This document shows, in pieces, positions 1-64,000 of a stretch of DNA of 64,000 nt (positions within the stretch are counted from its first letter, which is position 1; each line of letters opens with the position of its first letter). A program made the translations under genes and the position numbers. The DNA is taken from the NCBI RefSeq assembly GCF_000003815.2, contig NC_049983.1:25034617-25098616 (forward strand), written 5' to 3'. Under the pieces are notes generated by a model. The model was not told the DNA's origin, did not search any database, and saw only the letters and a list, made by a program, of their open reading frames with translations. This stretch comes from Branchiostoma floridae (taxonomy: Eukaryota > Chordata > Leptocardii > Amphioxiformes > Branchiostomatidae).

Positions 1-1258
1 CAATAGCAACAGGTGGGGTGTAAACTAAATCTCATTGATAGAAGAATGTGAATAAGTTGCGTATCAACATAGTTGGCATTCGATCCACATTGGCTTCAGA
101 ATATAAAGACTTTTTTCAGATCTTGCAGAATTTACATAGTACGTGTTACCTAAAATCTGCACTATACTAATTATAGCCCCAACCAAACAAGCTTATGGGA
201 GTAAAAGTATGCATTACTTAAACTGTTATCAGCCTTGACCTATCTCCATGTAGATCCGGTTTGGTTTAGTGAATTATTTTCTCTCTTTTTATGCGCCATG
301 TTGTTATTCTTCTCCGCATTTGTTTTATTATTATCAACTACCTAGAAAACACGTAGCAAAAGAAGAACGTACAAAACGCCACAAAAAAACGACGTGTAAC
401 GGCGTTACAACAATCGGGACACTCTGCATCTGCTTGGAGAAAGACCCAGTTCCAGAACGCCCGGAGTTGTGACGTTACCTGGTGACGTCACGTCAATGGT
501 AAACAATCCTCTCCACAGTGAAGCAACTCTCCACAGCAGACTTGTTGCCCTGGCTTAAAACAATCGTTGACAGGCGAAAACGTAACAGGTAACGTCTTTA
601 ATAGCTCTTGTGGGTATTTAGGGATGTCGTCCATGTCTTCAACTATATTCTAGAGGTGAAACAGGTTGTTTAGCTGCCCTGCGAAGTGTCGATCTAGAAA
701 AGGGGGGAGGGGGTCGACTGTAAAATTCTCGTATGCAGGTGTTGTCGTCTCGGGAGTGAAAATATGACGTAATTTCCACACAGGAGCTTCAAAATAGACG
801 GCTAACTTTCTTGCGGAAAGTTGGAGAAATCTAGAAACAGAAACGTTGTGATTTGGAGTTTGGTAAAAACAAATTGGCGAAGCAGTGGGTGTTTTGGGGG
901 TTGAGACGAAGCTGGTTGGCAATGATGACGCAATACGTATGAATGAATGGGAGGGGGGCGTTATCGATCGTTTGGTGCTTTTGTAGTTGTATTGTATACA
1001 GTAGCAACTCGTGATTTCTCTTAACATAACGTCATGGTTTTCGGTGAAAACAAGCACCCGCTCAGCTCACCCAATTTCCATTGAGTGTCTTTATTTTATA
1101 AATTCTGGGATATTACGTTGGACGTTAAAATCAAATGCCATAGGTGTTTGTATATGACGATCTCTTGCCGTCATCAAACACTGCTCACATGAAGGTAAAC
1201 TTGTAGTGACACTCGCTTATTTTACGTGACAACCTTGCCACGACCTTCAGAAGTTAAG
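1..1258 (+). promoter_or_regulatory. 5' flank of NUPR1 with a cluster of CRE-like sites
   Basis: No convincing exon is seen here. The stretch holds at least four CRE-type octamers: TGACGTTA at 470-477, a perfect palindromic TGACGTCA at 483-490 that runs into another ACGTCA, TGACGTAA at 765-772 and TAACGTCA at 1027-1034. Another TGACGTCA lies downstream of the gene at 2691-2698. An A/T-rich TTTATTTTATAAA stretch near 1090 could serve as a TATA-like element. CREB/ATF factors bind such sites, and mammalian NUPR1 is a stress-induced gene. That these sites drive this gene is inference; the transcription start is not known. Confidence 0.35.
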
Positions 1259-1492
1259 ATGGCGGACGAAGTAGACGAGTACGAACACTACAACTACGAC
1301 GCGGACCGCATCGCGGCCAAGGGCAGCGGCAAGGGGCGGTCCAAGACGGAGCAGCGGGAGAGGACGCACTCGGACCCGAGCGGCGAGACGCGCAAGATCG
1401 TCACCAACATCCAGAACGCCGAGAAAAAGGAGAAGGAGAAGAACCTGACCAAGCAGGCACAGGCCGCGCAACACGCCAAGAAACAGTCCTGA
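1259..1492 (+). CDS. NUPR1: Nuclear protein 1 (NUPR1/p8 family), complete single-exon gene
   Basis: A 77-residue, strongly basic protein. Its central block, about residues 22-60, has the p8 signature: a glycine/lysine/arginine patch (GSGKGRSKTEQRERT) followed by the conserved SGETRKIVTNIQNAEKK segment, which corresponds to the helix-loop and nuclear targeting region of vertebrate NUPR1. The N terminus is acidic and tyrosine-rich (DEVDEYEHYNYD), as in the family. NUPR1 is a small, largely disordered chromatin-associated stress regulator that acts in the nucleus. The ATG at 1259 was chosen because it lies in a good initiation context (AAGATGG) and starts the conserved acidic region; no ATG lies upstream in frame. 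G+C rises sharply over the coding part compared with its flanks. No intron interrupts it here, although vertebrate genes have one. A C-terminal Lys/Gln/Ala-rich extension (about residues 60-77) is longer than I would expect. Confidence 0.9.
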   Translation: MADEVDEYEHYNYDADRIAAKGSGKGRSKTEQRERTHSDPSGETRKIVTNIQNAEKKEKEKNLTKQAQAAQHAKKQS

Positions 1493-3700
1493 CGTGGCCT
1501 GTCATGGCGGAGACTGAGGTAACACCGACCTTTGCACCCAGGTAGCCTAGAGTCTGGTACAGTAGCGTGGGAAGTTTAACACATTTTACATGTTTCTGTT
1601 GAGGAAACAAAATAACAACAATCAAAATAAGATTAACAGAAAGGGAGATTGTGTATCGGAAAATTTTCACAATAATTTTGTGTAATACCAGCGTGACCTG
1701 TGGTGATAAAATTTTTGAATTAAGATTTTGACCTTTTCCTACTTGTATAATTCTGCATGACCTTCCGAAATTATTAATAACGTTCTATTTTTCCATGTCG
1801 AAATTTTGATGCAACTATGCTACAAGGCCTAGGGTCATTTGGAAGAAAAGGGGGTGATATCTTACTGCACCAGGACGTTTGCATCCTCAATAACAAAATT
1901 CCAGACAGCCCAGACTGTTGATAACAAAAATCGATAAACCCGCTACTAGACATTGTTGACTTTCCAGTTGATAACAAGAGTGAACTATAAAAGAGGGCAA
2001 ACAGAAGGTTTATATTATAGGGGGCGTTGTATAAAGGTGAAAATCAACAAGACCACATGTGAGCAATAGTCGGTATAACGCACAACGAACTATTAGCTCA
2101 CCGCAACGGTTTAACTGTGGGGTAGTTAATTAAAAACAGGCTATCAACTGTTTTTTTTTACACACGTTGTATTTTTAGTCTAAATAAAGAAGGCTTTTTG
2201 GCGTCGCAATTTTGCATTATTGTAGGTATTTTGATGGCATGAAAAGGCTGATGAATTAAGTGTTTTTCAAGATAAAGTATTGCGAAGAAAGATTAAAATT
2301 AATTCTTTTTCTTATGTTGAATGTTAAGTCCATTTCATAAATGGCATTTGCTTGTTATCTTCATACCGGATGGACGCAGTAATGTTTTGTTGCATTTTTT
2401 GTTGTTGACATATTTTCCGTTGCCACCACAGGTATAATTTGAGGCCGGTTTAAAACAACGAACAGGAACCACAACGGATCTAGTGATTATGGAAAGACGG
2501 ACTTGTTGCCTGTTTTAAAGGGACTTCCTTTGAAAAAAAAGCGTTACAAACGCTTTAAAAACCGTAACAGTTGTTTAAACAGCTGTGGCGGGAAAAAACA
2601 GGAACCCACTTGTGCGCCTCTCAGAGTGCCAAAGTGCAATGACCGGAGATGACCTAGCAGCATAGTATGGTCTAGATAGAGTTCGAATTGTGACGTCAGA
2701 GCTGTACCGCTGTGCACGTAATGAAATTGTCTGTATAAAAATAAAAGGGACAGATCATAAAATGTAGGGGTGGGTTGGTGGGATGAAAAAATATTATTAA
2801 AAACTACATATTACATATCATTGTTTGGCATTAATTTTTTTGATATCCATCTTATAGATAATATGCCTTATGAATATCGTTTTCCGTTAAGCATAATGAA
2901 ATATTTTTCTAGAATATATCGAAAGGCATATATATCCCCCATTGAATTAGGGAGGATTTCTTATGCAGTACCTTCCTCAAACACTAGGCGATGCTCCGCT
3001 CCGACACACATTTACTATTACACCTCACAAGTTGCGTGAATTGTACAGTGGCACTACGAAATCGAAGATGCCGAATCCAAATGCAGACACAATCATTAAG
3101 AAAAATGCAAGCACAAAGATCTGCAGGTATAATGCTATATGACAATGGGAATGATTTATTCGTAAAACATCGCAGCCTCCAGGTTGAATTGTGTGATACA
3201 TTACAAGTATATTACAATATATTATACATTACAAACTCACATAAAATCTTTAACCAGACAAATAAGACATGCCTAAAAGATGCAAAAACAGCATGAAGAA
3301 CATTCTACGCTAAAAAGAATTCAATGTTCAGGAGACAACCATTCCACTAGACGGCGATTGCGGTAAGACCTCGCTGTGACCTAAATTGGACTTTTGTAAC
3401 CCCTGACTTCATCATTATAATATCATGCATAATGAATATGAATGAATGAATGAATGACTTTTATTTGCTCAACAATCGCACAAGGTACAATGTATGGCAA
3501 CTAATAACAACTAATAGCTATACAGACAATAGTACTAAGAGGCTACATGTAAAACAACAACAAAACATAATCGATAACAGTACAGCTATAATGTGAAAGT
3601 ATGGCTGAAACGACAGCAAAACACACAAGGCGTAAAAGATTCGGTTCTTGTCTAAGAAATTCGTTTGACGGTCGCAGCAGGGGCACCGCGCCCTAGTGGA
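1493..3700. other. NUPR1 3' flank, no gene seen
   Basis: A/T-rich DNA without exon-like open frames. An AATAAA near 2183 could be a polyadenylation signal for NUPR1, which would give a 3' UTR of about 0.7 kb; this is a guess. From about 3430 there is a GAATGAATGAATGA run followed by a dispersed repeat (TTTATTTGCTC...) that is found again near 27060, where it reads as the reverse of a LINE-type 3' tail. Confidence 0.4.
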
Positions 3701-3703
3701 ATG

Positions 3704-3960
3704 TTAAGGTGCGTTCAGACGTGCGTGTATACTCAAGTCCGTATGGAATCATTAGGCTCTATAGGACTAAAAGGCTATGCAGGGCACTGGAAAAAATAGT
3801 GGAAAATAACATGCCAGCGGAGCTAGCTGGTCGCAAACCATACTCCTCGGACAGCTAACTCCTCTGTCTATTTTTGCCCAATTTCTGCTATTTTTTCAGC
3901 GACCTGTGGAACCTGGTAGAGGCGAACAATTTCATTCGGTTTTTGAATATGCACTCTAAT
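3704..3960. repeat. Foldback MITE family F1, copy 1 (degenerate)
   Basis: Starts with GTGCGTTCAGACGTGCGTGTATACTCAAGTCCGTATGG and carries the inner inverted block 'ATGCCAGCGGAGCTAGCTGG ... CCAGTGGAACCTGGTAGAGG' that is shared with copies at 4101-4410 and 5816-6090. The right end is eroded. Confidence 0.5.
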
Positions 3961-4100
3961 GTAGCAAGTTCTGAAAACTCTTAAATCATAGGGGCTCGTT
4001 GCATGATTAAGACGTTCCACTCTAACGTGAACGTTGTTCACGCTGTCGCCGGTATAAGTAATACTTGCTTTGCTAATGACGAATAAATCTGTAACTAACT

Positions 4101-4410
4101 TAAAGCCAGGTTCACACGTGCGTATATATTCAAGTCCGTACGAGGTCCGTATGGAGTTCTAATCCTCTACCAGGCTCCAGAGGTCACTGGAAATTAGAAG
4201 AAATTGTAGAAATATAGACACATAACATGCCAGAGGATTTAGCTGACCGAAGAGTAGGGTATGCGACCGGCAAACTCCGCTGACATGTTATGCGTCTATA
4301 TTTGTCAAAGTTCTATAATTTTTCCATCAGTGGAACCTGGTAGAGGCTAAAAATTAGATACGGTTCTCATACGTACTTGAATATATACGTATGTCTGAAC
4401 ACACCTTAAG
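4101..4410. repeat. Foldback MITE family F1, copy 2 (best preserved)
   Basis: The left end (CCAGGTTCACACGTGCGTATATATTCAAGTCCGTACG) is roughly the reverse complement of the right end (CGTACTTGAATATATACGTATGTCTGAACACACCTTA). The inner arms ACATAACATGCCAGAGGA and CGCTGACATGTTATG also pair, so the whole unit can fold back. There is no coding capacity; a non-autonomous DNA transposon is the likely origin. Confidence 0.6.
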
Positions 4411-4452
4411 CTGTTAAACAAATACACGATTTAGGAATGGACTTTGGGGTTA

Positions 4453-4745
4453 ACCGGTGCAATGGCCTAGTGGGTAGAGTGTTCGCCTTGCATTCGGAAG
4501 GTCGTGAGTTCGATCCCGGCCGAGTCATACCAAAGACATAAAAATGGTACATGCTGCTTTCTCAGTGCTTAGCACTCAGCATTCGGGAAAGAGTGTGGAA
4601 GTTGAACACACACCACTACCAGTGGACTAGCCCCCTGCTGTAGTGATTGCGTTGTGTGTGGCCCAGGGCTAACGAAACAGAGATGGGCACCGCCCTATGC
4701 GCCAGAAATGGGCACCGCCCTTGGCGCGGGAAGGGTTTAACTTTT
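4453..4745 (+). mobile_element. tRNA-derived SINE
   Basis: The 5' part reads like a tRNA promoter: an A box TGGCCTAGTGGG at about 4463 and a B box AGTTCGATCCC at about 4507, spaced as in a tRNA. It lacks a foldable acceptor stem and continues into a tRNA-unrelated body (GGTACATGCTGC..., CACCACTACCAGTGGACTAG, GTGTGGCCCAGGGCTA, GATGGGC). The same body recurs, 5'-truncated, at about 27470-27755 on this strand and at about 47955-48100 and 52040-52235 on the other. It is therefore a SINE family rather than a tRNA gene. Confidence 0.75.
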
Positions 4746-5620
4746 TTAACTTTGGGGTTAACAATTTCATACGGACCCCATACGGACTTGCATATGAACC
4801 TACTCTAAGAGCAAGTTCTGAGAACTCTTAAATCGTAGGGTCTCGTTCAATGATTTACACGTTCCACACATACATGAACGTCGCCGGTATAACTAATATG
4901 CACTCCACTAATGGTGTATAAATCTGTCTCTAACTGCCGCTGATATTCACACGTAATGAGGCACGGATTGCCAACTCGTCTGTGCGCAATTATAAAGCCA
5001 TAAGCTCGGGAATGACGCGCGAATTTAATCTCTGTTACGTGAGTCTCTTGTGCGGCGCTGGCGCTGAATGGGATTTCATTTCGATATCGTCTTTTTTTTT
5101 TACAGAGATACTCATGTAATCTTGACAATCATTAAAGTTTCAATTTGTGTCGTCATGCATGACGTAATATTTCATCAGACTTGTCGTCATCCGTCATATC
5201 TCTTGAGACGTCGGTGCTATCATCATCATCATTCATTGGTCTCTGTGTCTTCTACAGTCGTGGAAACTTTCTGCAGCTGCATTCAGTCTCTCTTTTTCCT
5301 CTTCTTGCACTGCGTCTTGCCTCTTAGCCTGGTATCAAACCGTATTATAGCTCCCGAGTCTCCTCTGTATTTGTGCTATCATCATTATTCACTGGTTCCT
5401 GCATCTACAGCCGTGGAAACTTTCTGCAGCTGCATTCAGCCTTTCTTTAGCCTCTTTTTCCACTGCGTCTTGCCTCTTAGCTTTGTATCAAACCGTATCA
5501 AAGCTCCCGAGTCTCTTCTGTCTTCTCTGTATTGGCAGAGAGGACCATAAAGACTTGGGAGTTATGTAACTTATGATACGGCTGGACACCAGCTCCCTTA
5601 GACCAGGTCTACTCGTGCGC

Positions 5621-5816
5621 ATACTGTAAATGCATTTAAGTTCGCGGGGATTTAATTTCGCGGTAGCGGGAAAATGGAATTTCTCAGTAGCACCATGCAC
5701 TGTAGTCTCTTACTGCTATGGAAATATGTTCGCGGTGGTTTTAAATTTGCGGTGAAGCGGCCGCCGCGAAAACCGCGAACATTAATCCACCGCGAACATT
5801 TCTGCATTTACAGTAT
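5621..5816. repeat. MITE family F2 (ACTGTAAATGC termini), copy 1
   Basis: Bounded by ATACTGTAAATGCATTTAAG on the left and its inverse TGCATTTACAGTAT on the right. The interior contains repeated GTTCGCGG / CCGCGAAC blocks in both orientations. Full-length relatives lie at 35756-35965 and 50342-50550. The terminal inverted repeats next to TA suggest a TA-targeting non-autonomous DNA transposon. Confidence 0.7.
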
Positions 5817-6090
5817 ATCCAAGTCCGTATGAGATCTGCATCTACTATGATCTAGTTTTTAACCTCTACACAGGTCGATGAAAAAATAAGAGAAATTGGT
5901 AAAATATAGACACATAGCACACCAGAGGAGTTAGCTAGCCGGGAAGTATGGTTTGTGACCAGCTAACTCCGCTGGCATATTTTTGTCCAGTTTTTATAAC
6001 TTTTATAGCGACCAGTGGAGCCTGATAGTTGCTAAGACTTCCATACCGACATCATGTGGACTAAAAGATGCAAGCGTGAACCTATCTTAA
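5816..6090. repeat. Foldback MITE family F1, copy 3
   Basis: Directly abuts the F2 MITE. It shares with 4101-4410 the blocks CAAGTCCGTATGAG, AATATAGACACATA, GAGGAGTTAGCTAG and CCAGTGGAGCCTG, and ends in GTGAACCTATCTTAAG. Confidence 0.5.
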
Positions 6091-6139
6091 GCTCTCGACG
6101 TTTCTTTCGTCTGTTATAGTAGGACCTCTGTGTCCTCTT

Positions 6140-6485
6140 CTGTGCTTAAAGCCTAGGGCACGACCCGCCGTACGTGCAATTTGTCCGTACGTTTTTTGGG
6201 AGGCCACGTCCGCCACGTATTTCTGAAAACGTGGGTAACGACTGGCAAGAGCAGGGAGGGAGTACGTCAACGCACGTCACTCGCACGGTTGTGCAAGGTG
6301 TAAGGTAGTTTTGCCTGCACGTTAAGTTCTACGGCGTGCTCCAAAATCCGTCTGCGTGCTCCAAAATCCGTCGGATTCCCTACGAGTTCGTACGGAGGCG
6401 GTACTTACCTCTTACGGATCCCAAAAGATTGCCCACGTTTTGGCACGTACGGCGGGTTGTGCACTTAGCTGTAGGTCTGCTCTTT
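6140..6485. repeat. Foldback repeat (GCACGTACGGCGGGTTGTGC arms)
   Basis: The left arm GCACGACCCGCCGTACGTGC at about 6158 is complemented by GCACGTACGGCGGGTTGTGC at about 6442. Inner CACGTTTT / AAAACGTG blocks also pair. A related half-arm (TACGGCGGGTTGTGCCCTTAGC) sits near 20874. Probably a MITE. Confidence 0.5.
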
Positions 6486-6839
6486 GTGCACTTAGCAGAT
6501 TCATACAATGTCTTTCGTTACGGAACTGTAACATGGAATGTATAGCCTCCATATCAAGCTCTATGCCTGTGACGATTTGATGTCGTAATCACCAAGCAGA
6601 TAAAACAGTCGGCGATTTTCCTAATGGTGCACGTCGCTCTCACGCTCCCTGCCTTCCGGGGAGGAAGAAAAGGGGAGGCAAGGGAAAGGAAGGGAGGATA
6701 ATATCAGAAAATGGAAAGGCAGGACTTGTTTGGTTGTATTTTTCTATCGTTTTCCTCTATCTGCTGTGACCAACTCCCTTGAGTGGTCATCACAAAAATA
6801 AAACTCCTTGGTTTATAGTTATTTCTACTGCATCTTTTT

Positions 6840-7031
6840 GAAAAACAAATTGATCTCTCTATATATCTCTCTCTGTCCCTGTGTGTGTATTTGTGTGAGC
6901 TTATGTGCGTGTGTGCGTGTGCGCATTTGTGTTTACGCGTACGTGCGCGCGTGTTTCTATGTGTATTTTACTTTAACTTGACATTTAACTAGCTTATGTC
7001 TACTGCATCTTTCAAAAACAAATGAATGTAC

Positions 7032-7079
<48 letters not shown>

Positions 7080-7101
7080 CGCGTGTGTGCGTGCGTGTTT
7101 C
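6840..7101. repeat. GT-rich microsatellite region
   Basis: A run of more than 20 GT dinucleotides starts at about 7033, inside a wider GTGT/GCGTGC-rich tract that contains a short duplication (CTACTGCATCTTT...AAAACAAA at about 6827 and 7000). Confidence 0.85.
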
Positions 7102-8600
7102 TGTGTGCATTTTCCTTTTACGTGACATTTAACTAGCTACAACTTAAATAGCCCCTGCCGTGATACATGCCTCCCGGCACCACTGCTGCACGCCCCGCTG
7201 CCGTCCGTATGAAGGAATCCCTCACCCAAACCACGCCGCCACTTAGGGCATCCGCCATTCACTGGTCCATCCGGGTGAAGCTGAGACAGGCCATCAACAC
7301 GTAGAGACACTTCACACGGGTGTTAGGTGGAATAAACAACAAATGGAAAACCAGCGAGTCATTAAGTAAAAACAGTCGATTTTTAGCCTAATGTCTCACA
7401 TTGTATTAGTCAACTAGAGTTCGGGGACCTCATACCTCCATGAAATATTTATTGCTTTTTTGTGGATGGTATGTATGTTTATAGTCGGTTGTATTTGAGA
7501 GTAATGGTTATAAATGTTATGGGAAAGTAGTGGTGTATTTATTCAATGACACAGAGGATGTCCATCTGATTAGTAATTATCAAAATGTGACACTTAATTG
7601 TGTAATATGCGTTTAAGAGGTCGACGGCATATGGTAGCGTGGTGTTCCTTAAGCTTGATGTTTGGCATTTAAAATGTCTAAGGTTGTCAGCATTATTGAG
7701 GTTCGACTATGTGCCTCAGAGCTGTGTGGTGGGAGGAAGTTGGAAACTCAGAAAGAAGAAGGGATGTGGCCAACTTTGGTCAGATGGTGATTTGATTTTC
7801 CACCAATATGCCATAACATCAGCTGTTCACACGGTACAAAAACGAGATGCACACTTTCCTCTGACAGCCCTACACCAACTATAAGATGAATACTTGGCGC
7901 CAACCCCGTCTGCTAAAAAACAAGTACCATTGGCTACGAAAGAGACAACTAACAACTGTCCCTTATCGTAACAATATCAGAACATCTGTATCGCCCATAA
8001 AACTTCTGACAACCTACCCAGATCAGAGGACCTAATGGCATTTTAATCACCATGTCACTCAAATCAGCAGTACAGTATGTGAGACGTCCATACCTGTTAA
8101 GCATTATCGTTAAATGTACCTCATCTTCTTACAATTATACTTACGCTTCACATCTCCATGATATCCTAAGCAGACATAAATAAAACTAATTATCATATTA
8201 AAAAAACTCGGGGTTCCCCAAACAGCTGTCACCTCACCATCTGCTTGGAGCTAAGCCCATTAACAAACACATAAAGCACGATGCCTGTACCAACATATCT
8301 CAAATATAGGGGTGATTTCTGATATTATTACATCGATTATAACGACAGATACGGCTCCCAAAATCTCATCGATTCGAGCTTTCATCACACCCCACCAACA
8401 CAACAAGTATGAAACCAATCCATCCAGCCGTTCTTGAGTAAACATCTACACAGACAGAGACACATAACAGAAAATATAACCTCCATTCCATGACATTTCA
8501 TGGAGGTAATGAAATCGCTGTGAGTTTGATTCATAAAACGCTCTAAGGCATATGATTTCCCATCCTAATTCGTAGGTTAGTGGGTAGGTACGTAAGTAAG
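7102..8600. other. No confident gene; dispersed repeat fragments
   Basis: 7141-7330 is a more G/C-rich island with short open stretches on the plus strand; nothing recognisable was found. Near 7432 and at 8470-8510 are pieces of a common dispersed repeat whose ends read ACCTCCATGAAA and TTTCATGGAGGTAAT. Other members are seen near 14565, 18262 and 45970. Confidence 0.4.
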
Positions 8601-8782
8601 AATGAGTGAGTGAGTGAGTGAGTGAGTGAGTGACTGACTGACTGACTGACTGACTGACTGACTGACTGACTGACTGACTGACTGACTGACTGACTGACTG
8701 ACTGACAGTGAGAGAGAGAGTACGTGAGTGAGTGAGTGACTGACTGAGTGAGAATGAGTAGGTGAGTGGGTGAGTGAATGAA
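8601..8782. repeat. GAGT/GACT tetranucleotide microsatellite
   Basis: Perfect GTGA repeats pass into about 20 perfect GACT units and then back to GTGA-type units. Open frames here are repeat artefacts. Confidence 0.95.
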
Positions 8783-9456
8783 CCGTTGAGTACTTAATTG
8801 AAACATGAGTTCATATTGAGAAAAAAGTTTTTCATCAATATGGTAGCCGTATCTGGTGCTGCCGTTACGCCATCCACAACTCATCTACACTTAACTTCCG
8901 TCTGACGTCTTCGCAACTTTCGCTGCACATCAAATAAGACATGGTTCATCTGCCTTGGAGACGAGACGGTAAGAGCCTTACGTCTTAAGTTACTTAACAG
9001 TTCCTTGTGGTACTCAGAAGACGCTAATGAGCCTTTCTTCGCGCCGTGTAAAAGCGTGGAGCTGCCTCGGCACTTACCGTCCTGGATAATGGATTCTTTA
9101 TCTTTTAACTCAGTAAAAGAAAATCAACTTTCCTTGCTCGACTTCCGCATACAAACTAGCTGTGACTGCAGCATGATTTTACTGCATGCCGCAACCAAAA
9201 GCACATCGGCTTTCTTTAGGTCACCTACAATAATAAACATACAAAAGTAAATGCAAATGATAAATCTGCGTACAATGTTTTTACATATTTCAATACTTTT
9301 ATTTTCTTAAATTAACACCAATTTTGTCACGTTCACAACTACATTTTCCAATATCTAAATATTCTTCGATTTATTACACCTTTCAAACCTTAAGACTATA
9401 TCCTCCTAAAATATATATAATTTATCAAAAGGATATAATGTACGATGTATTTCTTG
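8783..9456. other. No gene seen
   Basis: A modestly G/C-richer patch at about 8890-9090 has no recognisable protein similarity in any frame. Confidence 0.35.
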
Positions 9457-9869
9457 AAGGCCATGTTCATTTGATTATATGGATGACATCCTCTGGGAAA
9501 ATTAAAACGATGATGCAAGCGTGCGAATAAAAAAAGGTTTGACCAAACAAGTTGCCTTCATCATGAAATCCAAGTGATCAGGAAGGCTGAACAAATGACT
9601 TAACACCAAATATAGTATACCAAAGAATAGATTCTTCATTTTTGCTTTTTCACACCTTCTTTGACCTTGGAATGTTCTTTGAAATTTGTCTGCGTTTTCC
9701 GATATTTATTTTTGCAATCAATTGCATATACTAGTATTAGCTTTTGAAGCTGCTTCATCTGATTTAGAAATTATAGTTTGTTTGAAACATTTTTTTATTT
9801 ATTTTGGAAATGGCCGAAAATTGATGCTCGCGATGATGTCATTCATATAATAAAATCAACATGGCCTTA
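9457..9869. repeat. Foldback MITE family F3 (AAGGCCATGTTGATTTGATTATATGG ends), copy 1
   Basis: The left end AAGGCCATGTTCATTTGATTATATGGATGACATC is matched by the inverted right end GATGTCATTCATATAATAAAATCAACATGGCCTTA. The interior is A/T-rich, with subterminal GATGCAAGCGTGCGAATAAAA versus TTGATGCTCGCGATGATG. Sister copies: 13883-14205 and 43735-44225. Confidence 0.75.
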
Positions 9870-9983
9870 TATGACTTACATGAAAACGCCAGCGGACTTC
9901 CCGGCTGGTCAGGCTGCCTGCATGAGTGATTTGCTGCCCGTTCGTCTCGGTCTGACGGAATTATTGGACTACAGGCATATTGC

Positions 9984-10953
9984 ATCCCGTGCCCATCCCT
10001 CATGCTTACTGTGTGTACCAGTTTATCATACAGCCGGGGTGGAAAGTTCATACATGACAGAGGACGCCAGAAAGTCTGCCCCTCCCCTTAAAAAAAGAAA
10101 AGGTGTCCCCAAGAAAGGAAAAGGAAAGTGTGCTCACTTCATCGGGACAGGAAAGTGTATCCATCTCGTCTAGAAAGGGTCTAGAAAGAGTAACCCCCCC
10201 CCCCCCCCCCGGGATATTGGATCCCGTCCCAATCTCTCATGATTACGGGGTGCGCCACTTCATCATACAACCGGGGTGGAGAGTTCATACGTGACAAAAG
10301 ACCACAGTGCGCCCTTACCCCGAAAATGGAAGCGTACCCTTCCCGACAAAGGGGAACTTTGTCCCTCTTCCAAAAAAAAGTCAAAGTGCCCCCCCCCCTC
10401 CTCAAAAAGGCAACAATGGACCCCCCTCCTCTACATTGGAGAAAAAGTACCCCCTTCCTTAAAAATTGAAAGTGCCCCCCCCCCAAATAAGGAAAAATGT
10501 GTCCCTTCCTGGGAAGGATCTCCAAAGAAAGGGAAAGTATGCCCCCCCCCCAAAAAAATGTAAAGCGCCCATACCCAGAAACGAAAAAAAAGGTTTAAAA
10601 AAGTGACATATGTACCCATTCTGATAGAGAGGCAAAGTGGGAAAGTGTGTTCCTCTCCCAGAAAGGAAAAGTTTCACCCATTCCCTTCCTCAGAAAGCTA
10701 AAGCGCACCCCCCCCCCCCATATACTGTGGCCAAGTGTGCTCTTAGGGCAAAGAGGGAAAGCCTGCTCCCTCTCCCAAAAAGGAAAGTGTACAACCACCC
10801 CACGTACCCCTACCCCAAAAAGGAAAGTGTGTCCTCACCCAGAGAGGGAAAGTACCTCCCTCCCCTCCTTCTATTTACAAGTCACATTTGATGCCAGGTA
10901 AGAAATATTTAGATTGAACAGTCATATAAAGATCCGGGGTGCAAAGGTCATAG
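9984..10953. repeat. Degenerate C/A-rich tandem array inside a direct repeat
   Basis: From 10080 to 10875 the plus strand is a degenerate array of GGAAAGTGTG and CCCCCAAAAAGG units with long C runs. It is framed by direct repeats of about 75 bp (the motif 'CATACAGCCGGGGTGGAAAGTTCATACATGAC' ends near 10058, a close copy ends near 10292 and a remnant lies at about 10922-10953). Long Gly/Pro-rich open frames on either strand are composition artefacts. Confidence 0.7.
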
Positions 10954-13900
10954 TTCAACATGCTGTCTGCGGGAGGATATCCGGGGTCCTTTCCTCCTCT
11001 CCTTCCGTTTCCGCTTCCTGGGCACTTCCGGTTCTCTCTCCAGACCAAGCTGGTACATGATCTGGAATGACGAAATGAAATTATGATAAACCGAGCATAG
11101 AATATTTTTGTCTATCATTTTTCCATAATTTTAAACATTTGTTATTTTATTTTTGCCGTACAATTCGTCTTCCATTTATGTTGACATGGATGTGTGTGCA
11201 GACCACCTACAGCAATACTTTTTTCATTGCTTTTTCCATGTTAATTTCGGACACTTGACTTAAGATTGCATACCCTTTGTACATTGTCAGTTTAGAATAA
11301 AATGTACTGAATTCAGAAGTCGATAGTTTTTATCTCCGCCACTGTGTTCCTCCGATGAATCTGTGTTTAAGACCATTCTTATCCCAAACTACACACTCTT
11401 GTTTTAGGAAGAGTAGCCCTATGGAGCTGTAGTTATGTACGAGGAGACTTTGTACCTCCTACACTTGTTATCTTCGCCAGCGAAGATTATAAGATTGCTT
11501 ACTTGGGTCTGTATGTAGGTCAACAGCATATAAGTCGAGAAATTGTGGATGGAACTTTTTGATTTTTTGTAGGTGTGTAGCGGTTGTCGAAAGGCATGCC
11601 TAGTTTGAAAATGGTTTACCTGGCGTTTTCCTACGGTACAGCAGCGACCTTTGTATTTTTTCGAGGTTTGTTTCGAGAAGCATAACTCAAAATGCAGCTG
11701 GGCGATTTCTACGATATTTGGCAGGTGTGTAGCGGTTGTGTAAAGGATTGTCATGTGCGAGAATGGTTTAGCTAGCTTTTACCTATGGTGCTGTAGCTGG
11801 CTTTGTATGTAATTGCGTTTGTCTGTTAACACGATAACTCGAGATGTTCTACATGGATGCTAATGATATTTTGTTGATAGGTAGGGGACACAGAAAGGAA
11901 GGTCAAGTTCGATAATGGGCCTCCTAGCGACTTGTTTTGGTACTGCAAGTGAGCGTCAAAGGTTGCGCCTAAATTTTCCAGAAGTGCCATGTTCATGATT
12001 TTTAAGTGGTGGATAGCTGTTGGGACTAGGAGTGAATGGTGTAATTTTGGGCCCCCTAGCAGCTTGTTTGGAACTGCAGTGGGTCTTATAGTTTGTAACT
12101 TTTAAAAAGGATAACTGCAGAGGGGATTGATGGATATTCTTTGCTTTTGGTAGGTAGGTACTTAGGGTGATTATCAACATAATGAGATGCTAATTATGTA
12201 AATTGCGATCTACTTAATATAATTACTTTGGGATTCTCATCATGGAGAGAACCACATCCATTACAAAAGTGGTGTGCAGTGCAACATGACACTGGCACCA
12301 TTGTCACCCTAGTCCAGCACTAATGTGTGGACCATTAATCTTCATTTATCATTCAAGCCCTTCAGACAGAAGCAGAAGCCTGATCTCCTTTCCCTGACAA
12401 GGGCCAGTCACACCAAATTAACCCCCTGTCCTCAGTCTCAGGAATAGCACAGACAAATCAAAGGTGGAGCAGAACTAATCGTCATGCCATGGCAGGGTGT
12501 TACACGCCCGCCCGTTTGAGGCATAAGACATGGTCACGTAAAAAAAGATTAAAACATCGCGGTGGGCCAAATCAGGCTGTCAAAGGTGCCAACGTAATCC
12601 TCATGAGTTGTTCGATCGCATACAGTACGCTTAATGATTCAAATACTATTTCGGGATGAGATTTGAAGAGTCAAAGTTGGCCTTCAAACTGGCTCTTTTT
12701 GCCTGATTTTGGCCTCGATTTCACACTGCATGGGGGTTTCCGTGCAACCGATTACGACAATATCATATACTTCCGGGTTGTACGAGTGCGGTCATAGAAC
12801 GCGGGCGGTATCGTATCTTGTCTCGGTTTGTGCTAGGTTGTAGAGGAGGATCTAAGTAAGGCTTATGAATATACTAATACTTGGAGATTAGCAATTACTA
12901 TGCCTGTCAATCAGCTATTTTGTCTTTGCGGGGCTATGAATGGGGGGATCTGAGTAGCCTGACGTGATAGCCAGGCCAGGTAGACTGTGTAAAATACCTC
13001 TGACTTAACTCGCGATTGCAAATCTTTACTTACTATTTTCATGAGATGGACACAAACATTCACCAAGGCGGGGCCGTAACAATCCTTACGTATGACCCTT
13101 AGGTAACCCTTAGATGACCTATTATCTAATATATAGGCCAGTCACTCAAAGTTTGTTTATTATTTCTTTTTTTTACGAAAAGACTGCAATGTACATTTTG
13201 TAGAGTGAAATCTTATATAAAACTAAAGACCTAGCCTAACCTAGCCTAACTAAAGACCTTACATCCAGCTTTGCTATATTAACATCTCGTATTAAGCTGT
13301 ATTTGGTGCTTATCCGGCCCATTATAGCCATAATTACATACATTAATCATTCAAAAACAACGACCTTCGATAAAGAATGTTTATTTGGCGAAGATGTGTG
13401 TTCGAGGAACTCTAGTTGTGCATTAAAGTTATCATTGAAGTGGCCAAACTTCCTCGGGAAAATACATACTCCCTCTAGCGTAGTTGATAGTCTGGTAGAG
13501 ACTATCACTCATCCAACTTCCTCGGGTGACCGGACTTATAATTCTGGGCTTGCCGTACGCGCGAGCGATTGAACTAAGTGTTGGTAATTACCGTTTTCAG
13601 CGTGAAATTACAGACGACCTTCATTCACGGGCGTGTGTCTCTGCATGACGTGAGTAAGGCCACGTTAGCCGGATTTGACGGATGACTTCCGCGTGTGCAT
13701 TTCAGTTTTATCTGCTTCGTATGATCATGAATAGAAATATTCTCCCAAACGACCAGAGCAAGTGCAATTCAGTTTCAAGTGCAAGTACGAAAGATTGATG
13801 CCCTGCCCGGTCCCCAGGTTTTTGTCTCCAGGTTCCCAAATTTCTTTGAATAAGAAAAATCTATGACTTTTCAACGGATAATAAGGCCATGTTGATTTAG

Positions 13901-16900
13901 TTATATGGATGGCATCTGAGCACGCATCAATTTTCGGTTGTTTTCAAAAATAGTTTTTAACCATGCTTTAAATCATACAAAGCAGCTACAAAACGAGCAG
14001 ATATATGCCGTAGATAATAAAATGAATATCAGAAAACAGATACCAATGTCAATGTTAATTTCAAGGTCAATGAACACGAATGTGAAAAATCTATTGTTCG
14101 GTATATCAAACTCTGTGTTTGTAATTTATTCAACGTTGCAGACCACTTCCAGATTTTATACTGACATTTTTATGTCATCCATATAATCAAGTCAACATGG
14201 CCTTACTGAGTTGGAGTAGCTAGAAGATGTCATTCATAAAACAAACTTCGGTTGCCCGAATTAACTCTTACCTGCTTTACTTGTTCATGCAGTCCCTCCC
14301 AGTACGTTTCGTTGCGGTTGACTGCGCCCAGCATACGGCCAAGCTGGTATTAGGAAGACAAGAGATGAACCAGGTCAAAAGATACAAAAAATTCGAGATT
14401 CTGCTGCAATACCAAGGTCACACACTAGGGGGAACAAAATTGACCCTGACCTTTGTCATTCCAACACCTACCGACATACCAAATATCTTTACAATCTGTC
14501 CAGCGGTTCATGAGTTATGTTGACGACAAATATTCGGAAACACAAACAGACAGACACGCCAAACACTATGCCTCCATTTGTCATGGAGGTAATTAAGCCA
14601 ACTGGTCAGCGAATCCACAGAGTGAAATATCCGGGTATTTGCAAACTTTAGATTCTGATTGAAAAACATCGATTTTCTTCTGACGGACGGGCTTCTGGGG
14701 TACAGTGATTCAGTCATCCGTGGGTAGAATATATCCATCATCATCACGTTCTAAGGCCTTTCTAAGACTTTCATGGATGAGAACCTCTGGAAAACCCAAA
14801 ACCGATGTGTAAGGGTGAAAAAAAATGCTGCTAAAGCACAGGACTAAACATCCAGTCCATTCTTTCCCGGCCTTGGTTTGTCTTATGTTCACCTCTAGTA
14901 AGACCTTGGCTCAAACCTGTCCTTGGTGCTGAACACCTTCCTTTAAAGCCCAATGTTTCTCTGGATCAAACCGGTCAGGTCATCCGTGGGCCAAATATAT
15001 CCATCATCATCACATGCTAAGGCCACACTGACTATCATGGATAACATCCTCTGGAGAACCCAAAACTGATGCGCGCGCGAAATAAAAAGAAAATCCAGCA
15101 AAAAATGCTACTAAACTGTTACAATACTAACCAGTCCATTCTTTCCCGGCTTTGGTTTGTCTTATGTTCACCTTGGCTCAAACCTGTCCTTGGTGCTGAA
15201 CACTTTCCGTTAAACCCCAATGTTTCTCTGGATCAAACCGGTCAGGGCATCCGTTGGCAAAATATATCCATCATCATCACATGCTAAGGCTACACTGACT
15301 TTCATGGAAGACATCCTATGGAGAAACCAAAGCTGATGCGTCAGATAAAAAGAAAAATCCAACAAAAAATGCTACTTAACCACCCAATCCATTCTTTCCC
15401 TCGCCTTGGTTTGTATTATATCCACTATACTCTAGTAATACTGTAAGAGACAAACGTCGCCATTTCAATCATACTACCATTCTTATTCAAAGAGGGAACA
15501 AGGGCGCTGTGGCCCCATACCATGACCATGTGCCCTCTTAGAGCAGGTCCTCTGGCAAGCATAAAGTGACCAGGGATGCTATTGGGTAAAATTCCTCTTC
15601 CATTGTACAGATATAGAGTGATATAGATGGTAGCGCCAATACTACGCACTTCCTTTGCTCAAACATGTCCTTGGTGCTAAATACTTTCCGCTAGAACGCC
15701 ATTGCTTCCGTGGCTCACATCTTTGCCTAGTGCTGAGCACTTTCCGTAACTACCCGAATGTTTCCATGGGTCACACCTGTCCTTGGTGCTGAACACTTTC
15801 CATGGTCCAATCCCAATGTTTATTTGGAACAAACCTGTCCCTGGTGCTGAACACTTTCCGTCACAACCCCGATGTTTTCTCGAGCCAAACCTGTCCTTAG
15901 TGCTGAACAAATTCCGTTACAATTCTAACTTTCTCGTAACTATAACTTTAATCTAATGCTATGTATTATTATTAATTGTCAGAATGTTATTGCTAAATCA
16001 ACACAATTCGGTCTATTTGAACAAAACATAGCCAAGTTGATTTTGTAAAGATTAATTGGATTAGATTAGATTAGATTAGATTGGATTGGATTGGATTTGA
16101 TTGGATTTGAACCCCTATGAGTATGACACACTAGTCTTTTTCCCCCACTAACAGGGAACTGTATTAGTTCGGCCCGCGTTAACTTAAGAACTTCCCGACT
16201 GTTGTAAGCCTGACGTGATAATCCTCGCCCGTCACTTTGATGAATGTCTGCAGACCGAGCAGACAACAGGAGCTGCTTTGGGGAGACGGTAAACGAGAAG
16301 ACTGCGCGGCTCAAGTAGCTTAACCGCATAGAGGTTGTATTTCAGGATCCTGCTAAGAGGATTTTGAGTATACGGAGCTTCCTGTTAATGGATCCGTCGC
16401 TTTAATGCAGATTAGATGGCCGATCGTAGACGGATACTTCACGGCAACAAGTCGCCAAAAATCTGCGCCTTACATCATGAGCGCGGTGTGGTGCATAGTG
16501 ATGATTCTGTGTTAGAGTTAGAAGAGCCGTCGTAAGGAGGTCGCTGGCGGTATAAGGACAGATCACCTGGAATAACATCACAGAGGCTACAAGACGCGCT
16601 CCATTCCTAATACCCCCTTCACATTAGGCGCCAATCGATCGGACGACGAGTCTGCGAGCTCTAAATTACGAGGAGGCATGACCCTGATGGCCACGAAGAA
16701 ATGGCTGAGTTCCCCCTTCCCGTCAGGGTTATGCCTCCTCGTAATTTTGAGCTCGCAGACTCATCGTCCGATCGAATCGCGCCTAATGTGAAGGGGGTAT
16801 AAGGACTTCTAGGGATAGTATATGACAGATTTCACCTTTGCGTATTGATTGTTTTTGTGACTTCAGAGAATAAGTTCAATGTAAAATATTTGATTATTTA

Positions 16901-19900
16901 TTTTGGTATTGATTGATTCATGTACCCGTGACCTCCTACACCCTTACCGATCTATGTAGGTATGTTCGTGGATGGATAGCGTAACTTTAGAAAACTGGGA
17001 TGGATTGAATTGATATTTGGTATGTATATGTAGGTAGGTCTTCATCAGGCCACGAAAAGATTAGATTTTGAGCCTTCTAGTTCGATGTGTACCTGCTACA
17101 GATAAGGTAACTCCTGTTACATCCCCGTTTCTGTTAATGTCATACATTTTAGCCATATATCTTGTTCAATGAGTACTGCCGTTGGTAAAAGCTATTTTTC
17201 CTGATATCTTGCTGAGAATTCAAAACGATTAGATCCCCCCCCCCCCCCATTGTGACTTGTTACGGCACTGCAGCAGAACTTCCGGTTTTGATATCTTGTT
17301 GTTGCTCTTATCGAGCATCCCACACGAAGGGGGCCATATACGATGTGTAATTGTGGCTGAGCAGCTGAACTTGAGATGGCCAAATGGATTTGATATGTGG
17401 GTAGGTTTTATTGATACCTTAAAATAACAATATTTTCAACCCCAAGTGGCTTATTACGGTACTGCAGCAGAACTCCAGTTTTTTTTTATATCTCGTTGTT
17501 TTTTCAGCATCCTACATACAGGGAGTGTGATATATCGCACAGCTCTCGTAGGTCTAAGCGCCGGGCAATCTCTCCCTCCAATATCGGCACAATCTCTGCC
17601 CCGCCGACTTTCAATTACCGCGCGCACGGCCGTGAAATTAGATTACTTTGCCGATGTCAGGTAACCTGGAATCCGGTCCACCGTGGATTGGCCGGGCTAC
17701 CTTCGGGACAGGAGAATCTTTCCGCCGCCGGGGTGATCTTTCACACCCGGTAGGAGTTTAATTGGCATCTCGTGGCTGGGCAATTAAACTCCCACTTGGG
17801 AAAGTCCTACAATGTGAAGATCCTACCGGGTGCAGACGATCACCCCGGCGGGGCTTTACCTGCCCCGTAGAGAGCCTACACAAGCTACGTAGCCCGCCCT
17901 AGCCACGTAACGACTGGATTCCAGGTTAAATAAGGTCTAGGCGGAGGTACACACAGGGATAATACGGGCCTTGACGGGTCGCTAACGGGAGGTAGCGCCG
18001 GCCGTTAGGTGATACTTACACACGCGCAAACACTTGCACCGCCGGTAAGAAGTGATAACTTTTACAGGGTGACATAAAATAAGGGATCAAGAAAATGCTT
18101 AGGGAGTCAGAAAAGGGCAGTGATATCAGTTTCAAAGGGAGCTTTCTTTCTTTGGGTAAGGTAAGCTGAAACATGGATTTTAACTGCCGTTCCGACTGTA
18201 GCGAAACGTTGACTGTGTTATGGGATCTGCGCTGAAGTCAGATGTGAAATTGTTCTTTTTTTACCTCCATGAAACTGGAATATTGCTTTGGGCCTTGTTT
18301 TGGGTCTGTCTATGTGTGTCTATGTGTGTATGTTTGTAAATATCTCTGGCTGGCATAATTAAGAATCTATGGATGAATGGTGTTGATGTTTGATATGTCT
18401 TGGATTCCAAGACCAACCTAACGACATACCAAATATCATCGGCTTTCTAAGTGGGAAAGACAACAGTTAAGGGCCCTCCTAACGACTGACCTTGGTACTG
18501 AAGCATAATTTCCAAACTTTGTATCTTTGTCCTATACACGCTAGTTACTTTACTGGGAATACGTTGTGTTTTGCTTCCTTTTTTTATGCCATGTTATGAT
18601 TTAACATGTGTTGTAGTGTGCTACACTGAGCTATGTTGCGTTATGAATCGTCACCATGCCACTGACTTATAGTAACGATAGAAAAGTCATAGGAATGTTT
18701 TAGATTAGCCTGCTAAGCTAGGGTGAAGGTGACACATGTACTGATAGTGCATTGCCATAACTAAGTAAAGATCGCCCTTCTTCCGTTATGTGTGCATTTA
18801 TCACTGCCACTGTAGGCTTAACATCTTGGCAAGCTAGTCAGTCATACGCTAGCAATGGTAAAGGTCCCATGGCCTTGTTCAGGCTGTATGGGTACCGGTA
18901 GTCGGTTGTTAATTCACTGTGTCTAGGGCACGGTATTTGAAGGCGGTTATGCGGTTAATGGAAAGAGCATGCTTTCCTATGTAGGTTACACTCACGTACT
19001 AGAATGTGACGTCTTTAGTGGTTATCATGTTGCATGGTTATTTCACCAACATTTTCATTGTTAAAAACGCCTCAAAAGATTCTCTTCCTACTAAGATCAT
19101 CGCATCAATCTATTATAGAATGCATGGGGCATTTCATTTTGAACTGTCTTCCCCGTAATAGTTACGTAGATTCAGTGCCTTATTCTGTATCGTATGTACA
19201 TTCATCTACTTAATATTTGTATGTTAGAATTTAGATAATCTACATATATTTAGACCACATTCATTCATTTTTATGTATCTAATCTTTCTTCACTTGTAAT
19301 TAGTCCCATGGGCATGAATTTGCAATTACACATCATCATTACACCAACCAGTGCCACGGGCTTGATAAGGTAAATGTAGTCCTATACACTTTTCCAGGCC
19401 GTCAGCGCAGTGGGTTGTTGTCCACTGCATGTGTCTAGGACACGATATTGGAAGGCAAACTCTCTCCTATCACCGCCTTTTACCTCCCAAGCCGACGTCA
19501 GGTACCCATTTTTACACCAGGTGGAGTGAGTAGAGTTGTGTAAAATGCACGTCCCAAGGACCCACCGTCTAACCATAAAAGGTACTCTTGTCCTTGATTC
19601 CGGTGCCTGCTAGACTGACCATTCGAGTATCGACACCAATGAGTCACAACAAATGCTCTCAGTCTAATAGTCTTTAGTTGACCCAGATTCGTAGCATGTC
19701 TAGCACACTTTCACATGATGATCCTGTTTTGGTGGCTCTGAACAACAAGCGGTGTGTTCAAACTACATCATACGTCCCGTCATAGGCCAGCATAACTTGC
19801 ATTTTCAAAAACATCGCCCTCAGAAAATTCATGTAAAGAGGATTTGAACGCTATTCAAAAATACGCGTCTCTGAATTTGTTTTTGAAGCTCTAATCTGCG

Positions 19901-22900
19901 TCAAGGAATGGGCAATCCATTGCTTTTATGACGTCGTAATTTGAGTATGTCCATTTTTTGTGTTGGACATTACAGTTAAACTTTGCCACAGAAAGATAGC
20001 AGAAGGTATGGCACACATTCTCCAAGTGAGAAATGAACCAGTGGTAAGAGGAAGCTAAGTCTGAATGAATGTTTCCTGTATGTTGACCTCTTTACCGATC
20101 GGACGGTCATTATTTGTCCGACTGTAATGGCTTTCGCCGGTTAGAGACAGAGGGAGAATGGAGATGAAATCAAGCGTACAGGATAATGCCAGCTGTTAAA
20201 TAGACCTTTCAATGCGATATCGGTCAGCGGCCTGTCAGCGGACTGGTAACTAGGGTACGGTGTATCGATACAAAACCTTTTTTTTTCTTGTTGGACCGAT
20301 CCGGAAAAACCGGACCTGAAAAAAATCAGCAGACCGCGCGCGGATGTTGGACCGATTCCAAATTGAACAGATTATACCGGCACTGAGGTAGCAGATGTTC
20401 ACGTTTTCTGAGCAAGAGCAAAGTAGAGGAGAGTTGATAGTCATTTTTATCAAGCTTTTACAGTCAAACTTGAGAGAGGCAGTTAGCATTGTTTTTGGTG
20501 TGTCTTTTAAATCATAATTTTCGTTGCAGAAAGCTGCCCGGTCGGTCCCCGGTTTGGAAATGTGGCGTAGGCCTAAGCTCTGAAGTAAGGCTCCGGTCTT
20601 ATTTTCAAAACGGGGCCCGGTCGGGCTGTTTGTGGAAACGCAAAATAGACATGTGTACTTGAACATACACAAATAATGTCCACGACTACTAGTTTCCCGA
20701 AAGCTGGCCGGGCGGGCCCCGGTTTGGAAATGTGACGCAGCCTAAGCTCAGAGGTAACTATCCAACCTCCAACCGAGCCGTACCTGCCCAGTGATCGACC
20801 AGATGTCAGAACAATGCGCCTCCGCACTATGTCATCACCGCCAGCACAATAAGTGGCCGGACGTTCTTAATAGTACGGCGGGTTGTGCCCTTAGCTTAAT
20901 GGTGAGCGGGAATGGCTTTCCGATACGACAGCAAATACCGTATGGGTAAGCAAAAATCAAATAAATGGATGATAGCCTTTAGATCTCACGATATGATGAT
21001 AAACGCACAAAGCTGTTCACATTTTTTCCGCTTGTCCAAAAAAATGATACTTTTCGTTCCATATATCCTTGGAGGTGTACTTATACCCCAAATCAAACAA
21101 TTTTTACACCTTAGGATCAATAGTGTATATGGAACAAAACGGTAGAGGAAATAGAAAGCCCGATAAAAACGTCAAAAAGAAGTAACAAAAAACAGCTGGA
21201 GCCTAACTTCTGCTTGGAGTGTATGTAAAACCGTGCCCTATACACAGTGGATAACAACAAAATTGACATACTCTTTTCTCCCAAAATCGGTCAAAATAAC
21301 ACTGTTTCAATATCAGGGCAATTGAAATGACAGTTACAATACAATAATTATGTTAATTCGCTATAGCTATAGGTGGAATTTAAGATGACAACAAAAACAG
21401 GTTGACTCTTAGGATATGGGAGAATTACCAGCGGTGTGGATAAGGAAGTCAACCCCCAGGGATGGACCGGGACGAGGAGGGATACAAGCTTAACCGCATT
21501 TGGGATTGTTCTTTCGCCGCTAAAGCGCCACCTACATCGGCTACTTATAGCGGCGAGAAGCGGAACTTAAGTCAGAAGCTCTGAGGAAGCTGTCTGAGAG
21601 ACATCAAAACGTAAGCCAAGTAAGTACCTACTGGTTGTGAAAAGAATTCCCCCATATCCTATATTCTACCAACCTGATGAAACTATGTTCGGAAGGTTGA
21701 CTCACAGTTTGGTATTCTCCCCGTGGTGTCAGTGAAAAGCAAAGTGCTGACACTGTTTAGGTGCTAATTACCTAATTAAGCCGTAAAACATTCGGGCTAA
21801 TTGAGGGTTGGTGCTGTATGTTGGCATCATATTTTCTTTCATTTGCTGAAACTGCCAAACAGGCAATTACTTATTATTTTCTTGCAATCTTTTGGTAATG
21901 AAGGAGTGTCGCAATTGGATATGCTGACGATTTCAATATCGTTGGCATCTACCGATCCCCTTGAAAACTGTGGCATTTAATGTAAAGCTTATAGATTAAC
22001 CTTTCATTAAATCAATGAAGGTTGCATTTAGATTTAGATTTATTGAGATTGCTTATAATGCAATACATGGCAAACCCGAGCAGTTTAGCTGATTTTGGGT
22101 GCCAAAACACACTTACATTTATACCACTCACAGAAAACACATAATTAACTCAAATGGTTAACGCATACTTCAAATGAAACAACAAGATTAAACCTAAACC
22201 TTATTGAGTAGAACATTTTATAAGTTATACTTGATATGTAGATTTGGAACTTGGATTGGAATCATGCAAAGCTTACAGACAAACTTCTCAATCTTTCTCT
22301 ACATTTTCTGGCGTCGGGTATCCATTTCATCGATGAAGGTTAGACGTCCAGGTAATAAGATACGCCAAATAGCAATTACTCAAGCAACTTGATATGATTT
22401 TGGAAGAGGTCTCCGCTGACTGTTTCGAAAATCATATCCATTGAGCAATCGCTATTTGGAATATTCATTACACTCCCCCCCCCTCGTAATTCTGCCATGG
22501 GTTACAATAAGACGTCTTAATTGCCTTAAAGAAACGCATTAAGATGTGGTAATTACATTATATGGTCACGTGTAAAACTTACATAAAATCGTTTTCACTT
22601 AATCCTTAAGCGGCAAGGGTTACAGCAAGTCGTTGTTAACCTGTAAGGAATGTGCTAAAATCACCCTTAAGATCATCTCTACCCAGATTAAAAAGTGGCA
22701 TAAGATAGTATCAAAGCTGGCCAAGGTCAAATGGAGCCAATGCACACTCCTAGGCCGGCTTCACTCCTCTGACAGCTTTTGATACTGTCTTATGATACCG
22801 TAGGATCTGCTTGGACATTACTTCAAGAAACGTAGTTCTTCTTACGTCGATGTAGGTTAGACATCCAGGTAATAAGATACGCCAAAAAGTAGTTACTCAA

Positions 22901-23364
22901 GCAACTGGATATGGTTTTGGAAACGGTCGGACGTTTCGGATAGAATCCACTATCCTTCGTCAGTGACAGTTCTTCTTACGTAGTCCAGTCTAAGGAGACC
23001 TTCTGTATTAATTAAGGAATAGCGTATTAAGGTAAGGCGTAGTAATAACCTTTAAGGACCGCAGAAGGTGCTGGTCGGTGTCTTCCCCAGTCCTTTCCAA
23101 GACGTGCACCAGCAGCGCGCTCAGTCTCGGGTAATCCTTCTCCAGCGAGGCGTTACGGAACTGCCTGAGCCAGTCCTCGGGCGGGATGGCGCCTGCCCCC
23201 GCCGGGATCTCACCCTGCCCCCGGGGGTACTCCGACACGAGAGGAGACCTCTCCGCAGTGCCTCCGTGCGATGTAACCAAAACAAACGCCTCCCACAAAC
23301 ACACCAGTCCCGTGGATAACATAACCACATTGGGAAAATCCGCGAAGTTCAGATGGAGAAACAT
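10948..23364 (-). CDS. Tentative secreted helical polypeptide with basic tail (three exons in phase)
   Basis: The function is not recognised. Three minus-strand exons fit together: 23050-23364 (ATG at 23364, or 23322), 14272-14343 and 10948-11061 (stop). All junctions are phase 0; the second exon has a good pyrimidine tract with CAG and a CAG/GTAAGA donor, the third follows ATTCCAG. The first donor (AAG/GTTATT) is weak. The joined product would be 166 residues: a hydrophobic signal-like segment (about 16-33), a proline/glycine spacer, amphipathic stretches around PEDWLRQFRNASLEKDY and ETYWEGLHEQVKQIMYQLGL, then a very basic tail (PRKRKRKERRKGPR). There are no cysteines after the signal segment, and two N-glycosylation sequons (NAS, NET). 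That suggests a hormone- or cytokine-like helical factor with heparin binding, or a nuclear protein if the signal is not real. Additional exons in the long introns may be missed. Confidence 0.45.
11400..12200. repeat. Dispersed repeat fragments inside the long intron
   Basis: Repeated phrases such as 'GGTAGGTGTGTAGCGGTTGT', 'ATAACTCAAAATG' and 'CCTAGCGACTTGTTTTGGTACTGCA' recur in this block and, inverted or diverged, at 14380-14590, 16920-17500, 18300-18560, 23690-23790 and 45230-45960. They belong to a common element bounded by ACCTCCATGAAA-type ends. There is no coding sequence. From 12200 to 13880 nothing further is recognised. Confidence 0.45.
13883..14205. repeat. Foldback MITE family F3, copy 2
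   Basis: Ends AAGGCCATGTTGATTTAGTTATATGGATGGCATC and GATGTCATCCATATAATCAAGTCAACATGGCCTTA type inverted repeats, with an A/T-rich interior. It lies 66 bp from the candidate exon at 14272-14343. Confidence 0.75.
14713..15910. repeat. Tandem repeat block: about 266-bp units, then about 65-70-bp units
   Basis: The phrase CATCCGTGGG...AATATATCCATCATCATCAC begins at 14715, 14981 and 15248, a period of 266-267 bp. Each unit also contains TCTTTCCCGGCCTTGGTTTG and CCTGTCCTTGGTGCTGAACAC. From 15655 to 15910 only the 'CCTGTCCTTGGTGCTGAACACTTTCCGT' part is amplified, about four copies. No coding frame persists through the units. Confidence 0.8.
16053..16110. repeat. GATTA/GATTG pentanucleotide microsatellite
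   Basis: Perfect GATTA units followed by GATTG and GATTTG variants. Confidence 0.85.
16610..16800. repeat. MITE family F4 (ATACCCCCTTCACATTAGGCG ends), copy 1
   Basis: Long inverted arms: ATACCCCCTTCACATTAGGCGCC, ATCGATCGGACGACGAGTCTGCGAGCTC and TTACGAGGAGGCATGACCC on the left are mirrored on the right, leaving a short central loop (ACGAAGAAATGGC). A sister copy is at 39682-39864. Confidence 0.8.
17648..17936. repeat. Foldback repeat, G/C-rich
   Basis: TAACCTGGAATCC, GGCCGGGCTACC and CCGGGGTGATC...CACCCGGTAGGA on the left pair with TCCTACCGGGTG, GATCACCCCGG, GTAGCCCGCCC and GGATTCCAGGTTA on the right. Probably a MITE; no coding frame. The DNA from 17937 to 20260 contains only further dispersed-repeat fragments and no recognised gene. 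Confidence 0.55.
20266..20790. repeat. Diverged repeat with duplicated CCCCGGTTTGGAAATGTG segments
   Basis: A segment reading CCCCGGTTTGGAAATGTGG(C)GTAGGCCTAAGCTC occurs near 20547 and again near 20717, and a related CGGTCGGGCCCCGGTTTGGAAATGTGACG occurs near 39993. The CGGACC / GGTCCG motifs at 20295-20355 are inverted. The element type is not recognised. From 20800 to 22315 nothing else is recognised. Confidence 0.4.
22316..22465. repeat. Foldback MITE family F5 (AAGATACGCCAAATAGCAATTACTC), copy 1
   Basis: The segment TAGACGTCCAGGTAATAAGATACGCCAAATAGCAATTACTCAAGCAACTTGATATG is followed by an inverted CATATCCATTGAGCAATCGCTATTTGG. Relatives at about 22850-22975 (one arm) and 24636-24790 (both arms). 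Confidence 0.55.
22679..22818. repeat. Foldback MITE family F6, copy 1
   Basis: GGCATAAGATAGTATCAAAGCTGGCCAAGG pairs with CAGCTTTTGATACTGTCTTATGATACC, with an outer CAGATT/ATCTGC. A second copy is at 24291-24445, where the ends read TCTCCAAGCAGATCCTACGG and TAGGATCTGATTGGAGA. Confidence 0.55.
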
Positions 23365-23604
23365 TCTACACGGCTCCACTACTCGACCTGTCAGAGAGAA
23401 ATTGTTATTATATCGAGCGCCGTTTCCTCCACGGTAGGTTGGGAGGCTGGGTATGATCGGCGGTCGCGCAGGGACATCCCGAGATGATGGGAATTACAGA
23501 TGAGGGCTGTACCACTTTAACATTTACAGGGGGGATTATTCCTCTGGAGCAAAGAATCTGCCAATATTGCAACAAAATAGGATAGAGGATGAGTGTGATA
23601 TAGT

Positions 23605-23690
23605 TTTGGGTATGTCTGTGTGTCTGTCTGTCTGTGTGTCTGTCTGTCTGTCTGTGTGTCTGTCTGTCTGTGTGTCTGTCTGTTTTGGTC
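23605..23690. repeat. TGTC/TGTG microsatellite
   Basis: Alternating TCTG and TGTG tetranucleotide units. It lies at the start of a dispersed repeat that continues to about 23790. Confidence 0.8.
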
Positions 23691-24290
23691 TCCCTAGCAG
23701 GTTGCTCTGGAACTGTAGGGTATTTTTGTCAAAATCTTCTAAGGAGGATAACTGAAGAAGGGAACAACAAATTTACATGATATTTTTGTGGACTGTACTT
23801 AATACACCAACGAAAGAAACTTCCCTAATTTCCGTTATATAAATAGTAAGGAAAAATTCATATTTCTTATACAACTAGATAAATTCTGTACTATTGATTA
23901 CAACAGCTGCCCATATGTTTACAACTGTCTTAAGAAGCGAGAAGAAGTTAAACTTGTAAACACAAGCACATAGTAGTCCCTGTAGATGTAGAAATATAAC
24001 ACTTTAATTATATGAAGTTGTGCCTTATCGCTGTGACCTGTACTGTACCTTGTTTGAGCATAAATGTACAATAAAGGTCTTCCATTCATCATTTCTAAAG
24101 AAATGATTGAAGTGTTGAGGACACCGATGGGAAAGCCACAAACCTCTTAGTGGCGAGAGGTTTGCTGTAATTACTGTTTAACTGCGGCGGTTAAACGGCA
24201 CGGAGCGCCGGGAATGGTGATGGAATGGCGACGCGGGCAGTTGGGCATGTAGGGTAATTATAAAAGTGGTATGGAGGGGGGTGAGACTTG

Positions 24291-24445
24291 ATCTCCAAGC
24301 AGATCCTACGGTAGTATAAGATAGTATTAAAAGCTGGCAGAGGAGTGAAGCCGGCTTAGTAGTGTGTTTCGCTACCTTTTGGCTGACTACAATCCTTGGC
24401 CAGTTTGGTACTATCTCGTGCCATTGTAGGATCTGATTGGAGATT
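24291..24445. repeat. Foldback MITE family F6, copy 2
   Basis: Inverted ends TCTCCAAGCAGATCCTACGG and CATTGTAGGATCTGATTGGAGA, inner AGATAGTATTAAAAGCTGGC versus GCCAGTTTGGTACTATCT. Confidence 0.6.
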
Positions 24446-24635
24446 AGGTGGGACTGTAAAACTCGAGGCCTGTGTGGTCGATTTTCTCCGAGCAGATGAT
24501 AGGTGCTTTGCCTCGTTTTTAGGTGCCGTACTTATGTCCGATGGTAAAGTGGCATTTTGTTTATATTTGAATATTCAAACGAGACGAAAATTATTCGATA
24601 ACTTTACAAAGCAATAGATGCTGTTCAAGCAGCAG

Positions 24636-24790
24636 AATATGGCAATAAGATACGCCAAATAGCAATTACTCAAGCAACTGGATATGGTTTTAGAAGCGGT
24701 CAGACGCTTCCAGCCAAAATCATATCCAGTTACTTGAGTAATTGCTTTTTGGCGTATCTTATTACATGGATGTCTAACCTTCATCGACGT
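24636..24790. repeat. Foldback MITE family F5, copy 2
   Basis: AATAAGATACGCCAAATAGCAATTACTCAAGCAACTGGATATGGTTTTAGAAGCG is followed by its near-exact inverse ending in TTGGCGTATCTTATTACATGG. The stem is about 55 bp. Confidence 0.75.
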
Positions 24791-25536
24791 CAGAAGCAGA
24801 AGAGATTTTGGAAACCTATTTAGTTGAAAAATTTATTTCAAATTTTATCCAGTTGCTAATAAAAGGAACTTTTATTTTGTGAAACTCCTTACGTCTTAGT
24901 TTCGTTTGTTTTTTTGTTTGTTTATTTCGATCTTGATTAGTAATATTAATAATTAGAATTCACAATATACTCGCAAAATCGCTGTATTGACAGAACACGT
25001 CTAAATGAAATGAAATCAAGATACATTTTAGATATATAAGTTTCCTTCATCTTTCTGGTGTGATGTCACTTTCCTTTACCGATGTTATTGGCAGTTATTT
25101 CTTGCTGCTAGCAAAAGAAGAAAAACAATTAAAGAAAAACTAACAGAATACCATATTCCCTTTCCCAGTAGTGGGTCCGAAAGAGTGCTACCATCATCTG
25201 CAAAGATGGAAGGATGCCTACTTCTACTAGTGAGTCGGTGCGGTAAGCATGGTCACATGTTTGACATGCAGCTAACGTCCGCCGGTATCACAGCGAAATG
25301 GCCAATTCACGAGACGGAACGAAATCTCTCCCGCCAGCCGACCTGTGGGCCGGAATAATAGCATGTCATATCTCCGGTACGCCTCTTATACCCCCTTTCC
25401 ACCAGGACGGCGCTCTCGCCGCGCTCTCTCTGCGACCTAACATTTGACAGATCGCTCAACGAGTTCTATAGAAAAGAAACGAATATTTTTACACTTTGTG
25501 TGTCTTCTCAGTCGCACTTTTACGTTTTGTATGATA

Positions 25537-25692
25537 TCACTCACTCACTCACTCATCCACTCACTCACTCACTCACTCACTCACTCACTCACTCACTCAC
25601 TCACTCACTCACTCACTCACTCACTCACTCACTCACTCACTCACTCACTCACTCACTCACTCACTCACTCACTCACTCACTCACTCACTCAC
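25537..25692. repeat. CACT tetranucleotide microsatellite
   Basis: About 38 nearly perfect ACTC units. The resulting Leu-Thr-His-Ser open frames are artefacts of the repeat. The DNA before it (24800-25536) and after it (25693-26045) has no recognised gene. Confidence 0.97.
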
Positions 25693-26045
25693 GGCCCATA
25701 ACCAGAGTGGTCGTAGGGGCTCCACGACATCCATCGGCGGTGATCTTTGCCCATCTCGTTCTGTCCATATGTCGGTATACCCAGTGTGAAAGCGAAGGAT
25801 ACATATATACTATCTAGGTCGCAGTAAGAGCGCAGTGCAGTCGCCGTGTAGTGGGAAGGGGACCTTAGCACCTAGCAGGGATAATAACATGTCATATCTC
25901 CGGTACGCATCTCAGCACCTGGCCGGGAATCCTGCCCGATAGGTTCCCATATCTGAGCCCACCCACGCTCTATATACTAGTAACCTCTCTTGGCTGGAGA
26001 AAAATAGTGCTACGTTTCCGGCTATGGTCATGAAAAAATAGGATT

Positions 26046-26312
26046 TTTCAACTTGAAAGTTCATCTGTGTTGGTAGAAGTCATTCTTGAAATAATTGAAC
26101 TGTAATTTCCAACACAAAAATTGTACTCACCCAAATTTTCACTTCCTGCAACCTATGATTCACTGCTCACTGAGTCACGTGTTCTGTCTGCATAACGTGA
26201 CGTCACGACAGCAGTGGATTGTTCATTCCTTGACAAAGACTGATGCTGTCCAGTCGAAAATTTGGGTGAGTCCAATTTTTGTGTTGGAAATTGCAGTTAA
26301 ACTATTTCAAGT
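26046..26312. repeat. Foldback MITE family F7, copy 1
   Basis: AACTGTAATTTCCAACACAAAAATTG...ACCCAAATTTTC on the left is matched by GAAAATTTGGGTGAGTCCAATTTTTGTGTTGGAAATTGCAGTT on the right. Copy 2, with shorter spacing, is at 59931-60108. Confidence 0.65.
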
Positions 26313-27469
26313 AGGATTTTCCATCTTTGACCGCATCTGTAAGCAGCGTCTCGTATTGCCGCAGAACAACGTGAAACAGTCAGAATTGCCCCAAAGAAGG
26401 TGACAGGCAGTTATCGAAACGTCAGTGGAAATAATTTAAAAGTTGCCAGTGGTCGATCCAAAAATACATCTAGCTTCGGCATGTGTTTTTCTAGTACTCT
26501 CCAAGCAGAGGTTCTTTGAGTTTTAGGCGTTATACATGTATCATGCTTTCTACTTTGTGCAATATAAAACAAAATGCTATTATATACCAATAACAACGCC
26601 TTGAAACGCGCCAAAGCAGCCGAAATCGAACCTCTGCTCAAAGAGTATTTTTCGAGGTCGGTCGAAAAACCGAAACACGACGTTGTTTTTCCCTGGCCTG
26701 ATGGTGGCAATGCGCGCTGGACCCATTACATGTTACTCAGGCAGGTCCGCATCCAGGCAGCGTTCTGGGCGAGACGCTGATTGCTACAGCGGAAAGTTGA
26801 AAAAGCACTTAAAGAACGGAAGTCAAGGCCGCGAAGTTAGGTATACAGGCAGCCTTGAGAGTCTTGGAGATCCTGAATATTTATTCAGAGGCCATCAACG
26901 TGTACATGTACCCTGGCCCCAAGTTTCTACGAGAAAGTTTGGGACTACAATTATACATACAGTGTAATGAGACTACATCGCCTTCCGGGCGGTACATCTT
27001 CAAATATTTTGTTTAGTCTGTTCAAACAAGGGAGACACGTTGCCAATGCCGGGGCTTTTGAAATGAATGAATGAACTTTATTGCTCGATAATTGTACATG
27101 ATGAAACGTATGGCAACAGCTACTAAACTGCATACATATACAGAACAAAAACATTATATGGTTTAAAGTACAGTCATGTGTGAATGATCTGGTCCTGCAT
27201 TTGGAATATTATGCATATATCAGAGGTAAAGTTAGAATAAATGATAACCATTAGTAATAAAACAGGATAACGTAGGAATAACACATGCCTTCGATCTTGC
27301 TACAACATAAGTACTAGTAAATTAATGATGTACCATTAACATAATGTGACTTGAACACAGAAGTGGCATGAAGTGAGGATGGGATTTGAATGCCAATGTG
27401 AAATACGACAAAAATTACATAATCTATAACAATGTGTTATTCCTATGTATGGATTCATGTCAAAGTAGT
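26313..27469. other. No gene seen; repeat fragments
   Basis: 26500-26660 shows a weak inverted pair (CCAAGCAGAGGTTC / GAACCTCTGCTCAAAG). At about 27060 an AATGAATGAATGAACTTTATTGCTC stretch looks like the reversed 3' tail of a LINE-type element. No exon recognised. Confidence 0.35.
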
Positions 27470-27755
27470 GGTTGAAGTCATTGCCCTTAAGTGCGAGGGT
27501 AATGCGTTCCATACTCCCATGATCTAAGTTTCACCCTGACCAAGACTTTGATAAATGGTACATGCTACCTTCTCTGCTTAGCACTCAGCACTAATGAGGA
27601 AGAATTTGGGAGTTAAACACACATCACTACCAGTGGACTAGCCTGCTGCTGTAGTAGCTGGCACAAATGTGTGGCCCAAGGGCTACAAAAATGGAGATGG
27701 GCGCCACGTCCCTAAGCATCTGCACAGATGCGCGGGCAACTTTAATACCTTCTTA
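27470..27755 (+). mobile_element. tRNA-derived SINE, 5'-truncated copy
   Basis: Shares the body of the SINE at 4453-4745 (AATGGTACATGCTACC, TTAGCACTCAGCACT, CATCACTACCAGTGGACTAGC, GTGTGGCCCAAGGGCTAC, GATGGGCGCC). The tRNA-like head is lost or diverged. Confidence 0.65.
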
Positions 27756-28179
27756 CACTCAAAATGTGTAGGTATGAATACCACCAATATAGCGTGTCAA
27801 CAAATGAAAGTCAAAATCTCTTAAGTCCACACCGCCCTAACATGACTAATAGAATATTAGTAGTTCACTGTGTCCTGCTGTTGCAGTAGTCTGGACACCC
27901 AAACATTGTAAATTAGGTCAAAGTGAATTTTAAAAAAAACAATAGCTACAAATTAGTAGTTTTACATCATGCAAGACATCATGCATACACATTTAACCTT
28001 GCTATGATAGTGAGAATGAATGCACGATACACGATAAGTAAATATTATCTCCAAGAATATGTAAGGGTCCACCTTATTCCTGGTGCTTTAGCTTTCTAAA
28101 AGTTTTAGTAGAGAATGTAACACTACAAAGCCTTACGAAATGTTGCCCAAACTGGTGTAAAAGCCGGATTCGTACATCT

Positions 28180-28738
28180 ACTATTGAGATTTAAGTAGGT
28201 GTAGAACTGTATACAGCAGGTGAAATGTAACGGTATTTAACACTGAACTGCAAGGGAGACTCCAGAAGGCGTTTCAGCACCAAGGCTGGGGTCTGCCGAT
28301 GTTTCTTATCATCTACTGCAAGTCTCTTATCATCTACTGTAAAACTCATTAAGTCCACCAGAGGCCAGAAAACATTCATCTACAGAGCAACAGCACTCTG
28401 GAACACTCTCCCTACTGCTACTCCCACAGCCACCTCCACTGCTTCCTTCAAAAGAAAACTGTGTGAATGTCTAGGCGACCCTTACGCATGGTAAATTAGT
28501 CATACACGTGTATATACAGACCCTGACCTCTCATTGCAAATATTGTTGTCGATGATATGATGTTATGCACTCCATTTTAGATGATATGTAAGTTATCCTA
28601 CACCATGTATATATAAATGTTCTTTTTATGTATCGTCTATGTGTTTGTCAGCAGGGCTAGCCCTTTGTAATAGCCGTAGGCTAGTTGGGCAGCCCTGGCT
28701 GTGTGTTCGGTACAGCCAAATCAATAAATAAATCATCT
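28180..28738 (+). pseudogene. 3' end of a CR1/L2-like non-LTR retrotransposon (fragment)
   Basis: About 28300-28490 reads, in one frame, as the typical end of a LINE reverse-transcriptase ORF: KLIKSTRGQKTFIYRA, then TALWNTLPTATPTATS, then SFKRKLCECLGDPYAW and a stop. A 3' region with the phrase TAGCCCTTTGTAATAGCC follows and ends in an AATAAATAAA-type tail at about 28725. Only the C-terminal tip remains, so it is a dead 5'-truncated insertion. Family placement rests on the Ala-Leu-Trp-Asn motif near the end and the A-rich short-repeat tail. Confidence 0.7.
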
Positions 28739-28787
28739 ACTGTACATCTTATTCTGCAAACGTTTGGTCCCAACTACACCTACTGAC

Positions 28788-29390
28788 TCCTAGTTTACCC
28801 TTGACCTACTGATCCCTGGTTTACCCTTGACCTAATAAGCCTTGGTTTACCCTTGACCAATTCTAGGCATCTCCTGGCGTGACCACGTCACAAATGAGGA
28901 GCTCATGCAAAGAGCTAAGGTGCCTCTTACCAGTGAGACAGTAAGGAAAAGAAGATTGAGATTGGTCGGGTATGTATGGCGCCTATCCGACAAAAGAACA
29001 ACAAAACAGCTATGTCATGGGCTCCTAAGGGCACCCGTTCCAGGGGTAGGCCAAAAACTACACTAAGACGGACAATCTTAGAAAAATGGGGCTAAACAGC
29101 ATGGAAAGCACGGCAGTAGCTGCACAAGACCGCAACCTTTGGAGAAAGTATGCTCAACGAGTCGACCAATGCAACAGTGTTGCGGGAGGGTCTAAGGTCT
29201 AAGGTAAGGTTACCCTTGACCTACTGACCCTACTTTATCCTTGACCTACTAAGCCTTGGTTTACCTTGACCTACTGAAACCATATTGACCCTTGACCCTT
29301 GATAAACCCTGACCCCTGATAGACCCTGGCCACAGATGTACCCCTAACCCCTGATATACCTTTGACCTACCTGATGTACCCCCCGACCAA
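28788..29390. repeat. TTACCCTTGACCTACTGA minisatellite, interrupted by a LINE fragment
   Basis: Degenerate units of about 30 bp built on TACCCTTGACCTACTGA(T/C)CC occupy 28788-28860 and 29212-29390. The two parts are separated by the retrotransposon fragment at 28860-29195, which probably inserted into the array. Confidence 0.7.
28860..29195 (+). pseudogene. Non-LTR retrotransposon ORF2 C-terminal fragment, frameshifted
   Basis: Translating from 28866 gives LGISWRDHVTNEELMQRAKV, followed by RKRRLRLVGYVWRLSDKRTTKQLCHG. This is the familiar C-terminal segment of LINE polyproteins (W-R-D/N-E-E then R-R-L-R-x-x-G-H/Y-V-x-R). The reading frame then shifts, and the expected R-G-R-P-K-T-T-L-R-R motif appears in another frame. 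In-frame stops follow. It is a decayed remnant with no endonuclease or catalytic RT part present. Confidence 0.75.
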
Positions 29391-29562
29391 TGAAAGAACC
29401 TTACAGATTTGCATATAGAGATTCAAAAGATTTGGTATTGTTTGCATGTAAAAATCAGATTTTGTTTCCCATTTTGCCTCCCTCACTGATACAGAAAATA
29501 GAAACCGGCTGAACCTGCTCTACGCCCGTCCAGCCATTGGGCTAGCGCTGTGATTTAGATAT

Positions 29563-32500
29563 TCATGTGCGACTGAAAAAAGACGATCTGCACGCGAGCT
29601 GGTCTATGCAGTAAGTGTCGAACACCACAGTGTCGCAAGAGGGCCTGTCGTGTATGCCGTAAGTGTCGAACGTGCGCGAGGGAAGTGGGGGCAGAACACT
29701 TGAAGGTAGGGCGGGCTGAACGCTTGAGGCTATTGGAGGCTGATCACTAGAGGATAGAGGAGGATCATCATAACCACGTGAGGGTAGCGGGGGCTGAACA
29801 CAGCTGTCCGGGCGGTAACAGCTCGACCCCTGACCGGGTACTGATCTGTTGTAGGTCGCAGTAGAGGCAGCAGGGTCGGGGATGACGCTTGGAGGGCCTA
29901 GCCGCCTGTCGTACGTGTGAGGAGGTACGTCATATCCGCCCCCGGTGCTGTCGGGGCGCACGTCATATCCGGTTCGGTCTTCGGCCGGCGGCAAGTCGTA
30001 TTCAGCTTCCTGTGTAAGATGGCAAATATTGGCCATTTTATCTTCAGAAAGAAATATATAGATTCGTCATTATTCAGGTGTCTCCACAACAATTAAGTGT
30101 GAAATGTTTGCAACTCGATCGCAGAACTATTCTAACGGCTCCGCCTTTGAGCCGTCGCCAAAAAGAAACCTACCTCTCTCCGTCCGCTCGTGTTCCCTCC
30201 CCCGCCCCGTGCCGTAGCTCTGGGCGGGACGGGCGGCACCGGGGGCAGCGGCCGTCGACTCATCTCCATGGCCCGCCGCCGGTTTTTCTTCTCTTTAGCC
30301 TTCCGCATTCTGGAAAACACGGTTTTCATTTTGGTGTCACTGGAACTTCAAGGTTTCCTCGCTGGCTTAATTGGCATTTCCACTTTTCTCATCAATGAAT
30401 TATGAAAGATTGCAGTCTTAACGAATATTGATAGATGGGCATAAGAAATTCTAAACATAATTTTTGGATCATATGGATGATGTCATCCGGTTTTATTGTC
30501 CCTAATATGACTTTTTTCTACGGGAGAATACATCACTTTGGTACATACCACTGCAATGCACGTTCGCATCTTGATATCTTCAAATGATCGGTCGTTACTA
30601 GAAAATAATTGTTTTCATCTAATTAAAATATTATTTTCTGATAACTAGCACTTTAATTAAGATGTGTCATAGGTACTTTAAGATGTATCACAGGTACTTT
30701 AAGATGTGTTACAAGCACAAGACTCTCTGTCGTTCAGACGGTTTACCTTCTGCTGAGAGTGAATGAGATGACAGCTATGGCCAGCGCCAGCAGCAGCGAG
30801 CCGACCACGAGCCACAGCCACTCCCTGGAGGGGACGGGACCTGGGTGGGGCAAAGGTAAACTTGTCAGGACATGCAGGCCACTCCCGACGGGCAAGGCTG
30901 GAGGGAACGGGACCTGGGTGGGGGGAGGGGAGAAATTTGTTTGTTTGTTTGTTTGAACCTTTATTTATTCATGAAAGCTCAAATCGGCTCAAAACGGCCG
31001 CTTTTCATTGAGGTCATGAGGAAAAAGGCAAGGGTCAGACTTGTCAAGAAATAAAGAAAATAGTCTTAGTTGTTTTGCTTGTTTGTTTTCTTTTTCCTTA
31101 ATTTTCGCGTTCTATTTCTTACATTATAGTTCTTACTCTTATCCATCAAGGTAAAAATGAACAATGAGTTAATAGTACTACACTTAAAAGTTACACAAAC
31201 TTTACTAACCTATTGTCCTTGCCTATTGATATTGAATACATTTTTGTACATTAAGAGCTCAACAAAAAGGCTCCGCCTCCTAGGCGTTGCCAAAACGGAC
31301 AGGAACAGTCAATCAACTTAACTACACACGTAAATGTTTTCTTTAGATAAAGCATGATTGGCTGACAGCTGGTTAGAGGCCACGCCCACAAATGTGGAAA
31401 CCTCAGCCCGATTTAGAAGAGCCTTCCAATAAGCCTTTTCACAGTAGTCAGGACGCATGTGCGGCGACAGGAATTCTAGGTAATATGTCAAAGGGTAAGG
31501 CCCACAAAAAGTAAATAAAACCCATCTGGACGTTGTTATGCAAATCGAAGCAATGGTCAAGACAAGGACTGTTTACGTTTTGTGGGCCTTACCCTTTGAC
31601 ATATTACCCAGAATTCCTGTCGCCGCACATGCGTCCTGACAACTGTGAAAAGGCTTATTATTATACGAGGAGCGAGGCTCCACATGTAGCATCCATAGCA
31701 GGTTCTCTGGAGTCTTTTTTGCGCTCATAATACACTTTTGCTGGTCATTTCTTTTTGTACTGGGTCGCTGATTGCCGGCAGTCGCTGATCCAGGGCCAAT
31801 GAGTCAAGGACCGGAGATCAGTGACTCAGTACAAAAAGACATGGCCAGCAAAAGTGTATTATGAGCCGGAAAATGCAACAGAGAGCATGCTACGGAGGGT
31901 AGCTTCGCTAGGAAAATGGCATGAAAAAGAAGCTGTTAGACCATACCTGAAAACGTACCCTCCCTACTGCAGTTTGCACCAAAGATTCCTAACGTGCAGT
32001 TACAGATGTTGCCGCTAGGGTGTCCCTCGCACCGGCCAAAGTTCAGACAAGGGTTGGGCGAACAGGGGGCCGCGCCTGCGCACAGAAGCAAACTGGTCAT
32101 TTCTCATCAGTGGTTAAAACGATACGTGCAATTCTACATGTTGATTTATTCAGATATTCCCATGCGTAGGTTAATTCATTTGTATCAACACCTTTGTTTG
32201 TCTGTATGCTATGTTTATAAAAGACCTTGCGAAGCCGCTGTACTGTTTTGGCAAGTATATAAAATGTAATGAATGCCTGGCTCATTTTCAGTGTTTACGC
32301 CTGTTTTTGCAACATTTTTTTACTATTTCATATAATCATATTTTTCTCCTATATTTCTTTTTGTTACCGTTACTGTTTGAACCAGATCGAGACTAATCTG
32401 TTCTGTAGCCAGTCGTTGCTAGGCGACGGCGAGACTAGTGTGACCTGTTTACCACCCACACACTCCTGCTTCGGGATCATTTTTTAAAATGTTTTTCTTC

Positions 32501-33900
32501 GTGGAAGGGAAACGTATTGTTCCTATTTATTTAAAGAATTAGGAAAAATACATGAATATCTCCACTGCACCTTGGCCATTTTGTCAAAGACAAATACTAA
32601 AAAAAATGATTTTGTGGAGCAAAAATGGCATTCTAAGCTCAAAATCGAAATTTAGAACCCCTTTCGAATCTTAGTGCCATGTTCGAAGATTCGACTGCCA
32701 GAGGTCAATGACCGCGCCCACTTGGAAATTAGATACCCGAATGTGTTGCTTTGTGCGAATACACTCGAATATATCACACGTCAAGACCATGTTAATGTAA
32801 AGATCTTGCATTTCCAGTAGCGGCCCAGATGCTATAACGTTAAATATACAATACAACATGGTGTGATCCATACCATCCGAGGCTGGGACCAAGGGTGAGG
32901 CGGAATATACCGTGGTGTATTTTATCTACGCCATAAATGCCCAGGAAATACACGTTTCGATGCGAAATACGCCAGAACATTTCGAACATTTCTGTTCTCG
33001 AACAAAAGAATTGTATAAACCGCGATTGGAGCGTCAGAATGCGGTATTCGAATTTTCGACAGTGGAACATGCGGCGCACTCGAAGTGCGTTCGAATTATT
33101 CCATCGAAGCCCATATGATAACCCCAGGTATTACCCTGTCCGGAACAGCCGTATCGAATGTTATGTAATACACTTTCCCTTCCTTGCCTGTCCATTGGTC
33201 TGATTAATATGCATGTACAAGCGTCCTTAGATACATTTTATGGTGTCTAAATGTCTCCTACGTTATATCAACCTATCCCTAAACGCTACGACGGAAACCC
33301 AATAGTATATAATATCGATTGTCGTAGTTTGGATTAAAAAGAGTTTTGAATAAAATTAATCAAAATGTTTGCTGAATGGAAGTCTGGCGTCACATGCGGG
33401 GTACGATTTTTACGATAGTTACACCAATGCAGCAAAGCTGAAATATCAGAAATGATGTTTGTGGGAGCCTTTTTTTATCCCGAGATAGTTGAATCTTGAA
33501 TCTTACCCACTCAAGATTTCTTCAAGAAAATCATACATTTGCTTTCATGAACCTATCGCATATTCAGTGTAATGCAAATGTAGTATAGAAAACTATTCCC
33601 TCCTTAAACCACTGTCTGTAGACAATTACATTACAGACAGGACCCTTAGTCTACGACAATGAGTGAGAAACATTTAATCTAGTTGACCACCAGATTGTGG
33701 TTCCACGTGCACTGACTATATGGTCTAGAGATAGTCACTGGTACATGTTTATTGTACATGTACACCCGTGAAAAGGAAAGTAGCCCCGACATTGTCGCCC
33801 TACCTGTGCTGTCCAGGATTTCTCCCGTCGCGGACATGGTGCCGATGGGAGCCAGCTGAAACGACATCATCGCACACAAAAGGGGAAGGGCGAGGCGCAT
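29563..33900 (-). CDS. Type I membrane protein: single EGF domain, TM helix, proline-rich and YDxP cytoplasmic tail
   Basis: I do not recognise an orthologue. Five minus-strand exons join in continuous phase to 296 residues: 33804-33900, 31959-32075, 30747-30840, 30174-30309, 29563-30009. Residues 1-22 form a signal peptide (MRLALPLLCAMMSFQLAP). Exon 2 is a classic phase 1-1 EGF exon with six cysteines (37, 42, 48, 57, 59, 68; spacing 4-5-8-1-8). Exon 3 holds a membrane helix (about 79-101), followed by a basic stop-transfer stretch (103-122). The tail has PLPPVPPVPPR (123-133) and two PPLPSR motifs (about 221 and 255), which fit class II SH3 ligands. It also has YDLP (Y152), YDVP (Y174) and YDDP (Y228), the pYxxP form bound by Crk-type SH2 domains in docking proteins such as p130Cas. 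It probably acts at the plasma membrane as a receptor-like scaffold for tyrosine-kinase signalling; this role is inferred from motifs only. An exon between 1 and 3 could have been missed. Confidence 0.75.
30834..30925. repeat. Tandem duplication of the acceptor and 5' edge of the membrane-helix exon
   Basis: The exon 3 start and its intron end (ACGGGACCTGGGTGGGG on the plus strand at about 30834) are repeated 73 bp further upstream in the gene (about 30908). The copy includes a second AG/GTCCCGTTCCC acceptor and the neighbouring GCCACTCCC phrase. The offset is not a multiple of three, so use of the upper acceptor would shift the frame. Confidence 0.7.
31268..31683. repeat. Foldback MITE in intron
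   Basis: TAAGCCTTTTCACAGTAGTCAGGACGCATGTGCGGCGACAGGAATTCTAGGTAATATGTCAAAGGGTAAGGCCCACAAAA at 31430-31508 is almost exactly inverted at 31578-31660. The arms extend outward to a CGGAGCCT/AGGCTCC pair. The stem is about 80 bp. Confidence 0.8.
31714..31870. repeat. Foldback MITE in intron
   Basis: GCTCATAATACACTTTTGCTGGTCATTTCTTTTTGTACTG on the left is mirrored by CAGTACAAAAAGACATGGCCAGCAAAAGTGTATTATGAGC on the right, with inner CGCTGAT/ATCAGTG. It sits less than 100 bp from the EGF exon. Confidence 0.8.
32290..33700. other. Intron 1 of the EGF/YDxP gene, no further feature
   Basis: No additional exon is recognised. A weakly repeated phrase (CGAACATTTC..., CGAATTTTCGA) is present at 32660-33070. 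Confidence 0.35.
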
Positions 33901-34379
33901 GCTGACAGGGTCGCCTCCTCACAAGTCAGGCTCAACAGTAGCAAACAGCCATACAGTAGCAAACAGCCACTGTCACGATAAAGATGGTGTTTCAACGTCG
34001 ATACATTCAACTATAGACCAGACGATTTTTCTAATCGCGCTGGCAGCTTTTGCGTGAGGCAAAAATCAGTCGGTTGTGTAAAGGAAAGCGATGAATATTC
34101 AGAATGTCACGAATTTTATAATTTCGCGTCTGGGTCGATCTCGACACGCTCGGCAAATATGCGCGTGTCAGGCGGTGTTTGGATACCTCGTGTTTTGAAC
34201 GCTAGTTCACCTTTATCCACAGGGTGTCCTATATCCGTTGTATTTAACAATAGGATATTTAGGGATAAGAAGCCCGAGGACGACGATTTCAATTGCAATT
34301 TTTCTCAAATACTGCAGTTTGAAACCACCGTCCGTCGTCGTGACATCCCTGATAAAGGTGAACTAATGTTACATGTTCT

Positions 34380-34860
34380 GGTGGTGATTTTATACAAAGA
34401 TATATATGTTTATTGCAAGTTCATACCCGAGGCCTAATTACAGGTACAAACAACATGTATCATAAGAAAAGTACAAAATTAAGGTGCTAAGAACTACATT
34501 TTATGACTATATTGTGCTACTGAAGTGTACATTACATTAGTTTTGTTGGGTTTGACTTCTTCTTTTTAGGCAGTGGAAGACGAATTTACCCACTTCGTTC
34601 ATAATGTGTGGGTTCTTTGATCTTGATAACAGGATTTCTTATTGTCAGAGATAGTTAGAAAGTAAGCCGTGTATTTTGTACACACTCATAACTAGTTGGT
34701 TTCTGATATCATCATAAAAAGAACAATTAGAGATAAAATGACCCTCGTCTTCCACAGCATTTGAGGGGCACTATTTACAAATCTTCTCGTATACAGGTAG
34801 CTTCATATTCCTCTCCTTAATAATCACTTGCTTGCAACCTTTTAGGTTAGTAGAATTTAG
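34380..34860. repeat. Dispersed LINE-like repeat (TTTATTGCAAGTTC start), copy 1
   Basis: TGTTTATTGCAAGTTCATACCCGAGGCCTAATTAC...GGGTTTGACTTCTTCTTTTTAGGCAGTGGAAGACGAATT. The same order of phrases is found at 36221-36470 and 40130-40370. Read on the minus strand it resembles the 3' end of a non-LTR element. No conserved protein is visible. Confidence 0.5.
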
Positions 34861-35755
34861 GATTAAACGAGGAAGATAGATGGAATAGATGTAAAAATAA
34901 TTGCTTGAAAAATATCTATTCGGGAGCTATTTGCGATGGTTTTATCATATGTTCATTGACGAGTTAATTTTGTACAGTTCGAAACGCGTTTATCGACCAG
35001 TTGATTCTATCTTCTACCCTACGTAAATATTCAGATCATATTTCCGAACTATGACCGCTGACCTCCTCTCACAATTCTGTTTTCCACATTTGACTAATAT
35101 GTTTATTTTTCGTATTTTTAATTTATGTTATTTCTATTATCATTACTTTTAATTTTCTGCATTGTTGTATAAGTTTTAAATTTCATCATTTGTGCTTAAA
35201 TGCACTCCGGCCAGAAAGAATAGCGTTACATCATTACGAATACACTGATGGAGATATGAATAAAATGAACGTACTGCATTTGAAGGCCAGTGGATAGTTA
35301 AAAATCAGACGGAATTGTTTGATGGAAGCCCTTGGAATACAACTTCGTCCACAATATACACAATCGGGTTGTTGACTTTCAATCTAGAGGTTTTGGGGTG
35401 CTATTTTATTCCCTGAGGGCAATGAAAATTCGCGAAAAAAAATTCACAAAAAAATCAGCATTTCAATAGATATATGAGAAAAGGTAAATTTGTATGGTTT
35501 GCCATCACTATTAGGCAGATTTATGAGAAATTCCAGTGAAATTCGATTTTTCTAAATTTTAAGAAGCACCAATCAAAACGTACAGTGTGGTCTTAGGTCG
35601 CATCTTTAAAAGGCGATAGTCGCCTGTTATGTCATCGATATCCCTTCTATAGCATTGGTAAATCCCCATTGATGAATAATGCAACAAATTATGGCCACCC
35701 AAGAGTTTCTCTCTGTTCTCATGTTGAAGAAAAACAAACCGCAATTTTTCTGGAG
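34861..35755. other. Intergenic, no gene seen
   Basis: A/T-rich DNA between the EGF/YDxP gene and the esterase. No exon or known repeat was recognised. Confidence 0.4.
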
Positions 35756-35965
35756 ATACTGTAAATGCAGAAATGTTCGCAGTGGTGTTATGTTCGCGGT
35801 TTTCGCGAGGCAGTCTTAACGCGAACTTAAAACCTCCGCGAACATATTCCATTACAGTATGTGACTAGTGTATGGCACTACCGAGAACTTAAAACCACCG
35901 CAAACACTCCATTTTCCCGCTAACGCTAAATTAAATCCCCGCGAACTTAAATGCCTTTACAGTAT
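35756..35965. repeat. MITE family F2, copy 2
   Basis: ATACTGTAAATGCAGAAATG left end, TGCCTTTACAGTAT right end, with GTTCGCGG/CCGCGAAC blocks inside as in the copies at 5621-5816 and 50342-50550. Confidence 0.75.
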
Positions 35966-36220
35966 TAGTACCTGTTGCCTTGAAGGCTCTACGAGTCGTA
36001 ACCAGTTTAATAGTTATTATTTAACAGATTCTCTGAAAAGTAATCCATAGAGTCTCCTGTCGGGAGATGCCGCCTTATTGTGAATTCATGTGTAAATGCA
36101 ATTAAGACAAATACGTAATGTGTCAGTAATAGCTTTATTCAATAATCTTGTATTTCCTTCCCAAGGTTAGCCCTTAACAATAACCAATGGCTATTTGGGT
36201 AACCTTGGCTGATTGTGCAG

Positions 36221-36470
36221 CAAAACAAATAATAATGATAGCTTTATTGCAAGTTCATGCCAGAAAGCTAATCGCAACAAAGTGGTATACATACTTGTAT
36301 ACTTAACGAAGAAGGAAAATGAGATTTGCAGATAGATTAAAAGGAAAATATCTATTCTAAATCTAAGTCTACTTAAACTTATTGATGGGTTTGATTTCTT
36401 TTCTGTATGTAGTGGGAGATGAATTGTCCAACATTTCCGTAGGTAAAAGGGTTGTACGACTTAACAAATA
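36221..36470. repeat. Dispersed LINE-like repeat, copy 2
   Basis: GCTTTATTGCAAGTTCATGCC...TGATGGGTTTGATTTCTTTTC...AGTGGGAGATGAATTGTCC: same order of phrases as 34380-34860. An AATAAA on the minus strand at about 36242-36247 could serve the esterase transcript. Confidence 0.5.
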
Positions 36471-36536
36471 AATGACCACATATATACGTTCAGTCACATT
36501 TCGCTTCCTGAGTATAAATCTTTATTTCTTTCAAAT

Positions 36537-43641
<7,105 letters not shown>

Positions 43642-43734
43642 GTTGGTGATGTCTGTCCTTCAGGGTAGTTAACTACTTCCGGTAGGTCAATGCCATGTAA
43701 CATGTTAAGCTGCCTTTAGCTTTAATTCAGGTTT

Positions 43735-44225
43735 AGCCCACGTTAATATGATTATATGGATTACATCCCCTGGGAACCCCTAAACTGATGCGAGCGTGCG
43801 AATAAAAAAGTTTGACCATAAAAAAGTTGCCTTTACTGTGAAATCTAAGTGGTCTGGAGGGTTGAACCAAGGAAGTTTACATATGAGTTTACAACTTGAG
43901 TCCACCGTCACTTTGTCCTGGTACCTTTATTTGTATTATTACATGTAATTTTTTCAATAAATAAAAAAGTATTTTAAATATTGAATGCCTAACAATAGAT
44001 TCTTTACTTTTTGTTTCTTCTTCTTTGATCTTTGAATTGACGCTGAGATTAATATATGTTTTCCAGTATATGTATATTTTTCATCCACAGGATATATTTT
44101 CTCCTTTTGCCGCTGCTTTGAATGATTGAAAACATGGTTGAAAACTTTTTATTTTATTTTTGGAAACGGCCGAATATTGATGCGCGCGCGGATGTCATCC
44201 ATACAATCAAATCAACATGGCCTTA
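43735..44225. repeat. Foldback MITE family F3, copy 3
   Basis: CACGTTAATATGATTATATGGATTACATCC on the left and GATGTCATCCATACAATCAAATCAACATGGCCTTA on the right, with subterminal ACTGATGCGAGCGTGCGAATAAAA as in copy 1. It lies about 100 bp upstream of the esterase start codon and could overlap its promoter. Confidence 0.75.
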
Positions 44226-45052
44226 GTGATTGTCCATCAAAAACGTATATCAGTCCCACTGATCGAGATAGAAATAGCTCAAGACTGAGGATGTGCTGCA
44301 TTGTATGTTGTTTTTATTGGAAAAAGTATGATCACAAACGACACACAATGTGCACACCCGCGCACAGAGAGAAAGAGAACGGGAGAGTAATAGACAAGCT
44401 GTCGTTGTCGATGAGACACAAAAAGAATGATGCTAGCCTTCCAATGAACGTATCATAAAAGTTTTTCATTAATCATGCAAATAAGGTCCTCATTTGGTAT
44501 TGATTATATACAAGTGTGGACGTCTTATCTTTACAAAATAAAGAAGGCTATTGTAGCGTTTCCTCAAAGGTATGTAAATGAGACCCCGATTTACGTTAGG
44601 TATATCTTGTAATGTTCACCTTAATGTAACTTCTAAATGCCAAAAGTATTAGATTTCCGTCATTTACAAAGGAATTATAGTATTTCCACATAAACTAAAC
44701 AATTTGGGTCTTCATTTCTTCAGTATAAAAGACTCCTTAATCTTTTTTACGTTACTTGATACCATTAGGTCAAGACAGAGCCAAATACCGAATCTTATAA
44801 AATCCCACCCATGGCATCTTTGGTTGTTCTGTTCATCCCCATCTATACCCAAAAGCAAGAGTTCGGTGATGTAATGCCTCCAAGAAATATTTAGAGCTTT
44901 TTGTAAATCCATTGTTATTAACGTTATCTTGTCTCAACAATTATGCTAGAAAGGCTTTTACAAATTGAGTCCTAATTTGCATAACGGTACCGGTTGCATT
45001 CCATTCTGTACATATGATGATGATGATGTTCGCCCATACTGCATACTGAATA
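44226..45052. other. Intergenic, no gene seen
   Basis: A/T-rich. A short minus-strand open frame at 44712-44912 has no recognised similarity. Confidence 0.4.
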
Positions 45053-45237
45053 CGAGAGTGCTTCAGAAAGTAATGCCATTGGCTTTATAACAGGCTCATT
45101 TTTTTCGTCTAATGAGTTGAAATTTGAGATATTTCAATCTAAGGAGGATATGTTACCTTTGTGCCAAATTTCAACTCATTCGATGAAAGAATGAGCCTGT
45201 TATAAAGCCAATGGCATTACTTTCTGAAGCACCCTCG
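45053..45237. repeat. Mariner-like MITE with TA flanks
   Basis: Inverted ends CGAGAGTGCTTCAGAAAGTAATGCC and GGCATTACTTTCTGAAGCACCCTCG, each flanked by TA. The arms continue through ATTGGCTTTATAACAGGCTCAT to give a stem of about 65 bp. The ends and TA duplication are typical of Tc1/mariner non-autonomous elements. Confidence 0.8.
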
Positions 45238-46000
45238 TATCATGGAAACCCATCGTCCCATTGTTCAGTTATCTTCCTTAAATATCATAACAAAAAAGCC
45301 CTGCAGTTCCAGAGCAATCTGCTAGGTGCCAAAACCTCTTTTCACAAGCTACATTTATCTTTTGCAGCAAAAAATCAAGACCATATAATGCCCAATACAA
45401 AGGATGAATTAGGAGGTTTTTTGTTCTTTATTCACTCAATCAATATCGCAGAATCGCACTGTGCTGCACTACCAAGGTTACATACCAGGGGGCCCAAAAT
45501 CGACCTTGAAAAATCGACACCAAACTCTCTACCCACATTCCAAATATCATCACAACCCAGAGGTTATAAAGTTATACTGACCACAAATATCCTGAAACAC
45601 GCACAGTCAAACATTCCGTCGTCCCATTTATATCTTCACAACAAAAAGCTCTGCAGTTCCAGGATAATCTGCTAGGTGGCCAAGCCCTCTTTTTCCTTCT
45701 ATCATAAGCTATCTCTTGCAGCAAAAAAAAAAAAAAAAAAAATCAAGACCACAGAATGACCAAGACAAAAGATATTCTTTGGGAAATTTTTTATTCTTCG
45801 TCCATTCAATCAACATCGCAGCACTTTGCTTCACTACCAAGGTCACACACCAGGGGGGCAAATCTCACAAACCAAATATCATCACAATTCAGAGGTTCTA
45901 AAGTTCTGCTGACCACAAATATCCGGACACACATAGTCAATTAGACACACAGTCAGACATGCCATAAGTAATTTACCTCCATTTTCATGAAGGTAAAAAA
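45238..46000. repeat. Dispersed repeat fragments (two tandem-like copies)
   Basis: Phrases such as 'TCCATTCAATCAACATCGCAG', 'CTACCAAGGTCACACACCAGGGGGG' and 'ACCAAATATCATCACAA' occur twice (about 45430-45590 and 45795-45900). The block ends in ACCTCCATTTTCATGAAGGT, the end type of the dispersed repeat seen at 8470-8510. No coding sequence. Confidence 0.5.
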
Positions 46001-46081
46001 AATCCAAACTTTTAAATCTTTCCTTGCCCGAGGCACCACTCACAACGTCTGCTTGAAGTTTCCTTACCTTACAAATTAGAG

Positions 46082-46317
46082 TTTGGCGCCCAGGTAGTCA
46101 CGTGATGGTCATCATCCAATCAGGAGGACTCAATATGGCGGCGCGACGAGTAGTGGTAAGGTCGCAGTGGCGCTAATTTTACCGATTTTCATGTGTTTTA
46201 ATCGCTGTTTATCGTTCATATTTGTCCTGCGGACTCGTTACATGTCCAGGAAGACACAAATCACTTAAAGTTGGGATTTCTGAGGGAAATTTCGCGCTGG
46301 CGGCGGAAAAATAGCCG
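46082..46317 (+). promoter_or_regulatory. Probable SUV39H promoter and 5' UTR
   Basis: Contains an E-box CACGTG at 46099-46104, a CCAATCA box at 46116-46122 and ATATGGCGGC at 46133-46142, which fits a YY1-type site around a start region. No TATA box is seen. An ATG at 46135 opens only seven codons before a good GTAAGG donor (46156), so a short alternative first exon is possible. Confidence 0.45.
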
Positions 46318-49300
46318 ATGGCCGACATTGGAAATTTGAAAATTCCGCCCGACCTGCCGCCAGAAAAGATGGCGGCCGCGGCGCCCGATTCATTCCCTGC
46401 GTGCCGGATCCCGTGTCTTCTCAGCCGCGAACAGCTCCAGAAACTCTGCGACAAGGAAGAGCTGACATTCAACGACTACGCGGGGCCCACCTGGACCGAG
46501 CTGGCTGTGGATATGAGGAAACTGGGGATGAAAATGGACGTTATTTTCCCTGACATGCCGAACATAGACTGTATCACGGTGCTGGACACCCCCAGCCCCT
46601 CCTCCGTGTCGTCTGTCAGTCTCACGGCGACTTCTTCCAGTTCTGTCGGGAACAACAACGCCAAGCTGCCCAAGACGGCCATGCTCAAGAAACGGCGCGT
46701 CTTGGACGAGGAGTTCGAAGTGGAAGAGATTCTTGATCATAGGCGTCGAGGGGTAGGTCCTCACATTTAATTTAATTATTATAAAATTTTATTAGGGGAC
46801 GGTTAGGCAAAATATTTTATCCAAAGAGTTACAATTAAGAGGTTGCATGTCAAAGAGCTGCATGCGAAAAATTATGCATAACCTACATATTTTGTCGCCC
46901 TACAACTTGCTAGAAAGGGGAACGGGTTTTCTGCGCGTTAAAAATCTGCGCGCGCGTTAAAAATCTGCGCGTTAAAAAATTAAGTTGTGCATTGAGAAAT
47001 TCTTAGGCTGAAAAATGTGACCCCATTATATGATTTTACATCTGTTACCTGAATTTTTGGTTTGAAAAGCTCCTAATTTTTAGGTCCCTTGGGAATAGGC
47101 TAATTTGCATATCCAAAAGATTTCAAAATCACTTGAATTAGACACAAATACATGGAAAAATTACTAGTGTGAGGCTTTATATCATAAGATATAACTGCTT
47201 GAGGCTTTTTTCCATTCTACAAGCTTCATTTCATCTTTTCTCAAGCAGATTGTTTCACATGCAAATATCAACCTTTGTTGCGCATTAAAACTTAATGTTT
47301 AAAAATCACTTTAAAACTCCTGGAAAGGGACATTTGTACTCTAGAATGCAACAATATGATACTTAATTTCATTTTGTGTTATCTTCTTCAAGCTTTTAAG
47401 TTTAAAACTGCAAAAAGTTTTCAAATCCCCAGGGAATCAGCTAATTTGCATATTTTAACGCGCAGTTTTTTAACGCGCAAGTTTTAACGCGCAAATTTTA
47501 ACGCGCACAAAACCCCAACCCCTAGAAAGTGTGATTTCAAAATAGAGAATTACATATTTGACAAATTTTACTGGAATTTTTGTAACTTTTCAACACCCCT
47601 TTCTTTTGCAAATTGGTTGTTGCATTGGTTGCATTGTTTGGCTTGAGACATTTACAATGCAACAAAAAAGTCAATCCCATGCTTAAAATGAATGACAGTG
47701 AGTGACACCATTATATGTATAATATGACCATATGTTTATTGCCTCTTTTTGTGTATTCTTTGGTGGTCTTATTATTACTAGTACATGTATGTATAACTGG
47801 CAATAAAATACTACATAGCTGGACCATGTCAACAATTTTATAGGGCTCTCTGAAGTTTTCATAATACATACATGTAACCGTTACATAAATAATATGTTCT
47901 GAAATTCTGCAAGCTTGTCCCAAATTCAGGTCTGCTTTCTTATGTTAAAAAATAGAAAAGTTAAAGTTTGCCCATGCATCTACGGATGCGTAGGGTGGCG
48001 CCCATCTCCTCTTCGAAGCCCTTGGGCCACACATTTGTGCAAGTCACTACAGCAGGGCCCTGGGGCTGGTCCGCTGGTAGCAGGCTTTTAGCTAGGATTT
48101 TATAATAGGGTGTCCAAACTTATTGGTGAGTCGCGGTAAGTGACTTTTGTAGGGTGGTCTGGGGCATCCACCTTCCATGGTGCAGAGTTTTTGATGATTT
48201 TAAGTTAAAATAGTGCATTCTAAGGTATCCCAAGAGGCAAAAATACTGTTACAGATGTCACAGTAGAAGACTGTGACCACAGATGACCTTGTAGCATCCC
48301 TGGTCAATCAGAATTTCATGCTTGTCAGAGGATTTTCTCCCCTGGATAGGGCGTCCAGGGGCATCAAATTTCTTGTTATTCTGAGAAAAGGGCGTCCAGA
48401 TGACGCATTGACGCATGCCTGGCTAAAAGCCTGGCTGGTAGTGATCTGCCTTCTTACCCCCTGGTAATTGCACCAACTTACAAATTGAAATCCTAAATAA
48501 ACAAGTGAAAACTGTTCTACTGGTAAGCAGGAAAGTAAATAAAATCAGGCAAATTATAACAGGGTTGAACAAGTTTTCTAAAATCCACTTGTCCTATCGG
48601 GCAAGCACATAAAAAATGTACTTGCCCGAACCAATTTTTCACTTGCCCAAAATTCAAATGTCACTGTTACTAGTATATGCATTTTCACTTCCAGCAATGG
48701 AATTCTCTGTAGACAATTGCTTGATGCCATGACTGTAAAAAGTAACAAGTATATCAAAATTGCACTAAAATCAATGGAAAAATCTTACTTGCCCGATCGG
48801 ACAAGTGGGGTAGGACATGCACTTGCCCGAACAGCACTTTCACTTGCCCTGGACAATAGGGCTAGTGGACTTGTTTATCCCTGTTATAAGCTAACAACCT
48901 AGCTTCAGTACCATCCTCCGTAGTGACCGCTGGCTCGATACTTTCGCTGTGGTTAGCAAGCGAAAGTATTGAGCCAGCGGTCACTACGGAGGATAGTACT
49001 CAGGCTACCAGTGTCCAACCTTGCCCTGTCCTGTTTCCTTGTACAGGTCTTCTTTCTTACCCCCTGGTAATTGCAACTCACTTACAAATTAGAATCCTAG
49101 ATAAGTGAAAACTATTATACTGTTAAGTAGGGAAGTAAATAAAATACTAAGGTAAATTTTAAGCCAACGACCAGTATCCAATAGGGGTGGGTAATGGTAC
49201 AAAAATTTCAGGTCCAGGTCCGGTTCATGTCCAGAGGTCAACTTCAGGTCCAGAGGTCCAGGTCCGGACCTGAACCTGAACCTGATTCAGAATGTGAAAA

Positions 49301-52300
49301 CTTGTGAATGGACAATACTCAAAACAATGGTCAATTTTGTTACAAAGAAATCTGTTTTGTAAAATATTTGACTCCCACTAGCATTTTGAAATCCTGCAAA
49401 GCTAACTGCTTTGTATGATTGACTGTAAAACTTGGTAGAAATGACTATAATTTATTCTACCCTACTTCGCGCTTGTTATTTTCCCAGACTGACCGGTAAG
49501 CCCTAAAACGTTTGTAAATGCCTGTTCATATAATCTGTTCCTTTACCAATTGTCCTGTTTCCTTGTACAGGGCCAGGACTATTACTTCATCAAGTGGCAA
49601 GGCTGGCCTCCTTCCTACAACACCTGGGAGCCCAAGGAACACCTGCAGTGCTCCAAACTCATACGGGAGTATCACCTCAACCTCAAGAGGAAGAAACTCT
49701 CCAGAAAACACAAGAAGCGCAAGGACCAGCACCAGATCAGCGTCTTCATGCCGCTGGTCGCAAAACCGCTCTTCCCCCCGCTTACCGAGGACACGCTCGC
49801 CAAGTTCAAACAGAAACAGAGCCTCCTACTCTGGCAGGAGGATCTCAACCGGAAGTGTACGGATCCGGGTAGGATCGTGGTGGAAAACCACGTGGACCTC
49901 GAAGGCCCGCCGACGAACTTCATCTACATCAATGACTACAAGGCAGGGGAGGGGGTGGTTATACCGGAAGACCCCCTAGTCGGATGTTCGTGCACGGACT
50001 GTTTCGAGACGATGGAGGCCTGCTGCCCAACCCAAACCGGTGCCAAGTTCGCGTACACAAAGACGGGGAGGATACGGGTGCGCCCGGGAAAGCCGATCTA
50101 CGAGTGCAACAAGCGGTGCGCGTGCGGGCCGAAGTGCTCCAACAGGTTTGGTTTGGTTTATTGAGATCTCCATTACTCCTTAGTGACAAATCACTAGAAA
50201 ATATAACAACAGGAATGTACAACAAATTATAACTTTGAACTAACAGAAAGAAAACCCAGGGGGAACTGAAAATCAGTGATGGACATGTGTCAAGTAAATC
50301 AAATTAAAGCAACTGTGCTCCTTTTTATACAACAAAATGTCTACTGTAAATGCAGAAATGTTCGCGGTGGATTAATGCTTGCGGTTTTCGCGGTGGCCGC
50401 TTCACCGCAAATTTAAAACCACCGCGAACATTTTTCCATAACAGTAAGAGACTACAGTGCATGGTGCTACCACAAAATTAAAACCACTGCGAAAAGTCCA
50501 TTTTCCCGCTACCGCGAAAATCCCTGCGAACTTAAATGCATTTACAGTATTTGAATTGACAGAAAACTTGTTGATAACATTAACTCAAAACAGGGTGATA
50601 CAGAAGGGTCGTCTGCACAACATGGCCATCTTCAGGACGGCAAACGGCTGCGGCTGGGGCGTCAAGACACTGCAGAAAATCAAGATGAATACCTTTGTCA
50701 TGACTTACGTAGGAGAGGTACATTTTATCATTATGCCTTCCTGTTTTCTTGTATTGGTTTGAAGTATTGACTTACCCCAAATGTTGCGCCTTTGATAAGT
50801 TTGATATCTGAATTTTAAGAAATAGTCTATCTTACTTCTTAGCTTTGGTTTGGCTATATTGATATTTTGTACCATGATTTAAGAGATTGATACAAAACTG
50901 CATGCTCTAAAGGGCTCTATTTTCCCCAAAATAGATCTTATTGTAGAAACTGCAGGAAATCACTCAGGCAATATTAGACAAGTCAGAAGACATCTCGAAC
51001 TAGCAAACTCTAGCAAAATGTGCTTGTCCAAGGAGTGTGGGCCAACCTCCGTTTCAAACATTGTTTATCTTCTGTATCTGTATCTATATAGCCAATATAA
51101 CCACCCTTCACTTAACACATCAGCTTATCTTACCTCTTAGCATCTTTTTGACTCAGACAATTGGTGTTTGTTTCCCTCAGGTGATCACAAATGAGGAAGC
51201 AGAGGAGCGTGGGAAGGTGTATGATGAGAACGGGCGCACCTACCTGTTTGATCTGGACTACAACGATGAGGACGCCCCCTACACTGTAGACGCTGCTGTC
51301 CACGGCAACATCTCACACTTTGTCAACCATTCTGTACGTGTTCAAGCCTTATTGACATCAGTCATGAACTTACCTTCATACACCTGGTAGATTAACATGC
51401 ATACAAACATGATACAGTCATGAATATGTGTGCTTGAGGGTGTTTAATTCTGTATGTATGTATATTTTGTGTTTGTGTACTTACATGTGTGTGTGTGTGG
51501 GTAAAGAGAGTGTATATATACATTTGTATATCATAATTGTTTACTGACCCCTATAATGTTCATTGTCTGTAGATGTACAAGTGCATACAAAAATGTAAGT
51601 TGCATAATCAAAAGAGCTTGTACTGTAGTTTGTAGGCAACTTTTAGTGCCAATTTTACAATGCAGCTGAAGATACTTCCCCATAACATAAGACTGCACAA
51701 TGACATTGAAATACTTACTAGTATTCAGCACTTGTGAAGAGACTGCCCAATGATGAATAATGCCTTCTGTTCCCAGTGCAACTCCAATATGCCAGTGTAC
51801 AATGTGTTCATCAACTGTTTTACTTTTTATAATACAGACTGCCCATGTGAAGTTTTACCAATGAATGATGCCTTTTCTTCCCAGTGTAACCCTAACATGA
51901 CAGTGTACAACGTGTTCATCGACTGTCTGGACCCCAGGCTGCCTCACATCGCCCTGTTCTCCAACAAGGACATTGCAGCAGGGGAGGAGCTCACCTTTGA
52001 CTACCTCATGTATAAAGGTACGAACTCTGGCAAAAGGCTCTAAAGCTAAAGTTGCCCATACATCAGAACAAGGGGGTCATCCTCCTTGCAGGCCCGGTGC
52101 CCATCTCCGCTTCTAATCTAAGCCCTGGGCCACACATGGGTGCAAGCACTGCAGTAGGAGCTAGTCCACTGGTGGTGTGTTTAGCTTCCATACTCTTCCT
52201 CTTAGCAAAGAAAGAGTCTTTGGTATGACCCGACTTCAGTATCCAGTCTTCTTTGATGGTCTCCTATCCAAGTACTATCCCGAGATCAAGGGATTGCCTA

Positions 52301-53404
52301 GTACATGTACAGTACAGCCTATACAAGAGACCACTCCTACATAGGGATGTGTACTGGTACAGTGTACCGATACAGTACCGGTACAATCAATTAGGTACAG
52401 ATACAAAAATACCGAACCCTGGTGTACCGGTACTGGACCTGTATCTAATTAGTGCAAGCCAGGCAGGATAACAGGTCAGGGGATGGCCACTTTGACAGAT
52501 AAAATTACAGTGAAATCACCATAGCAGTCTCTGAGTCCCAGTGAGGGAAAAGCAACAAGGGTCAAATTTTTGTTGCATCATGTGTCTACCATAATAAACA
52601 CGTTTTTATTGGTTCAAACATGCTTCTACCCTTTTTAATACAATGTTTTGCCATTATAACATAATATAACATAATATTATGATATAATATTCAATGCCAT
52701 GCATTTAGGTCCGGACTCATTAGGTCCGGACCTGTACCTAAACCTCTGGATTTGAATCCGGACCTGTACCTAAACGTGGGTTTAGGTACGCATCCCTACT
52801 CCTACATACACCTGGCCAATGTTACCACTTCTTGGTGGTCCCTAGATGACTTTGCTCGTTAATTCGTTTTGCATACCTGGTAACGTGCATCTTGGCATAA
52901 CAGTTCAGGTTTGTGCAATATCCAGACAGATTTCTTTAATCCACTTGCATGAGGATGAACCCATACTCTTATCGATAAGTGTGATCCATATGATCAAATC
53001 AACATGGCCTGATGGAAAAAGTTGATTATTTTTCAATAGGAGAATAAATTTGCCTAAGACCTCTGGCTATCGTAAGTCCCCAGCACGAAAGAAATAAAAG
53101 TTACTGTTGCTGAAGAGAGGAACTCGAAGATGGCACTTGGGAGTGAAGGAGCATGTGATGTGTAAAATGGACGCGGTTGTGGTAAGAAATTTATTTAAAA
53201 AATCTCATGGGGGTTATGAGATCTTCAATCTCTTGTTAATGTTTGTTTGCAGGTGACTCCAGCGATGATGACACCCCCAGCTCCCCCATGACTCCCTTTG
53301 TAAACCGTAGTCCCAGCAAGGACCAGTCTAGTGCAGGGAAGAAGGAGAAGGAGAGAGTCCCATGTAGATGTGGGGCAGAAAACTGTCGCAAATATCTGTA
53401 TTAG
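46318..53404 (+). CDS. SUV39H1: Histone H3K9 methyltransferase, SUV39H type (6 exons, complete)
   Basis: Six exons join in phase to 523 residues: 46318-46752, 49571-50145, 50594-50717, 51181-51333, 51885-52017, 53253-53404. A long N-terminal region (1-130) precedes a chromodomain (about 133-175, [13 protein letters not shown] then YYFIKWQGW and NTWEP), which reads H3K9 methylation. The pre-SET domain has the nine zinc-cluster cysteines (284, 286, 289, 296, 297, 324, 328, 330, 334). The SET domain shows [27 protein letters not shown] (421-433) and GEELTFDY (462-469). The post-SET motif CRCGAENC supplies C511, C513 and C518. All catalytic parts are intact. The family trimethylates histone H3 Lys9 in heterochromatin. 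The symbol could equally be SUV39H2, because the invertebrate gene precedes that duplication. A second ATG at codon 18 lies in the better AAGATGGCG context. No eIF2-gamma exons, which share this locus in some arthropods, were found nearby. Confidence 0.95.
46917..47516. repeat. Element with inverted GCGCGTTAAAA ends
   Basis: The left end GGGGAACGGGTTTTCTGCGCGTTAAAAATCTGCGCG and the right end TAACGCGCAAGTTTTAACGCGCAAATTTTAACGCGCACAAAACCCC are inverted relatives with short internal repeats. About 400 bp of A/T-rich DNA lies between. It is in SUV39H intron 1; class not recognised. From 47517 to 47950 nothing is recognised. Confidence 0.55.
47955..48100 (-). mobile_element. tRNA-derived SINE body, reversed fragment
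   Basis: TTGCCCATGCATC...GGTGGCGCCCATCTCC...CCCTTGGGCCACACATTTGTGC...CAGCAGGGCCC is the reverse complement of the body of the SINE at 27470-27755. Confidence 0.6.
48560..48883. repeat. hAT-like MITE in SUV39H intron 1
   Basis: Ends CAGGGTTGAACAAGT and ACTTGTTTATCCCTG are inverted repeats. Inner ACTTGCCCGA and TCGGGCAAG motifs are repeated in both orientations. The flanks share TTATAA. CAGGG-type ends point to the hAT superfamily. Confidence 0.65.
48907..49000. repeat. Near-perfect 42-bp hairpin
   Basis: Arms 48907-48948 and 48959-49000 are complementary except for two positions (TACCATCC/GGATAGTA, CTCGAT/ATTGAG), with a 10-base loop (GTGGTTAGCA). On the intron transcript it would fold as a long stem. 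Confidence 0.85.
50342..50550. repeat. MITE family F2, copy 3 (SUV39H intron 2)
   Basis: TACTGTAAATGCAGAAATG at the left, AAATGCATTTACAGTA at the right, with GTTCGCGGTGG/CCACCGCGAAC blocks. Its right end is 44 bp from exon 3. Confidence 0.8.
51741..51930 (+). repeat. 108-bp tandem duplication creating an in-frame decoy of SET exon 5
   Basis: The sequence GACTGCCCA...AATGATG..TGCCTT.T.TTCCCAG followed by the exon start occurs twice. The second copy is the real exon (acceptor before 51885). The first has its own TTCTGTTCCCAG acceptor before 51777 and encodes [14 protein letters not shown], versus the real [14 protein letters not shown]. The offset is 108 bp and the frame is open throughout, so acceptor choice at 51777 would add 36 residues right after NHS in the catalytic motif. 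Confidence 0.85.
52040..52235 (-). mobile_element. tRNA-derived SINE body, reversed fragment
   Basis: AAGTTGCCCATACATC...GGTGCCCATCTCC...CCCTGGGCCACACATGGGTGC...CTAGTCCACTGGTGGTG...GTCTTTGGTATGACCC reverses the body of the SINE at 4453-4745. Confidence 0.7.
52342..52798. mobile_element. hAT-family MITE with perfect 8-bp target-site duplication
   Basis: Inverted ends TAGGGATGTGTACTGGTAC and GGTACGCATCCCTA. It is flanked on both sides by the identical octamer CTCCTACA (52334-52341 and 52799-52806). The 8-bp duplication is the hAT hallmark. The interior is rich in GGTACC/GGTCCGGACC-like motifs and has no transposase. It lies in SUV39H intron 5. A related TAGGGGTGGGTAATGGTAC end occurs at about 49185. 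Confidence 0.9.
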
Positions 53405-55343
53405 AAAGGGAAATGATAGGAGTAGGCAAAGTATAGTGATTATATGAAGAGGAAGAAACATTGAGATATCCTAATTTAAAACTTGCCTTGAGTTACCGTA
53501 AGACCAGTTTGACAGAATTTTTCTGTTCATGTGTATGAAGGGTTTTCACTAGTATTTCTTATTTAGGCAACTGTGTATGGATATCAGCCCTAGAAGCATT
53601 CCATTTTGTACAGATGTACTATAAGCAGATTGAAGTGTTTAATCCAGACAGTGTGCTACTATGAGGTTGCCTTGATGTCAAGTTTTCTGTAGGTTTCCTT
53701 TCTTGCAGGTTGCATACATATGAGTAAGTTGTTGTGACTGGCAGTTTGCCTTCAGTCGTATGTACTTGACATGACCAATGTTATCTAAGACTTCTTGTTT
53801 CTTTTTTAAGAGTGAAGAATGGATTCCTAGGTTTGATGGCATATATTGAAACATCTGGATTGTCATATCACATCCTCTTATGTAGGGTCCCCTGTTATTT
53901 GTAGGATATGTACATAAGATTTTTTTTGTCCTAGTTTTAAGAAAATGTTACTAGATAATTCCCTGTCTTGCACAGGTTTTAAGTTCAATTTTTTTTTCTT
54001 CTGTTAATGGCACTTACTGTTATATTGTGGCCCATATGTAACTTTTTGTTGCTATATTTTTTATTGTCTTGTGGAGTACTGAAGAAGAATCTGAAAACAT
54101 AAGTCAGGTCAGATGCCAAAGTGAAGACTAAGATGTGTTTTCTGTTAGTGGCTCAGTTTTAATTCACTAAGTTGATATTTGATGTAAAGTTGTTTATCAT
54201 AAGAATATAGATTTCAAAACTGTGGAGACTGTGTCTGCTTCACAGTAATCATATGTAAAACAGAACGGTTTTTCCCTTTGGAAACAAATTTGTTGGTATC
54301 CACCAAATATTCTGTATTTTATCTCTACTCCACCTGTATAGGACTGTATTGTGATCATTGCGATGTGCCTACATGCATTTGAAGTACATGTGTGAATAAG
54401 AATGTTCTTTGCACAGAAGCAAGTGTTTTTACCTATATTAAACGTTTCGGTGACCATCTGGCACATTCCTATGGGCAATACTGACCCTTCCCACAGTAAC
54501 AGCGACACCTAGCTGTAGTGTGAAGTACTAAATAAGTGACACGTAGCTGCACTGACAGGGCTTGAAATACTTTTTTCTGTGCAGGTAACATTGAAAATTA
54601 CCTGCACTAGTCACATTTTTACCTGCACCACTCTGAATTTAGGAAGTATGGATCATACTAGAATTGTTGAGGAACTACTGCTATTTCTTCTTTTATACTT
54701 AATAGGTGTTAACAGTCAATGTAGCTTTTAACAATCCACATGCACCTACATTATAGGACATTTATGTATAAAACACAGTACATGTATTAGGGCAGGTAGA
54801 CACCAGAAATACCTGTACAGCTCCAATTTTTTCCTGCACAAACCAGAATATGCAGGTGATATTTCGAGCCCTGAGTGCAAAGTAGAACCGGTCAGTAGTA
54901 CCCTGAAGAAGGTGACAGGCGATCACCAAAACATTGGCTTCGGTAGAAAAACTACCTTGCGTTCATAGAACTTTATTATGCAGTGGCTTACCAACAGCCG
55001 AATGACACTATAATTCACAGATGTATTACAGGATTGTATTGAGATTATGACATGCCCACATAGACATTTGAATCACGTGTATGTAGAGCACTGCCAGCCT
55101 TTGTGTAGATAAATGTAAAAACTCCAAAGTCGCATTAAAACAGCAAACTTCATCCACACAGCTCGCATGTATCACGATTAAAAGTTTTCAAGGCAAATCA
55201 ATAAGAACAGACGAATGTTGTACTTCATTTGGTAAACAAATACTTGTACTTGTCTTTCCCAATTCCATGGCCTAGGCTCTGAAAAAAGTTTAGGTACTTC
55301 AGTCTATTACAATGACTTAGACCACCCTTTATTTTTGAATAAA
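53405..55343 (+). other. Probable SUV39H 3' UTR region
   Basis: No gene is seen. An AATAAA at 55338-55343 is the clearest candidate polyadenylation signal, which would give a long 3' UTR that contains the MITE at 54556-54873. An earlier, non-canonical signal is possible. Confidence 0.35.
54556..54873. repeat. hAT-like MITE (CAGGGCTTGAAATA ends)
   Basis: CAGGGCTTGAAATA at the left is inverted as TATTTCGAGCCCTG at the right. ACCTGCAC and GTGCAGGT motifs recur inside in both orientations. No clean target duplication was found. Confidence 0.7.
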
Positions 55344-56640
55344 GTAATTTTTAGTATGCATTGGTCTAAAAAGTGAGTAGAGAAAAGCCAAGGCGATATA
55401 CTGAGTATCTGCTTGGCTATGCTACTTGTGGGACAGTGGACTGGCCCAAGCAAACATGCAACCTGACTCTTCTTGTTACTCTCCAAGCAGAGGTTGGGCT
55501 AAGTCTTTTTTAGGGGACTTTATCGGAATTTTTATTGGAAGCAGTGATGGTTTCCATGGAGACAGAAACCTGACTGATTTTCATACTGATAAAGAATCCT
55601 GAGCTTCCATGTCTAATTTTCTTCTATATCTAATTTTCTAAATCAGGCTAGCCTCCACCAGGCCTTCCTACGGGGGTATGGGGATCATAGAATTCGGCAA
55701 AAAATCGGGTAATTGTCAGGGGGAGTCAGTCCACGCTAAGATTCATGTTCCCCTTTGCGGCGAAAACTTCCCTGGCAAATTATTCTCCCTATAATAGCCA
55801 GCGTACTCAGTCTGGTAGACTGCAATGGACATTGAGAGTTTGTATTGTAAGATACAGCACCGTACTGTACATGTAATTGATTAGAGAATACCTGAGCTAT
55901 ATCCCTGCATTCATGCCATAACCCAGTAACTATAAAGTGAAGATGGCTGCTCCATTTATTACTGAAAAATGGCAGCAAAAGTACAATTACAAAATGTGCT
56001 TGCCGTTACCCTCTCTCTCGCATCAAAAGACTTCACATCTTTCACCTGTACCTGACTTTATTCCGTACATTTTCATGTTTCTCCATCATCAATTCAACTC
56101 CATCCTAACACCCTTCCACAACACCTTTAGTCCATCATCCTTTGAACCCCGACACATGCACCGTCAAATAAAACTCAAAAGATCGTCTTTTTTGTGTACA
56201 TCATATCATAACGTAGCCACATGAACATTACATGTAAATAAAGGCAAATGTATTGAAACACGCAAACATAGACATTGCACACAGATATTTTTAAACTCTA
56301 AATGTTTTTGCAAAGGTTTACACAGAATTCCCCTTGGTTCATCCTTGACGTTTTTTCTAAAACAAATGTAGGAAGGATTTTTAGATCTAATTACAAACAC
56401 AAACATTGCGTGAGTTGGCTATCTTTCGACTTCTTCCTAGTGTAATTTACTTCGCTATCCAAGCTACAGCAAATCTACTTTCAAATCAAATTCTCGAGTT
56501 GTATGATCTTGCATAGCCAGAATGTAGATCGTTTTCTATGCTTGCACTCTACAGCCAGTCTGCTGCCATTGCTACACCTCCTGTGACAGCTAGGGTTTGT
56601 CTGAAACAGTCCGTTAGTGTTTGGGTTGTCTCAGTAGCTC
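55344..56640. other. Convergent intergenic region, no gene seen
   Basis: Lies between the 3' ends of SUV39H (+) and the AK-OAS gene (-). Minus-strand AATAAA signals occur at about 56058 and 55955. No exon recognised. Confidence 0.4.
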
Positions 56641-59600
56641 CTACAGCCCGAGTTTCTGAGCCCATAGCATGGTCTCTGTGTGGAAGGACGCCCAGGTACC
56701 CAGGAACTCCGCTACGTTGATGGCCGGGTTGGCGGGGTCCTGGACCACCGGAAGTGTCGTCATGTGTTCGATCCGGAAGCTGGGCGGTTCGTAGAATTTG
56801 TTCCAGGATAGCCTGAAATAACCCAAATATGGTCATATCACAATGTGCAGTCCAGTATGTCGATTAGATATGACCTGTCACCATATACGGTGTTTGGACG
56901 TGACGTCAAAGCCGCCATATTGGTTGGTTAAACCAAGACGGGGCGGTCTACAGGTTTAAACAATCAGCATGGCCGACAGCGCTTACGTCACAATCACGTG
57001 AGTGCAAAATTCCCTGTAGCACATAAATCTTTAAAATGGAGAAATAAGTCTCTCAATTGGGGGTTCATTTTGTAAAACGACAGAAAGAATTCAGTATAAA
57101 AAAAATTACAATTCAGTTGTCATCTTGATCAGTGTCATGGTCGTATAGTTGGGAATACAGTCCACCAGAAATGGATGACAAATTTATACTAGTACTACAG
57201 GATTTCTAAGATCTTCTAACGTTTATACAATATACATGTGACAGTGTATTGATAAACAGTTTATGACAGTGTATTTTGTCAGACCTTGTCATGGCGCGGT
57301 CCAGATCCTTGACGAGCGTGATGAAAGCGGACAGAGTCTCGGCCATGGTGGGGAACTCCAGCGGGTTCTCCGGTACCACTGGGTCCGGCTCTCTGCGGGA
57401 AAAACAGCGGGATGTTCGGTAAAATCCATGTAATTTAGAGGATTTCGTTATAAAGTTAAGTCAAGTCAAAATTATTGCACAACAATTGTAACAGGTACAA
57501 CGAAAGGCAAACATTTATATAACGCTACAGTGTAGATTTTTTTATCTGTCAACTAGTCGGTATCATGTTCAAGATCAATTTCAGAACATAATGATCGATC
57601 AGCTCTACTCGTTTTAATCGATGGTAGATCGATCTAGTCGATCGAATGTTGTTCGGTTGGTCGATCCGTTGTCTGATTTATCGATTGATTGATTGATTGG
57701 TCGTTTGATTGGTTGATTGATACCTCATGAAGAAGCCCTCCTCATCGATAGGCGGCGGCCGGATGTTGACCCCCTTGATGACCTGCGCGTTCTGGTAGGC
57801 CTTGACCACCAGCAGGGATAGCAGGTAGGAGCTGGGGCGGCGGGACTTGTCTGCCCAGTCCACGCCGTTACGCCAGTGCTTCACCACCTTTATCACATCC
57901 CTCACCTACGGGAAAAAAACAATCCAGGGTTACGGTAAGGTTTATGAGTGTGTGACAGGAGTAGGAGCTGGGGCGGCGGGACTTGTCCGCCCAGTCCACG
58001 CCGTTACGCCAGTGCTTCACCACCTTTATCACATCCCTCACCTAAAGGAAGAACAATCCAGGGTTACGGTAAGACATGAGTGTGTGACCGGAGGTAGGAG
58101 CTGGGGCGGCGGGACTTGTCCGCCCAGTCCACGCCGTTACGCCAGTGCTTCACCACCTTTATCACATCCCTCACCTAAAGGAAGAACAATCCAGGGTTAC
58201 GGTAAGACATGAGTGTGTGACCGGAGGTAGGAGCTGGGGCGGCGGGACTTGTCCGCCCAGTCCACGCCGTTACGCCAGTGCTTCACCACCTTTATCACAT
58301 CCCTCACCTAAAGGAAGAACAATCCAGGGTTACGGTAAGACATGAGTGTGTGACCGGAGGTAGGAGCTGGGGCGGCGGGACTTGTCCGCCCAGTCCACGC
58401 CGTTACGCCAGTGTTTCACCACCTTTATCACATCCCTCACCTACGGGAAGTGGAACAATACTAAAGGTATTATTTGATCTGTGCTATTTGTAAACTTCTA
58501 GATATCACAGGAAGACAATTCGTCAATGTATGACATTTTAGCTAAACAACATTTTATAAGAGTAAAGTTTTCTGTCAACGCAAAGAATGTACGATGCTAG
58601 TATATACTTTGTCTGGCATCAACAGTTAAACATTGGATGGCATCAACAGTTAAACATGTACAGATGCTGTGTGGTAGAGTATTGAACACTTAGATATGTA
58701 AACAAGAGATAAAATTGAATGACGGTACGTACATCTTCCTCCTGATCCAGGATGAACTGCCGTTGCCGTCTGGCTGCAGCCCAGGAGTACCTGTAACACA
58801 CAGGGCATCACAAGGTCTGTTACCATCACTAGGTCGTCATCATCAGACGGTCTGTTTTCATGTCTTTTTGAATTGTTCTAACATCAGAGCTGCTTTCCTG
58901 TCTTGAGCTTAGAATACATGTCTACGCCGTACTGTTAACCTTGCTTGATGTCTAACGTAAAGAGTGGCACTCAAGGAATTAAGTAAAAGAGACACAAGCA
59001 CGTGCATTTGCTTCCGACCATTTAAATTTGACTAGATATTAATCTTGAAGATAAACTTCGATAGATTTTTATGCATAGATAGAGGTAAACTGTCATTATA
59101 ATCAAATTAGTGTAACCAAAAACATTTGATTGGTTCTCGATGAGCCATGTTTTGTGGTTAACTGACGAAAACAAAAACCTTTACCTCTACTAGTGACTAC
59201 CTAGTCCCATCCTCATGTCTGAGGGTCGGGGACTATGTATAAAAAAAACGTATAAAAACTAAACTTTTAACACTATAGGAAATAGGATGACTTAGGAAGA
59301 GAATAATCTGCTGGCTGCTGTGTTCCTGTGTTTGTGAAATTGAAAGCTATTCCTGACACTGCATAAAACTAAACTTTTGAAAATGTAGGAAATAGGAGAA
59401 AGCCTACATTCTCCTGTTCTCGGAGTTGCGCTGGCGCATGCTCTCGTCATACAGCCTGGTGTAGCCGCCGGCTCGCTCCGACTCCCAGTCGTGCGTCAGG
59501 AACACAGTGAACTCGATCCCCTGGCACGTGAACCCCACAGAGAACTTGCTGGTGGTGAAGTCAGTGCACTCCGGGATCTGGCCTGGAAATGATAAAGGTA

Positions 59601-62600
59601 ACATTCAGGGTAACTAGTGAGATCGCGTGGCGCAACGGCAGCGTGTTTGGCTCAAGACCGAGAGGTCTCGAGTACGAAACCTGTCGTGTCACCGATTTTG
59701 TGCCCTTTGGAAAGGCATTTTCCATGGCTTTCCTCACTTAACTCAGGTGCAAATGAGTATCAGCTAGCCATACAGTGATTTACGTCATTTACCCGGACGG
59801 GAGACCTTGTCTTGTAATTAGCCATACGAAAGAGAATGCCACCCTGTAAGGGGCGGTTTAACCCCGCCGTGTGTAAGCATGTCGACCGATGATGATGATG
59901 AACATTCAAGTTAAACTGAATGTAGGCTTAGCTTGAAAGTTCATCTCTATTGGTAGAAGTAATTCTTGAACAAGTTGAACTGTAATTTCCAACACAAAAA
60001 TTGAGCTTACTGGCAAATTTGTTTAAAACTGTCAGAAATTTAGGTAAGTTCAATTTTGTGTTGGAAATTACAGTTAAACTTGTTCCAGAATGAACGTAGG
60101 ATTTTTTCCAAAAGTGCCACATCTCTATCATATAATGAGTATTGATCGTTCTGCATAACGCCATTTATAGTTTACTTTGCTCCAAATGACGCCAGATCAT
60201 TTAGTGCTTTGGGCGACGCTACGAATATTCCATAGCCATATATTTGCTATCAACCCATAGTCAGATTTGCGACACATTGCTCTATGGTTAGTATACCTAC
60301 GTCATGTTTTCAGGAAGCTATAGTCAGAGAACAGCTCTGCCTGTCCCAGACAAGAAAAACTACTACGTATTATCCACTAAAAAGATAGGTTTGATATAAA
60401 TACGCGTATTGTGACCTCTGACCTTTGTTGCAGTCCCTGATGAGAGCCTCCACTGCCTTCATCACTGACGGCATCCACATCACGTGACCTGCCTTCGGGA
60501 GCTCTGGAGGTACAGACAATAATCAACCAGTTAGTGGCTTCTTGCCGTTTTTGGCAACTTGTTTCGATAGTTGATTACCGAAAATGTACTATTTTACAGA
60601 TTTTTAAAAAAATTCATTGATCATTGAGAAACATGTTCACCATACATCTATCTATTTGGTCTTTGAAATAACCTCAATCAAAACTAAACTGTTTATGGCG
60701 ACAGTTGTCAGGATTCTGAATATTGAGGTTAACGGGAAAATAATGTAAGAGACCATTAAAAAATGTGGCCACAATGGCCGGGTGGCCCTTCTATGCAGAG
60801 GTGGGCATCAGTACAGGTTTGAATGTAACTAACAAAACAAGAAACATGCGGAAACCCCCACTAACCTATGCTTTGTTTACAAAGTTGTGAAAACAAACAA
60901 ACAAACCGACCTTTGCTGAAGACGAAGAGATCCACGTCGTTCCTGCTCTTGACCAGAGTGTCGTACCCGTACGACCCGCCAACCACAACCTTCGTCACGT
61001 CGAACGGCAGGGACGACTAATGGGCGAGAAAAGGTGAACGAAAGAGAGGATCAATTTACATATCAATAAATAAGGAATTTGTTCGTAGGTTAGAAGGTTA
61101 CTTATTAGACGTTTTGAGAAAAATGTTCTTACTTTGGTTTATGAGTTATACGGAGAATAGCCATTATTTAATGCGTTTGGATAAGTCATTTTTAACAAAA
61201 ACCGTCTCTTTCAATATTGTTGCTGGCAAATGTCGACCCAATATGCTGGCAAATGTCGACCCAATATGCTGTTAAGCTGCTAGTATGCTGTAGTCCTACT
61301 GATATTCCGCATAATATTTCATTCTTTTTTTTTTTTTTTTAGTACGTCTAGCAATTATTTCAACTCATTTTATTTGGAAGATGCAATAGGGTCACTTCGG
61401 TCATACATTCGCCGGTTCATTCATTCGCTCATTCATTCATTCACTCATTCAATACGATTACGTACCTCCAGGAAAGCGATCATCCTGGGCACGAGCTTGA
61501 TGAAGCAGTCCTGTGTCTCGGCGTCCGGCTGACACTCGGCCAGCAGACTGTTCACGTCGATCTTCTGGTACAGCGGCTCGTCAACCTGTAAAGGTGATTT
61601 TGCGGTTAGGGCTGTTCACTTATTTCTTTTTATTTGCTTTAGAACAAGCGGGGACAATGCGGCACTGCACTCAAGTTAGTAACTTTTACAGTGCCACATA
61701 CAGAGTACAGACAGAAGGTAAAGGCAGTATTTTCCCTCAAATCTTACGGTCCGTCCTAACGCAGCTTGTACTAACTGAACAAAACTGGCATTTTAAGGCC
61801 TTATGGAAGCTCATCTGTGTTGGTGGTTATCACAATGAAATACTAAACTGCAGGTATCAAATTTTCATTGAATATCGATCCACTTATACCTTTGTGTTGG
61901 AAGAAAGTTTGGCATTGCACTGTGGTTTACAGTTAATGTAAAACAAACAAACCTGCTCCTGGCGCTGGCTGGTCAGCAACGACCTCCAGCGGCGCTTGGA
62001 CCGGTATGTCTCCACGTCTATCTCCTCCAGGGTGGAGGCGCGGGTCTTGGACCAGTGCTGGGTAGAAGAACATACGAAATTTGATTTCAATCCATCAACA
62101 GGTTCAAAAGCAATGCTGACCACATATATAGATGTATCCTGAACACATACGTAAAAACTTGGGGCAAATTTGCCATATGCAGTGTGACTTTGCACCCCAC
62201 ACAGCACTTTTAGGAACGTTTTCTGGATACTGTTGTTCACCTGGTATTGATGCAAGGCATTTTGATGGTACTACTGACTACAAAAAGGAATAGACATGAA
62301 GAAATCAGGAAGGTCACCGAAACTACGACATGTATGTTCTGTCTTTAGAGCGCATCCTATGATATTGATGATTAGGATAAAATATGACGATGATACGTTC
62401 TCAAGGATGCTAAATTGCTGTCAGGCCACCGCCATTTATGCGTTCTACCTTATTCTAAGGTGATACAACAGCTACCAAAACTCCTGTTTGGCCATTAGTA
62501 GAGCGAGGTTCAAAACCATCGCCTTTTCTCCCTACCTGACTGGCCACAGTCCTGGTGGCGAGGTCCTTCAGCACGTTGATGACGAAGGTGGAGGCGGTGG

Positions 62601-63954
62601 GCTCGGCGGGACTCGGCCGGGGCACGCGGATCTGGGGGCCTGCCCCGTTACCGAGGTCAGGCAGGCCCTCGTGCATCCAGGCACCCGGTGCACGGGCTTG
62701 GTATGGAGAGGAACAGGAAAAACATTACAATCCATTGATCTACATGTAGTCAGGCAGGCCCTCGTGCATCCAGGCTCCAGGTGCCCGGGCTTGTTGTGGA
62801 TAGGAAGAGGAAAAAAACATCATAATCTATTGACCTAGTCTCCTTCGCAGCCTTTTAGCAGCGCTGGCTTTTATGATTTTTTTGTGGAAGCGCTAATTCG
62901 CGTTTTTCAACATGGATTAAGGTTCTTGAATGCGGGAAGAACCATGCCAATAAGCGCTCCCGCAAAAAATGAAAGCCGACGTCTCACTCTGTCAAGGAGG
63001 CTACCATTGACCTATTTTTTTCCAGTGTAGTCTATTCTCCTTCACAGCGCTTTCCCGTATTTTGAACGCGGAAAGGGCTGTTTAACGCCTGTGTGTGCTG
63101 TTCGTTGATTTGTGTCGTCAATGTAGCGAGTATGATAAGCTTTGGTAACAACATGATCTTGCAGAGGTAGGTAATACAGGAGTCTGTAGCTTACCTGGCG
63201 CGGCCTCCATTGCAGTGATGGCCCCGACCACATCGGCGAAGATGGCGGTCACCTCGCGCTGGGCGTTGATCTGGACAGAAAGAAAGTGCGTGGCTTTTTA
63301 GTTTGGTTACATTTCAAACACATCAAATCATTTTTTTCTAACGCTGTAAATGTAATCACCATTATTTGCCATCTAACTTTCAAAATCTGTGTTAGATGGA
63401 TTGTAGAGCTAGAAAATGACGTTTTCTGTTTAATGTCAACTGGCAAGGTCTAAGTAGCTTTCGTGCAATTTCTGGGATCCTCTTTGAAAAAAAAATTAAG
63501 CTGGTATCCAATCTGTTGTGGATTGGATGGGCTCGTTACTTTTTCAGAGGACTGTAGGAGCTCTCCGCCGTCCCCAACAACTAGTCATGTGGAGTTGGAG
63601 CTTCTGATCCTCGCGATGTATCGTAAGCTAATCAACTCTAACCGCGTAAAACTACTACCGAACGCTAGAATTACCTGGACGGCGGATAGGTTCATTCATG
63701 GCTCCCGACGAGAGCCCGTCCAATCATCAACCTCAAGGAAAAACAGAGCTAGTCTTCCTTACCCTCCTGAGCTTCCCCTGCTTCTCGTAGTGCGCCACCA
63801 GCGGCTCCGTGACGGAGTAGAAGGTGTCCAGCCGCTTCTTGATGGTCGCCTCGTTGTCGTCTGCCCTGCCGCTGGTCTTGGCGCGACCCAGGAGACGCTC
63901 CGTCATGGTCTGGGCAGAACACTCGAAGTACAGCACGATGTCGCATGGTCGGAT
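56641..63954 (-). CDS. Adenylate kinase fused to OAS-like nucleotidyltransferase (5'-partial, 12 exons seen)
   Basis: Twelve exons join in phase to 511 residues ending at 56641: 63763-63954, 63195-63270, 62536-62696, 61953-62057, 61466-61585, 60911-61016, 60423-60503, 59408-59582, 58733-58790, 57724-57905, 57285-57392, 56641-56812. Residues 1-90 are the C-terminal part of an AK1-type kinase (MTERLL, TSGRADDNEATIKKRL, VTEPLVAHYEKQGK); its P-loop must lie past 64000. A linker (90-178) leads to an OAS fold: VVVGGSYGYDTL (GGS 231-233), D245 and D247 in NDVDLFVF, KVVKHW (364-369), PSSYLLSLLVVKAY and LPVVQDPANP near the end. OAS enzymes sense double-stranded RNA and make 2-5A from ATP; AK1 enzymes interconvert ATP, ADP and AMP. 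The third catalytic Asp is Thr306 (GIEFTVFL), so the OAS part may be inactive. No stop follows the kinase part; a donor (GCCAG/GTAAGC) does. Confidence 0.88.
57665..57722. repeat. GATT microsatellite abutting a splice donor
   Basis: Imperfect GATT/GGTT units run up to the donor of the exon ending at 57724, which reads GTATCA on the minus strand. Confidence 0.75.
57824..58446. repeat. 133-bp tandem array of an OAS-domain exon edge (five copies)
   Basis: The 3' splice site plus the first about 80 bases of the exon that encodes VRDVIKVVKHWRNGVDW occur five times. The exon starts are at 57905, 58041, 58174, 58307 and 58440 (periods 136, 133, 133, 133). Only the 57905 copy continues into the complete exon with its donor at 57724. 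The outer copies have acceptor CCCGTAG, the middle three CCTTTAG. The units are nearly identical, so the expansion is recent or is being homogenised. Confidence 0.93.
59620..59893 (+). mobile_element. tRNA-derived SINE, second family
   Basis: The head GATCGCGTGGCGCAACGGCAGCGTGTTTGGCTCAAGACCGAGAGGTCTCGAGTACGAAACC has an A box (TGGCGCAACGGCAG) and a diverged B box (GTCTCGAGTACGAAACC) at tRNA-like spacing. The tail ends in GATGATGATGATGAA. It lies in an intron of the AK-OAS gene. It is a SINE rather than a tRNA because the body continues for about 190 bp and the acceptor stem does not close. Confidence 0.7.
59931..60108. repeat. Foldback MITE family F7, copy 2
   Basis: CTTGAACAAGTTGAACTGTAATTTCCAACACAAAAATTGA on the left is inverted as TCAATTTTGTGTTGGAAATTACAGTTAAACTTGTTCCAG on the right. 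Confidence 0.8.
62656..62840. repeat. 93-bp tandem duplication at the 5' edge of the AK-OAS linker exon
   Basis: GTCAGGCAGGCCCTCGTGCATCCAGG...GGGCTTG...GGAA.AGGAAAAA...AATC.ATTGA is present at 62656 and, with about 15 percent change, at 62749. The upper copy has a usable AG/CCCGGGCACC acceptor and encodes ARAPGAWMHEGLPD, as the real exon does, but then meets a TAG stop. Confidence 0.8.
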
Positions 63955-64000
63955 CTGTAGGAAGTCACAAGGATAAAATTGTCATCATTTTGTCGTGTTG

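Follow-up and report, generated by a model that had tools for sequence, protein, structure and literature searches.

OAS-type domains are chiefly discussed as makers of 2-5A, and OASL is a known example of one that was retained after the loss of catalysis. The catalytic triad of pig OAS1 is reported to consist of three carboxylates, D74, D76, and D147 (PMC13129866). In human OASL, the third carboxylate position (152) is occupied by Thr and NTase activity is absent, and the Asp-to-Thr change is given as a partial cause of this inactivity (PMC4446440). A further position was also reported to differ, being Phe70 in OASL, Tyr in cGAS, and Ser in active OAS (PMC4446440). A survey of animal cGLRs reported that 87% have no added domains and named ANK, TPR, and multi-cGLR fusions, with 0 mentions of adenylate kinase in its main text (PMC9980059).

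Judging from titles and the opening of abstracts, the six papers retrieved by combining adenylate kinase with OAS names appear to be proteome or expression studies. Multidomain adenylate kinases, AK5 among them, have partners that differ from OAS. Lancelets were reported to acquire new domain pairs at a rate above 10 per million years (PMC4284660), and given this very fast gain, a fusion of adenylate kinase and OAS is unsurprising in these animals. In the amphioxus globin and Adh3 genes, tandem duplications of an intron end and the following exon head, termed mirages, have been described, and regular splicing is reportedly undisturbed by them (PMC3087553).

The window analyzed here, a stretch of 64,000 nucleotides from Branchiostoma floridae (contig NC_049983.1), contains a locus that probably represents a cephalochordate-type chimera, in which an AK1-type kinase is predicted to be joined by a linker of ~90 residues to a full-length, OASL-like pseudo-nucleotidyltransferase. 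The probability of this reading is estimated at roughly 0.66.

A Predicted Gene of 12 Exons

A sequence-only reading of this DNA had proposed 12 minus-strand exons, separated by 11 GT-AG introns and sharing a single frame, and this structure was borne out at 63954-56641.

63763..63954, minus strand: exon 1, AK1-type adenylate kinase, model residues 1-64, corresponding to about human AK1 109-172 (PDB AK1 alignment)
63195..63270, minus strand: exon 2, end of the kinase, residues 65-90, without a stop, donor CAG/GTAAGC in phase 1
62536..62696, minus strand: exon 3, linker, residues 90-143, without known domain
61953..62057, minus strand: exon 4, linker, residues 144-178, without Met
61466..61585, minus strand: exon 5, OAS-like domain, N-terminal portion, residues 179-218 (PDB alignments)
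60911..61016, minus strand: exon 6, GGSYG motif (residues 231-235) and catalytic D245 and D247 (alignment with OAS1 D75/D77)
60423..60503, minus strand: exon 7, OAS-like domain, residues 254-281
59408..59582, minus strand: exon 8, OAS-like domain, T306 replacing the third catalytic Asp (codon ACT, 59508-59506)
58733..58790, minus strand: exon 9, OAS-like domain, residues 339-358, R349 facing OAS1 R195
57724..57905, minus strand: exon 10, OAS1_C region (PF10421), KVVKHW at residues 364-369
57285..57392, minus strand: exon 11, C-terminal lobe of the OAS-like domain, residues 419-455
56641..56812, minus strand: exon 12, C-terminal lobe of the OAS-like domain, QDPANP, TAG stop at 56643-56641

The spliced model has 1536 bases in frame, corresponding to 511 residues and the TAG stop, with GT at 11 of 11 donors and AG at 12 of 12 acceptors. 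The leave-one-out coding score of the model frame was positive for all 12 exons, linker exons 3 and 4 included, and this frame was the top one of three for 11 exons. The exception is exon 9, which has 19 codons and the weakest coding score (4.7 bits in the model frame vs 6.0 bits in the best frame). GC3 is 0.85 overall and ranges from 0.63 to 0.94 per exon, and the GC content is 0.57 to 0.71 in exons vs 0.35 to 0.48 in introns. The exon chain with its coding scores exceeds chance expectation. No further OAS or AK copies were detected in the window by tblastn; three matches outside 56641-63954 had E values of at least 5.8.

The kinase is read here from its C-terminal part, as the N-terminal half with the P-loop lies past base 64000. 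The top matches of this part in a PDB search were AK1 structures (E = 2.8e-21; model residues 6-84 aligned with AK1 114-192). The best NCBIfam model, TIGR01360, is covered from profile position 104 to 186 of 188, and, as judged from the sequence, nothing of the kinase domain is missing at the C-terminal end. AK1 is favored over UMP-CMP kinase (93.0 bits for TIGR01360 vs 77.2 bits for TIGR01359), both scores being under the whole-protein cut-offs because half of the kinase domain falls outside the window. R128, R132, R138, D140, D141, and R149 are conserved Arg and Asp residues in the C-terminal half of AK1, and their equivalents are retained in 6 of 6 cases.

The Junction between Kinase and OAS-Like Domain

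62697..63194, minus strand: intron 2, 498 bases, at the kinase/linker boundary, containing a duplicated acceptor
62656..62837, minus strand: mirage 1, tandem duplication with a spacing of 93, covering the last part of intron 2 together with the first part of exon 3
56057..56062, minus strand: first AATAAA/ATTAAA hexamer 3' of the stop

As had been claimed, the kinase ends without a stop at a phase-1 donor (63195), which fits the consensus, and exon 3, which begins at 62696, has the matching phase; translation through the donor would add 25 residues before a stop. Eight of the 38 AG sites tested in intron 2 leave the kinase frame open to 62536, and two of these eight, 62696 and 62639, exit in phase 0. 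The AG site at 62639 was considered as an alternative start of exon 3; it also keeps frame and phase and would shorten the linker by 19 residues, leaving the conclusion unchanged. The coding score of exon 3 is 38.6 bits, vs 0.3 and 2.7 bits in the alternative frames, and that of exon 4 is 26.9 bits. Searches with the linker retrieved no Pfam or PDB matches (both at E <= 1), and exons 3 and 4 appear to encode an unmatched yet coding-like linker of ~90 residues.

The alternative that survives best is that of two adjacent genes on the same strand, namely, an AK1-like gene ending by intron retention or at a decoy acceptor, and an OAS-like gene starting from the ATG at 62676 or from an unmodelled first exon. 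In its favor, the upstream copy of mirage 1 provides a decoy acceptor with an exon start at 62789 and a stop following ...MHEGLPDYM, the product of which would be the kinase with 16 additional residues and without the OAS part, ending ...ARAPGAWMHEGLPDYM. The exon-3 acceptor is AAG, and the near-copy 93 bases upstream is comparable (pyrimidine fraction, 0.75 vs 0.81). However, a transcript that uses the decoy would have an early stop ahead of many junctions and would be expected to decay, which counts against two genes. The single Met in the modelled exons upstream of exon 5, at 62676, is preceded by an in-frame stop at 62727-62725, and a start there would yield an OAS-like protein of 415 residues, but its context is poor by the start-context rule because T is at -3 and C at +4. 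Nor does the open stretch in intron 3 upstream of exon 4 point to another start, since in the part shown it has no Met past its stop and its coding score is negligible. The gap of 498 bases resembles the other ten introns, which span 331 to 840 bases, and the phase of the exon-3 acceptor fits exon 2. Introns 2 and 3 contain neither AATAAA nor ATTAAA, an absence that is weakly informative because the hexamer occurs in merely 4 of the 11 introns and is missing from 7. Two separate genes are considered the less likely arrangement. The frame, the splice sites, the coding score of the linker, the missing kinase stop, and the ordinary intron 2 argue for a single gene, which is the preferred reading.

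Duplicated Acceptors and Integrity of the Locus

57823..58450, minus strand: mirage 2, a 133-base unit present in 4.7 copies and covering the end of intron 9 and the head of exon 10

The duplicated acceptors ahead of exons 3 and 10 are absent from the sequence-only reading. Mirage 2 contains decoy exon starts at 58440, 58307, 58174, and 58041, all of which truncate the protein, and their pyrimidine fractions of 0.75 to 0.81 are on par with that of the modelled acceptor (0.75). Across the locus, five of five decoy acceptors lead to a shortened protein. Across the 84 bases compared, the copies at 58307 and 58174 do not differ. A reading of the four extra exon-10 heads as true tandem exons was dropped because the spacer remaining after a GTAACC donor would have 26 bases, which is too short for an intron.

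The five truncating decoys and the identical copies, which assembly can also produce, are what a decaying or mis-assembled locus has in its favor, that is, a pseudogene in the making or two loci that were joined, an explanation that partly overlaps with that of two genes. It is quite improbable, since all exons are open, all splice sites are GT-AG, GC3 remains within the above range in every exon, the region 56000-64000 contains zero ambiguous bases, and the globin and Adh3 mirages of amphioxus reportedly leave regular splicing intact (PMC3087553).

Loss of the Third Catalytic Carboxylate

The OAS-like domain had been described as complete, which holds for its length and fails for the third catalytic carboxylate. 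It matches OAS1_C (PF10421; 42.8 bits, Pfam cut-off 19.9), most strongly at residues 324-398, NTP_transf_2 (22.4 bits, Pfam cut-off 21), and the human OAS1 structure (E = 5.1e-10); the PDB alignments start at residue 198 for OAS2 and at residue 215 for OAS1. The score against the CBASS oligonucleotide cyclase model NF041116 was 37.1 bits, far under its cut-off of 200. None of the four Pfam matches is a ubiquitin family, and the protein ends after the OAS lobe in exon 12.

The triad positions of a 2-5A synthetase are occupied here by D245 (codon 60938-60936), D247 (60932-60930), and T306. The latter aligns with OAS1 D148. All four OAS1 rows shown (one human and three near-identical pig sequences) have Asp opposite T306, and the OAS2 domain-I row has Glu there. 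With Thr in place of the third catalytic Asp, the domain is unlikely to synthesize 2-5A; as D245 and D247 are retained, residual or altered activity is possible. Y234 aligns with human OAS1 S64, which places an aromatic residue at the OASL Phe70 position, an equivalence inferred via the V67G and N72K mutants. With regard to the dsRNA groove of OASL (R45, K63, K66, R196, and K200), the mapped positions are K227, V230, R349, and L353 under a numbering that is partly inferred, with R45 unmapped; V230 and L353 are the equivalents of K66 and K200. Only two of the four mapped residues are basic, which lends no clear support to dsRNA binding. Over the whole domain, the OASL structure was matched weakly (E = 0.0016).

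It is very improbable that the protein is an active 2-5A-type synthetase equipped with a kinase of its own, by which the sensing of nucleic acids would be coupled to ATP/AMP balance. The six kinase residues checked and the GGS motif are retained, as are two of the three catalytic aspartates, but the third carboxylate is Thr, a change linked to OASL inactivity, and V230 and L353 replace basic groove residues under the partly inferred mapping. This Thr is the reason why a complete 2-5A synthetase that recycles AMP was rejected; a kinase joined to an OASL-like domain that is probably inactive is the likelier arrangement. The single spliced adenylate kinase-OAS gene of the sequence-only reading is supported by the sequence, whereas its proposed coupling of 2-5A to ATP/AMP is not.

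Possible Function and Implications

In the chimera, the OAS part would be a pseudo-nucleotidyltransferase of the OASL kind that makes no 2-5A. It may bind nucleotides or nucleic acids or serve as a scaffold, and it could position or regulate an active adenylate kinase, and the duplicated exon-3 acceptor may give rise to a kinase without OAS part. A more specific and rather doubtful version is a kinase gated by nucleic acids or nucleotides, in which the OAS sensor on AK1 would connect foreign RNA or nucleotide state with the local ATP/ADP/AMP ratio without a second messenger, and the duplicated exon-3 acceptor would decide whether the kinase is made with or without the sensor. In this version, the OAS domain would be a regulatory sensor that has lost 2-5A synthesis and retains GGS and the two metal-binding aspartates.

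A second case of retention after catalytic loss, in which the same Asp-to-Thr change is combined with a metabolic kinase, would point to a repeated re-use of dead OAS domains as sensors or scaffolds. Should the kinase prove active and respond to a ligand of its OAS partner, nucleic-acid sensing would be connected directly with adenylate balance; should this be merely a poorly conserved fusion in lancelets, it would be one among many new domain pairs reported in these animals.

Comparison with Known Systems

The kinase part has its best PDB and NCBIfam likeness in AK1. Unlike AK1, it has no stop at the domain end and is predicted to continue into the linker and the OAS-like domain. Of six bacterial kinase stretches that were aligned, the three reaching the domain end (two of L001 and one of L002) have a stop nearby, and the other three stop aligning before it. 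A pattern search of bacterial and archaeal contigs returned 14 matching stretches, 4 of which encode relatives, and 0 of these 4 align to the OAS part; in viral contigs, no stretch matched the pattern. Both loci of duplication resemble the amphioxus mirages in having a tandem repeat across an intron-exon boundary, but one of them sits here at a domain junction, and splicing to any of the additional acceptors would disrupt the fusion protein.

cGLRs and the CBASS CD-NTases belong to the same superfamily as the OAS part, animal cGLRs being a family separate from OAS. With OAS1 and OAS2 it shares OAS1_C, NTP_transf_2, GGS, two catalytic aspartates, KHW, and QDPANP (LDPADP in OAS1); it differs from them in the lost third catalytic Asp and the attached kinase. 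Domain I of OAS2 also has Tyr after GGS, and its aligned row likewise deviates from the triad. The likeness to human OASL lies in an OAS fold combined with a foreign module, Thr as third carboxylate, and an aromatic residue at the Phe70 position. Set against this are the retained D245 and D247, the two of four mapped groove residues that are basic, and the weak overall structural match. The foreign modules differ as well, in that OASL carries two C-terminal ubiquitin-like domains, whereas the protein predicted here carries an N-terminal adenylate kinase.

Exon model and coding signal

As the sequence-only reading had claimed, twelve minus-strand exons keep a single frame: the rebuilt splice comprises 1536 bases, encoding 511 residues followed by a stop, and its eleven introns are of the GT-AG type (GT at 11 of 11 donors, AG at 12 of 12 acceptors). 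The model stretch contains no ambiguous bases.

Exons of the spliced model
63954-63763, minus strand, exon 1
63270-63195, minus strand, exon 2
62696-62536, minus strand, exon 3, linker
62057-61953, minus strand, exon 4, linker
61585-61466, minus strand, exon 5
61016-60911, minus strand, exon 6
60503-60423, minus strand, exon 7
59582-59408, minus strand, exon 8
58790-58733, minus strand, exon 9
57905-57724, minus strand, exon 10
57392-57285, minus strand, exon 11
56812-56641, minus strand, exon 12

The codon score, for which each exon was scored in turn with the remaining exons as training set, is above 0 in the model frame for all twelve exons, and this frame ranks top among the three in 11 of them. 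The exception is exon 9, with 19 codons, which reaches 4.7 bits in the model frame versus 6.0 bits in another. The linker exons score 38.6 bits (exon 3) and 26.9 bits (exon 4) and look coding-like in exactly the frame that the fusion requires; neither matched Pfam or PDB at E values of up to 1.

One gene or two

Exon 2 completes the kinase domain, which was correctly seen to end without a stop at a clean donor (CAG/GTAAGC); read-through of this donor would add 25 extra residues. Six bacterial kinase stretches from four loci were aligned for comparison: all three that reach the domain end (two from locus L001, one from L002) have a stop nearby, and the remaining three end before it. Intron 2 measures 498 bases, the other introns 331-840. 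It contains neither AATAAA nor ATTAAA, which is weak evidence because 7 of the 11 introns have none; the first such motif past the OAS stop lies at 56062. A separate OAS gene, the less favoured alternative, would within the modelled exons necessarily start at ATG 62676. This ATG is preceded by an in-frame stop (62727-62725), and its context is poor under the start-context rule. Among the 38 AG sites downstream of the exon 2 donor, eight leave the kinase frame open to 62536, two of which, the modelled 62696 and 62639, lead out in phase 0. The missing stop with its donor, the intron length, the start context, the open AG sites and the frame and phase of the linker argue for one gene rather than two; the earlier claim of one spliced gene stands as favoured, though not as proven.

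Duplicated splice acceptors

Two features overlooked by the sequence-only reading bear on the product, the first being a pair of mirages, i.e., tandem duplications of an intron end and the following exon head. In the mirage at 62656-62837, the last part of intron 2 and the start of exon 3 occur twice, 93 bases apart, and splicing to the upstream exon 3 copy (62789) is predicted to give a kinase-only product in which sixteen linker-like residues precede a stop. In the mirage at 57823-58450, about 4.7 copies of a 133-base unit carry the last part of intron 9 and the start of exon 10, giving five tandem heads; use of any of the four upstream acceptors is predicted to truncate the OAS-like domain. 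By pyrimidine fraction, the extra acceptors, or decoys, look about equal to the modelled ones (0.75 versus 0.81 at exon 3; 0.75-0.81 versus 0.75 at exon 10), which counts against an easy full-length product. Over its first 81 bases, exon 10 differs from its four copies only synonymously; at the next codon, at the repeat edge, Leu is kept in three copies and Ser is found in one. According to the available part of a study of mirages in amphioxus globin and Adh3 genes, regular splicing is reportedly undisturbed by these exon-boundary repeats (PMC3087553). The two mirages here hint at a lancelet as the source of the window. The copy number of the exon 10 repeat may vary between haplotypes, as in reported amphioxus mirages.

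Other features in the window

Intron 7 holds an inverted repeat (59962-60091) that, given a related 72-base stretch at 26052-26123, is perhaps a small mobile element. On the plus strand, 46345-51995 carries Chromo and Pre-SET matches at 49568-50146, a stretch that we take to be SUV39H-like. Coding-like stretches at 46345 and 51178, neither with a Pfam match, and another at 51894 may belong with it. A carboxylesterase-like gene occupies 36627-42059 on the minus strand (of its five scanned stretches, three match PF00135), 1256-1489 matches Phospho_p8 (PF10195), and 23056-23262 on the minus strand has a strong coding score (46.9 bits) and no Pfam match.

Kinase part, catalytic triad and proposed mechanism

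The AK1-type C-terminal part is confirmed, in that residues 1-84 align to the corresponding region of AK1 (PDB AK1, E = 2.8e-21); the kinase part matches positions 104-186 of the 188 of profile TIGR01360. All six kinase residues checked, whose functional roles we presume, are retained in this C-terminal part, the N-terminal half lying beyond the window.

Residues 179-511 form the OAS-like nucleotidyltransferase, which by its matches belongs to the OAS fold family: PF10421 scores 42.8 bits (cut-off 19.9), NTP_transf_2 22.4 bits (cut-off 21), and human OAS1 is matched at E = 5.1e-10. The CBASS oligonucleotide cyclase model NF041116 also matches this part (residues 213-401; 56641-61585), at 37.1 bits against a cut-off of 200, near the score against OAS1 structures (39.0 bits). 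OAS enzymes require three carboxylates, D74, D76 and D147 in pig OAS1, as stated in the accessible part of the source (PMC13129866). In the alignment the first two correspond to D245 and D247. The third position, the second overlooked feature, is T306 (codon ACT, 59508-59506), which stands opposite Asp in all four OAS1 rows shown (one human, three near-identical pig) and opposite Glu in the OAS2 domain I row; judged by its catalytic residues, the OAS-like part thus does not qualify as an OAS enzyme.

The most likely mechanism is that an active adenylate kinase would be joined via the linker to a pseudo-nucleotidyltransferase, which would bind nucleotide, nucleic acid or a partner protein. From the observed anatomy and residues of the fusion model, we infer kinase activity, loss of 2-5A synthesis and a regulatory role. 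The coupling of 2-5A to AMP proposed earlier is disfavoured, because the OAS-like domain misses a residue required for 2-5A synthesis.

Comparison with known systems

Among animal cGAS-like receptors, a family related to OAS, 87% are single-domain proteins and the fusions named are ankyrin, TPR and multi-domain, in the available part of the source (PMC9980059). The main text of a eukaryote-wide CD-NTase survey, as far as available, contains no mention of adenylate kinase (PMC10732462), and a literature search for adenylate kinase together with OAS names returned what appear, by title and abstract start, to be proteome or expression studies. Lancelets are described, in the available part of one study, as gaining more than 10 domain pairs per million years, with the fastest exon shuffling among the animals studied and a preference for phase 1-1 exons (PMC4284660). 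A new domain pairing in a lancelet genome is therefore unsurprising, and the AK-OAS pairing may be short-lived. Kinase and linker join in phase 1; exon 3, however, leads from phase 1 to phase 0 and hence is no 1-1 exon.

Human OASL has Thr at the third triad position, given as part of the cause of its inactivity, and at the position of its Phe70, active OAS isoforms invariably carry Ser, poly(A) polymerase carries Phe or Tyr, and cGAS carries Tyr, according to the part of the source available (PMC4446440). Here the Phe70 position is Y234, and OAS2 domain I likewise has Tyr. Only two of the four mapped OASL dsRNA groove positions are basic (K227, V230, R349, L353), R45 being unmapped. The whole OASL structure is matched weakly (E = 0.0016), which speaks for resemblance at key sites rather than membership; with T306 and Y234 as two telling positions, the OAS-like part looks most like OASL at these sites.
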